Source: Deroplatys truncata (taxonomy: Eukaryota; Arthropoda; Insecta; Mantodea; Mantidae). From it: DNA of 64,000 nt. The position numbers and the translations under genes were made by a program. Under the pieces are notes generated by a model. The model was not told where the DNA came from. It saw only the letters and a list, made by a program, of their open reading frames with translations, and searched no databases. The stretch spans positions 59,008,364-59,072,363 of the forward strand of contig CM060980.1 of the NCBI GenBank assembly GCA_030765065.1, in the 5' to 3' direction. Below, piece after piece: positions 1 through 64,000 of this stretch. The number at the start of each line of letters is the position of its first letter. The stretch's first letter is position 1.

Positions 1-1260
1 TCAACTGTTTTTCCTTCTATCAAAATTTTAATCCTAAATGTTTCGTCGTCGTGGATTTTGTTTTTTCGAAAGAAATGTTTTTCTATATTTTTTTGGAAAT
101 CTGTAGTTTTAATTATAAAAGAAAAATTCTGCAAAAAGAATTAAGGCAGAAATTTGGACACTTTTATGGAATGTAATATTGTTGCATAAAAACACTGGAA
201 GTTCCTTTATACATGGATTTCAGGAAGAATGAAAGCATGACGAGAGCAAGTAAAATAAATAACAAAGTTGTTCCAGATAGATTGAAATAAGTTAATTGGA
301 TGAGAAAAAGCTGCACTGGAAAGAACATTGAAAGGAAAAAATGATTCGGGGCACAAAACGCAACGGATGACAGCCATTAAACGGTTCAATAAAGGAGAAG
401 AGACAGTATATTCATAGCGGACACAAAGAAGAAAACGGAAAGAAAGTAAAAAATGGAAAAGAATAGCTAATTTCCTTGGATAGAAAATTATAATTCATTG
501 ACTGATTGATACGTCTATTTAATGAATAAGAAAAAAATACTGATCTTATGGACCATCATAGAAGCTCCCTTTAGATCTGCGCCGTCCTGCAGAGCTTGAC
601 CACGGAACTACAGAGACATAACCCACTGTTGCACTGGGGAGGAGCGCCGGGTTTGTCTCCAGCATGCGCGGCCTGCACATATGTGGAATGATCGCATGTA
701 TCGATAAGGTGCAATATGAAAAATAATCCATGACAAATTACGCCAGTCTGTACCATCTGATGCGGTGCAGCATGGCGCTAAAGGGTGAAGGAAACGTGCA
801 AGAGGGAGGGGAGGGGTTTGCACTGCTGCTGCACATGTGGGGGTTGCAATGTTGTGTGCCAGTCATGCGACGTACCGTGTTTACAATATGCACAAGGGCA
901 AACAAACAACACTACAAGAAAACGACTGTCTTTGATATCTGTTACCGGCACGTTACCGCAAATAATACACGCCTCTGACACTACAGGGTTGTCTGAAAAC
1001 AATGTACTGCTAGGAAGCACCTTCGCTCGTAAATTCCCAAGTAAACATGAAAAACACAAACATTTTTACAAAAAAGTTCACATTTTCGACATGTGCAAAG
1101 TGTTTACACGACCTTCCTTGCCGATTATCATTTAGCTTCACACATACTCTACTTATAATTTATAAAATTCGAGTTCTGTGTTTTAATTGTCATAAACATT
1201 CTGCAGAAATGGAGCATACAAAGGCTGAGGCTATAGGTAACTATTTAAAAAATAATTCAT
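1..1260. other. Unassigned AT-rich DNA
   Basis: No recognisable gene. 540-1130 is less AT-rich and carries several overlapping short open frames on both strands. The longest (785-1135, plus) would encode 116 residues rich in Cys and Lys, and I do not recognise it. No splice signals or transposon ends were identified. Confidence 0.5.
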
Positions 1261-1261
1261 A

Positions 1262-2168
1262 AACCTTGAGAGGGTTAATGCCCCACGTACAATACAAATT
1301 TGAAGTTGTTTAGACCACGCACGTACGATACAAACATTCCGGTGGCCTTCGCCCCACGTTTACCTTACCGGTGGCCTTCACCCCATATTTAAAAACAACT
1401 TTGTGTTTTTAATGTTTTTTTAAATAGTATATATGTATGTTTGCTCGACTGCTTCAGTAGTAATTTGCAGAAACACGTATCTCTTAGCAGGGTTTGGTAC
1501 GGCTAAAGAATAATGCTTATGTAAATTATAATTGTTTACCTCACTCTTTTATTAATCCTGCACAGGATTAAATAACACTTCACTGAAGTACTGTAGAGCT
1601 GTGAGATTATTGTTATCTATACTTTTTAGCACTTAAGCTTTATATTATTCACACCGTAATTAATTTTTTATGTCTCACACTGAATACGTATCGAACTGCT
1701 CGGGAACGCAGTCTATTAGCGTCTGGTTGGGTACGCTGTCTTCTACCGCCTAATTTATACTTTTACTATACTTAAAATCTCTGATTGCCTAATTTCACTC
1801 CAATAGAATACGTTTATTTAACTTAAAGCTTTTTCTAGTTTGATTGACTATTTATAAACTATTACATTATTGTTCCAAGAGTGATTCGTAGCACTATTAA
1901 ACTTTCTAATTGATTGTTGTCTCAAGGTTACCTGATTGTTAGAAACTTTCGGCTTCTATTCTCACAGCTCCTTCATTGTTAAATTACGTAATACATTGAT
2001 ATAACACTATTATACATGTACATAATAATATAAACATTAATACAATGACTGTTACATACATTTTATACATTATTATATACACATATTGCTTTTAGACGGG
2101 CTGTTATTATATTTTATATTATATAAATAGACTGATATGGTTTAAGTGTTAAAAATACTGCCTCAGCC
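1262..2168 (-). mobile_element. Family L repeat, LTR-like copy 1
   Basis: The stretch from about 1380 to 2168 is collinear over about 785 bases with 23905-24692. Both copies stop at the same word, tactgcctca, after which their flanks differ, so this is a shared element end. Read on the minus strand the element begins TGAGGCAGTA, and its other side (1270-1390) carries repeats of a motif related to CGTGGGGCGAAGGCCACCGG. That motif resembles the TGGC..CCCAACGTGGGGC sequence found next to LTRs at retroelement primer-binding sites. My reading is a decayed LTR plus leader with no coding sequence. A non-LTR repeat is possible. Family membership is certain from the copies; the LTR class is inferred. 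Confidence 0.6.
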
Positions 2169-2439
2169 TTGCTCTGGAGGCTGTTGGCGCGAATTAATGA
2201 GATACAAAAGAGCAGCTATTTGAATTCCGAAATTCTGCTACTCAAAGTATTGAAAAATTCAGATAAATAGCATGGAATATTTTTGCCACATTTTTATTAT
2301 TATTGTCTTATTTGCATAACCCCCTTAATCTTTTGTGGCCACACCGGAGCTTTGACTTAAGAAACAATTGATGTTGTAACTTGTTGAACTATAGACTTTC
2401 TTATCGTTGGTTTTATTGCTTTTTAATGTTAAATACACT

Positions 2440-2576
2440 CACATTCACGCTTTTAGACTCTGTGGGGTACAGGAAGTGATTCTGGTTAAAGAAAGGTTCC
2501 CCGCATCCGGAAATCTCCCAGGATCTATGGGTTGAGAAGCTAAAGCGCTGACCACTCGATCACAAGGGCCATCCTA
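2440..2576 (-). repeat. tRNA-derived SINE fragment
   Basis: On the minus strand 2576-2500 reads like a type II tRNA head: an A-box-like run (gatcgagtggtcagcgc), then agcttctcaaccca, then a weakened B box. It lacks acceptor-stem pairing and the B box is degenerate, so it is not a functional tRNA. Confidence 0.5.
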
Positions 2577-2949
2577 TGTGTTTTGTTTGATCTAAATTTT
2601 AAATTTGAGACACACTATATTTTTATATATTAAGCTTCTGCCTATATTTTTTCAGTTTCTCAACGTAAAATGAGAATAATTTCTTCATTTCTATTCGAAA
2701 ATTTCTCATGGCAATATCTCGAACTTTTAATCAAATTATTTGTCACTTTTGAGAAAATAAAAAGACTACTTCTTTCCACATGTAATGAGAGAAGAATTAC
2801 CTTAATTCTTATGCGTGAACGTTTTTATTTATTCGAGTTATCGTTATTGAGTGTAGTGTTAATAGACAAAAAGACATGGTTTTGCTTAAGACTATGCTAA
2901 TAATAATTTTGAGAGACCAGTAATTTATAATTAAAGTGAAAGTGAAATT
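2577..2949. other. Unassigned
   Basis: AT-rich. The 76-residue open frame at 2670-2900 has no recognisable motif and the composition of random AT-rich DNA. Confidence 0.4.
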
Positions 2950-3115
2950 TACTTTTAATTTTTTCTACTCCTGTAAATAGAGGAAGTATTGCGTTTCACT
3001 CAAAAGTTCATATCGAGGTTTTTTTGGAAATATATTTTTGAAGTCCCCTGAATAAAAAAAAACATTTTTAGAAGAAAGTCCGTGTGTGTGTGTGAAAAAT
3101 TTGATTATATCTTAT
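2950..3115 (-). mobile_element. Family M, 3' fragment
   Basis: On the minus strand this carries the M tail: a degraded terminal actttctctact word (2950-2975), then aggaagtattg, the region corresponding to the 'tatcgagatttcaccgg' segment, and the GT/CA tract. Truncated after about 165 bases. Confidence 0.6.
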
Positions 3116-5354
3116 TTCCTTAAACTGTGAATAAATTCCAAACGACAGAACGCTGTTTAACATGCATGAAATTCATTCATACAATTTTCTGTAAGTTTCT
3201 AAGTTATCGGTTTACTTTGATAAACATACACGAGAAACCTCACAAAAGGATGCATTGTAATTTAGTCCTAAGGATAATAGGATTTATAATATCCCTTAAA
3301 CACTAAATTTTCAATCCGTCGTGTATTTCTCACTGTATTTTTGCTTCTTTATGTCTACTTAACATATAAAAACAATATTTTAAATTTAGAGCTTAAATGC
3401 AAATACATAAAATCCAAGAAGACAGCACACAATGGTCACAAATTCTAAAAAACGAATTTTAGAATGATATTTTAAAGCGCTTTCAAGCGTTTAATAAAAA
3501 GGACAACAAATCATGGTAGTGAAAACCGGGAAAGCGTGAGGTCGCCACTCTAGCAGCTGGTTAGTTGCTTGCTGTACACGATAGATGGCCCCACCGTCAT
3601 CCGGCGGCACTAGTGTTTCGGAGAGAAGAGCAGACCAAGGATTAAGACTAACAGTGATTATTTCCTACTCTACCATCTCCATAACACTAACCCCTCCAGC
3701 ACTAGCGAAAAAAATAACAGCAAAGCTCATCACTTTTCCTGCTTCCTTTCCAAAATCTACCCAACACATATACCACGTAAAGTGAAAATGGGATAAAAAC
3801 ACAAAACAGGATGGGTGAAAAATAAAAACGACAAAGGCAGAAGCACAATTAGATTAATTTCATTACGTAGATGGATGGATTTAATATATGAGGACGGGCA
3901 GGGAAGGTAAGCCTGGAGAGAGAGGGAGAGACGGAGAGAAAGAGTGAGAGAGGATATGTGGTGATATTGCAGCCACCTAGTAGCCCCGTGCTACCTTGCC
4001 AGCAGTAAGCCTTGATATCATAATTAATGGATAGGGTACCGGGGAGATTCCGCGTAGTTGGTGTGTAATCAAAAGCATGCACATATCATAGGGATTTCTC
4101 TTTGTGCGGCGTGGAGATCAGAAAATGTAAACTGAGAGTTATCAGGGAGCAACTCAAGTTCTTTTTACAAAAGTAACAATCCCTACCAGCCATTCGTTTG
4201 CCCTTTTCCCAACTCTATCGTCTCCCCGCCAACGGCTAGATTGATCGTCTCTGGCCGGCAAAAGAGCACAAGCTTAGTAATGTATAGACTGATAAAAAGT
4301 GGTTTTTTTTCTCGTGAAAAGGGGCTTTGAATAAACTCTCCTGGGATTGTCAACTTTGTTTCTGCTGTCAAATTACTGTTACTTGGTGGGGGAGTTTACT
4401 AATTTTAGATAACTTTTTGTTTGGGCAGCCTTGTCTTCCTCCAAGGGCAACCCAGCATCCTTTACTGTTAATTTCAAAGAGAAATGAAAATAGATTAGCA
4501 GGAGGTCTTTGACTTTCCAAGCAGGTTTCAAAAAGGTAGGGAGAGGAAAGGTGCCCTTAAGAGGGGCTTAAGGTAGCATTATTTCATTTGCTCATTTCAT
4601 TAAAGAAAGTAAGAGTATCTGATTTCTAATATCCGATTAACAAGTTTCAGTCTTAGTGGATACTTCTTAGTATCAATTTTAATACAATCACTAAGAGGAT
4701 GAGACGAAACCACTGGTGATGAACAGCGGTGAAGGGCATTGGAAATGTAAAACAAGTTTTGACATTTTCTGCTTTTAATGGAATAAAACTGTGTACTTCT
4801 TTCTGATTCATATATATGGTTTATTGGCAATTTAGAAGACTTAACCCTTTAAAAAAATTTAATGGACTTGAGTCACTTTGAATTTGGAGATTCACGCCCC
4901 TTTTAACACCCCAACGTGCGCTATCTGCTGAAAGGGAATCAGAGGTTTCATCTAAGGAGTGCCTGGAGGCAGCTAATCATGACAACTTCCCTGGAATGCA
5001 CTAATGCTAATCATACCTTAGAACTAAGTTTCAGCTGCAATTATCTCAAAACTACATTATTCCAAATGTACGTCTCTTTTATTAAAAACTGTAAATTGTC
5101 CAAGAGAAATTTTATCACATTTGTGTGAGATTATGTATTACACACACTGAACTACAGTTCTATTTTTAAGTTGAATAGATTTTTTATTAAAAAAATGTAA
5201 GTTTTAGTTCATTTTCTTCAGAGAGGAGCAAATAATATTTAGAAGAGAAAAACTGACAGCTTAATTTCCTTAATTCAGTTATATAAGGCAGAGTATCTTC
5301 ATATGCAGTAAACACTTGAGCGCTCTGCTTCAACTGGTGGCCGAAATTGAAATT
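3116..5354. other. Unassigned, with a GA-rich tract
   Basis: No gene recognised. 3540-3640 is locally GC-richer. 3915-3960 is an imperfect (GAGA)n microsatellite on the plus strand. Short open frames at 3585-3785, 4327-4512 and 4916-5128 carry no motif I can name. Confidence 0.4.
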
Positions 5355-5630
5355 AAGTTTTTATTTATGGACGCTCTTTAACTACTATGGTTTTTAGCGT
5401 CTGTATTGGGCGTGAAATACCGGTAATTTTGCTCAGATGCCTCTTTATCACGCTTAAGGTTCTTTTACGTGCCGTAAATCTAGACACGGGACCACCGGCT
5501 TTACTTCCTTCCAAAGAAAGCCATGCTAAGGATTTTCACGCCCGAAAAAAATACATCGCCCTCCGCCGGATTTGAACCCGCGACCTTGGGAACTAGAGGC
5601 TAGTACGGTACCACTAGTCCACGGAGGACG
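5355..5630 (-). repeat. SINE A
   Basis: tRNA-derived SINE on the minus strand. The head at 5630-5560 has A-box-like tggactagtggta and B-box-like ggtcgcgggttcaaat. The body holds the words cttttacgtgccgtaaatct and ttgggcgtgaaa (as seen on plus), and the end is an A-rich ccataaataaaaac run. Two further copies at 31213-31488 and 62095-62382 show the same order and length (about 280 bases). Confidence 0.85.
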
Positions 5631-5834
5631 ACTTCTAAAGCGAACCTAGAAATAAAAAATTCTTTTACCTTTTATCAAGCAAACTTTAAATGTTTTTAAT
5701 TTTTCAGGCAAACTGCAGACAAATAATTGTGTAAATTTAAAGAGGGATATAGACATATATACTGACAATACGGTAAGTGTTTTGAATTGATCTGTCAATT
5801 ACAGTCAAAATGTTTCTTGGGTTGGTAAAGGTAT

Positions 5835-6316
5835 CGGTTCCACAACGGAGCGGGACACCTCGCGACCTACATAGATCTGCTGTGGCCACCACTCCAGGAG
5901 GGAGGAATGAAGTGAAGGAACCACAGGAGGCTACAGGCACATATGCCACAGAGATGCACGGAAGTCCCAGGCCCGTCCTATTGCTGGAGCTACCTGATAG
6001 AGTGATGGAGGACTCGTCGACCAAGCAGCCCTCTAATGTACAAGGGGAATCCTCTTTCCTTTGAGCAAGCATCCACGCCATCTGTCTGGCACTACCATGC
6101 GCCATGAAACCTAGAAATGCACCTGAAAGTGAGAGGGAAACGGAGTGAAGGGAAATGGTGGAAAAGAAATTGTGGTAGATGAGAAAGCACCCCAGAATGG
6201 TCTACCGACCAGGGAAAGCCACGAAAAACCCAAGGTCAGATTGACGGTCGACGGTAAATGAACACGTAACCTTCGAATGTGAGCCTCACACATTACCGCG
6301 AAGCTATATGGCTCTA
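5835..6316 (-). repeat. SINE B, long copy
   Basis: The tRNA-like head is at 6316-6230 on the minus strand (gcggtaatgtgtgaggctcacattcga). It is followed by the conserved SINE B body, with plus-strand words gaccagggaaagccacg, gtagatgagaaagcacc and cctgaaagtgagagggaaacgg, and by a long 3' region. It matches 44300-44766 and, more loosely, 53025-53501 and 52464-52840. Confidence 0.8.
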
Positions 6317-6823
6317 GGAAACATATGTGTATTTGTTCATATACTGCTATACTGCTCACAGTTCCCATTCTCCTTTATAGAAATACTGTTGCACAAAGCT
6401 TCAAGCTTGAAAGAGAGATCTCAAGGATTAAATTGTGCTTCATATTGGGTTTTCTTACTGTTTTCATACTACGCCTGTTAACAGTGAGGAAGAAAATGAA
6501 TTAATCTGGATAAATTCCATAAAATTGTTACCCCATAGGCAACGCATATTTTGATGGGATGTCAGGCAACTCAGTCTCTCATGCTTGGAAAGTAAACGTT
6601 CACATAATTTTGCTCTTGGGCCCACGGTAATTACTCTTCAAGAATAAGTAATACATTTTAACACATTCAGTAAGTAGGTCAGTATGCTTCACATATGGAG
6701 TCATAGACTTCTTATTTCTGAGCGATTAAGTAGTGATAGGCTAAAGTGTTAATTAGATGAAAGTAACTTATTTCAAGCCCGAAAAAATTTCAAAATAACA
6801 GTTAAAACTGTTGTTATCTTTTG
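6317..6823. other. Unassigned
   Basis: AT-rich sequence between two SINEs. I see no gene, transposon end or structured repeat. Confidence 0.4.
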
Positions 6824-7178
6824 GGGCGGCGCGGTGGCCGAGTAGTTAGATCTCTCACCGACGCGACCCGGGTTCAATCCCAGGGACCCGCTTGTGGGAT
6901 TTGTGGTGCACAAAGCGGCGTCTGGACGGGTTTTCTCCGGGTTCTCCGGTTTCCCCCGCCATTCATTCCGCCAACCATTCACCTTTCCTTTCATTCATTT
7001 CACCATCATTTCGTTTCATCTACTTCCTTCCTCCCATTCCAGTCATCGGGCTGATCACCCATCCTGGATATTCTGTCTGCTCCTCGACGGGCCTCTGACC
7101 CCAGGCACCCGCCGTAAGTCCTGGGGGATGTAAGTCCTACGTGAGAGGAGGTTAAACAGAGAGAGAGAGAAAGAAAGT
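6824..7178 (+). repeat. SINE D
   Basis: The tRNA-like head 6828-6895 contains gcggtggccgagtagttag (A box) and gacccgggttcaatccc (B box). A C/T-rich body with cattcattccgccaaccattcac follows, then a tail with gcacccgccgtaagtcctgg and a GA-rich end (7160-7178). The tail is shared with the minus-strand copy at 53600-53760. GC-rich relative to its surroundings, as expected of a relatively young insertion. Confidence 0.8.
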
Positions 7179-8062
7179 TATCTGTTGGATCAAAGCAGTA
7201 TTTACTGAACGGCTGTCAAGTTTGTAGAGATCGACAGTAGCCATTAGTGGCCACTGATGCATTTATTTTATTATGGATGGGTTTATAAATTATATATTTT
7301 ATGTATGAATAAATGTTTTTAAGGACATACAAGCAAGTACGTTTCTTTCAGAAATTTATTTGAACTTCAAAGTAAATATTCTGTGTTAAAACGAGAAGAA
7401 TGCCTGGATACTTTATAATTAAACTTCGTGTGATTTTCATAACCTTTTATGTGTTTTATTAATATTTAAATAATTTTATGAACAAAAGGAGACACGATAC
7501 CGCTGCCATAACCTAAAAGATGTAACCACCTGAGCTAAGGCTCTGCTGTCACTGCCCATAAGCACACACACGCAATTGACATTTTCCTTAATATATTTTC
7601 GTAAAAGAGCAGATAAAATATTCATTAGCGCTTGCATAAAATACTTTTCCAAGTATGCCTAACTAACCTCATATATAGTAGTCGGTAAAAACCCTTATTC
7701 TGCCTAACTCACTCTTATGCAACCAGCAATAAAATTGCTACAGAGAGCATACAGAGAGTAGGAACATTTTTATTGAATTGTGATTAAAATAATTTATAAT
7801 ATTTATTTTAGCCTTTTGTTACTTTTACAAAAACATAGAAATAAAAGTCATCCTTTTTAGGTATTCTCATTACCAGCATTCAAATACATAATATTTACGG
7901 TAGTAAAACACAAGAAATGGCACAAAAAGTAATTTTGTCTGTTTTTGTCCCTACCCAAATTAATTTCTTGCTTCCACGGTTCATATTCTGCGTAGCTACT
8001 TGAAAATAAAATAAGTTACCTGAGTTTACTGCTTGCTTTAACTGTTAATAGGACTTAAGATT
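7179..8062. other. Unassigned AT-rich DNA
   Basis: No gene recognised. 7500-7560 has a faint tRNA-like word on the minus strand (ttagctcaggtggttac) but no matching B box, so it is at most a SINE relic. Confidence 0.4.
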
Positions 8063-8570
8063 TTTTATTTTCTGTGTAATGTACATAGTAGAAGAACGTT
8101 ATTGCATTATATCCAAAAATTCGATATCGAGATTTCACCAGAAATATGTTTTGAGACCCCCTGAATTCAAAGAAGGCATTTTTAGAAAAATGTCCCTGTG
8201 CGTGCCAATGTGTCTATGTGCGTGTGCGTGCGTTTGAGTGTGTGTCATAACTCAAAAACGAAAAGTCGTATAATACAAACTTGATATTTACAGTGTCTCC
8301 CAAAAATGTGACTCTAAGATTTTTCCATAAAATCCCCCGCCCCAGCTACCTTTACATGGAATACTTTTCGAATCGTTTATTTGTGAAAAAATACCTCTAA
8401 CTATTTTGATTAAAATACATACATTAAAGATACTTAAATGTTGACATGACAAATAAAACGTATCTCTTGCAATTTCTAGGAATCACCTGTGAAGTCCTCT
8501 TCATTCGGAAGGAATTAGGTATAACCTTGTATAACTGGTAAACGTTAACGGTTATGTATAGGCTTCGGAC
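8063..8570 (-). mobile_element. Family M, 3' half
   Basis: Minus-strand M copy. From 8063 rightward it follows the reversed tail: the cattatatccaaaaattcgatatcgagatttcacc segment, gaccccctgaatt, the GT tract at 8200-8245, then segments matching ccccagctacctttacatgg and aatcgtttatttg. It stops near 8570, just before the hAT remnant, and lacks the 5' head. Confidence 0.75.
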
Positions 8571-8727
8571 ACGGTTGCTGTTTCGTTGCACTTTGACTGG
8601 AAAACAGTTATGTGTACACAGGGTTTCTCCAAGCACTGCCAGTCTTTCGTTCTAAGCAAGCGATCAGTATATATATATGCAGCTTGTTCTGAAGTTAAGA
8701 AGTCCGGCCGTTGATGGCTGGCAAAAC

Positions 8728-9215
8728 ATGCCGAAAACAACCAGTAAGAATATTGTACTTGTAAATGAATATGTACGCGAGTATTTTGATGTAAGAGGGG
8801 AAAATGTATTTTGTAAAGTATGCCAGATTGAAATCAAAGGAGAGAGAAGGGCTTTTATTGCAAGATACTGTAAATCTAAAAAACTCTCACAAAATATTGC
8901 GTTGCTTCCTAGAAATGAAGGGGTAAGGATACAGGCATTCGCCTGACATCCCATTTAATAAGCTGCAAAATTCTGCTTTTAAAACGTTTCTGGAGAAATT
9001 TACAGCTATGAAATTTTCTTGTGAGTTAATTTAGGCAAATTTTATTTGTCTTTGTCATAGATGGCAATACCAGACTTCTGAAACTTGTCGATAATTTGAC
9101 ACAACACTTTACAGAAGTAGACAAATGTTCTGCTGTTGAAATATCACAGCAGAAACTGAACAATGTTTTAGATAAAAATCCAAGATATGCAATTATGTGC
9201 CGTATTAGGCATAAA
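8728..9215 (+). pseudogene. CGGBP1-like hAT transposase remnant
   Basis: Starts with an MPKTTSK-like N-terminus at 8728, then FDVRGENVFCKVCQIEIK, which resembles the N-terminal zinc-finger region of CGGBP1-like hAT proteins. The first C-x2-C pair is present but the paired histidines expected about 20 residues later are not: the stretch reads YCKSKKLSQ. After a stop at 8944, the words IPFNKLQN..FKTFLEKFTA (from about 8945) and, around 9075-9210 in another frame, QQKLNNVLDKNPRYAIMC match later parts of the same family. The middle domain is missing, so it is a dead, internally deleted copy. The family call is from memory of the motifs. Confidence 0.6.
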
Positions 9216-9546
9216 TAACACTAGTCTGCATGATATCGGATGGCTGAAAACCAATAAGTGATTGTGACTCATTTTTTATGCTGATTTCAGAACTGCTTTT
9301 AGTTTTCTTCTATCACGTACAGTTTTTTCACAATTTCACTTCAAAAATATAGAGTTGAGCCAGTAGATGATGAGTATTGTTGAAGGGAAATTTATCACTT
9401 CTTGGGAAATTTCTCAATACAGACTTGTAAGTCTTTAGGTTGTTACACCTGTAGATGCTGATTGCTATTTGTAATTTAGGCATTGTTGCTAATATCAGAG
9501 GCTTGCATTACCAGTGCTATATCGTGATTGAAGTTACAAATACATT

Positions 9547-11199
9547 ATGTCTACACGCAAGTCTGTGAACAATCCAAATGTTTTCTGCTATATTTGTGGA
9601 AATTATACAGTGCTTCAGCAGAGAACTGATATAACAGACTTTGTGAAAAAAGTGTATCATGCTTATTTTAAAATGACAAGGCCTGGGCTCCAGCTAGACA
9701 GTTTACCACTATTGTGTTGAGAGATTAAAATTGTGGATAAAAGGAAAGAAATAATGCATGCCATTTGCAATTCCTATGGTGTGGAGGGAGCCTAAGGACT
9801 ACCTTAGAGACTGTTATTTCTGTTTAGTTAATGTTCAGGGGTGCAATTCGAAAAATTAGAAACACATTGTGTATCCAAGTATTCCTTCAGCCATCAGGCC
9901 AGTTCCACACGGAGAAGATCTGCCTGTTCCTCTACCTCCATCTGTTTTAGAGAACTTGGAAGAAGATGATACTGAAAGTGAACCTCATGCAATCACCGAA
10001 GACGATTTTGATGATGTCTACCGCCCTGAATATGAAGTGACTCTACAACTGTTCTCTCAGAGTGAACTAAATGATCTAGTACGTGATTTGAATTTGTCTA
10101 AGGAATCTGCAGAGTTACTAGGCTCCCGTCTTAAAAATAAGAATCTTCTGGAACCAAGAACACATTTCTCATGGTACAGACACAGAGAACGAGAGCTAGT
10201 TCCTTTTTTCTCACAGATCGAGTCTAGGGTTTACTGCAATAACTTAAACGAGTTAATGCACTTTTAGGACATTCAACATGATCCTACTCAGTGGAGACTT
10301 TTTATAAATTCATCAAAGAGGAGCCTGAAAGGCGTGTTACTGCATAATAGGAATGTGTATGGGTCCATTCTTGTCGCACATGCAGTTCAAATGAAAGAGA
10401 CAGTTGAAAACATGAAGATACTTTTAACAATTATCTAATAGAGGAACACAAATGGCGTATCTGCGGTGATTTCAAACTTATTGGAATACTATTAGGACAA
10501 CAAGCTGGGTTCACAAAAATGCCTTGTTTTCTGTGCGAATGGGACAGTCGGGCAAAGCAAAGTGAAAGCATGTATGTGAAAGTATGGCCACGGCGGAGAA
10601 ACTTGTTGCCTGTAACTAAAAGCATCTTGCACGAACCGCTTGTAGTGAGACAAAAGATATTGCTTCCGCTACTACACATAAAATTGGGCTTGATGAAGCA
10701 ATTTGTAAGGGCTCTACCACAGGATGGACCCTGCTTCAAGTACCTTTCCCTTCATTACACAATACAAATTAAAGACTGGAATTTTTGTTGGTCCTCAAAT
10801 AAAGAAATTGATGAAGGATGAAGATTTTGAGAAGTCAATGAATGAGAGAGAAATAGAAGTATGGACCGCCTTCCGATCAGTTACTGAAAACTTTCTTAGG
10901 CAATAACAAAGATCCTAATTACAAGGCCATTATCGAAACAATGTTGGAAAATTTCAAGAAGATGGGTTGTAACATGAGTGTAAAGGTGCATTTTCTGCAT
11001 TCACATATCCACTACGTTCCAGAAAATCTGGAACATTATAGTGAAGAGGGGTGAACGTTTCCACCAAGATATTAAGGAAATGGGGACGAGGTACCAGGGG
11101 AGATGGAATGAAACTATGATGGCCGACTACTGTTGGATGTTGAAGAGGGACAGTCATCTTCAAGGATCTGAAAGGAAGTCAAGAAGAAAAGTTTGAAAA
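9547..11199 (+). pseudogene. Broken copy of a dispersed arthropod gene family
   Basis: About 550 codons spread over all three frames. In order: MSTRKSVNNPNVFCYICG (9547), MTRPGLQLDSLPLL (about 9670), a stop, AIRPVPHGEDLPVPLPPS (about 9890), an acidic stretch, FSQSELNDLVRDLNLSK (about 10060), a stop at 10265, QWRLFINSSKRSLKGVLL, WRICGDFKLIGILLGQQAG (about 10453), PCFLCEWDSRAK (10522), LPLLHIKLGLMKQFVRAL (about 10665), a frameshift near 10725, GIFVGPQIKKLMKDEDF, and finally MMADYCWMLKRD (about 11117). This motif order recalls an uncharacterised multicopy protein family seen in many arthropod and some cnidarian assemblies, usually without a function and suspected to be mobile. At least three stops and several frameshifts make it a pseudogene. 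No introns are evident. Confidence 0.7.
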
Positions 11200-11984
11200 A
11201 AATTAAATGAAGCACTTTGGCTTCTTGTTTTGTTAAAATGTAGTCATGAAATAAATTAGGGGAGTTTTTGAGAGTATTCTTAAAATGTTTCTTGAATAAA
11301 AGCTCATCTTGTTTGAAATGGTATTTGAATACTTTTCCACACTCACTAGTAAAATTGTAAAACATTACTTCTTATTATGTGTAGAAACCTGACGTGATAG
11401 AAAACAACGTAAGTTATTTCTGGAATCAGCATAAAAACTTGATTCAAGAACACCTACTTTTAAGGATCGTCTGTCAAAAAGTTTGAAAATGCAGACTATT
11501 GTGGTATTACTGATGTTAAGAATAACATTATTCTAAATAATGCGTTTCCCAGAGGCGTGTAACGTTCGTCAGTTTCGTTTTGCATTAATAACATCATGTG
11601 ATGTGGAACGGAGCTTTTGAAGATATAAACATTTTTGTGTTTGAGATGAGGTTTTGCTTTTGATACATTCAGAAAATATATTGTAATCCATCGTAATAGT
11701 TTTCCAGGCATGTATATCACACATGAAACTGATTATTTCATCTGCCACAGTTCAGATTTATTATTTTGCTCATCTTATTTATACTTTGTAATAAAAGCTT
11801 ATGTTTACTACAGAATTGTATACTTACTTCTGTGCCCACCTATACCTATAGCGTACACAGTACTCAGCATAGCACAAACTCAGTAGCGCACGAGACTACT
11901 GCCTCTCTCCTCTCCGTCGCTTGTAAACCAAGAGCAGAATAATATAAGTTAACTTAACCTAAAGTCACGTCCAAAGCTTAGCTA
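11200..11984. other. Unassigned
   Basis: AT-rich sequence downstream of the pseudogene. 11830-11960 is somewhat GC-richer. No gene or transposon end recognised. Confidence 0.4.
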
Positions 11985-12395
11985 TGCGATAGACGAAAAC
12001 GTACTACACAAAAAATGTAGATCTCTAAAACACACATTTTATTCCAAATAACTTTTTTTAGTGGAAGGTATTTCCGAAATATCTGTTGTTAATGGTTCCA
12101 TTTGTTCAATACTTTGTCATTGTTTTTAACTCCTGTCGATTTTTAGTTGATTCCTGCGATTAATGGAAAAGAATGAAATTTTACGGCCAGCATGTAACGC
12201 CCTGTCTTTAAACATTTTACTGTCGCTGTTTCCTTTGTATCTATAACGAAATATGTAATGTAACTATTTCTGAAAATGTTTATCTGGATTAAAATAAAGT
12301 AGACAGAGAAATAAAATTTGTAAGAATAATTTGTGACCCACCAATAAACGATAGAAGGTAGTGAAAGGCATGTGAATGTAACACATAAGATTTTT
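11985..12395 (-). mobile_element. Family M, 5' half
   Basis: Minus-strand copy containing the region of the 'gatctacattttttgtgtagta' word (near 12010-12040) and ending with the head near 12392, where gtgaatgtaacacataagat is the reverse of the conserved head word. The internal terminal repeat word is diverged (gatagaaggtagtgaaagg). It lacks the 3' half. Confidence 0.65.
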
Positions 12396-12655
12396 TCCGA
12401 TGTAGCTAATTGTTTTGGTGAAGAACGAAGCAGTGAAAGAGAAAGAGGGAGGCAGAGACAGACAGATAAACACACAGAGAGGGTGAATCGTTTCTGTTAC
12501 TGGTAGTTCAAAAGTTATCAACGACAGTTTCAAAAGGTTGGTTGTCGAAACGGGTAGGTGATGAAATTGTTCCTAGACATTCATTTTATTAGTTTTATAA
12601 TTTAGTCAGCGCTACACTGACTTTTCAAGTTTTTCATGTATAGTGTTTACAAAAT

Positions 12656-12656
12656 T

Positions 12657-12706
<50 letters not shown>

Positions 12707-12722
12707 AAGAGAGAGGGAGATA
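12656..12722. repeat. (TA)n(GA)n microsatellite
   Basis: Perfect (TA) run changing into (GA)n with a few substitutions. Confidence 0.95.
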
Positions 12723-14236
12723 ATTATTTCACCAAATTGTGTTTTAAACTGACAAAGAAAAAATACATTTACAAAGTAATAACTAAAACGTTTATGAAGC
12801 AGTTCAGTAAAAATTCAATAATTCCTGACTTTGGTGTCCATTGCTCCCATTTTCACCGATATTTGGTTGTCATAAAAAAATTGACTACTTTATGCATGTA
12901 AAATATTTTTTTTTGAATGTAGCACACGGAAATTTGAAAAATACGCGAAATTTTCTATAAAGTATAAAATTAATAAGTTGAAAAATCTTGAAAAGAAGTC
13001 GGTACGCAAAAACTGGAATATCGTTTGTTTCTGCGTATTAAAAATGAGAATTTTCTTTCAGTTAATTTCACTACAATAATTTCTTAAAATGGAGACGAAT
13101 GCTTTCTAGTATCATTATATTATTATATTAAATGTTTGATCCATTTTTTCCTGGTAATACTTGCTCGGAAGCAATTGTAAACTAAGATTCTTTGTAATAC
13201 CCCAAACCTATACACTTTCGCGACAAAGAGTAAGCGATTGAAATATGACTCCGCCTGGAATTCATTCCTTCCATCACTTTTAATACGTGTTTCTCACATA
13301 AAAAACTCCTAATTAATGTAGGACAAATAGCGCAGAAATGCTCTGATGAACCAAAGAGTCCATATACTCACGAATGAAGATATATTTTTTCAAGGCAAGC
13401 TAAGGAAAATTTCAGCTTGTGGTGGGGTGAAAATTATTTTAATATTCACTTATTCACCACTGAATTTTCTGAAGAAGGTAACGAAACGTTGAACGTATAA
13501 TTTCAGTTTAATTTTGTTTTTATTTTTAACACTCTTAAAAGTTTTGGTTACTGTATTTTTAAATTCAGTTGGATACAAAATCTTAATTAATAAATTCAAA
13601 TCTCCCACTGTTTCCATTTCTGAAATATGTAAAGAGTTCAGAGATTTGACTACCAATTTTTAGGCGCAATAGAAGAAACCAAAATACGTGTTTTTTATTA
13701 TGTGACCCCGAGCCGTAAATTAATTATTTAAGCTAAATCAACCTGTGCATAATAAACCAATACAGCATTATGCAATAATTTGCTATACACGCACCTACAT
13801 ATAATTAGAGTAACCTAATTAGACTGTTTCTAAGGGCTACATTAGAAGCTTAGTGTAAGCTGGTGAACTACAGCGTGTAGTTCATGCATGTAGCATATGT
13901 TTATTGTGTATGCGTGTAGATTATACAACAAGTTGTGCCATTTGGTTAATAACCTTGAAATGTCTAACAGAGAGTTTCCAGTAAAGACGTGCTAAAAGCC
14001 TATACATACAAGCTAAGTTATAAGGTCACACAGTCCATCTATGTAAGAGTAGAATTTAAAAGCCGATAGCCTCCGAGGTTCAAAGCAGCTTAGTGATATC
14101 ACAGCCATCTAATCCAGTATTCTGAAGTGACAGTCAGGTTAAAAAGAGCTCAACTTCATTACTCCCCTTTTTGCATTGAGTTGAAACTGGTTATTCCTGT
14201 ATAACATATTGCATTAGAATTAGAGATACTACATGC
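12723..14236. other. Unassigned AT-rich DNA
   Basis: No gene recognised. The 68-residue minus-strand frame at 13450-13656 is Lys-rich and unremarkable. 13990-14150 is less AT-rich, with no identifiable feature. Confidence 0.4.
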
Positions 14237-15522
14237 TAAAGCGTCTTTCAACAAGAGTGTCCTATTTTTAACATGTGATAGCTGCCGTTGTTATTGAGTT
14301 ACATCAGTCATTTTTTCATGTGGTTACAGTTATTATTGACAAATAGCCATGGAACGTTACAAAATTCAGCAACGCGTAGAAATTGTGAAAATTTTATTAT
14401 CAAAGTGGATCATCTGTTCGCCAAACCTTCCGTGTATTGCGTTAAGTTTACGGTGTGCATAATCGTCCCTGCGGGAGAACGATTCGGCGTTTGATCGATA
14501 AATTTGAAAGAAGTGGTTCTGTCAGCGAACAAAGAACGCCTGTACACGCTCCAACGAAAACATTAGGCGCCGTTCGTGAGAGTGCACGCGAGAACGGAAA
14601 CAAATCAATTGCTCGTCAAGAGCAAAAATTGGGACTTTCGCCGACCACAATTTGGCGAATTCTGCATCCTGACTTGAAGTTTCACACTTAAAAAATGGTG
14701 TTAACTCAACAACTAAAGCCCAATGACCATAGGTTGCGCCGTGTATTCGCTGACTGGGCTATGGAGCAATTGGAAGCTGACCCAGATTTTTGTCGAGAAA
14801 TCATCTTCAGCGACGAAGCCCACTTTTGGATGGATGGTTGTGTTAACAAACAAAACTGTCGCTATTGGAGCAATCACAATCCAATGCAGATTCAAGAACG
14901 ACCACTTCATCCCCAAAAGGTTAGTGTGTGGTGTGGGTTTTGGTATGGTGGAATCATTGGTCCATACTTTTTCCAAGATGAAGATGGAGAAGCTCTGTCA
15001 ATGGAGAAAGATACTGGGCTGTTATAAGGGATTATGTTTGGCCTCAATTGAATGGTATGGATCTCAGAAACATCTGGTTCCAGCAACATGGTGCCACATG
15101 TCATACTGTTCTAAAAACAAACGATCTTTTGAAGGAGAAGTTCAGAGGTTTCATCATTTCCCGTGGTGATGATTTTAACTGGCCCCCGAGGTCATGTGAT
15201 TTAACGCCGTTGGATTACTTCTTGTGGGTTATGTTAAATCTCGAGGTTAGGTCAACAAGCCAGAAACAGTAAATGATCTTATGAATAACATCACGCGTGT
15301 TATTCGTGAAGTTGGATCTAATTTACTTTCTTCTGTCATTGAAAATTGGGTCAACCGTATACGCGCAACCCAACGAAGTCGCGGCGGTCACTTAACTGAT
15401 GTTCTTTTCTACACATATGACATTAATTATGTTCCAAAATACAAAAAGAAACAAACCTCTATCATTTATAGAACGTATTTTATTTAAGTTCAAAGATAGG
15501 ACACTCTTGTTGAATGACCCTA
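14237..15522 (+). mobile_element. Tc1/mariner element, complete but inactive
   Basis: Bounded by inverted repeats. The left end has TTCAACAAGAGTGTCCTAT (14248-14266) and the reverse complement of the right end gives the same 19 bases (15496-15514). The outermost 8-10 bases are imperfect, and a TA dinucleotide stands at each presumed edge (14237-14238 and 15521-15522), as expected of TA-targeted insertion. The total of about 1.29 kb is normal for the superfamily, and a broken transposase fills the interior on the plus strand. Confidence 0.9.
14349..15487 (+). pseudogene. DD41D-type mariner transposase, degenerate
   Basis: Starts MERYKIQQRVEIVKI, then a frameshift near 14393 and a stop. The second helix-turn-helix part is CGRTIRRLIDKFERSGSVS (about 14468). 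Catalytic-domain words: IIFSDEAHFWMDG (first Asp, 14812-14814), NKQNCRYW, HPQKVSVWCGFWYGGIIGPY, a frameshift near 14990, WFQQHGATCHT, NWPPRSCDLTPLDYFLW (third acid, 15213-15215), another frameshift near 15235, and a C-terminus with RSRGGHLTDV. The second catalytic Asp is His (CAT at 15087-15089). The spacing from it to the third acid is 41 residues in one uninterrupted frame. The lost acid plus frameshifts make it dead. Confidence 0.9.
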
Positions 15523-15699
15523 TACTAAGATTTTCATGTCGTATTGTAAACACTTGTAAGCAATATTTGTGGATTCTCCTCCACGTACTAACATTGAAAG
15601 AATCAAGATTCTTCTACGGCACCAGATGTAGTAATTACTTAAGTAAAAATTTGATCAAAATTAGTTTGGGTTTTAACCCCTTCGGCTCAGGTGATAAAG

Positions 15700-15805
15700 C
15701 ATTAATGTGAATATATTACAAAACAAGGAAAGCCTATCCCTGCATGAGATTTGAACCATCGTCCACTACTTTGTTGGCGAGTGCTCAGCAATTTGACCAC
15801 AAAGA
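15700..15805 (-). repeat. tRNA-like SINE head
   Basis: Minus strand 15802-15725 has A-box-like tggtcaaattgctgagcac and B-box-like gatggttcaaatctc at normal spacing, without convincing acceptor-stem pairing. Probably the head of a SINE whose body ran toward 15640. Confidence 0.5.
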
Positions 15806-16312
15806 GTTAAGAGTTAGGAGCAGGCAGAGAGAGGGGTCTCCAGTAATTGGAGTACAGCACCGCAAGTTGGCCATAGTGCTTCCAACGTGCTCCTGGGAGG
15901 AGAAGCGAAGGGCGACAAGATCCCTACAGGATATGCGCTACTAAGTACGGGTTCCCTAAAGGTTCCAAGATGGTGTCAATCCAGACTCCTGCTAGTTCTG
16001 CCTAAGTCACTAGCAACCCGTTGGTCCCGTGGCAATGGAGTCAGCTACCAAGAAGGGGACTTCAGCAATCCCGCCAACGTCAGGGAGAAATCATTCCGTA
16101 TCGCAAATCCCACCGTCCTGCCGCAACACACCAACAGCCGTCGCCTGGTCCTACAATCATGAAACAGATGAAAGAAATGATGGATATAAATTCGTGATAA
16201 AAGGCGACTACCGACCAGGGAAACAACGAATTTGGCCGGCCCGACGCAAATCGCTGACCTCCTGAATGCGAGCCTCACACATTACCGCGGAGCTATCTTG
16301 CGGTAGCAACCG
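15806..16312 (-). repeat. SINE B, diverged long copy
   Basis: The minus-strand head near 16312-16240 has the SINE B word gcggtaatgtgtgaggctcgcattc. The following body retains the plus-strand word cgactaccgaccaggg, but the 3' region to about 15806 is GC-rich and diverged. Short open frames here (for example 15887-16162) follow SINE sequence and are not genes. Confidence 0.6.
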
Positions 16313-16412
16313 TTGCTGAAATGCTCGAAAGGAGCATTTCTAAACTATCCTGCTTTGAGACCTACGTTAAGCTATTTATTTTTAAGATTTCTGCTGCTTC
16401 TTTTCAACACTA

Positions 16413-16600
16413 GCCAGCCCTCATAGCCGTGGTCGCTGGAGCGCATAGCTCTGGCGCCCCGATAAGCTGAGGGTCGCGGGTTCGAGTGTTTGTGTGTATC
16501 TTTGCGTTGGTGTCATTGCGGTGATATGCGGTAACGAAAGCAGTAAAAACACAGTATAAAGTGGGTAAAACAAGGGACCTTAAAAAAAGCATTGCTGTAA
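16413..16600 (+). repeat. tRNA-like SINE, type F
   Basis: A head at 16417-16485 contains ccgtggtcgctggagcgcat (A-box region) and gggtcgcgggttcgagt (B box). The roughly 110-base body has no match to the other SINEs in this window. Confidence 0.55.
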
Positions 16601-16808
16601 CATTTAATTCCTTGTTAAGCACAGGAACAAATTTTAAAAAATGTTAACAAGAAGCAAAGCTGCAGAAGAATGCCCCCCACGAAAAGGGGGACAGTGATTT
16701 CAGACAGGAGTATAATTGGGAATGTGTAGTTGCGGAAATCAAGGAGTGGCTGGTTCATATGATACAATAATAAGCAGCAAAAATCATAGTTCCCTTTTTT
16801 TCTCTCAG

Positions 16809-16865
16809 GCACACGCGCACGCGCGCGCACACACAAATACACACACACACACACACACACACACA
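16809..16865. repeat. (CA)n/(CG)n microsatellite
   Basis: Alternating purine-pyrimidine run that starts with CG-rich units and becomes pure CA. Its translations into His/Thr or Val/Cys repeats are artefacts. Confidence 0.95.
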
Positions 16866-18221
16866 AAGTATTTTAAAAATGAGATATTTTGTTCCACAGC
16901 TGTTATACACGTTAACATGGGATAAGTATTCAAAATCGAAAATTATTAGAAGTTTAGTTAGTTTTGTTGTATATGCAGATTAAATATGGAGGCAGGAGGT
17001 TCCTGACTATACCAAGAAAAGCTTTACATTTACATCCTCTGCACATGGAATGTGGTGTTGCTAAAAATTCAATTCATGTGGGTGTGTGACGAAACAACGT
17101 CGATACCTTCAGAGTTAGACACCTCTAGTATACAGCCCCTACCTGCCTTTAGGTTTTCTCTCAGGGCACATAAAACCCCGAGCGAAAGACTTTCTCTTCA
17201 ACTCTTCATCCCAATACCACCACCACCAGACCGCCACCTCCGCCACATTTACCAATTCCATTTTCTAAACCCTATCAAGCTTCTCTCTCCCATCCCCAGT
17301 TTGCTACTTGCTCACTCACTGCTGCAGAGGAATTCCTCCTCTAACAACCCTCTCATCCCACCCCCTTCAGAAAACAAACCCTGTCTCTCTCGATTACACT
17401 GTCGACACCCACTTGTGATCTTATAAATATTTATACCTTCCCCATCCCCCGCCACAAGGACCGGGCTACAGCGGTGCTGTCGTGAGCCTATTGATTGGAG
17501 CAAACCTCACCCCCTTGCGATCATCCCACCCCCTCCCCTAACAACATGCAAGACATTGCCACTGTACGGGCTAACAACGGGGGGATGTACGACGAAGGAT
17601 GAGGAAACAGTTTTGTCTATCGCTCCCTTGACATTTTAAAGGGATGTCTTGAATGGGTTTTTTGATCCAGTCATTTTAACTTCGTAGTGTTCTGCGTTGA
17701 TGAAATGCTTTTTTTTCAGTGCTCTGTTCATTTTGTTTCCTCAATCATGACGAAGTATCAAGCACTCTTTGCCTTTTTTTCGATGTTGTTTCTCCTTGAT
17801 TATGGAAAACGGTAGGGCAAAAATTTCTAAAACTTTTCTGCAGTAAAAGTAATTTCACCCCAGAGCTGAGAAAAACCTTTAGAATCTTCAACAGCCCTTA
17901 TCAAGAAAGCATGTCATAAATCTATTGGTACTTAATTCATAACATGATGTTTTGCAACAATTTACCTAAACCTACATCAAAACATGTTAAGTTTAAAATT
18001 GTCACATTCCCAGTTGTTGCTGTTGTTATTGTTGTTTTTCGTTGTAAAATTTCTAATCGATCATCTCTTCAAACTTTGTTGGATTGGAGATTTGAATGCG
18101 CGAATTTCTTGTTTACGGCTTTTATTTTTCTGCTCATTTGTCTTGTGCGAATTAAACCAGAACTGAAAGCAATGAGAAGCAATGAAGAAGGATTTTACAC
18201 ACAAAGAAGCGAAAGGATATT
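16866..18221. other. Unassigned, with a C-rich plus-strand block
   Basis: 17150-17570 is strongly pyrimidine-rich on the plus strand, with many CTC, CCA and CCCC words. It translates into low-complexity Pro/Ser/His/Leu, and I see no gene. 17570-18220 is AT-rich. The frame at 17944-18255 encodes a hydrophobic segment of ordinary AT-rich composition and is not recognised. Confidence 0.4.
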
Positions 18222-18745
18222 TTTAATTTTTCTGCTGCTTAGCTATAGTAAATAGAGGAAGTGCTGTATTGCACCCAAAAATTTCATATCGAGATTTCAC
18301 CGGAAATATACGTTTTGAAGCTTTCTGAATAAAAAAAGTATTCTTAGAAAAAGGTTTGCTTTGTATTTGTCTGTTGCCTGTGAGCACCCTAAATCAAAAA
18401 CAAAATGTGGATTTAATACCAAACTTGGTATTTAAGTTCAACATCTTCAAAAGATGTTATACGAAGATTTTCAAAAAAATCCCCCACCTCAAACTACACT
18501 TTATACGTAGAAGTTCTATTCATTTTTAATTTTCTCTAAAATGGTTCTAACGATAGCGACTAAAATATCGTGTTTAAGGTAATTTTCTGGAAATAGCTTA
18601 CGATGTCCTGTTTATTTTTGAATGATATTGTATAATTGGTAAACTGTAAGAAATAGATACCATTGCACTACACAAAAGTATAGATCTCTATAAGGCATAC
18701 AACTAATGTCAAATAAATGAGAGATATTGTTTGTTATTGATTTCA
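18222..18745 (-). mobile_element. Family M, 3' half
   Basis: Reversed M tail starting ttttctgctgcttagctatag and continuing through ttcatatcgagatttcaccgg, a shortened GT tract, taataccaaacttgg and atcccccacctcaaactac, up to the region before the head. The 5' head is absent. Confidence 0.75.
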
Positions 18746-19044
18746 ATTTTTAAATGCTTATTATAAATTTATCCAGTCATAAATTTGTATTCCTTATTAT
18801 TATTTTCATTTTTCCTCGTAATCATACAAAGTGCATGGGATTTCAAACCCATAGCATATCGATCAAACTTGTTTAAAAATCTGACTATGGCTTCAGCACA
18901 CTTATTCCTCTTATAACTATAACTAGCAAGTTACGCTTCTAGTTTAACAGTCCCTTTGACTTACAAAATTCACAGTGAAGGTATATTTTCCCAAAACTGT
19001 TTCATTATTGCCAGTTATGCTACATATATTTATTTGTATACAGA

Positions 19045-19901
19045 AAAAACTGATGTATTACACTCACATAACTTTCTCTACTCTTTCTCGTGTACAACCT
19101 ACTTTTACAAACGTTTATTCTCCATATGCTTCATGTTAATCGAGATGTTAATCTTACTGCTAATTTTCTTGTAGATGCAAGGGGAGTTGGTAGGCTTTAA
19201 GCGATAGTCAAATATTTTAAGAGCTTGTTTCTATGTGGAGTATGCCATTCTCTTTGCAACACCAAGACAAAAAAAATGAATATTGAATTCCCATTTGAGA
19301 AAAAGTATAAGTATTGGAGAATTTAAGGAAATAACAAGCAATATCTCGAAAATGGTTCACTCAACAAAAAAAAATGTATATGACATAAATTGTGTATTTT
19401 AACGCGATCTACATTTTTTGTGTAGTAAAACTTTGTCTATCTCTTATGGTTTAGCAGTTATGCAAAAGTCGTTCACAATGAAAACTTTTACAGACATTCC
19501 CAGAAAATTAAAGATGTATATTTTATTTGTCATGAAAGTATCTTAAATGTATGATATTTTAATCAAAATCGTTGGAGCCATTTCTGAGAAAATTAAAATT
19601 TTCGAAAAATGTTCCATGTAAAGCGTAGTCTGGGGTGGGGGGGGATTTTCTTGAAAACCTTCGTGTCGCATCTCTGGAAGATACTGAACCCAAATACCAA
19701 GTTTGGTGTTTATCCGACTGTTCCGTTTCTGAGTTATGCTGTTCACAAACACACAGACACACACACACGGACATGTTTCCAAAAATGTATTTTTTGGATT
19801 CAGGGGGTTTCAAAACATATTTCCGGTGAAATCTCGGTATCGAATTTTTGGGTGGAATACAATACTTCCCCTACTTACTGTACGTAGTAGAGAAAGTAAA
19901 A
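19045..19901 (+). mobile_element. Family M, near-full copy
   Basis: The head begins ctgatgtattacactcacat with the inverted-repeat word actttctctact (about 19066). The head-body junction is at the A-run gacaaaaaaaatgaat near 19270. The body ends atacaatacttcccctacttactgta..gtagagaaagtaaaa (19901). About 855 bases and closest to the 46-50 kb array. Short frames inside it that read SELCCSQTH come from the conserved noncoding tail. Confidence 0.85.
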
Positions 19902-20566
19902 AGAACTGTTTATAAGTTAATTAAAGCAGTTAAATGTAACAGAACTTATTTTAGGTGAAAATTGTACAAAAATAGTAAGTAGAGCAACTAAATCATTCCA
20001 TGTTTATTTGGCTCTCTGTTGTTTTGGGGAAATAAGCATTTCAATCTGTATTGCAAATAAGTAAATTGTTTAAAATCACTTTTAGCCTCAAAAGGAAGTG
20101 TAATTGTATGAACTATTTTACGAAGCATTATTAAGCTGTTATCATGTTCTGGTAGTAAATAAAACAAAGATGAGTGAGGAAAACGGAAACATGACGGTTC
20201 ACGCCAGCCTCCATCGTGAGCAGACAAATGGCCGTTTGGGTGTGGTAAGCTAAACGAAATTAATGATTGTCATACAACCCCAGTTCCCCTGATACCTATA
20301 GATCAACCTCCAAGATATGTCATACCATTAGAATAATAGTACCAAAAAAGGAAAAAAGAATATGACCTCATGGCTCCCGCCCTCTCTCAGTTTTAATCCT
20401 TGTCACAAAACATGTTAATGAATGTTTCTCCACTTATAATTTTCTTTGTTAATTTTGTGTATTATTTCTGATTAATCGTATTCTAGTGTCGGTAATATTT
20501 AAGTCAGAAACTCCTCTGAAATAACCATTTTTAATATTTACCAGGTTAGCCGTGAACTAATGACTA
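19902..20566. other. Unassigned
   Basis: AT-rich. No gene, transposon end or repeat recognised. Confidence 0.4.
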
Positions 20567-20825
20567 ACGACGCGGGTAGCCGAGGTCGTTAAGGCATAGA
20601 CTCCGGAGTTCCGAGGTTCATATCCCGTCATGACTGTCCTCCCTGAGTTAGGTTGCTTCCAGAATGTTGGGGATGTGCTCTAAACTTAGGCCTGGAACAT
20701 TTCCTTCCAACAATTCCTTTCAATTATAATTCCATTTCATGTATCAGCAGTGTCCACAGCCTGTGGTGCCGTCTACAGTAAGAATGGGCGTTGTACACTA
20801 TCTACTCCAAAAAAGAAAAGAAAGA
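20567..20825 (+). repeat. SINE E
   Basis: The head 20569-20635 has gggtagccgaggtcgttaagg (A box) and ccgaggttcatatcccg (B box). The body is about 190 bases and ends in an A-rich run (ccaaaaaagaaaagaaag). The minus-strand copy at 21232-21466 shares the head type and the cagtgtccac..cctgtggtg word near the 3' end. Confidence 0.75.
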
Positions 20826-20944
20826 TAGAAGCAACTAACAAATAATGTGGTTATTGGAAGACAGGAAGACACCCTTGGGTATTCGAACATAAAGCAGAAA
20901 GTACATGACAAAGATCTAAAGGGTTACATCACATTTGAAAATAT

Positions 20945-21110
20945 CAGGTTATAGCCAGGATTCGAACCTGATCACAATAGCTCAATTGGTAAAGTAAATC
21001 GACTGAACAGTATCTGAATGTGTATAACTCGGACATTAAAGTTTCAAATCTCCTTATCCTTTTAGAATTGCTTACTTCGGAATTGGTATATATATCTAAA
21101 TATTCGTAAC
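20945..21110 (+). repeat. tRNA-like sequence, SINE relic
   Basis: tagctcaattggtaaag (20979-20995) is a good A box, and gtttcaaatctcc (21041-21053) a weak B box at roughly tRNA spacing. The preceding aggattcgaacctgatc looks like a reversed B box, so two opposed relics may abut. Not a functional tRNA. Confidence 0.4.
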
Positions 21111-21231
21111 AAGGAACCTAAAGTGTCCCTTATAATAAATATTTGGGGACGAACGTCTTCTAGTCAATAAGTAATAATTAAAACGAAGTAAGTTTTTCCA
21201 TCAGAGTTATGGAAATGGCTTCTGGTAGTTC

Positions 21232-21466
21232 CTAACACTTGTTGTTACAAATAAGACACCACAGGCAGTGGACACCTATGGTACATAAAATGAAATGATT
21301 ATTGGAAAAGGACATTTGGAAAGGTTAAAGATACACCCCCCAGAATTTGCCAACCATGAGGACTGGGGATAAGGTTAATCAGGCAGGACGCATCTGGCTG
21401 GGTTTGAACCGCAGATCTCCCGCTCGCGACTTCGAGCTTTAACGAGCTCGGCCACTCGTGTCGGTA
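21232..21466 (-). repeat. SINE E, reverse copy
   Basis: The minus-strand head at 21466-21395 reads cgagtggccgagctcgttaaagctcg, with B box ctgcggttcaaaccc. The body includes ctcatggttggcaaattctgg, and the 3' end holds the caccacaggcagtggacac word (plus) shared with 20567-20825. With that copy it forms an inverted pair about 0.4 kb apart. Confidence 0.75.
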
Positions 21467-21559
21467 AGTGTCTTCTGAGATTACTAAAGGCAAATACAGA
21501 AATGTCCTTCTTTTATAGTGCATTCTCCAACAGTAATTTAACTTTTAATATTCTACCGT

Positions 21560-21880
21560 ATAGAATACAAAACAAAAACCAATATCGAGATTTCATGGAA
21601 TAAATGTTTGGAATACCTTGAATAAAAAACGAAATTTAAGAAAATGCGTGTATCTGGCACCTCTACTTAAGTCTGCAAATTCTAAGGTAAACTAATATTT
21701 TCAGAAACATCTGCTACCTCAAAAACCCTTTACACAGACCACCGTTTTTCCTTTCTCAATTTGACTATTAACGATTTTGATTAATGTATCGTATGTTTGA
21801 GGTACTGAAATGATTAATAAAACGTTTAAATAGAACGTTTTTGTAAATGACCTTTAATCTTGTTCATTCTCTTTGAAATT
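21560..21880 (-). mobile_element. Family M, degraded fragment
   Basis: Reversed M sequence around caatatcgagatttcatgg and accttgaataaaaaacg (21565-21630), then ctacctcaaaaaccctttac. Heavily decayed, and the terminal repeat is not preserved. Confidence 0.5.
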
Positions 21881-23374
21881 TAAGTGTTTTTTGTGGCCGA
21901 CGTTGATCAAGTAAAAAGTATAGTTTATTAGTTTACAACCAAGCCTAGGTGATAAGCAGTACACTTTGGAATGTTAAATGGTCTCTTTTTTGTAGTAGTT
22001 CATGTTAAGAGTATACAGTTTCATGACTTTAATGTAAATATAACCTTATTTCAAACATAATGCTCGTATTGTTCATCGTTAACATACATATGTATTAGCA
22101 TATTGTATAAATAATTTGCAAAATAGCGAATAAAATGAGTCGAATGATGGTAAAGAAAGTCATTAGTGTAACATATCCGAATTAATTAAGCCTATCGCTA
22201 ATGAATTAATAAACATTACTTCCTAGATATTACCATTAGCATTAAATAAGTATAGTTGTTCAAATTATAATCTGCAATACTTCTATGTGTTTCAGAAAGT
22301 TACAATCTGGTTTCAGTTTATTTGTAACCCTATCAGTAGGTTTAGGTACTTATATTGATCTAAGTATTAAACATCATCCTATATATTTTTTCGCTCCGTG
22401 CTATGTTTTCTGTAACCATTCCGCATCAAATAGATCTTCTTAAGTCGTTTCTATTTTCGTATTTTGCTCCTACTTGCATCATAATTGTTTCTCGCTCTTT
22501 CGCTTCCAATATGTATGCACATAAGTAGAGCATATCACTTATTCAACATACTGTATAAACCTATACTTGCTAGAAATAGTTTGTTGTTAACAAACGTAAC
22601 CTCGTCTCGTTTACATTTGCCCTAAGCAGGCTCATGGCTTTATGTGAATACCGCGGGAAGAAACAGTCCATGCATCTTTCGCGATCATCAAAATACTCTT
22701 AATCGCTAGGAGGCATTGAGCACATATATAATTGTGTTGCTTATTGATTTAATGTGACAGTGTTCTCTAATAAACGGAGATGCGCAAACATAAAATCTGA
22801 ATGTATTACTTTAAAAGCTGCAGTAAACTTCGAATATCATTCTTAATGGTTGTTTTGTATACTTACACTGTTTGGGTGATATGAGGCTAAAGATTATTAC
22901 GTATATTGTAATAATACATTTCTTTATGAGGTGATAAATAACTATTTAGAGTTCGGAATTTTAATTTATACCATAAAATCTCCTTAGAGCCTTTTAAAAC
23001 AATATGACAATTTATATTACGCGTGTTTTCAAAGTAAATTCTAATTTCAGGGTTTGTCTAAATATCTAATTTTACGAAATTAATCACAAAACAATAAATA
23101 ATAATAAATATTCACTCATTGATTTCTACATATTTTTATTGCAATTTTGCAGATATGCTCCTGTGTATTTAATAGACAGGAGCAAATGTTGCAAGATCCT
23201 ACCTAATTGCATCATCTATACTTCTGTCTCCTATCTGACTAAACATTTTATTTCAGCTACTCTTTTTCTATTTATATACTTTACTAATTCTACCACCTAA
23301 GTCTTTGAACTGTATGTAAAAACTGGTGCTGATAATGTTCGAAAGAAAGCAGTTATTTAATGGCTGTTTGGTAG
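21881..23374. other. Unassigned AT-rich DNA
   Basis: About 1.5 kb with no gene or mobile element I can identify. Confidence 0.4.
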
Positions 23375-23522
23375 CTCCCGCAGTGGGACGGGTCTTCGAG
23401 CCTCGAACTGTAAGGGACTTCCGCACATCTCTGTGGCCTGTCTGCCTGCGGCCTGCAGCCTCCTTCACTTCATCCCCGCCTCCTGGCGATGGTAACATAA
23501 TAGATCTATGTAGATAGCAACA
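23375..23522 (+). repeat. SINE B 3' fragment
   Basis: The words gggacgggtcttcgagcctcg, ctgtaagggacttc and ggcctgtctgcctgcggcctgcagcctcc match the 3' region of SINE B as seen reversed at 44320-44470 and forward at 52765-52830. The tRNA head is missing, i.e. 5' truncated. At 23536-23570 a 17-base unit (ttccgttatataacatt) is duplicated in tandem. Confidence 0.65.
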
Positions 23523-23739
23523 TGGAGGCGCACCCTTCCGTTATATAACATTCCGTTATATAACATTCCTATAAGGTATGGGCATTAAGAAAGAAAAGCG
23601 AAAGCAGAATAATGCTAATCTAATGAAAAGTGGCACATACACAGCGGGATACACCAAATAGGATCATAAAAACAATGAGGAAGTAATGGAAGAATTACAA
23701 TTAGAGTTGAGAAGATGGTTTGTTGTATTGTTATCTGCC

Positions 23740-24693
23740 CCACGCTTTGGGAGCCAATTTGAAGCCGGTTTGTTGCTGCTAAGTATGGAAAGCCAATTTG
23801 AAGTAGGAGTTGTATTGTAGTTCAACTGTTGGGGAGCCGAACTTGAAGTAATTGCAACCGTACATATGGTAAAAATTTTCCGGTAGCCTTCGCTCCAAAT
23901 GTACTTTCCGGTACTTTAAAAATATTAACTTTGTAATTTTTGACTGTTTTTTTAAATATTATATATTTATGTTTGCCTCGGCTGCGTCAGTATTTATATT
24001 TCTTTTAGAGACATGAATGTCTTAGCAGGGAGTGGTGCGACTGAAGAATGTAGGCTTACACAGATTATAATTTTACTTCACTCCTTTTATTAATGCTTGA
24101 CACGATTTAAATAACACTTCACTGATATATACAGAGAGAGCTGTGAGATTTTTTTATTAAATACTTGCACTTTTTAACACGTAAACTATTTTTGTCTCAC
24201 ACAAAATACGTATTAAATTTCTCGAGGACGCATCTCGCTTCCGGTTAGAAACGCTGTCTACAAGCAACTGACTTCTGAATTTGTAAGGGACTGCTCTATT
24301 TCAGTTTCTGATTGGCTAATCCTACTCCAATAGAAGCTTTTTCTGGTTGTTGATTGGCTATTTCATAAACTGTCACTAAAATTACATTATTGCTTCCAAG
24401 AATCACAAGTAGTGTTGTAAACTTTCAAATTCATTATTGCCTTAAGGTTACCTCATTGTTAGCAACTTTTAACCTATTATTCTCACAGTTCCTACATTAT
24501 TAAATTACGTAATATATGCACATAACATTATCGAACATGTACATAATAATATAAACATTAATACAATGACGTATACATGCATTTTATATGTTACTTATAC
24601 ACATATTGCTTTAAGGCGGGCTGTTATTAAATTTTATATTATATAATTAGACTGAAATCATTTAAGTGTTAACAATACTGCCTCAGAGTCTAT
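23740..24693 (-). mobile_element. Family L repeat, LTR-like copy 2
   Basis: Collinear with 1380-2168. On the plus strand 23745-23860 carries three degraded repeats of a unit like ggggagccaaacttgaagta, whose reverse complement (TTGGCTCCC..CGTGGGGC) resembles the primer-binding-site region next to an LTR. The repeat ends at tactgcctca (24692), as in copy 1. Two reversed CCAAT-like words (tgattggcta) are retained. No coding region is attached, so it reads as a solo LTR plus leader piece. The class is inferred. Confidence 0.65.
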
Positions 24694-26159
24694 ACTGATC
24701 ATTAGAGTTAGGACAAACTCCTTTGGTTTACAACGTGTGCACACTACCAGTTTGTATCGACAGTGATAAAGCGAGGGGATGGGGTGCCACAGGTAGCCTG
24801 TAACTAGTCAGGGGTAGAATAGAACATAAACACAGAGCTCACAGAGAGCAACTCTACTATACCAGTAACGTAAGGGAACTACTGACTGTCGACTATGCAG
24901 TCCTGGATCCCTGTATTCAGTACATGTTCTAGGTAGGGTGGTAGTTATGCTATTCCTCGCTCAATTGATATTTTTCCTTGCTCTACTGATCACATACAAC
25001 ATTACTAGAACACATGAGTGTCATTTCATCGCCACCGTACAAATAGAATTCCAAAAGTCATGCTTCATTTACGTCCAAACAGGAAGATATTTCAGATCGT
25101 CCAAAGAAACTTTGGATTTAAAATTCAACTGTGAGATCTAACAGGCCATAGGCCCTAATAATTTAAAGGAGGATTAAAAAGAAGGATAAAAACAAAGATT
25201 TGATTACAAAATAGTAATTATCAGTGTAGTACAGCAATCTTTGGATTGCCAGTGCTCTTCTAAATTTGAGTGTCCTCGAAGATGTGTCTGTTCATTGACA
25301 TTTGAGGCCTACTGTACCTGCGAAGTTGAATATCTTAATCCTAAACCCTCTATCTCATCCAGAATAAACAGGAATACATAATGCGAGTGGTAGGGGGAGA
25401 AGAAAGCTCACGAGCAAAGCCAAGAAGAGAAGCTGCGGAAGAGGGGGAGATGGTAATACTGTAGCATCACTAGATCAATATCTTTGATGGGTGTAAGTAT
25501 ACGTATATTTATTACTTATTAAAATCTATCTAGTGGTGAGGCAGAAGGAGAAGAAGAGGGAGCGAAGAGAGGAGGAGAGGGAGGGAAGGCACAGTGCGGG
25601 CGAGAATCCATCATGAAAGGGAATCGCAAACGACGGCTCTAGGTACGCCTGGCGGCCATGTTGGGGACGGTGCTAAAGTACAGAGACACCAGTGCTGATC
25701 TTTGGCAAATAGAACGATGTAGCTAGGTAATTAGTAGGATGTTAATGGATCTGAATAATTTAAATATCAACATCGTGTAGCAATGGCTGGATTCCATGAG
25801 CTTTGTCGAGCCCTTTTATCCCGCGAGACTCTTCCTGAGTAATTTGATCCTATTTTTAACTCGTTATCGAATTTCAAAACGAGTTTTGAAAAGGGGCCCA
25901 AGGAAAGAAGGTGCCATAGTAGCACAATGATACGAAAGCGGGCGAAATAAGTTATTTTAATTTACAGGTTTAATGTTCAGCATTCTAAATAATTAATGGA
26001 TAATAAAGGTTAGATTAATATATGAAGAATTAGAAAATCATCTAAATTTCGAAAATGTGACATGGCAAATACATAATATGTATACTAGAAATAATATAAC
26101 ATAATACTTTTCAAATCTACATCACTATACATTTGTATCGTTTGTTCTGTAATTTTTCC
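24694..26159. other. Unassigned, with purine-rich blocks
   Basis: 25380-25460 and 25535-25600 are purine-rich (AGGGAG-type) on the plus strand. 25600-25690 is GC-richer and includes ggcggccatgttgg. The 67-codon frame at 24938-25141 begins with a hydrophobic stretch (MLFLAQLIFFLALLI) but has no other support. No gene is called. Confidence 0.4.
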
Positions 26160-27126
26160 TGTGATAACGTAATACCTTATCTGAATATTTAAAGCCATGC
26201 GGTGGTGCGACAATTTTGAAGCAGTATACTTTACCTGTTTCTGATGTCGTTATATCGTAGCCCGTACTGTTGTCTCGTGCGCCAGCTGCTCCAGTGGTAG
26301 AGCTATGAGTACTTCCTCAGGGTATATGTAGGTGTAGTGAAAGGACAATATCAGTTTAAATTGACTGGGAAGTTTAATGTGATCTTACAGGTGAAGCGAG
26401 TTACCGACCTTTGACTATAAAGAATGAAAGTGATTATGAATCGTAGCACTCGAAACTATAACAATTGAATTATTACAGTGTTAACTTCTGGAGTATAAAT
26501 TTTACGGTTTCCGGAACAAAAGAAGTTAGAAGCGTAACTTGCTGTGAGTCGCTAAAATGTTTACCGGCAAAACCCCTTGCGATGCCCGCTAAGTCTTACT
26601 CACACAAGCGCGTCACTGAGCGCTTAAAATAACACGCGAGTAAGTCACATCATTAAGTCAACAAATCTCAAGCGAGAGTGTCTCTGATTTAGAATGCACG
26701 CCTATTTCTTAACTCAAGCCCCGCCTACATTAGAACTACCCCTACTGACATCTCTCCTAATGCTGGCCAATTTTAAAAATCCTACGTATGCCTAAGTTAC
26801 CTTGTTACAATGCAGGCTAAACGACTAAACTCTCAGAAATACCTTTCACTTCTCTTTTTCAGAATTTCTGCCTACGTAACTGTTCAAACGTACTGAACTT
26901 AATCTAAAGTGTTTTTCAAGAATCTTTAAGCTAATTAAGTCTTCGCTCCTTCGGATGTCACTAATGACTGCTTAGCATTACTCGCTAATTATCTTTTTAT
27001 TTCGACAAATCTTTCAACTCAAGCTTGTCACATTGTACATTGATTTAATATATGGCAGTTCTTTATCTTAATATCATTTCTTTATTTAATTATTTATATA
27101 TTCCTGAAAATAATTACGGTATCACA
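26160..27126. mobile_element. LTR-like dispersed repeat, copy 1
   Basis: Edges are TGTGATAACGTAAT (26160) and, reversed at the right end, TGTGATACCGTAAT (27126): 13 of 14 match. TG..CA with a short inverted repeat is the usual LTR border. Homology with 35152-35997 is clear from about 26280 to the right edge, for example gcgccagctgctccagtgg and ttctttatcttaatatcat. The two are direct copies about 9 kb apart with no retroelement genes between them, so they are probably separate solo insertions. No clear target-site duplication is seen. Confidence 0.6.
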
Positions 27127-27129
27127 TGC

Positions 27130-27955
27130 AGCACTACTAAGAAAAAATCTGAATTCATTTGATTTACTCCAGCTACTATAGTTAATTTTTATGTAGCTTC
27201 TAAAATCGTTTCATGCAAAAGCCCATTTTTATCTACTTCATGTTAATTGAGATAAACATATGCAGAAATACTTTCATCACACATTTTGTTGTAGATATAA
27301 GGTGAATACAATGAGGCTGAAGCGACTGTTGAAAATGCGGGAAACTATATGCTGCCTTGGAAATTCCATACTCTTTCCATGACGTCATGAGAAACAGCTA
27401 AATGGTGACAGCACTTCAAAATTGACAAAGTATAGAAACATTCAAACTAATAACAACAGATACCTTGGAAATGGTTCGTACCACAAAAACGTTACATTTT
27501 AAACAATCAACATTGTTGTTTGTTAAGTTTTTCTCTATCTCTTATGGTTTACTAGTTATACAAAATCATACAATATTAATTCCGAATGAAGCGCATTTCA
27601 CAGGCTATTTGCTGAAAAGTTAAGTTGTACATTTTATTGGTTATGTAAATATCTAACGTATAGTATTTAAGTCAAAATCGATTAAACCCTTTTTAAGAAA
27701 AGCAAAAATAACGAAAATGTTACTAATTAAAGAGTAGCATGGGGTAGGGGGATTTGCTTGCACTTTCGAAGTTCGGTGTTTGTGAGACTTTTTCCTTTTT
27801 AAGTTATGCTGTTCACAGACAGACAGACAGACATTCTGATGGACAGACACGCATGCGTTTTCTAGAAATTCTTTCTTGTTCAGGTGGAACCTCTATATCG
27901 ACTTTTTTCGATAATTGCAATATTTGTAGTTACTAAAATATAAAGTAAAACAAAT
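27130..27955 (+). mobile_element. Family M, old copy
   Basis: The head is recognisable at 27225-27290 (atctacttcatgttaattgagataaac). The body contains tctctatcttatggttta, acattttattggttatg and gttatgctgttcacagac, and the end is a worn ..aaagtaaaac near 27950. More diverged from the array than the 19 kb copy. Confidence 0.65.
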
Positions 27956-28594
27956 TTGTAATATATCATCTTGGCATCGGGATATCTAAGACTGGAGGTA
28001 TATACAAATTCATCATTTATTGCTTATTTCTTCGTAAATAGCTAGTTTTCACTCATTATTGCACAAATTAAATCTTAACTTAATTAATTAACCAGAAAAC
28101 AAAAAACTACTTACTGTAAGCAGGTGCTGGAGAAACTAAAAACTATCGAAAAAGCACACAGAAAAAGAAAGTGAAAAATAAAATGTTTTGAAACAGTAAT
28201 GTGATACTGTTCACTTATCCATAAAAATTTCTGAAATGAGTTACGTAAAAATAATTTAAATATTAGGAGAATTTAACGTGACTATATGCAAAACCTTTGG
28301 AACCAAATCCTTGTGTTGAAAACAATTTCTTATGCGTTTAACATTATCTATATCACAAAATTAAAACCGTATATTGTAATATAAGAAACGCAAATTCTAG
28401 AAGGAATATAAAATAACTGTACTAAATATCAAATGAAGGCTTAAATACAGCAGATGACTGCAGCAGTATCTTGCTCTCGTGCTAGTCTCCTCATTTTATG
28501 TCTCGGGCAAGCTCTTCGGGAATTAGCGCTAATATCAAATGGCGTTCCTTTAATAGTTTAATCCATAGGATGTGAGATGTGCACACAAAAAAAA
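27956..28594. other. Unassigned
   Basis: AT-rich. No gene or repeat recognised. Confidence 0.4.
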
Positions 28595-28690
28595 ATGATG
28601 TGTTTACACTACACATTCCTCTATAGGCTAAACTTACAAAAGCTTATTATTCTACCTATTTCTTGTTAATCCATATTTCTATTCACAATT
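28595..28690 (+). mobile_element. Family M head fragment
   Basis: aatgatgtgtttacactacac (28596-28616), ctacctatttcttgttaatcc and the surrounding words match only the M head. About 95 bases long and immediately upstream of a longer copy. Confidence 0.4.
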
Positions 28691-28779
28691 GTACATTTCG
28701 AGTAGGATACAACAGATAAAGGATAGTTAGATTTTTAAACAGCATGTCGCTATGTATTGACTTCGAGAGAAAAAAATCT

Positions 28780-29695
28780 GATCTGTTATAATTCATATGA
28801 CTTTCTCTAACCTCTATCTCTTATTAGTGGGTATACAAACTATTTTTACTAAAGCTTATTTTTCTATTTCAAATCTAATCCAAATAAACTTTTGCAGAAA
28901 CAGCTACATTACACATTTCCTTATAGATACAAATAGAACAGTGAGGCAGAGAGACAGAGAGAAGAGAACAGTCCAATGTTTAAGAACTGGACGCTATATG
29001 CAGCCTTAAAATTCCATACTTCCCATATAATCGCGAGAAACAACCGAATGTTTAAAGGACTTTAAAGAATGACTAAGCAATGAACAAGTCGAACCATTAA
29101 TAGCTGATACCACAGAAAAGTTATTTGAAATAAATTGTATGTTTTAAAGAGATCCATTTATATTGGGAATACGTATTCGTCTATCGCTTAACGTTTACCA
29201 CTTATACAAGATTATACAAAATTCTACCCAATGAAGGTACTTCAAAGGCTATTCTCAGAAAATTCAGGATGTACATATTTTTTTCATGTCAATAACATTA
29301 ATATGTGGTAATTTAATCAAAATTGTTAGAGCCATTTTTTATCAAATAAAACATTTCGAAAAGTTCCATGTAAAGGGTAGTTTGTTGGGAGGGATTTTCT
29401 TGAAAATCTTCGTGTCACATCTTTAGAAGATACTGAACCTAAATACCAAGTTTGGTGTTTATCGGCTTTTCGCTTTTAAGTTATGCTGTTCACAGATACA
29501 AACACACACACACACACACACACACACAGATTCACAGATACACACGCGGAACTTTCTCTAAAAATCCTTTGTGTTTATTTATTCAGGGGGCCTCAAAACC
29601 TGTATTTCCGGTAAAATCTCGGTATCGAATTTTTGGGAGGAATGCAATAACTTCTCTACTTACTATGTATGTGGTAGATAAAGTAAACATCAGTG
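28780..29695 (+). mobile_element. Family M, near-full copy, subfamily 2
   Basis: The head ctgatctgttataattcatatgactttctctaac differs from the 46 kb heads and groups with 51502. The body carries ccaagtttggtgtttatcgg, an expanded CA tract (29500-29528), cggtatcgaatttttggg and a terminal gtagataaagtaaa (29688). Confidence 0.8.
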
Positions 29696-29855
29696 TTGTA
29701 GCTAACCTAGTTACCTGCTGACAACGTAAATTGATACTATGAAGGATTCAAGTAAGAATTTTTTTGAATGTCCTGTCATTCAGATTACACACAGAAGCGT
29801 CGCGTCCAACGTACGCCAAATATATACTAATATTATAAAGAGAGTAAATTTATGC

Positions 29856-30098
29856 GCATGTATGTGTGTATGTATGTATACATGTGTGTATATATGCATG
29901 TGTGTATGTGTATATGTGTGTATGCATGTATGTATGCATGCATGTGTGTATGTATGCATGTATGCGTGTATGTATGCATGTATGTGTACATGTATGTATG
30001 TAGGTATGCATGTATGTAATTATGTATGTATGCATGTATGTGTGTATGTATGTGTTTATGTATGCATGCATGCATGTGTGTATGTATGTAAGTATGTA
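29856..30098. repeat. (TATG/TGTG)n tetranucleotide repeat
   Basis: About 240 bases of tatg, tgtg and catg units with phase slips. Every frame on both strands is open for about 90 codons, which explains the apparent proteins of Cys/Met/Val/Tyr or His/Thr/Tyr. Not coding. It lies exactly between two M copies. Confidence 0.95.
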
Positions 30099-30104
30099 GA
30101 GTAA

Positions 30105-30660
30105 TCTCAACGACCACTCAAGCGATTTTGATAATTCTTTCACTATCGAAAATCCCTGTCAGTTTACCAGCTATAGAGGATTATACAAAATTCCTTTGAA
30201 ATGAAATGGGCTGTACAGGCTATTCCCAGAAAATTCAAGCTATACATTTTATTTGTTATGTAAATATATTAAATGTGTGGTATTTTAATCAAAATCGTTA
30301 GAATCATTTTAATAAATCAAAATTTTCGAAAAATGCTCCATCTAAAGGGTAGTTTGTGGTGGGGAGTTTCTTGAAAATATTCATCTCTCTTAAATCTCAT
30401 TCTCTTATCTTGTATCTGTGGAAGATACTGAACTTGAATACCAAATTTGATATTTATCCGACATTTCGTTTTGAGGTATACTGTCCACAGACACACACAC
30501 ACACACACACGCACGCACGCACACATGGACCTTTTTCTAAAAAAAATCCATTCTTTAGATTTAGGGGCCCTTAAAACATGCATTTCCTATAAAAATTCAC
30601 CATGGCTGGAATGAAATACCTTCTCTGCCTACAATGTACGTGGTAGAGAAAGTAAAAAAC
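30105..30660 (+). mobile_element. Family M body without head
   Basis: Starts inside the body near aagcgattttgataattc and runs through aattcaagctatacattttatttg, the CA/CG tract (30489-30522) and the terminal gtagagaaagtaaaa (about 30655). The 5' part appears replaced by the tetranucleotide repeat. Confidence 0.75.
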
Positions 30661-31212
30661 TACAGTCGTTGTTGTTTATAACAGTAATTCTTTAATTGTC
30701 ATTTATCAAATGCTGCAGATGTGTGTAATGAAACAGAGTCAAAACCTCTGAATAACCTTTATTCTAATTCTATAAATGTATGCACTGAAGTTCCTGAATG
30801 CCAAAAACTTGTAAACCCTTAGGCAACTTTCCCCAGCAAGTTTTGTTTTGTTTCCTTTGTGTTTATGTTGCAATCAAATTCGTTGACAGGGCGTGTTAAA
30901 TAATTGTATAGAGACAAGTATAGAAACCAGTGAACCGATCTTTTATATTAACAATAACTGACAAGATTACTTCTTTCGATGGTTGCGGACCAATGTGTCT
31001 TTTAAAAAGAGGCAGCTTTAAGCTCTATAGACCCCGGCTCATTTGAGGATCATTTCATCGTCTGACATGACCTATCAGGATAAAGGACGTTAAACTTATA
31101 ATAATCAGTAATAAAAAGAACAAAAATAAAACCGATTTGCAGAGAAAAATCCGATATCTCAATATGACATATATACCAACCATATTGGAAAAGAGAAGCT
31201 GGAAAAAATTGT
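30661..31212. other. Unassigned
   Basis: AT-rich. No gene or repeat recognised. Confidence 0.4.
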
Positions 31213-31488
31213 GTTTTATTTATTGGACGCTCTTTAACTGCTGTGGTCCTTAGTGTCCTATTGGGCGTGAAAAACCGGAAATTTTGCTCAGAGGTCTCTT
31301 TATCGCTTGAGGATCTTTTACGTGCCGTAAATCTACGACACGGGACCACCTGCTTTACTTTCCTTACTAAGGATTCCCATGCTAAGGATTTTTACGCCCG
31401 TAAAAATCCATCGCCCTCCGCCGGGTTTGAATCCGTGACCTCGGGAACTAAAGGCTAGCATGGTAACCACTATACTGCGCAAGCCGAT
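31213..31488 (-). repeat. SINE A
   Basis: Second minus-strand copy. B box reversed as ccgggtttgaatccgtgacc (31421-31440), A box reversed as tggtaaccactatactg. The rest is collinear with 5355-5630. The A box differs from the other copies (gcagtatagtggttacc), so it may represent a subfamily. Confidence 0.85.
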
Positions 31489-31956
31489 GGGAAGATTAAA
31501 AGAGAGATGATAACAGAACAGGAGATAGCTCCTAATCCGTGAAGAGATGATGATCTAATTATCTAAAAAACTACTCGACATATCACCCGATGATTGTTCC
31601 ACCGCCAAGGAGTACGTATAGCCTATGCAGCATTTCCAGAACTTGGAAGACTTTCGGTGGAACATTAAGGAAGTCAGTTTCACACCCTTTTGCATGAATA
31701 TCACGGGATTTTTCATTCGTTATTAGAGATAGCCGGGGAGCTTTTAAAGTTACACTTGTAAGGTGTAAAGGAGGGATTCAGCATAAAAATCTTGTAGATT
31801 AGTGTGCAATTATTTCACAAAGAACGGAGGTAGCTAAATTAAATTAATGAATTCGTCATTCGAGTTTAAGGAATTAACAGTGCAATGGCGGATATGCCAG
31901 CTGGTAATGAGATATTACCGATTGCTGTGTAAGTTGGCAACTCTGAATGTTCTATA
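31489..31956. other. Unassigned
   Basis: No gene recognised between SINE A and the second mariner element. Confidence 0.4.
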
Positions 31957-33300
31957 TACCGGGTGATTTTAAATGATGAACCCAGTTATAAATTTCGTAT
32001 TTATCAAAGCACAAATCCAACTTGAAATATCTGTATAACAATGAAAAGAGGAAGTTTCAAAGATTTTTTATTTTTTTTTGGCGGGCGGTGATGGTTTTAG
32101 AAACGGCCGGTAGAGTGCTCGCGCAATAGGTCGCCATTGCGTTTCACTGTCAGTACGTAGTGAGATGGCTACTGTGGAACACAAGGTTTTCTGTGTTATT
32201 GAGTTCGCAAAAAGTGAGTCGCAAATTGTAATGCACCGGACATTTCGTAGCAAATTCGGTATTGAACCACCAACTAGAAAAAACATTAGCCGTTGGTTTA
32301 CGCAATTTAAACAGACTGGAAGTGCGTGTAAAGGAAAAAGCACAGGCCGACCGCATGTGTCAGAGGAGGACGTCAGACGGATTGAAGACAGTTTTGTTCG
32401 CAGTCCACGTAAGTCTACCCATAGAGCTAGTAGAGAACTTGGAATACCCCAACCAAATGTATGGAAAGTTCTGAAACGGCATTTGCTGTACAAGTCCTAC
32501 CGATTACAACTTGTGCAGGCTCTTAAAAGAGAAGCGTCTCGAATTTTGTGGTTATGTGCTAGGAATGATCTAGGATGACGCGTTTCTACAGCGTATCATT
32601 TTTAGCGATGAAGCGACTTTCAACCTTTGGAAAAGTCAACAGACTCAATGTTCGCATATGGGGTTTGCAAAATCCACATTCAAAATTGCAACACGAAAGA
32701 GATTCACCTAAAGTAAACGTGTTCTATACCTTATCCCGTACAAAGGACAATTTTTCTTTGCGAAAAAGCTGTGACTAGAATAGCGTACCTGGACATGTTG
32801 GAACAATGGCTGTTCCCTCAAATTATGGAAGATTCACAGGACCTCATTTTCCAACAGGATGGATCTCCGTCGTATTGGCACAGCGATGTACGAGGCTTTT
32901 TGAATGAATCCCTTCCTCAGCGCTGGATAGGTCCCAGGGTAAATGAAGACCTGGCTCTTTCACTTCTGGCCACCGAGATCTCTTGATCTCATCCCATGTG
33001 ACTATTTCTTATGGGGTTATGTTAAGGAAGCTGTTTACGTCCCGCCTCTACCTACAACTCTGGACGGAACCGTATCACTGCTGCGTAACAGAAGATACGC
33101 TTGCTCGTGTGTGGGACGAGTTTGGCTATCGCGTAGATGTTTGCCGTGCAACAAATGGTGGACACATTGAACATTTATAATGTAGTAAACAAAACTTTGA
33201 AAATTCCTCTCTTTATTGGTATAAAGATGCTTCATATTAGATTTGTACTTTAATAAATACGAATTTTATAAAATGGTTCCATGATTAAAATCAGTCTGTA
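31957..33300 (+). mobile_element. Second Tc1/mariner element
   Basis: Imperfect inverted repeats of about 60 bases. The left starts accgggtgattttaaatgatg (31958) and includes aaatttcgtatttatcaaagc. The right end (33299 reversed) starts acagactgattttaatcatgg and includes aaattcgtatttattaaag. A TA stands at each edge (31957-31958 and 33299-33300). Length about 1.34 kb. It encloses a broken plus-strand transposase unrelated in detail to the one at 14.3 kb. Confidence 0.85.
32165..33180 (+). pseudogene. Mariner-type transposase, frameshifted
   Basis: Begins MATVEHKVFCVIEFAKSES. The DNA-binding part has the words RKNISRWFTQFKQTGS and GKSTGRPHVSEEDVRRIEDS, and the first 137 codons are open. Then, in shifting frames: RIIFSDEATFNLWK (first acid, 32607-32609), QHERDSPKVNVFY, RIAYLDMLEQWLFPQI, LIFQQDGSPSYWH (second acid, 32858-32860), an extra base near 32966, WPPRSLDLIPCDYFLWGYV (third acid, 33000-33002), and a C-terminus with GGHIEHL ending at 33180. 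All three acids are preserved but at least four frame breaks make it inactive. Confidence 0.88.
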
Positions 33301-35151
33301 ATTTGTAAAATCCACTTGCAATGTTTGCGTATGTAGTTTGTAAGGCTAAGAAAAGCTCAGTTTGGGAGCTTCGTTCCTCCACGACGCCACAAGCATCTTT
33401 AAATAGCAGCGAAATGCGCATTGACAAGAATCAAGCCCTCGAATGTAGGAGGTTCGAGAAATCGGAGATGACGGCCCCTATTTCATATAGCGCGCAACAA
33501 GATTCTGATGTTATGGTTAAAGCATACTCTTAATCGGCATTTCACAAATGTATATGCGAATGAATAAATCATGCGTCAGTTGCAAGCGATGACAAGTGTG
33601 TTTATCGTCTGGACGCGGTTTTACTCGGACAGATTCCACTCACCTGCAAGCCAGTCAGGTGACGGATGGTGATGCATTTCAGACAAATTGGTGTCTCCCT
33701 AGTTGACATGCAAAGTGGAGATGAGAGGGGAAGGGTCATGGGTTCGTTGCTAAATGGAACGTCATTCGCACACAAACCGTCATAACGATACTGTTTAGGA
33801 AACGGTTGGGGTGGGCTATAGAGGGTTTGTCCCATCAACCTAATGCACAAGGGTAAATTAGGGGTGAGCATGTTCCGGTCTTCTTTGGATGCCCTTAGCA
33901 ACCGGCAGGTTTCAGATCAACTCTAGTTTCTAGCTATGAAGGCAATTTCACAAGGTATATGCAAAACAAGCTAATTCTTTGAAGCACTTCACTGTTGATG
34001 GAAATCAGTGAAATGTTTAAGAAACGTCTAATGCTTAGAATTTCGCATAACGTTTACAATTTTTATATAGTTCTACACATATCAATATACAGCTGTCAGG
34101 AAAAAAAAAGAGAATCAGGGTAACATGATATAACACAGATATGTTTCCCGAAAGTGCATAAATCACCTAAAAACGTTGAAAAACGAAGATTTGAGGAAGC
34201 TATAACGTTAAAAAGGTTTCAATTGAATTTTTTAGGTTTTATAGCACTTCACTATTTATTTTTCTAATAAGTGCATATTGGGATTCTGAATAAGTATCTT
34301 TTTTTCTAGTATGACTCTTTTCATAAGCCTTATTTATCCAGCTGTTCTGATCTTCTTACCCGCAAGGAAAACATGTAAATTTTCCAACTAATACCGTCTC
34401 TTCAAAGAAAAACTTCATAACATATTAAAATGAAGGATTATATTTACCATGTGTATAAACGATCTAGGTAATCAACTATTAAGAAACGTGACTTTTAAAT
34501 ACGAGTAGAAAATTAAATGTCATGCGTAACATCTTTCTTTACTTGTTGCAATTCATAGATGTAGTTTATATATTACATTACATATACAAAAATGCATTCT
34601 CTACCCTGGCTACGATCAAACTAATGTACACGAACTCGTGCTGAGGAAAAAAACCACAATCGTACATGTTGAAATCCATTACAATACAAAAACTACAACT
34701 AATATTTCGAAAATGACTAATGCATGAAAAATATGTTGAGACACATTACCTCTTTAATATCTATGTTTTGTAATATTTTGTCTGTATGTAATGGTTTCCC
34801 AGTTGTATAATATCCAACCAGATTGAAAAGGAGTTCACAGGCTGTTTATGAAAACGAAATTATTCATTTTAGTTGTCAGGTAAATATCTCCAGTATTTAA
34901 AATTTTGATTGAAGTCATTAGCATTTGAAAGAATAAAATATAATTTATTTAATAAAGGAGTTTTCTTTGAGATGTTTTGAACAAAACTCACATTGCATTT
35001 TTGAGGGATGATAGCAATTTATATGTATTTTGGATGTTAGGATACAATAATATTCTCTGAAGCAAATCAAGATGCCGCGATGATGATGCCAGTTTGATAC
35101 AGGAATGTAGCTACCACCTTTTCTCGTTGTCTCCAATATTTTACTTCATTC
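33301..35151. other. Unassigned, with an old family M relic
   Basis: 33330-33960 is GC-richer than average and not recognised. 34600-34945 shows weak plus-strand M-body similarity in its order of words (aatggtttcccagttgtata, aggctgtttatgaaaacgaa, attttagttgtcaggtaaatatc), without terminal repeats. No gene. Confidence 0.4.
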
Positions 35152-35997
35152 AGCTGCCGGCTGCTCCAGTGGTTGAGCTATAAGGATATTCCCTCAGGGT
35201 GTGCGTGATGTATGGTGAAGGACAACACCAGTTTACATTGACTGAAAATTTATTGAATATTTGAGTTCTTGAATTGAGTTGACTGTTTGAAATGAAGGAA
35301 TAGACTAACTCTGAATTCTAACACCCGAAACTATGACAACTGAATTACTATACCGGTAACTTCTGTAGTATCAATGTTACGGTTGAAAAAACTATTTCCG
35401 CAATAAAATAAACTAGAAGCATAACCAGCGGAGTCGTTAAAATGTTGTTTGGAAAGATCCCTCGTGATAGTCACGAAATCTTACTCACAACAGCGTCACT
35501 AGGCGCCTAAAATCACACACGTAAATACCGCTGAGGGTAATAGCGAGAGAGTAACTCTGATTTAGATGCCCGCCTTCTTATTACTTAAGCACGCCTACAT
35601 TAGAGTTATTCCCCATTAAAATCCTACCTCATACCTTCCCAAATCTCAAAACTCTGAAGTTTCCGAATGTGACACTGTTTCTAGGCGACGGCTCGCTTTT
35701 ATAAGAAATTCCTCTGCCTCTCTAATTCCCAGAATTGGTCTACGTGCAAGTACAAGCGTATTGAGTTTACCTCTAAACTGCCTTCCCAGAACTTTTATGC
35801 CTAATGTCTTCGCTCCTTTGGCTGTTGCTAATGACTTTGCTTACATGGGTCGCTAATGGCTGTCTTTTCAGGCAACTCTTTCAACTCATGATACAGTGAT
35901 TTAACATACGGAAATTATTCATCGCAATTGTTTCTTTATCTTAATATCAGTTCTTTATTTAATTATTTATATTTGCCCGTCATTAATTCCGGTATCA
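35152..35997. mobile_element. LTR-like dispersed repeat, copy 2
   Basis: Same orientation as 26160-27126 and collinear from gccggctgctccagtggttgag to ttccggtatcacc. The left border is not identifiable, so this copy appears 5' truncated or decayed. Confidence 0.6.
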
Positions 35998-38290
35998 CCT
36001 CTACGTGCAATTAACAGAGGAAGTGCGAAGGTATCCTTCTTATTAGGAGTTCCAATGAGAACATAATTTATAGTGGCTTTCATAACAGCTATCAAGCTTT
36101 GGGATCATGTGCGATACTTCACAAATGAAATTTTGTTGTAGAGTTTACCGCCAAAATTAGAAAAGAGCTCCTGTCGACAAACCTATAATCTCAAATTATT
36201 GATAGGTGTCCTTGAAAACAGTAAAGAATTGTGGTTTCAGGGACACATGCTTTCTATGTAGGATTCGTGGGTCTGGAATTTGTAATTCTTTTAATATCTT
36301 CTTGTGTGAAAAGACACTGGATGGAAGAGAAAGGAGAGTATTGCTAAGGAAAGCATTCCTTATTCATTGTCAACACAAATGAAGATTAATCTTTGAACGT
36401 TTACTTCAGCAGAAAAACATTCCGTTCATTTCGATTCTCATATTGACCGCTTACGCCAAGTCTTACTGAAGTACACGACAGTGACTGTTTTAGATATGGG
36501 AGTGGGGGGGTAAATTCATTTTATGACTTAAGTGCCTCGTTTCCTCTCAATCTACCATGCTTCTTTTGTATAACTCGTAATTTAGGATGGTAATAAGACA
36601 TTGAAAAACCGGCTTCCTACCTTACATATCCCAAAAATGGTTGTGGTATGTGCTATGGATATTCTACGACGTTCTTTAATATGTAACGATAAATAAGTCA
36701 GGCTCGTTTTGACTCCTGCTTTTAAATCTATAGTATACCTTTTGGTGTATTTATACAATTTAGGTTATGTTAGTGTGTTAAATAAACAATCTTTCTTTAA
36801 AGTTTAAATTTTTCCTTGGAGTACGCGGACATAAATTTTGGATTCTTTCGAAACTCGTGAGTACAATTAGGGAGGTCTCTTTCATCTAGGTTATAGACCC
36901 CATGTAATTCCAACTGATTATGGTCACTTTTTTCAAAATTGAAATTCCTTCAGGGTTAGCGCTTTACAACTATGCATGTTACTTTGACGCGATGCATCCC
37001 AGTTTTAAATTTCATACAGTACGAGTAGCAAACCTTTAGGAATATTTAGGAGTATTTACTTCATTCAACCATTGATACCAGCCCTAAATTAAAAGAATAA
37101 TGATTATGATACCTGAACATGAATATCGATATTACTCCTTATATTTATTTCTTTTTTTTAGAGTTATTGATACTAATTTCTAAAATCTACACTTTCAGTT
37201 CCATTCATTCGATATTTTAATACCACAATCAATCAGGGCTTAATGCACAATACGTGCACAAAATTTCATGCAGATTTTAAAATATATTTTTCAGATAGTA
37301 ATGTTTTATTATTTTTTTACTATTTTGAAAAAAATACATATGATGTAATTATTTTTAACAGAATCGTAATTTATAATACACGCTTTAATAGGATATCAAC
37401 AAATTGTAGAAATAAGTATTGAATTATCCTTCTAGTTTGGGAGAAAATAAAAGTTAAATATGAGACGTCAATTTTGGGCTTAAAAATGTATGAAATATGA
37501 ATACTATTATTGTAATGGCATCACAACTAAGCATGCTAACAAAAATTTATCTGATCATTTTTATCTTTATAATTACATGGAGGTTTAAAAGTTCATTGAT
37601 TTATACCGAAACGTACATCGTATAGAAGAATTTGAAAATAAGATTGTGCTGATAAATGAAAACTCAAAAAAAAGAGATTAAAAGTATAACGGTAAAAAGC
37701 ATTGTCTCTGACTTAACGCTGTATAAAAGCATTTAATGCATATACGGGCCCTCTTATATCTCTTTCTGCCCCTCTGCAGCTAATTTAGTATTTTAAGATT
37801 CGTTAGCTCCATCTTCATTGGTTTACTCCCTTTAATGTAAGCAAAAATTATTGTTTTTACAAAATCTTAAGGAGTTATACAGCTGTAAAGGCTACACAGA
37901 ATTAAAATAAAATGTTTGTAGTGTTTTATAGCACAAACGTTATGAAGTATGGTAAAATTTTTTTCAGAGATGCCTATGCTTAAACTATAATGGATTATTT
38001 TCAAAATTAAGTTTTCCTTGTAAAAATAATGCTATCTTTATTAATTTTTCCAAGAAAGTAATTATCCCAAAAATGTAAATAATTTTCCACTTCTAGAAAA
38101 AAGGATTAAACATGACTGCTTGCGTTGGAACCACTTCATTGAAAGCGTTAATGTAGAAGTTGAGATGTTTACTAACTCATCGAAAATGCTGCAGATATGA
38201 TTGCTAATCACTCAGGTTGACGTCGAAGGATTGGTTGCTAAGTTGTATAGCAAAGGGAGCACGTCTTGCCCCGCCTATGAGAGAGAAGAT
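35998..38290. other. Unassigned AT-rich DNA
   Basis: About 2.3 kb with no gene, SINE or transposon end that I can identify. Confidence 0.4.
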
Positions 38291-38560
38291 GCCCATGAAT
38301 AAGTGAAGACTTTCACCTCTTCCCCGCTCTGCCTCAGGATACTACGATATTCAGATCCAAATGAGATGTTTCTCCTCCAACCCTCTCTCTCTCTTCTCTT
38401 CCACCTCCTCCATCACCGCCACCGCAGACCGCCCGCACCAGCAACACAAGCAAACCTTGAGTTTTGTTATCAGTCAAACGTCGACCTTCTTCGATGTTTC
38501 TCACAATCCTTTTAACCTTCTCGGCTTCTTTTCACTTCGGCACTTATGCTTCAGATAAGA
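38291..38560. other. Pyrimidine-rich block
   Basis: The plus strand is C/T-rich (ctctctctcttctcttccacctcctcc, then caccgcc repeats). It resembles the 17.15-17.57 kb block in composition but not in sequence. Two overlapping frames are open because TA-containing codons are rare here. No coding evidence. Confidence 0.5.
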
Positions 38561-41500
38561 GTAAATAGTGAATCTGTTCAAAACATCATACTGACACCTT
38601 ATGGGTATTTGAAGATACAAAGTGCGTGTCCTATAGCTACCATGATCAAGATTTTAATGGAAATTCATATTTTTTTCTGTTGTCAGAAAGTATGCTCACT
38701 TGGTATGCGAGTTTATTACTAAAGTTTCAACAACTTAGACACTATTTTATGTTACAGAAACTGCATACTTTGCCTGTTTTGTTAATAGGCATAGGTAATA
38801 TTTCAGCAATATGTATATTATGCTCCATATTTGCTTGTTCTACATGTATATTTTATAAATATAGTTTTATTTTACTCTTTTCGTTTTTCTGTGCAGTTTT
38901 ATTTACTTTTTCTTCATACTTCTCTTTGAAATCCTGAAATGTTTTGAGCTGAATATGATATTTAGTCTTTAACTTTGCATTGATATATGCTGCCTTGTCC
39001 ATCTTTTCAAGTAAATCATTATGCTCGGATCGCCCTGCATTCTACAAAGAAAACACTACCAAAGGTAAATTTTAGTTTAAAAAAATAGACCCAAAAGAAA
39101 TGGAGCACATTCTTAAAATTAATTTTGCTTTTAGACTTTTAGTATTGTTCCGCTCTTGATTATGAACTGATATTTCATAATTTTTAGACAAAGGTGCAAA
39201 ACAAATACTGCGCAAAAAGCAGTACACAAACGAACTGTTAATTTTAAACAAGGACAAGCGAAAAGAAAGTACAAAATAAATTCATTAAATAAACTTTTTC
39301 AAATCACAACTTTCTAATATAAAAATTATGTCAGCTACACCAACTTTTCCTGATCAAAACGTAAATTACAAAAGTCTAGGAGCATTTTTAAACTTTAAAA
39401 AGAAAGAGAAAGATTTTCAAAAATGTAAAACTGACATATTAGATAAAATAAAAATTTTTATCTAGTGAGGATGCCTCCAGAAATACATTAGAGGAATATT
39501 TTCCTCTGTATTGCAATATCAATTAGCTGCCTAAGATATGGTGTTGATCTGGGATCTAGCTTTTGGCCCAAATCAGCGATTAACGTCTTAGCCTCTGCAC
39601 ACCAAGGAGCTATCTTTTCCATTGCAAAGAGAGCTAGTAATTTCCATCTGTCATTGAGTAACTCACACGCAACGCAATAAATAGCTCACGTGAAATTGGT
39701 GAATATTAATTGGTCGTAGTCGTTCCCTCACGGTATGAAGGTGACTGTCAAGGAGTTCTCAGAATTGAGCTCAAGTGTGGTGCGTAAACGCAATACTAAA
39801 TTTAGTTTAAGCTTTACTGTTTAATATCTCTTAATATTTATAAAAATATAGCCTACTAATCCACACAAAGAACTGCAGTGCAAATTATTCACTGTTAGTA
39901 GTTTTAGAAATTGATTCCTAAAATATTCCTGTACGTTCTGGTGAAGGCTTTGTTTTCGTGTAAACATGCCAAAGAAAAGGGGACGATAGAACTACGTTAA
40001 AGATGTATATGATAACTCTTCAATATTAAAGATAAATTATGATGAGTTAAATAATTCATATAGTTTCCACAATAGTATTATTCACTGATAGATTACACAA
40101 AATTCTCTGAAATTTTGTATTTCAGTATGATGTATACGTTTTACATGCACATATTTATTTTATGTGTACATTGGGTAAGTTTTCAATACATAAGTCCATA
40201 CACATTAAAGGGATCATTAGAGCATAACATTCCTGTTCCTGCACTTAATTCAGATAACCCATGTTTGACGATTATTTCACTCGCCTTATTTCTGACTGCC
40301 ATGACCACATTTCTGAAACATGATATACAAATCAAGGTACTTTTCTGGGCATTTCATTCAGATATGAGTTATCTGATGCGGATCAGTTCAGCTTTTAGTT
40401 ATGGAGTTATGTCTCTGTGAAATTCTCGAAATATTTCGGCTGATAACTTATGGAATTATAGCGCCGGATTTTTACTTGTTCATGCCTGGTAAAAACGCTA
40501 AAATAAAGGAAATAATATTCCCCTGCGTACATTAAATTTTTATAAATAATTACTCTGACTATTTTTAAGTGTCTTGTATTACTTGACAATTGAAAAAGTC
40601 AAAATACATGGGGATAATGTGAAGGTGAATAACTAAACGGTTTTAAATACTTCTAGTTAGCTTAGTATTAATGGCATTAAAGGAGTAATGCATTTAGAAA
40701 GGAATTTATGTAGTGCTAAAGTACAAGGAATAACAATTCAATGAATACGAATACGTATATTCGAGTGCATGGAATCGTGCCGATATAATACGTGGTTTAT
40801 GTAGATAAGGAAATAAACCGCAACTGCCAATCCTCGCCCCCACCCTGTACCTATTTCCAGCACTCAGCTTAATCCTTGCTTTACTACTCCCCTTTTCCTT
40901 CGCTCCTGTGCCTGAAATCGAACTGTGTTCATAGGTTGAATGCCAGACTTTTGACATGAAATCAATACGAGAATTCAAGCAGGAGCTGGTGTGAACCGTC
41001 GTTGTGAAGAATGCCTTCCAGCCACTCAGGTAAATGTTTCCGTGCTCCTCCCCTTTCGCCGTTCACCTAGGCCTAACCTTTGTTCATAGGCTAATGCATG
41101 TTTGTGTAGCTAAGAATTTGACTCACCCAGGGCTAGTTTGGAACACATATAAGGAGAAAAACACTGTAGGAAACTAGCAGTATCGGGAGCGTTTAGTGCA
41201 ATTGATGTACACAGACAGGATCCAAAAGAAGATAACTGTATACAGTCACGTGATTGAAACGGTATTATGTTTAATAGCGTTTGATATCCAAAACTGAAGT
41301 TTCAAAATAGTTATACCGCGCATGGAATGGGTATGGTTATTGCTAAGAAGAGCTTGGGTTTGAGAGAGAATGAAAAGAAAATCGGGGGTAGGAGCAAGTC
41401 ACGGAACAGCGAGTGAGCTGTGAGCCCCCACCTGAAACGAGAAGTCAGATTGCTTTGCGTGCCTGATCGTGTCACTTGGAGTTGGATTTTGGATGGCGAG

Positions 41501-41950
41501 TTGTTGCTGATGGAACCATGATGGTTACGTAGTATGGGCTTTGGAAGTTCTGTCTTCTAATTAACACCACGTAGTATAGGTTAGTGGTCGAATTTTCGTA
41601 AGCATTTTCTAAGTGCCAGTTTAATTATACATATATTATATAGGTCAAGTTTGCCTATATGCCTGACATTATGTTGCTAGGAGATATTTTATGGTAATTG
41701 AAATTATAGCAACGATTGCATATAGTTGCTAAAGAAGGTGAATGGGCTACAATTACGTCACTAAGTGATTTACCAGTAATAATTCAAATAATATGCTACG
41801 TGAGAATTAGGCATACTCATGCCCAATTTAACCACTGACTATGTTGTCGAAGAAACTGTGTATCTTCCTTGGGGAAGACGATTCAGAGATTAACCTACAC
41901 AACTAGAAAGGCAACGTGTCCAAGTAGAAGGGACCATAGGGGTGGTTTTT
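38561..41950. other. Unassigned AT-rich DNA
   Basis: Frames at 38626-38937 and 40115-40420 (103 and 101 codons) are rich in Phe, Ile and Leu and look like chance frames. At 39966 a short atgccaaagaaaaggggacg ends after seven codons. At 41033 a good donor (actcag|gtaaat) follows a short frame. Neither is enough to call a gene. Confidence 0.35.
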
Positions 41951-41952
41951 CT

Positions 41953-42258
41953 CTAGAGCAGAGGTGGCGAAAACGGGACTCGCGAGTCATTTTGACTCGT
42001 AGGCGCCGTTCCCTCTCTGCCACTATCCCTTTGTTTTTCACATGTTGCTGAGTGATGCAGTGCGGAAGGAAGGCGTTTTCGCCACCCTTGCTCTAGAGCA
42101 TCATCTCCAAAGAAGAATTTGAGAAGAAAATTGCTACAAGAGTACGTAGTCGAGAGAAGTAATTCATGGAAATCCTCATCTGAAAGCAGCACGTGGGCAA
42201 CGTACACATCGGTCGATAGGGACTGCGGTTTTGCCTTAAAAAGGATAAAACATTCCAT
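41953..42258 (-). CDS. Candidate first coding exon, interrupted by the MITE
   Basis: The minus-strand frame starts at a good initiation context (TCAAAATGG, ATG at 42258-42256), seven bases after a splice-acceptor-like ctttgcctttttaattag. It encodes MECFILFKAKPQSLSTDVYV and so on. The frame enters the MITE at codon 57 and runs through it to a TAG inside the outer ctctagag duplication. Skipping the MITE and one duplication, the same frame would continue for 16 more codons, to a TAG at about 41907. I do not recognise the protein and see no conserved domain. Together with the promoter and exon at 43.25-43.6 kb it could be the start of a gene reading leftward, or a chance frame. Confidence 0.25.
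   Translation of the reverse strand: MECFILFKAKPQSLSTDVYVAHVLLSDEDFHELLLSTTYSCSNFLLKFFFGDDALEQGWRKRLPSALHHSATCEKQRDSGREGTAPTSQNDSRVPFSPPLL
41959..42090. mobile_element. hAT-type MITE, 132 bp
   Basis: Flanked by a perfect 8-base duplication, ctctagag, at 41951-41958 and 42091-42098. The ends are CAGAGGTGGCGAAAACG and, reversed, CAAGGGTGGCGAAAACG (15 of 17 match). The 8-bp target duplication and CA(G/A)(A/G)GGTGGC-type ends are diagnostic of hAT nonautonomous elements. Too short to encode anything. The undecayed ends suggest a recent insertion. Confidence 0.93.
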
Positions 42259-43251
42259 TTTGACTAATTAAAAAGGCAAAGATTAATATTTCTATGCCAG
42301 CTTCAAGTGGAGAATTAATGTAGTTACATTTCTTGTACTTAATATTAGTCTTAAAGGGTCTTGTGATTTCATGGCAGGAAAATAGTTTGTGGTAATACAA
42401 GGTTATCGATTATTCTTAAATAATCAGTAGTAAGTGAAGGTGTTGATATTTAAAGATGTTTTATGTTGAGATAGGTTTAGTTATGTATGCAGGATTATTA
42501 TTTATGTTTTACTGAAATTTAGGTTTACTAAATTATGGTTCACATTATAGTGAAGGAATATTTATTCAATAGTGAAATGGGGTTTAATACGCAAATACAG
42601 AATAAATGATTGATGTTGTAATAGTGGAGGGGAAAGCAAAAGTGTTTGTAGGTTTTGCCAAAGTAACGTTGTGTTGATATGGGCTACGAGCAGAACACTT
42701 GACTGAAAGATTTAGATTTATTGTATGTTCATATTGGAAATAATAATGAATTTAAAGTAAAAAATTAACTGGGACACAAGAAACCATAGAATTGTTAACT
42801 TGAAATTGGAAAACCATAGGAGAAATAAATAAGAAAGAATAATAAAATTGTGTGTAATAATATTCTACAGAACACTATCCACTATCCACGAACCTGTAAA
42901 TTTGCTTGAGGAGAAGCGTCACATGGTAGAAATAAATAATTGCTTTAAGGAAACCTGAGACTGAGTTTTCGATTAATTTCGACAAAAAACTTTATATATA
43001 TATACTACACAATTGTATATAAAACATTCTTTGAACCTTTTGCGTCAACATCCCCCTCTCAAAATGGCCCCAGCACACAGGGTTAGTACTGGAATATTCA
43101 ATACAATAAACTGCAACAACATCTTCAAACCTTTCAGGCATGCGATTTGTTCACCAATTTTAACGAATATTTTAAGGTTTTTTTTTCTCTGGAATACCTA
43201 TCAAAAGCAAAATTCTGAGATGAGAAATCCAAATTATTGCTATAATCTTAC
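42099..43251. other. Unassigned, mostly the presumed intron
   Basis: If the minus-strand gene candidate is right, 42264-43251 is its first intron: 988 bases, GTAAGA at the donor side and TTAATTAG at the acceptor side. AT-rich, with no transposon recognised inside. Confidence 0.35.
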
Positions 43252-43514
43252 CTGGGATAAATTTCTGTCTGAAAATGTTGCAACGAATGATCACACCATT
43301 GCTGCTAAACACACCTTATTTATCACTTAGGTGCTCAACGAGCACAAACCTTACACTTGAAGCACTGTTGACACACATTCAGATCAGAACACAATTGAAC
43401 CGTCGAATCGAATCACATCTGAGCTGCTGAGTCACAACCCACAACTGAACTGCACTCGGTATTGTCCACTTCACTGTTCTCTTTTCACTTTATAACTTTT
43501 TAGCTAACCGAACT
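43252..43514 (-). other. Candidate noncoding first exon
   Basis: Read on the minus strand this is a GC-richer, A/G-rich leader of 263 bases that starts at an initiator-like ttCAGTt (43511-43517) and ends TTTATCCCAG|GTAAGA, a near-consensus donor. It contains short upstream frames that end quickly. It is less AT-rich than the surroundings, as 5' UTR exons often are. Confidence 0.35.
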
Positions 43515-43600
43515 GAACGTGCAACCGTACAGAGCACCCACATTAATAGGCCCCGCATGGAGAGCGGAACATTCTAGGAGGGGAAACTACTCGAAACTGC
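43511..43600 (-). promoter_or_regulatory. Candidate promoter with HSE-like boxes
   Basis: In minus-strand order: GAA/TTC boxes at 43595-43583 and 43574-43567 (plus gaacattctagga and gggaaac..tcgaaac, imperfect phase), TATTAAT at about 43548, and ttCAGTt about 34 bases downstream. The order and spacing fit an arthropod RNA polymerase II promoter. The TATA variant and the broken heat-shock element make it weaker than the one at 50.3 kb. Confidence 0.35.
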
Positions 43601-44299
43601 CAAAAGGATTTTTTTTAGCAGTAATTGCCCAAACTGCGGGCACACAATAGGTTTGTTGCGCAGCAGCTATTGTTCTCAGGGTCCGTGCGTTAGCCGCACT
43701 CACCCACACAGATACGGGCCGGTAAGCGCTCACCGGCGGCCCTTAGGTACTTCCTGCCGCTGTCACAACTTCCATATTGGTAAAAATAATTTTACATAAT
43801 TTAAAACTGTTACTTTTCCTGAATCAACAGATTTATCTCATCTCAGAATTATTAAATATAGCTTAAGTACTCCATAAAAAAGCCCTACATTTTATGTCTA
43901 AATAAGAAATGGTTGGACATTTTGAATTAAACTAAACGTTGTATGTTGCTTATTATTAACACTATATCCGTACTAAAAATTACGAAAATCAACAAAAATG
44001 TAGACGTTTCAAAACTTAGTCTCGAAATAACTTAATGCTACTGAAACATAGCAACAATAAGCAAAAATCTTTAGTTGCTCCCTGCACAATTGTAGTAAAT
44101 AGCTACAAGAAATAGTGATAATAACAAACTTTTATGAAGAGAATAGTGTTTCTAGGATTACAATCAGAGTTAAAATAGAAATTATAACGACAAACTACTT
44201 ATTTCATATAACTTCTAAAATGAATAAATTGCATTATTCCTAGATAAAACGTTTTACATTTTCCAAAGGATTCAAATGTTATAATACTACTATCTTATA
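43601..44299. other. Unassigned
   Basis: 43620-43780 is GC-richer with several CpGs (upstream of the minus-strand promoter candidate). 43790-44299 is AT-rich, with nothing recognised. Confidence 0.4.
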
Positions 44300-44766
44300 G
44301 GTATGGGTTATACAGCCTAGGGGACATCTCGCACACTGCAACTTACATAGTTGTGGCTAAAATCCCCCAGGAGGAAATTAATGAAGCACAGGAGGTTACA
44401 GACCGCAGACAGACAGGTCAAAGAGACCCGCGTAAGTCTCTAACAGTTCCAGGCTTGAAAATGTGTCCTACTTTTGGAACTGCCACAAAGCTCTAGTGTC
44501 AATACACTTTCCTTTGAAAGCATCCACTACGTTTGTCCGGCACCACAACACGAAACTTAGAAGCACACCTGAAAGGTGAGAAGGAAACGGAATGAAAGGG
44601 AAATTACAGAAAGGAGATCGTGGTAGATGAGAAACCACTCCAACATTCACCTACCGATCAGGAAAACCTCGAGAAACCCAAGGTCAGAGTGGGCGGTCAA
44701 CGGGAATCGAACCTGGTACCTCTCGAATGTGAACCTCACACGTTACCGCGGAGCCATCTCGCAGTG
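44300..44766 (-). repeat. SINE B, best copy
   Basis: The minus-strand head at 44766-44690 carries gcgagatggctccgcggtaac (A box) and ccaggttcgattcccg (B box). The body contains ctcatctaccacgatctcc and cctttcattccgtttcc, and the 3' part ends near gggttatacagcctagg on plus. About 465 bases and the least decayed SINE B here. Confidence 0.85.
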
Positions 44767-44939
44767 TAAAGCTATCTTAGCCAGCGATGCAAAGATGGCT
44801 TTTTAAACCTCAAAAAGCATTTTAATTAATTTATTCATTTACCACCTCCATATTCTTCATGTAATTATTATAGAATAATCTAGAAGATATTTTACCTGGT
44901 GAAGACCTCGTCATATGACGAATTCGTAGAAGCGAAGGG

Positions 44940-45473
44940 GGACTTAGCACCTCGACCTAACGAGATTCCTGGTCCCTAGGCCACTAACGGGGCGCCCCCG
45001 GGAGGGAGGGGTGAGAGGAGACAGTGGGCGGCCGGATCAGGTTGCAATACAGGGAGAGGCAGGGTCCCTACATTTTCAGCTTAAAACTCCCCGTTGGCAG
45101 CTGTACAACCGGCTCCCCTCCCCCTACAGGCTTGTACATCCCACTGGGGAGCCGGGACCCGGAGACCGCCCCCATTTCGGGGACAAAGTGTTACAGAGAG
45201 CATCCTTTTCCCCTGCCATGCAACCCCGAAACTCCCGCCAATACTTGCAACCCTGAAACAATCAAGCAGGTGAAAGATGAAGTGAAATGAGAAGGGAGGT
45301 GAAATGGAGGAACAGGAAATTCGGAAGAAGTAATTAACCTCCACAACATTCGCCTAGGACTCGCGAAAGCCCCCAAAAAAAACCATGGATCAGGAAGGTC
45401 GGCTGCGGGAATCGAACTCACGACCTCTCGATTGCGAGGCACATGCGCTACCCCTAGGCCACCTCGCTCGGTA
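44940..45473 (-). repeat. SINE C, GC-rich
   Basis: The minus-strand head at 45472-45400 reads ccgagcgaggtggcctagg with B box gtgagttcgattcccgc. The body resembles SINE B at first (gtcctaggcgaatgttgtgg) and then becomes GC-rich, with gggggcggtctccgggtccc-type words down to about 44940. The open frames here (for example 45081-45344 minus) are SINE sequence. Confidence 0.75.
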
Positions 45474-46085
45474 AGGCCTGGTCATAACCTAATACCTAAC
45501 AAAAACCATGATTTGTTCATAGAAATGTATATGAAATATCGACGGATGCTGTATTTCTCATTTTCGTAACCTCCCATCAACGGTCTTCAAAATCCTGAAT
45601 TGAATAACTTGTCTTTCAGTGGCGAAAGCATATGCGAATCGTGATTTAATTTTAGATTAAAGCACAGTAAATTCAAATTGAAATCCTTGTCCTTTCTCTT
45701 TTGTTCAGTATTTATTTCATAACACAGAAGCTCCAAAGTCATCACATAATACCTCTGATAGCAGCATTCAACGAAACTGTGTATAAGAGGATCTTCCAAC
45801 ACAGATCACGTAATCTTCTTAGCTGGTAATCAAAAATATCTCTTGAGCAATTTCTGAAGTTACACCGAACAACATTTTCTCTTTATATAATTATTTGACA
45901 TACACCAGTAATTAATTCGGTTACAACATACCGAGAGAATACAGCAACATTTCTAACATAAGGATTATTAAAAGGTTTTGGCATCCACCTAATTCACTAT
46001 AGCGTTATGAAAAATTAGAATAAAAGTTACTCTGGTGATTTAATACTAAATGCTACATACATATGTAATATTTGAATAAAAAATA
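45474..46085. other. Unassigned
   Basis: AT-rich. The 71-codon minus-strand frame at 45587-45802 is unrecognised. Confidence 0.4.
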
Positions 46086-49000
46086 AAATAAAAATCTGAT
46101 GTGTTACACTCACATGACTTTCTCTACTCTTGTACAAACTATTTTTACAAACGCTTATTCTCCATCTACTTCATGTTAACCGAGATAAACATTTGCAGAC
46201 TCTATCTTATTGCTAATTTTCTTGCAGAAGTAAGCGGAATATATATTTACAAGGGCAATATAGAAATACAGTAGGCTTTAAGCACATATATATCTCTTAA
46301 TAGCTGGTTGCTAGGTGCAGCACCATTCCCTTTCCCACAGATTAATACTCTTTGCATACCCAAGACAAAAACATCTGATGTGTTACACTCACATGACTTT
46401 CTCTACTCTTGTACAAACTATTTTTACAAACGCTTATTCTCCATATGCTGCATGTTAATCGAGATATCGAGATGTCAATCTTATTGGTAATGTACATGTA
46501 GATGCAAGGGGAATATGCTAGATTTTAAGCGATAGTCAAATATTTTAACGTTGGTTGCTATGTGGCGCATTCCATTCTCTTTGCATGTCCAGGACATAAA
46601 AAAAATGAATAACGAATTTGAGAAAAAGTATTGGAAAATTTAAGGGAATAACAAGCAATATCTGAAAACGGTTCACTCAACAAAAGAAATGTGTATAACA
46701 TAAATTGTGTATTTTAACGCGATCTACATTTTTTGTGTAGTAAAATTTTGTCTCTCTCTTATGGTATACCAGTTATGCAAAAGTCGTTCACAGTGAAGAA
46801 TACTTTTGGAGACATTCCCAGAAAATTCAAGATATACATTTTATTTGTCATAAAAGTATCTTAAACATATAATATTTTAATCAAAATCGTTAGAGCCATA
46901 TTTGAGAAAATTAAAATTTTCGAAAAATGTTCCATGTAAAGGGTAGTCTGGGGTGGGGGGATTTTCTTGAAAACCTTCGTGTCGCATCTCTGGAAGATAC
47001 CTAAATACCAAGTTTGGTGTTTATACGACTGTTCGTTTCTGAGTTATGCTGTTCACAGACACACAGACACACAGACACACAGACAGACACACACACGGAC
47101 ATGTTTCCAAAAATGCTTTTTTTGCATTCAGTGAGTCTCAAAACATGTATTTCCGGTGAAATCTCGGTATCGAATTTTTGGGTGGAATACAATACTTCCC
47201 CTACTTACTATACGTAGTAGAGAAAGTAAAAATGAATAACGAATCCCCATTTGAGAAAATAATTATTGAAAAATTTAAGGGAATAACAAGCAATAACTCG
47301 AAATTGGTTCACTCAACAACAAAAATGTATATGATATAAATTGTGTATTTTAACGCGATCTACATTTTTGTGTAATAAAATTTTGTCTATCTCTTATGGT
47401 TTACCAGTTACGCAAAAGTCGTTCACAATAAAGAATGTTTTGGAGACATTCCCAGGAAATTCAAGATATACATTTTATTTGTCATAAAAATATATTACAC
47501 ATATGATATTTTAATCAAAATCGTTAGTGCCATTTTTGAGAAAATTATAATTTTCGAAAGATCTTCCATGTAAAGGGTACTCTGGTTTGGGGGATTTTCT
47601 TGAAAACCTTCGTGTCGCATCCTTGGAAGATACTGAACCTAAATACCAAGTTTGGTGTTTATGCGACTGTTCGTTTCTGAGTTATGCTGTTCACAGACAG
47701 ACACACAGACAGACACACAGAGGGACATGTTTCTAAAAATGCTTTTTTTTTGGATTCAGGGGGTCTCAAAATATGTATTTCTGGTGAAATCTTGGTATCG
47801 AATTTTTGGGTGGAATACAATACTTCCCCTACTTACTATACGTAGTAGAGAAAGTAAAACTCTGATGTGTTACACTCACACGACTTTCTCTACTCTTGTA
47901 TAAACTATTTTTACAAAACGCTTATCCTCCATCTACTTCATGTTAATCGGGATAAACATTTGCAGACTCTATCTTATTGCTAATTTTCTTGTAGATGTAA
48001 GAGGAATATATATTTACAAGGGCAATATAGAAATACAGTAGCGTTTAAGCACATACATATTTCTTAATAGCTGGTTGCTAGGTGCAGCACTATTCCCTTT
48101 GCCACAGATTAATACTCTTGCATATCCAAGACAAAAAAATGAATAACGAATTCCCATTTGAGAAAATAAGTATTGAAAAATTTAAGGGAATAACAAGCAA
48201 TATCTCGAAAATGGTTCACTCAACAAAACAAATGTACATGACATAAATTGTGTATTTTAACGCGATCTACATCCTTTGTGTAGTAAAATTTTGTCTATTT
48301 CGTATGTTTTACCAGTTTACCAAAAGTCGTTCACAATGAAGAATACTTTTGGAGACATTTCCAGAAAATTCAAGATATACATTTTATTTGTCATGAAAAT
48401 ATCTTAAACATATGATATTTTAATCAAAATCGTTAGAGCCATTTTTGAGAAAATTAAACTTTTCGAAAAATGTTCCACGTAAAGGATACTCTGAGGTATG
48501 GGGATTTTCTTGAAAACCTTCGTGTCACATCCTTGGAAGATACTGAACCTAAATACCAAGTTTGGTGTTTATGCGACTGTTCGTTTCTGAGTTATGCTGT
48601 TCACAGACAGACACACAGACACACAGAGACACACAGGGACATGTTTCTAAAAATGCTTTTTTTTGGGATTCAGGGGGTCTCAAAACATGTATTTCCGGTG
48701 ATATCTCGGTATCGAATTTTTGGGTGGAATACAATACTTTCCCTACTTACTATACGTAGTGGAGAAAGTAAAAATGAATAACGAATTCCCATTTGAGAAA
48801 ATAAGTATTGAAAAAATTAAGAGAATAACAAGCAATATCTCGAAAATGGTTTACTCAACAAAAAATATGTATATGACATAAATTGTGTATTTTGACACGA
48901 TCTACATTTTTTGGGTAGTAAAATTTTGTCTATCTCTTATGGCTTACCGGTTATGCAAAAGCTGTTCACAATGAAGAATACTTTTGGAGACATTCCCAGA

Positions 49001-50046
49001 AAACTCAAGATATACATTTTATTTGTCATAAAAATATCTTAAACATATGATATTTTAATCAAAATCATTACAGCCATTTTTGAGAAGATTAAAATTTTTG
49101 AAAACTGTTCCATGTAAAGAGTAATCTGGGGTGGGGGGGATTTTGTTGAAAACCTGGAAGATACTGGAAGATACTGAACCTAAATAATAAGTTCGGTGTT
49201 TATCCGACTGTTCGTTTCTGAGTTATGCTGTTCACAGACAGACAGACAGACACACGGACACGTTTACAAAAATGCTTTTTTTGGATTTAGGGGGTCTCAA
49301 AACACATATATCCGGTGAAATCTCGGTATCGAATTTTTGGGTGGAATACAATACTTCCCCTACTTACTATACGTAGTAGAGAAAGTAAAATGAATAAGGA
49401 ATTTGAGAAAAAGTATAAGTATTGGGAAATTTAAGGGAATAACAAGCAATATCTCGAAAACGGTTCACTCAACCCAAAAAATGTTTATGACATAAATTGT
49501 GTATTTTAACGCGATCTACATTTTTTGTGTGGTAAAATTGTGTCTATCTCTTATGGTTTACCAGTTATGCAAAAGTCGTTCACAATGAAGAATACTTTTG
49601 GAGACATTCCCAGAAAATTCGAGATATACATTTCATTTTTCATGAGAATGTCTTAAACATATGATATTTTAACCAAAATCGTTATAGCCATTTTTGAGAA
49701 AATTAAAATTCTCGAAAAATGTTTCATGCAAAGGGTAGTCTGGGGTGGGGGATTTTCTTGAAAACCTTCGTGTCGCATCTCTGGAAGATACTAAACCTAG
49801 ATACCAAGTTTGGTGTTTATCCGACTGTTCGTTTCTGAGTTATGCTGTTCACAGACACACAGACATACAGACATACACACAGACACACAGACATACACAC
49901 AAACACAAACACGGACATGTTTCCCAAAATGCTTGTTTTGGATTCAGGGAGTCTCAAAACATGTATTTCCGTTGAAATATCGCTATCGAATTTTTGGGTG
50001 GAATACAATACTTCCCTACTTACTATACGTAGTAGAGAAAGTAAAA
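46086..50046 (+). mobile_element. Family M tandem array
   Basis: The order is head (46086-46368), head variant (46369-46604), body 1 (46605-47231), body 2 (47232-47859), head (47860-48138), body 3 (48139-48773), body 4 (48774-49390), body 5 (49391-50046). Bodies are 617-656 bases, collinear and very similar, differing mostly in the CA/CAGA tract. Each body ends gtagtagagaaagtaaaa or nearly so. Where two bodies abut, the join is always ..gtaaaa|tgaataacgaat, and where a head precedes a body the join is ..gacaaaaaa|tgaataacg. No coding capacity. The head word actttctctact and the tail word agtagagaaagt are inverted complements. Confidence 0.9.
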
Positions 50047-50283
50047 AAGCGCGATTCGCATACAAATATCGTATTGGCTTTTGTTTTGCTGTGTATTCTT
50101 CTCTCTTAGTTGTTAAATCGTGTATGTTGCTTGGAATGAAATATTGGAAGTTTTTGACTTATTACTGTGACGCATCAGCTATGGCTCGAGGTTATGGGGA
50201 GGTCTGCGTCGGGCAGTCAGAAACAAACAAAGAAAGTAGCGCTCGCCAGCGTAAATACCAGAAGCGCTATCGTCAGATAACCA

Positions 50284-50400
50284 GAAACCTCTGGAAGTTT
50301 CCTTCCGCCCGCCTTCAGAGGATGTCCAGAAAGTTCTAGAATGTTCAGTGCGAGACTCTATTGGCTATATAAGCGAGAGCTCTCGCGAGTGAGGGTCAGT
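50284..50400 (+). promoter_or_regulatory. Heat-shock-type promoter
   Basis: The proximal element 50329-50346 reads GAA-AG-TTC-TA-GAA-TG-TTC, four perfectly phased alternating units of a heat shock element. A distal one at 50284-50301 has GAA boxes at 50284 and 50294 and TTC at 50299, in phase. A reversed CCAAT word (attgg) lies at 50360, TATATAAG at 50366-50373, and the initiator TCAGT at 50396-50400 with its A 32 bases from the TATA start. This layout is that of inducible hsp70-type genes, bound by trimeric HSF. No heat-shock protein coding sequence follows. Alternative: the promoter of an LTR retroelement, some of which also carry such elements. Confidence 0.8.
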
Positions 50401-50807
50401 CTGTAGGTTGGTTAACGAGTGCGTTTCTGGTGCGATAAAAACCGCTGTTCTCCTAGCGAGGTTGTGACGACCACTCTGATAAGTAGTGAGCTGTTTCTGC
50501 GAGATATTGTAGAAGCCTTGTGTTCGATTCCCCAACGAGCGAACCGTCCGGAAGAAGAGATAACGTGTGCGTATTTCGTTACGCCGCTACGTCACGAAAA
50601 GTGATAGTTATAATTAAGTGAAGTGATAGTAAAGATTGGACTAGATAACATTAACGAAGAGACAGAAGTTAGTGAAGTGACAGTTAAAAACTGAACTAGA
50701 TCGCATTAACTGTAGCAGAACTTAGTGACGTGAGAGTTAAAAATTGAACTAGATCACATTAACGAAGAGACAGAAGTTAGTGAAGTGACAGTTAAAAACG
50801 AAATGTA
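50398..50807 (+). other. Leader of the heat-shock promoter, truncated
   Basis: About 410 bases downstream of the initiator. From 50600 to 50801 it is built of degenerate tandem units of roughly 60 bases around agttagtgaagtgacagttaaaaac and actagatcacattaacgaagag. Such A-rich, low-structure leaders are typical of heat-shock mRNAs. The unit ends at aaaaacgaaatgtag, where family M sequence takes over, so any coding region is gone. The 62-codon frame at 50419-50604 lies in the leader and is unrecognised. Confidence 0.6.
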
Positions 50808-51310
50808 GATAAATACCAAAACTTGATGTTTAAGTTGAGTTACTTCCTAAGTTTGGATACGTAGACCTTCAAGAAAATTTCCCCACCCAAACAACATGAA
50901 AAAATTTCGATATTTTTTAGCACTCAAATATTTATCTAACAATTTTAATTAAAATACAACACATTTAAGATATTTACATGACAAGCAACTGGTACATAAA
51001 CCTTGAATTTTCTGGCAATAGCCTGTTAAGTTCTCTTCTTTCAGAAAGAATTTTGTATAATTTAAATAACTGCTACACCATAAGAGGTAGATAGGCATAC
51101 TATAAAAAAGATTTAGATCTCTTTGAAACAGGTAATTCATTTCCAATCTGGCATCAGTCATTTTCGCGATATCCATTATTATTGGTATCGATGCAGTTTC
51201 TTTTAACTCCTTTGTATCTACAACGAAATGTGTAAAGAAAATATATCTGCAAAGGTTTATCTGGATTAATATGAAATAGATAGAAAATAATATACGCAAT
51301 AATAACTTCT
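50808..51310 (-). mobile_element. Family M internal part
   Basis: Reversed M sequence starting inside the body at ataaataccaaaacttg and continuing through tttccccacccaaacaac, aagatatttacatgacaag and tatctggattaatatgaaatag. It ends within the head before the terminal word. The 3' tail is missing exactly where the truncated leader begins. Confidence 0.75.
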
Positions 51311-51501
51311 AGAAGCTATTTGAGAATAAACAATAATGGATAGAAAATTCATGAGAATACAATTCATCAGAATTTTATTTGATAAAACACTAAAACTACT
51401 ACTACTAACACAATAAGAGTAAAACGTTCATATCCTCTTGCTGCTATATATCAAAGAAAATAGAGCTTCCGTTATAAATACTAGCACAAAAATATATGTA
51501 T

Positions 51502-52332
51502 TCTGATGCGTTACATTCACATGCCTTTCTCTAACCTCTATTTTTCTTAGTGAATATACAAATTATTCTTACGAAAGTTTATTTTTCTATCCTTTTCATT
51601 TTAATTGAGATAAACCTTTGCAGAATACAAGGGAACAGCGATAGTCAATGTTTAAGAACTAGACGCCATATACTGGTCTTAAAATTGCATACTCTTTCCA
51701 TGCAATCGCGAGAAACAAGGGAAACTCGAGAGGACTAAAAAGCATGAATAAGTATTGAATAAATCGAATCATTAATAACTGTTATCTCGGAAATGGCTAC
51801 TGCCACAAAAATGTTATTCTTAATAAATTGTGTGTTTTAAAGATATCTACATTTTCTTTTTGTGTACTTCTCGTCTATCGCTTAATGTTTACCAGTTATA
51901 CAGGATTATGCAAAATTCCTTCAATGAAGAGCAGCTACAGGCTATTCCCCCGAAAAAAATTCAGGATACGCATTTTATTTGTCATAAATGTTTAACGCAT
52001 GATATTTTAATTAAAATCGTAAGAGGCTTATTTTGTAAAATAAAGCTGTTCGAAAAATGTTCCATGTAAATAGTTTTAGGGAATTTTTCTTGAAATCCTT
52101 CCTGTCGCATCTTTGAAAGCTACTGAATTTAAACACCAAGTTTGGCATTTATCCGAGATTTCCTTTTTGAGTTATTCTGTTAACAGACCCACACAGGAAT
52201 CCTTTTTAAAATCCTTTTTTTTTATTCAGGGCGGCCCAAAACCTGTATTTCCGGTGAAATCTCGGTATAGAATTTTTGGCTGGAATGCAGTACCTTCTCT
52301 ACCTAGTAGGTACGTGGTATGGAGAGCAAAAA
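51502..52332 (+). mobile_element. Family M, near-full copy, subfamily 2
   Basis: Head ctgatgcgttacattcacatg, terminal word ctttctctaac, body words ttggcatttatccgagatttc and cggtatagaatttttggctgg, tail ending tacgtggtatggagagcaaaa. The CA tract is almost lost. Closest to 28780-29695. Confidence 0.8.
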
Positions 52333-52463
52333 TCATATATTTCGCAACTTTGTACCGCCCAATACAGGTGCTGAAGCGTAAGTTTTCATTTTCCTTGCTA
52401 TTTTCATTTTGAAAGCCAATTTCGATAATGTGAAACAAAAGTAGATGATATCTATTGTAGTTC

Positions 52464-52840
52464 TACCGAGCGAGGTGACTTGATAACGTGAGAGGCTCCT
52501 ATTCGGGAAGTCCCGGATTCAATTCTCGGCTACCGCTCAATCTGACTTTGGGTTTTTGCTGGTTGGTAGGCGAATGGTGGCGTGTTTTATCTTCTACCAC
52601 GATTTCCTTTCTCTTATTTCCTTTCATTCCGTTTCCATCACATGATTGAAGTGTGCTTTCAGGTTTCGCAGTGTAAGGAAGAACCGGACAGATAGCGCAA
52701 TTGCTTGCTCCGAGGAAAGAGCAATTCCTGTAGACACCAGGGGCTGTCTGAGCAGCCCTAGCAGCGGGTCAGGTCTTCGAGTTGGAATTGTTAGGGACTT
52801 CAGTGCGTCTCGACTCTGTGACTCCTTCGTGCCATACTTG
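52464..52840 (+). repeat. SINE B
   Basis: Head taccgagcgaggtgacttgataacgtgagagg with B box gtcccggattcaattctcg. The body contains tcttctaccacgatttcc and ttcattccgtttcc, and the 3' region ctgtctgagcagccctagcag and gggacttcagtgcgtctcg. Plus-strand partner of the inverted copy at 53025-53501. Confidence 0.8.
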
Positions 52841-53024
52841 TCTTTTTCTGTGGTTAAAAACCATACCGTGTTTTTAACCACAAAAGATCTGCGTGAATCG
52901 AGAGGTGCTTCCCCCTGTTCTATATACATATTACTTTACCCACCTATTCACATTAATGTAATGCAATGGAAACCATTTCCAAGATAATACCCAGTAGGAT
53001 TTTGGATGTAGGATGTTTATCGGA

Positions 53025-53501
53025 GGGGGATACCTTGTGCACTGCGACCATTTTGATCTATTGTGGCTACATCTCCCCCTGGGAGGCACGAATGAGGTAG
53101 AGAAACCGCGGCAGGTCCCAGGTTCGCAGGCAGACGGGTCCACAGACACACGCAGAAGCCGCTGCAAATTCAGTTTTAACACCCGCGTACCAGCGAGAAA
53201 GAATTCCAAGAGGAGGATTCAGCGACCCTGATGGGAGGGACAGCTCACTCTGGCGTTCACGGGCAGAAATCTTTCTAACGCGCATGCATCCGCGCCATCT
53301 GTCCAGCACCGCAAGCACTACAGCACCTGAAAACATACCTGAAACGTGACTGGAGATGAACTGAAATGGAGGGAAAGGAGAAGTCGTAGTAGAATGCACC
53401 ATCCCGGCAATGGCCTTGACGACCAGGGGAAAACCACGCCAGAGTGAACGGTCAACGGGAATCGAATTCATGAAGCAGTCTGGGCCATCTCGCTAGGTAC
53501 A
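53025..53501 (-). repeat. SINE B, reverse copy
   Basis: The minus-strand head near 53500-53450 (tagcgagatggcccagactg) is damaged. The body retains the plus-strand words gaccaggggaaaacc and aacggtcaacgggaatcgaa, and the 3' portion catctccccctgggaggcac. It lies about 185 bases from the plus-strand copy, tail to tail. Confidence 0.75.
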
Positions 53502-53599
53502 ATACCCAGTAGTTTATAGCTTCGACAATAAACTGCATATCCAAAACATAAGTATAAATGATATGCCTCAAGAAATTAATAGTTGAAGCTTCTTCTTCT

Positions 53600-53930
53600 T
53601 TAACGGATTACCCCTCTCTTTGGGGCTTACACCCCAAGAACTTACAAGCCAATGCCTTGGGTCAGTAGCCTGTCGAGGAGTAAGTAAGCTCTGGATCACA
53701 GCATATCCAGGATGGGTGTTCAAACCCAATGCCTGGTATGGCGGTGAAGAAGAAGAAAATCAAACGTAGTGATGAAAGGGATGATAGGAAATTCGCGCAT
53801 CAAATTATCCAACCAGCATTTGTCAAGAAAAAAAAACTTCGGTCAGATTGGTCGGCCCCGGGGACTCAGGACCTTCCGAATGCAAGTCGCACACGTTACC
53901 GCGGCGCCACTTGTGTAGTTGAAACTCAAT
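53600..53930 (-). repeat. Mosaic SINE: B-like head, D-like tail
   Basis: On the minus strand it begins with a SINE B-type head (gcggtaacgtgtgcgacttgc, about 53900) and ends with a SINE D tail. The tail runs cccatcctggatatgctg, ctcctcgacaggctactgacc, aagttcttggggtgtaagcc (53760-53600). The middle is decayed. It may be a true mosaic family or one SINE inserted beside another. Confidence 0.55.
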
Positions 53931-54871
53931 ACAATTGTTACTTCACCATTTCTAGGCAATCTTACTACAGGAATGCACAAGAGCCAATTGTGCAAGATTC
54001 AGAAATCATTTCTTACTGTTCATAGTTATTGAAATGGGCAACATTTTTATGTGGTATCTATAAAAGCAAAAATTCATTTAATTACAGCTAAAACCAGCAT
54101 ATAGCTGATACCATAATTTTCATTCCACGTAGACATGTTTTTTTTAGCTACAAAGCAAGAGAATTAACGTAGTGAAGTTTCTGAATTAATAAACACCAGA
54201 GGTCACAAAGTTGCCTTTTTCTAATTTATGCTTTTGTCTCTTTATTTCTTCATAGAGCGCACACATCTCCCGAATACATTTCCACCTCGAAGTGCTGAAG
54301 AATGGCAGGAAGAAGACAAAATTACTTTAAACTCTTTATATGTTGGTTTATTTTTCTCGCAGTACCTGTGTTAACACTCGAGTCCTGGGATTCACACGGC
54401 ATGAGTGGAAATTCTATATAAAGGTAAGGAAAAAGAGGAAAGGAAGGGCAAGGAGTGGAGAGGAATTAGCTTAATATTCTGTCATCACCTCACTTGTTTA
54501 AGTGGCGTAGCACAAGAGAGTTGGGTCTCTGCAAGACAAGACCACATTAGCCCACCCGCATCTTCCCTCAGGGCCACGAATTATTTTTGCTTTATCAGAA
54601 AGAGAACATTTAACCAGCCATGTTGTTAGCGGTCTGCATATGAAGACATCACGTTTTGCCTCTCTCTACCTTCATCTGTGCTGCAGACATGTAAAAGTCT
54701 TGAGTGGAAGAGCGAGATTAGCAGCTGATTCACGAATATCCATGAAATACGAGGTTACATATTGTGTAAAAAACTGAGATCAATAGTCAAACGACATTAT
54801 CAACATTATCATTCATTCCCATAGGTATTTCACTATAAATACTCGTCATGGTATCACAAATTCTTTATTAC
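53931..54871. other. Unassigned
   Basis: Mixed composition. No gene or repeat recognised. Confidence 0.4.
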
Positions 54872-55735
54872 GTTCCCTACCACGTACATAGCAGATAGAG
54901 AAGGTATTGCATTCTGCCCAAAAGTTCAATTTCGAAATTTTACTGTAAATAATATTTTGAGGCCCCATGAATCCAAATAGAGATTTTTAGAAAAACGTGC
55001 GTATACGTGTATGAACTGCATAACTAAAAAACCAAAATTGGATATCTACAAAACTTGGTATTTAGGTCCAGTACCTTCCAACGATGTGACACGAAGATTT
55101 TCAAGAAAATTTCTCATCCCAAACTACCCTTTACATGAAACATTTCTCGATTTTTTTTTATTTTCTAAAAGTGGCTCTAACGAATTTGTTTAAAATATCA
55201 TGTATTACAGTTATTTACATGACAAATAAAATATATATATATATATCTTAAATTTTCAGGGAATAGCCTGTAGTCTTCTTCATTCCGGAGAATTTTATAT
55301 AATCTTGTATAACTGGTAAACGTTAACCAACAAACGAAAACGTTCTATAAAAAAAAAAAAAGATTTAGATCTGTTTAAATCGCAGAATTTATTTCAAATA
55401 ACTTTTTGTTGTGCAATCAGCCATTTCTGAGATATCCGTTATTAATATTTCGAATTCTTCAGTACCTAGTTGTTCTTTTAAAGTACTGTTTGTTTCTCCC
55501 GATGTCATGGAAAGAGTATGGAATTTTGAGGCAAGCGTCTAGCGTCTAAAATATTTGGCTATCGCTATTCCCTTCGTATCTATAATAAATGTCTAATGTA
55601 GCTTTTCTGGAAAGGTTTATCTCGATGAAAATAAAGTAGATAGGAAAATAAACTTTCGTAATAATAATTTGTATGCAGTAATAAGCGATAGAGGGTCGAG
55701 AAAGTCTTGTGAATGTAACACATACATTCCTTTAA
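54872..55735 (-). mobile_element. Family M, near-full reverse copy
   Basis: Reversed tail at 54872-54960 (accacgtacatagcagatagagaaggtattgc, then gaggccccatgaatcc), body words aaacttggtatttagg and ccaaactaccctttacatg, a (TA)n expansion near 55232, and reversed head gagaaagtcttgtgaatgtaacacat ending about 55728. Confidence 0.8.
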
Positions 55736-56494
55736 GTAGTATTTAACGCCCGTTTTTACCGCATGCGGTACCATGAAAATAAAACGATAATTGGTAAAGG
55801 AAATTTTGTGAACTAAACGTTCCAGGGCACATTTAGGGTATCTCTCCGGCATTTTCCAGTTAATTATCAGATAGGAAAACCTGGAAATAACTTTAACCAG
55901 GGAGGCGGTCTTCCCATTCATGAGTCTGTGTCTTAACGACCCATGTAGGTACAATTTTTTTATACTGGCTCAAAAGAATCACAAGAACAGTCGCTTAACA
56001 TTTCAAAGTACACTACTTATAGATTGCGAAACTGTAGCAACGAACATTTCCGAAATAAGTGCCGTTCAACACATCCTGTATATTTTATCGAAATCTACAT
56101 TTATTCTACAGTAAGAGTCTATCTCAAGATCTTACTCAGTAAGACGCTTTCGAAAAAAGTTCAAGATATCTATTTAATTCTTCATTTCAACACCTAAAGC
56201 ATACGATACTTTAATTTAAATTATAACACCACTTGTGGAATAATCAAAACTAAAAAGTTTTCGTATACAGGGATATTTGCGATGAGAAATATTTTAAAAT
56301 CTGCGTCTTGAATGTTCTAAAGTAGGGTTTGGCAAACTACGGCCCAGGGGCCGAACCTGGCCCGCAAGTTTCTTTTGTTTGGCCCGCCTACAAACTTTAA
56401 AAAACATACATAAAAAAGAAAGGTAGGCTTGCAGTAGATTAATTTATACACAAATTTCGAACGGTTGTATAAAATTAGGCGCTGATATTTTCAA

Positions 56495-56692
56495 TTGATA
56501 TACAGTGTAATGATCTTGAAGTACAAATACAAGGAAGTTCAATTGGTTAAGTTTTACAACTGTCTGGTGAATGGCACATTTCCTCGTTTGAAAGACTTTG
56601 CACGAGAACTAATATCAGTGTTCGTATCAAATATATCTGTAAAGACATTTTCAAAAATGAAATTGTATTTGAAGTTTAAATATACAGAGTGG
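56495..56692 (+). pseudogene. hAT transposase C-terminal fragment
   Basis: In one frame: VQLVKFYNCLVNGTFPRLK, then DFARELISVFVSNISVKTFS, then KMKLYLKFKYTE. This is the C-terminal hAT dimerisation region of the GTF2IRD2/ZBED type, where FP.LK.FA, S.F.S and the TFSKMK word are conserved. The usual CEQ before TFSKMK is replaced. The frame is cut at the point where the next insertion starts (atatacagagtgggccattt). About 60 of a normal 500-600 residues remain. Confidence 0.75.
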
Positions 56693-56882
56693 GCCATTTA
56701 AGTAAAGACTGTACAATATCTCCAAAACTAAGTGTTGTAGAAAGAAATGTCTGGAACAAAAGTTGCTTCATATTATGGGGGGAAGTAAATGCCATTAGTT
56801 TGGTGAACGTTGTGATGGTCATTTTAGGCTCTATTTAGTTTTTTTAATGGGAACCTACAATTAAGATTAATTAACAATTAAA
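56692..56882. mobile_element. Degraded transposon terminus
   Basis: Starts tatacagagtgggccatttaag, a form typical of insertion ends at a TA target, then actgtacaatatctccaaaac. The opposite end is not found before the family L piece begins. Probably the end of a Tc1/mariner-like or similar element; the class is uncertain. Confidence 0.35.
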
Positions 56883-56884
56883 AA

Positions 56885-57255
56885 AAGTCAAGTACAATTA
56901 CAATTTGTGCAAGCCTTGTTCTTTAGCCGTACCAACCCTGCTAAAAGATAAGTGCTTTACAAATTACTAATGACGCAGCTGAGGTATACATATATAATAA
57001 ATAAATATTAAAATACAAAGTTGATTATTAAACGTGGGACGAAGATCACCGGAAAAGTAAACGTGGGGCGAAGGCCACCGGAAAGTTTGTACCGTACGTG
57101 GGGGCGAACACTCCAAGAAACTATCACCCGCAAAATTGGCACCCATTACCGTGTAGTCTAAAACAGAACTACTTTAAGTTTGGCTCTCCAACAGAGGGGC
57201 TACAACTACTTAAAGTTTGGCTCCCATACGTGGGGCTGCAACATCTTCATAATAC
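56885..57255 (+). mobile_element. Family L fragment, opposite orientation
   Basis: Carries the LTR-proximal end and leader of family L: ctgctaaaagataagtgc, aatgacgcagctgagg, aaacgtggggcgaaggccacc, then three repeats of a tttggctcccatacgtgggg-type unit (57175-57245). It is reversed relative to 1262-2168 and 23740-24693 and best preserves the primer-binding-site-like repeat. Confidence 0.65.
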
Positions 57256-57690
57256 ATATTGCCTATGAGTTACATTGTGATGGGACTGTGAATGAAAGAC
57301 TGATATTTTTTAATTAAAGTGAATCGGCTATTAATATATAAGTGTAGATTTAAGTTCAATAAAACACTGTGGTTGAAAACTAATCTGATATATGTGCCTA
57401 CTGCCTGCAAATTTGTTGTTTCTATCATAAACTTATATAGCTTCACCCGCGATTCGTTCCTTACGGTTAATGTAGCACAATCATGAAACGTTTGACAACC
57501 CCTGCTCTAAACGTACCTGATTTAAATTACCAAATTTATACCTATTTATCTACCTAATGGTTTCTTGAGCAATGCTATCACAGACAGTCAGTTACACATA
57601 GTAGGTACGTATACAAACTACCTCTTCCAAAAATATTATTTTTTGAAGACTGATTTTGCACATCATTTTATTGAACCGAATGTAGTAAAA

Positions 57691-58659
57691 TCTCCAACCC
57701 AAATAAATGGTGGAGTTATAAACGTGATGATACGTCTTATATAATTAGTGTTGTTACTGCTTCATTCTATCGTAAAAATTTCCAACGCTTTTAATTATAT
57801 TTCAAATTTGGAAACCTCAAGTAGTGGGAGTTATGCAAACATTGTATAAACACCTTGAGTGAATGAACTATATCCACAAACTTAAAAAAGAAAGTTAAAT
57901 GTAACTCTCGGGCGCAACGCCTTTTCGTTCCCGAATGGCATGGAAAAATCCACATAGATTAATATGCGTTCTGATTTTACAATATCAATTGCATGCACAA
58001 GGGTGAATTTTTTGACGCATTTAGGCATAACATAAAACTAAATGCTTATTACAGATCTACAGGTGAACGTCTTTCATCTGAAGCAAGAATTACAAAAGTT
58101 ACTCTTCCAGGTACACCTGTTAGAAAGACATCCCTGATAGGTGTACCTTTGTAAGTGTAGAGGATTAGGAGATATAATCGCTGCGTGACAGCTGGGATGA
58201 TGTTAGTGAATAGTTGTAACTGCATTAAAATCACATGTTCGCCTTACGTACATTTGATATTCAATGCTTTAGGCACAAGCGCGTGTGATTTCTAAGATGT
58301 ATGCATGTATGTGTAAGCATTTGATATGACGGTGTCCGAGCCGCAGTCTAGCTCTCATGTAGTTACTATACATATACAACCCAAAAAAGTTCTCGTGAGT
58401 ATAGTTTTGGGTTTGTTTTTCAAAATACAGTTACTTGTAAGAAATTATAAATCTGCAAACATTTTATTTGGGATTTGTAGCCATGGTTTATTAGTTATTG
58501 TGAAACTTACCTCCGTTGTGCTCTGTGGTGGACATCATAGATAATTACTTCTTCTTCTATTACTTGTTATGTTATACTTTAAGAATAAGACATTTCAGTT
58601 TTGTTTAAAAAACTTCTTTACCTAAAGCCTGAAGAACTTCTATTTATTTGACTACAGTT
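57691..58659. other. Unassigned
   Basis: No gene or repeat recognised. Short frames at 58049-58234 and 58326-58544 carry no motif. Confidence 0.4.
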
Positions 58660-58820
58660 TTTTATTTTCTCTACTACGTATCATAAGTAGGGGAAGTATT
58701 GCATTAGCAATACGATTAACATTTGGATATCTCGATTAACATGAAGCATATGGAGAATAAGCGTTTGTAAAAATAGTACAAGAGTAGAGAAAGTCATATG
58801 AATGTAACACATCAGATTAT
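58660..58820 (-). mobile_element. Family M miniature, internal deletion
   Basis: The reversed tail (ttttctctactacgta..aggggaagtattgcatt, 58665-58714) is joined directly to the reversed head (attaacatgaagcatatggagaataagcgtttgt..gtacaagagtagagaaagtcatatgaatgtaacacatcag, 58734-58816). About 160 bases remain of roughly 0.9 kb. Both inverted terminal words are intact, so this is a MITE-like derivative that defines both ends of the family. Confidence 0.85.
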
Positions 58821-61782
58821 TTTATAGTGCGTTAAACATTTTTAAAAACGTGATGTTTCGTCTTATATCAAAGTGGTAATGAAGAAAGTTTGCTAAAATA
58901 TCACAAAAATCAGTGAAACGAAATATCTAACTAAAGTTCAGGAAATCAATAGGTTCATTTTCTAGTATTCACATCCTAGAAGCCTTCAAATTTAAAAAAC
59001 GGGATAGATTTAAAAAATTACACTGTACTAATACTAATATGGTAAAATTTATAGTTTTAAAAAACAAATTATAATTTTGTCTTTACGTCATGAATCTATA
59101 TATTACTGTATTTTTTTACACACTAACCTCTAGTGAGGCTCATTTTAAACTAGTTTATAGATAACTCTAAAGATTTTCTACTGATTTTCATGAATTGTAG
59201 TAAAATGCAGGCAACACACTTGTCAAAATTTAGAAATTACAGACTTTATAAAATTGTGGCAACTATTAATCATCTTCGTATTTGAGAATTCGTCATGAGA
59301 ATAGAATGGATTGTCTGATATTCATTTGTATAACTTAGAGTTAAAATGGTTGTATATCAACTTTACTTTGCTTTATATGGACTGATAACCTATCACAAAT
59401 TTTTAGTTCCAAGTAAATATGACTATGTACTTTGCGTTTTCCTTAACATTATAAATTTTATATAAAATTCATTTCTCTGTCTTATCTTATGATCGTTATG
59501 ATTATTACTTCTTAATAAGCAATTCATTGCCGATTTATGCATATGAATTAAAATATCTAAAATATACAAATTATGTACAGTTAAACTATCTAATTTTGTA
59601 AAACGAGGCATGCATGGCATTTTTAATGTCAAATTTTAATAATTCTTATAACCTTCTTTTGCAATAATAAAGTATCTTTGGTTCTTTTACTTCCATCCAT
59701 ACAATTATATCCTATTTAATTACAGTTTCAAACACAGAAAAGCAAGCTGTCTTCAAATATGTGAAGGGTATGTAATTTCTTAAATGTATGATTGAGTATA
59801 TGATCTTAGACAGTTTGATTGTAAATTTATTAATATGCATTCTACATTTTAATTGTGCCCATATGTAGACCTAAAAATTTAGCATAAGTTTCCATACTGT
59901 GGTATTTATATTAGGTATTCACATCGGCATAATTTGACCAAAAATTACGAAAATTAAAGCATTCAATTTTTCATAATAAAATAATATGAATTCAAAACTG
60001 AACAGATCTTTTTTCACTTGACGTATTTAAACTGCCAATTAACTGAAACTATGAATTAAGAGATGTATGCATATTAATAGGCATGCCCAATTTTCAGCCT
60101 TGTTTTCTCGCAAACGTTTTTCACCACTTTTTCATACTCTAAATACTCCACAGGATGTGGGTTTTTTACTTATTTGTTTTGTACTGCCTCTATAAATTAA
60201 TTTTATAAAAATGACCTTATAATGTTTTAAAATAGTGCTTCCAATTTTGATAGACAGATAGATTATAAACTTTGAAAAATCAAGGACTTTAGAGAATGGT
60301 AGTTTTTCTACAATATTTAGGGGTTGATATAAAAATTTGATATAATAGATATCATTTTAAACTCATTTACTGTTTAACTAATTATGCAGCTAGAATTTTG
60401 AAACATGGCAAAGCATCACTGTTATTGGGTATAATAACTGGCATAAATTTCAACGAGATATGTTACATAATGTAAATTTTCCAAATTTCACAGATGCATT
60501 ACCTTAAGTTAACATTTGTGTAACTGTAGTTTATGTACTTCGTAGCTCGAGTAATATGTATCTCTTGTGTTACATATGTAGCAAACTATAATTTTGCTAT
60601 TCTGTCCTATAAAATTATGTCACTTTTTCGAGATTAAGTAACCAAGCTGACAATGGCCACGTGAAGATAACCAACTACATACAATGCCTTCGGCCCGTTT
60701 TATTACACCCTCACAGAATAGCAAGAAGAGAAAATCCAACATAACGTTGTAAGACCCTTATTCGCAGAGAGCAGTAGCACCGTCATGTCGTCTCACTCGC
60801 TCATTTACTCGACACATTTCCCGTGTCTTTGTCGTCAGACACAGTCACACAACCCTTGTATGAAGAGAATGACATTCAAAATTCCTCTTTGACTTGAGGG
60901 AGCCGGCCCTTTGGTACCTCGCAGGAAGGGAGATAGTTGTAACACATGTGTATTTTATTTATGTTTATTATAAACCTTCTAAACATTTCTCTTTGTGAAT
61001 TACTATTACGTACAAAGACTCGGAAACAAAACAGCTATTTTGCATTTTGTGGAAATTGTAGACGGAGAAGTTTCCCCAGCTCCTCATTCCATAACTTGCT
61101 AACACGAAAGGATTGAAGTGCTTCTGTGTTATACGTTGCTTCCAAAGTTCCTTTTCTCCTCGCTCTTTCCTCTCACCCAAACCGCGTTAAACCCCCTCCC
61201 CTTTTTCCTTTTAGTGACGCGGGGCATGGGGAAGTAATGACATATCTAAATTATACGGTTCAAGAAATCGTGACAAATCTCATGTGGAAGTGACTTAATA
61301 AGAAATGGAAGAGCAACATCAAAAACACGCACGAGATGTTTCACAAACGTTCTGCAAGGGGAAATGAATCTATTTGTCTCTTACTTTCAGCGTACACGTG
61401 AAATGAGCAATGCAATTACATGTAATTTAATCGGTTTGCTACTAATTCAGGTCATGAATGAAATATTAACTAGCTCATAACTCAAAAGAAAGAAGAAAAG
61501 ACACATGTACGCTATGGGCTCTAAAGCATGCCTTTTGAGGGTTTTCTTTTGCTTGTAACCCTCTAACGCAATAAAGAGTTGAGCGCGATAAAGACTTACA
61601 AAGACTGTAGCTTGTGAATGTAATAAAGCCAAGCTCACAAGAGGTCATGGATTGCGAAAATATCGTCATTTAAAAACTGCAGCTAGTAATAAGCCTCACA
61701 AAAGATGAAACACTTTTATGTTTGCAGGTAGGGTAATCCGTGAGGTAATGGGAGATTTAAGACAACTTCTTCAATCGATTCT
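58821..61782. other. Unassigned AT-rich DNA
   Basis: Nearly 3 kb. 60640-61220 is GC-richer with some CpGs and a C/T-rich stretch at 61140-61210, possibly an old insertion or a regulatory region. No gene, splice pattern or transposon end recognised. Confidence 0.4.
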
Positions 61783-61850
61783 GTTACTTTCTCTACCTCT
61801 AACAAGAACAGACGGGGTGCTGCATTCAACCAAAAATTCAATGTCATGGT
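61783..61850 (-). mobile_element. Family M tail fragment
   Basis: tactttctctacctct followed by gcattcaaccaaaaattcaatg matches only the last part of the reversed M tail. Confidence 0.5.
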
Positions 61851-61889
61851 TTCATAAACAATTACATGGTTACCACGAACTCAAATATA

Positions 61890-62520
61890 CTCATAATTAT
61901 CATCAAGAGTGTCATAGTCATTATCTTCATTGTCATCACCGTCACTTCTCATTATCACTGTCATCATGATTATTCTCGCCCTTATCGTCATCATCCTCAT
62001 CCCCATTACCACCAACATCACCATTACCTCCACCACCATTACGATCATCATCACACCACCACACCACCGCCATCATCATCATCATCACCACACCGTCGTC
62101 CTCCGTGGACTAGTGATACCGTGCTAGCCTCTAGTTCCCAAGGTCGCGGGTTCAAACCCGGCGGAGGGCGATGGATTATTTTTGGGCGTAAAAATTCTTA
62201 GCATGGCTTCCTTTGGAAGGGAAGTAAAGCCGGTGGTCCCGTGTCGTAGATTTACGGCACGTAAAAGAATCTCACACCTGATAAAGAGACCTCTGAGCAA
62301 AATTACCGGTCTTTCACGCCCAATATAATGGGGCGCTAAGGATCATCGTAGTTAAAGAGCGTCCATAAATAAAACTCAATTCAATTCACCAAAACACCAT
62401 CATCACCAGTATCACCACCACCATCATCACCATCACCACCATCATCACCACCACCAAAACCATCATCATCAACACCACCACCACACCATCACCACCATTA
62501 CCAATATCATCTATTGATCA
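61890..62520. repeat. CAT/CAC/ATT microsatellite, split by a SINE
   Basis: 61890-62093 and 62390-62520 are long imperfect trinucleotide tracts (cat, cac, att). All frames are open and give His, Ile, Thr or Ser runs, which are not proteins. The tract is interrupted at 62094-62382 by SINE A. Confidence 0.9.
62095..62382 (+). repeat. SINE A inside the microsatellite
   Basis: Best-preserved copy: A-box region ccgtggactagtgataccg, B box ggtcgcgggttcaaaccc, body gtgtcgtagatttacggcac and ctttcacgcccaatataatg, ending gtccataaataaaac. Both boxes are close to consensus, so it may still be transcribable by RNA polymerase III. Confidence 0.9.
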
Positions 62521-63943
62521 TTATCACTATCATCTTAATCCTTTCCACCCTTATCTGCAACATCATGGTTGCCATTTCACCATAATAATGATTTTACTAT
62601 CATCACCACAACATCGTCATTACCAGCCCTTCTCTTGTCCTGCTGTCCTTTATTACACCGTTTATTTGTTCGTTGCACTGCTGCATGATTTGTTAATACT
62701 TATTTACTGGTAAGTATTAACAATATGATGTTGGCTATAAACATTTCAAATAAAAAGTAAGTAATACGTTGAAAGTAAGCGTGAAAACCCAAACCCATCT
62801 CATGCTCGATCTTAAATAGTTTATTATGGCCGTGAGATCGCTACTATTCCTTGTATACTTCAAAGAAAGGGAGGCTTTGGTTAGCCGATATAATCTGACG
62901 TTTCTTTCCAAAGATCGATGAAAATAAAAAACGAGAATTCTTAAATCCCATTACGGGTCTTGGGATTTTGGAGAGGCCTAAGGATTAAAACGACAACTGA
63001 GAGGCCAGGGGGAGGAGAGATACCAAGTATTACAGTCAGATGAATTCTCTAAGCTTATAGAAAAAGACAGCAGAACTACGTGTTATGAAGAAATTGAAGA
63101 ACGTTTATTTAAAAACGCTTGTAAAATAACCAGTTATTTTGAAATGAAATTTAATAAAGTTAAATTTTGATAGTTACTTCATAAAATTTTTTCTTTGATT
63201 TTAAAGCAATATAATAAATCAGACTGAAAGTCAAAGTAGACATCACGTATTCTTAGGATTTACAAATGGCAAACGCAGCATCAAGAAAAGGAGAGTTTGA
63301 ACGACAATCCATCTTTTGTTTTCGTTCACGGAGTTATTACTTCATATTTTAATAAACAATCAATTTTAAGTGTTTATTTCTTTAATGCAAAATGTAACTC
63401 TAAGATTTTGAGCCAACTCCTAAAAAGTGGATGCAGCTGAGGGGTCTAAAAGCGATACTTAACGACCTGAAAAGATGAACAAATGCTAGGCTAAATGCGG
63501 TGTAGTTAAAAAAGAGTCTCAGTTTTTTACTTTCTCCGTCGTATGACATCACTTTCTTCCGGGTGTATGACTGCTGAGAAGTCGGTGAAAGTGCCGCGGT
63601 ATGGCGCTCGTGTGGAGTAGAGAATACCCTGTGGATCAATAGGGGAGATGGACATCATCCTACGTCACGTGGACAGGTCTCAAAAGGTAGCCCCATAAGA
63701 TGAAGATATTTTTAGAAAAAGTCCTAAAACCTTACTGCACGAAAAATATAGACCTGGTTAAAACACAATTCATGTGAAGCAAGTTTTTTTTTCTGGAGCT
63801 ACCACTTGTAGGACACTCGTTGCTATGGCTTGAATTTTACAGTACTTTATCATACAATAGAAATCCTAAGTCAGCTTTCTTTTGTTTCACTTGATTTAAT
63901 GAAAAGGTATGCAATTTCAAAGACAGCATTTCGCGATCCGCCT
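62521..63943. other. Unassigned
   Basis: 62521-62640 is still ATC/CAT-like. The rest is AT-rich, with no gene recognised. The 79-codon minus-strand frame at 63400-63639 has no motif. Confidence 0.4.
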
Positions 63944-64000
63944 TTTGAAGTAGTACGATACAAACTTTCCGGTGCCTTCGCCCCAAGTTCACTTTTCCGG
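63944..64000 (-). mobile_element. Start of another family L copy, cut by window edge
   Basis: gtagtacgatacaaactttccggtgccttcgcccc is the same L leader word order as at 1320-1360 and continues off the window. Confidence 0.7.

Follow-up and report, generated by a model that had tools for sequence, protein, structure and literature searches.

A putative heat shock gene promoter parted from its gene and joined to a reversed repeat copy in the mantis Deroplatys truncata

Introduction

What is a promoter with the architecture of an inducible heat shock gene doing between copies of a repeat family, and what would it now transcribe? The question is raised by a short segment within a 64,000-nucleotide stretch of the Deroplatys truncata genome (the window, to which all coordinates refer), where the original prediction placed an orphaned heat-shock promoter between copies of a repeat called family M. 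We consider it likely that the island at 50048-50799 (752 bp) represents the 5' end of an hsp gene that responded strongly to heat, probably one of the hsp70 type, and that it was cut off from its coding sequence by a break in the repeats of its untranslated region (UTR) and joined to a reversed M copy. Below, we set out the evidence for the promoter, its leader, and the joint, and weigh the other explanations against it.

Results

The proximal heat shock element (HSE) of the island (Table 1) includes a perfect four-unit element on the plus strand (50329-50346, 12/12 core letters) that is the only one of its kind in the 64-kb window. The distal element lies 45 bp away, start to start, so that the 5-bp phase is common to both. 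Both elements lie less than 400 bp upstream of the predicted start, in line with the definition for inducible insect hsp70-type genes (HSEs with three or more alternating 5-bp units in this range) given in the available part of PMC2871787, and the TATA box and initiator stand at the canonical distance for the 5' end of such a gene. For comparison, the hsp70 promoters of Stratiomys are described, in the portion of the source at hand, with TATATATA, 24 bp from the TATA box to the start, and a further 230 bp to the start codon (PMC3071340), and Drosophila hsp70 is described in part of another source as having GAGA sites upstream (PMC4336284); here, a palindrome that includes GAGAG and CTCTC lies between the TATA box and the initiator. 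It is this architecture that makes hsp70 the probable type of the gene. The perfect element, the second phased element, the TATA box, and the TCAGT initiator were all recovered as first proposed; the CCAAT box at textbook spacing was not, given that it is inverted (ATTGG) and sits beside the TATA box, and its role in the promoter is doubtful.

A perfect four-unit HSE occurred in 4 of 200 shuffled windows (0.021 per shuffled window in a larger set), and the HSE by itself is therefore only moderately rare. The combination of a perfect HSE, a TATA box, and TCA[GT]T at loose spacing was found in none of 1,000 shuffled windows. When the HSE was relaxed to 11/12, 11 strand-level cases with TATA and initiator arose in 1,000 shuffles with both strands scanned, which is what a chance gathering of motifs has in its favor. 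Such a gathering is nevertheless extremely improbable, considering that no shuffle held the perfect HSE in this combination and that the second phased HSE and the ATG-free leader come on top of it. At the level of sequence, the promoter is genuine.

The leader is A-rich (33.7% A) and repetitive, as predicted, and the first ATG after the start lies at 50803. An ATG-free outcome arose in 3 of 5,000 dinucleotide shuffles of the leader (shuffle mean, 5.5 ATG), in a test whose independence is lowered by the leader repeats. Across the window, 143 of 63,597 plus-strand segments of 406 bases were free of ATG, 58 of these 143 being the leader's own; on the minus strand the count was 197 of 63,597, and 72 of the 197 begin at 50579-50650 and cover the promoter and leader. 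Given that the minus strand is also ATG-free here, part of the ATG depletion may stem from base composition, which weakens the argument. A long leader lacking an upstream ATG, on a stretch whose opposite strand is partly ATG-free too, is as expected for a 5' UTR. The leader repeats also contain a higher-order duplication, in which 50630-50691 and 50738-50799 are 95% identical and 108 bp apart.

Table 1. Features of the promoter island and the flanking M copies (window coordinates; promoter positions relative to the predicted start)
Feature	Position	Strand	Details
Tandem array of M copies	46083-50047	+	From self-BLAST; ends at the family's shared terminus GAGAAAGTAAAA; adjoins the single-copy island
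Upstream flank of promoter	50048-50283	+	No strong second copy; elsewhere in the window at best E 0.018 (21568-21593)
Distal HSE	50284-50301	+	Four units, 11/12 core letters
Proximal HSE	50324-50346	+	Five units, 14/15 letters, including the perfect four units
Inverted CCAAT (ATTGG)	50360-50364	-	-38 to -34; 1 base off the TATA box
TATA box TATATAAG	50366-50373	+	-32 to -25
Palindrome GCGAGAGCTCTCGC	50373-50386		14 bp; GAGAG + CTCTC
Initiator TCAGT	50396-50400	+	-2 to +3; predicted start is the A at 50398 (+1)
Partial 5' leader	50398-50799	+	402 nt; no ATG
Leader tandem repeats	50617-50799	+	3' half of leader; period about 55 bp, 3.4 copies; last unit cut after 21 bases (50779-50799)
Junction overlap AAAAAC	50794-50799		Fits both leader repeat and M
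Reversed M copy	50792-51371	-	About 180 profile positions missing at terminal end; holds ATG 50803 and AATAAA 51325

When a leader-repeat profile was built from the three complete units, its match to the fourth was confined to 50779-50799. The profile match alone is weak (12.1 bits, E 0.016), and all 21 bases of this cut unit are identical to those of the second unit. From the other side, three M profiles (12, 6, and 6 copies), built without the copy at the junction, begin to match at 50792, 50791, and 50793, respectively, with envelopes from 50774-50776, and the match begins at or before 50796 in all 12 pairwise alignments with M copies. The ATG is part of the 11-mer AAACGAAATGT, whose single other occurrence, on the minus strand at 30461, is within a different M copy; the shorter AAACGAAATG has a further minus-strand match at 7007, a site that does not belong to the M copies compared. 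Because the leader profile stops at 50799 and the M profiles start at 50791-50793, the ATG at 50803 lies in M. The claim that the leader runs to aaaaacgaaatg fails for the same reason, given that M begins at 50791-50796, and we rejected the ATG at 50803 as the start of an hsp gene. On these alignments, the Kozak-like start is part of M and the leader is cut within its own repeat; the true start codon is lost. The case serves as a warning that, where a repeat has been joined on, a convincing start codon context may come from the repeat.

The joint falls inside the leader repeat and inside M, with about six bases common to both. It therefore looks like a microhomology break and not like a clean M insertion, and the AAAAAC overlap suggests, we infer, microhomology-mediated joining or template switching. 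A simple insertion of M would show an M terminus and so does not explain the joint; a clean insertion was rejected, given that the terminus is missing there. What that terminus looks like is known from the other side of the island, where GAGAAAGTAAAA at 50047, compared across M copies, is a shared family end. Two further elements of the original prediction hold: the M array ends directly upstream of the island with this terminus, and the profiles place a partial, oppositely oriented M copy after the leader. The alignment of the latter reaches 51371 in the older subfamily profile, and the copy scores 185 bits against the old subfamily versus 113 against the young array. A further M copy lies at 51502-52335. 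In the upstream array, the M units follow one another head to tail, measure about 630 bp, and share both the terminus and an internal microsatellite of the CACAGACA type.

We also weighed an assembly error linking an hsp locus to an M repeat. The joint is flanked by repeats on both sides (leader units and M), where assemblers slip. The M copy to the right of the joint is, however, old and diverged by the scores above, which makes it less easily collapsed with others, and we regard such an error as very unlikely. A long terminal repeat, or some other mobile element with a heat-shock promoter, is a highly improbable identity for the island. The island does sit among repeats, and heat-activated plant elements such as ONSEN have been described (PMC8376061). 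However, the fragment ends inside its own repeat, and the island begins with AGCGCG after the M end; neither paired terminal repeats nor TG...CA ends were found, and the island is single copy within the 64-kb window.

A search of the 64-kb window for chaperone genes by tblastn gave no match to DnaK at E ≤ 10 and nothing clear for DnaJ and HtpG (best E, 0.53 and 4.8, respectively), and a phmmer chaperone search of the window gave none at E ≤ 5. The queries were all from Escherichia coli, with self-matches as positive controls for DnaK and HtpG only and none for DnaJ. Their scope was DnaK, HtpG, and DnaJ, so that small heat shock proteins and short or diverged remnants could escape. For these three families, the proposal that the window holds no hsp coding sequence is upheld. 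No Hsp70 coding sequence was found past the leader, where the sequence beyond 50799 is M, and the ATG frames in 50398-51400 reach no more than 38 amino acids. There was no match to Rfam at gathering scores and no tRNA in scans of the window; blastn of 50048-50803 gave no match among phages, and exact patterns from the leader and the M terminus each had 0 occurrences in viral_contigs. Ten of the 119 stop-to-stop frames of at least 75 amino acids were scanned with Pfam; no retroelement or chaperone domain was found in them, and 2 of the 10 carry DUF4817-type transposase domains. Elsewhere in the window, broken transposase-like frames lie at 14446-15269 on the plus strand, the first with a weak DUF4817 helix-turn-helix (HTH) match (E 0.00037, below the curated cut-off), and broken mariner-like transposase frames lie at 32114-33177 on the plus strand, with matches to DUF4817 (E 1.3e-07) and weaker HTH matches. 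Taken together, the promoter motifs and these transposase remnants point to DNA of an insect or another arthropod. A dispersed repeat of about 290 bp is present in three copies (5345-5632, 31207-31472, and 62095-62386) with 86-89% identity.

We also considered that the leader could be an intact untranslated first exon, with coding exons beyond the window and the M copy in or near a 5' UTR intron. Hsp90-type genes can carry an intron in the 5' UTR, and a general splice-site matrix ranks a donor-like CTGGTGCGA at 50430 in the top 1.8% of the GTs of the window; for CAGGTAATT, at 51132, the rank is within the top 0.8%. No strong donor is present near the leader's end, however, and at the joint a repeat unit is cut short and shares six bases with M. 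The E. coli queries, moreover, matched nothing of chaperone type over the 13 kb that follow, and we judge an intact first exon to be quite unlikely.

Discussion

The sequence gives good support for reading the island as an orphaned heat-shock promoter that has been separated from its gene. We propose that the DNA broke within the UTR repeats and that the broken UTR end became linked to the interior of a reversed M copy through about six bases common to both, so that the start codon and coding sequence were lost. What would remain of the gene is its promoter, with both HSEs, the TATA box, and the initiator, followed by 402 nt from the start of a long 5' UTR that is rich in A and free of ATG. 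The original prediction had raised the possibility of a gene decapitated by M, and this image is right in that the promoter was separated from the gene. It is the promoter end that was kept, however, and the gene body that was lost, and a simple M insertion is not borne out, given that the joint lies within the leader repeat as well as within M and shows no M terminus.

The promoter now points into antisense M. If it is still active, heat shock would bring HSF trimers to both elements, and Pol II, starting at 50398, would produce a short noncoding RNA composed of the leader plus antisense M. Heat-induced transcription into the repeats is a plausible prediction. With an ATTAAA (50948) and, after it, the first AATAAA (51325) as downstream signals, the simplest forecast is a transcript of about 0.6 to 0.95 kb. 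Such an RNA could have a use in the cell, perhaps by supplying small RNAs that act against M, in which case the locus would be a working heat-inducible noncoding RNA gene. The intact promoter motifs and the antisense M downstream fit this, and the available parts of two sources describe the Drosophila alpha-gamma element as a heat-induced Dm88/invader1 chimeric transcript from an Hsp70 promoter fragment (PMC1794594) and Hsp70 sequences as yielding germline piRNAs in Drosophila (PMC5972414). Intact motifs may, however, mean only that the break was recent, and we consider a working gene unlikely. We also consider it unlikely that the locus is a convergent, independent counterpart of the alpha-gamma element, in which a microhomology break gave an active hsp promoter to a repeat and heat-made antisense-M noncoding RNA feeds repeat silencing. 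Should the severed hsp promoter be transcribed, it would add a second, independent case of repeats capturing an hsp promoter and would demonstrate the ease with which heat can come to drive noncoding transcription of mobile DNA; a silent locus would instead be a well-preserved relic of an hsp gene with a readable break point.

Given that the alpha-gamma element and the repeat-damaged hsp70 promoters and leaders of Stratiomys are known, the kind of locus described here is already known; the case itself is new as far as the literature searched shows, in searches not aimed at this species. The hsr-omega locus gives rise to a heat-induced noncoding RNA with tandem repeats, which our locus would resemble by description, not by sequence, if it is transcribed; its repeats, unlike those of hsr-omega, lie within the leader and number only 3.4 copies. 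The remaining comparisons draw on the available portions of the sources cited. Transposon insertions in Drosophila hsp promoters (PMC6415491; PMC7168160) likewise show heat-shock promoter regions repeatedly damaged by mobile elements, but these stand beside intact genes, whereas the joint here is without an M terminus. In allele 71 of Stratiomys singularior hsp70S3, the 5' UTR of an hsp70 gene is also disrupted by repetitive sequence (PMC3071340); only the first 15 bp of that UTR are alignable and the gene is still attached, whereas our locus keeps 402 nt of leader but has lost the gene.

By analogy, the closest precedent is the alpha-gamma element of the Drosophila melanogaster Hsp70B region at 87C (alpha-beta repeats), where an Hsp70 promoter fragment drives a heat-shock transcript of Dm88 and invader1 (PMC1794594; also PMC1308810). 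That transcript is known and heat induced, whereas the locus here is known as DNA sequence; its repeats are Dm88 and invader1 rather than M; and Hsp70 genes lie on both sides of it, whereas none was found in the 64-kb window here. In both, an hsp promoter fragment, identified in our case by its motifs, is joined to repeats, nested in transposable-element sequence, and faces repeats instead of coding sequence.
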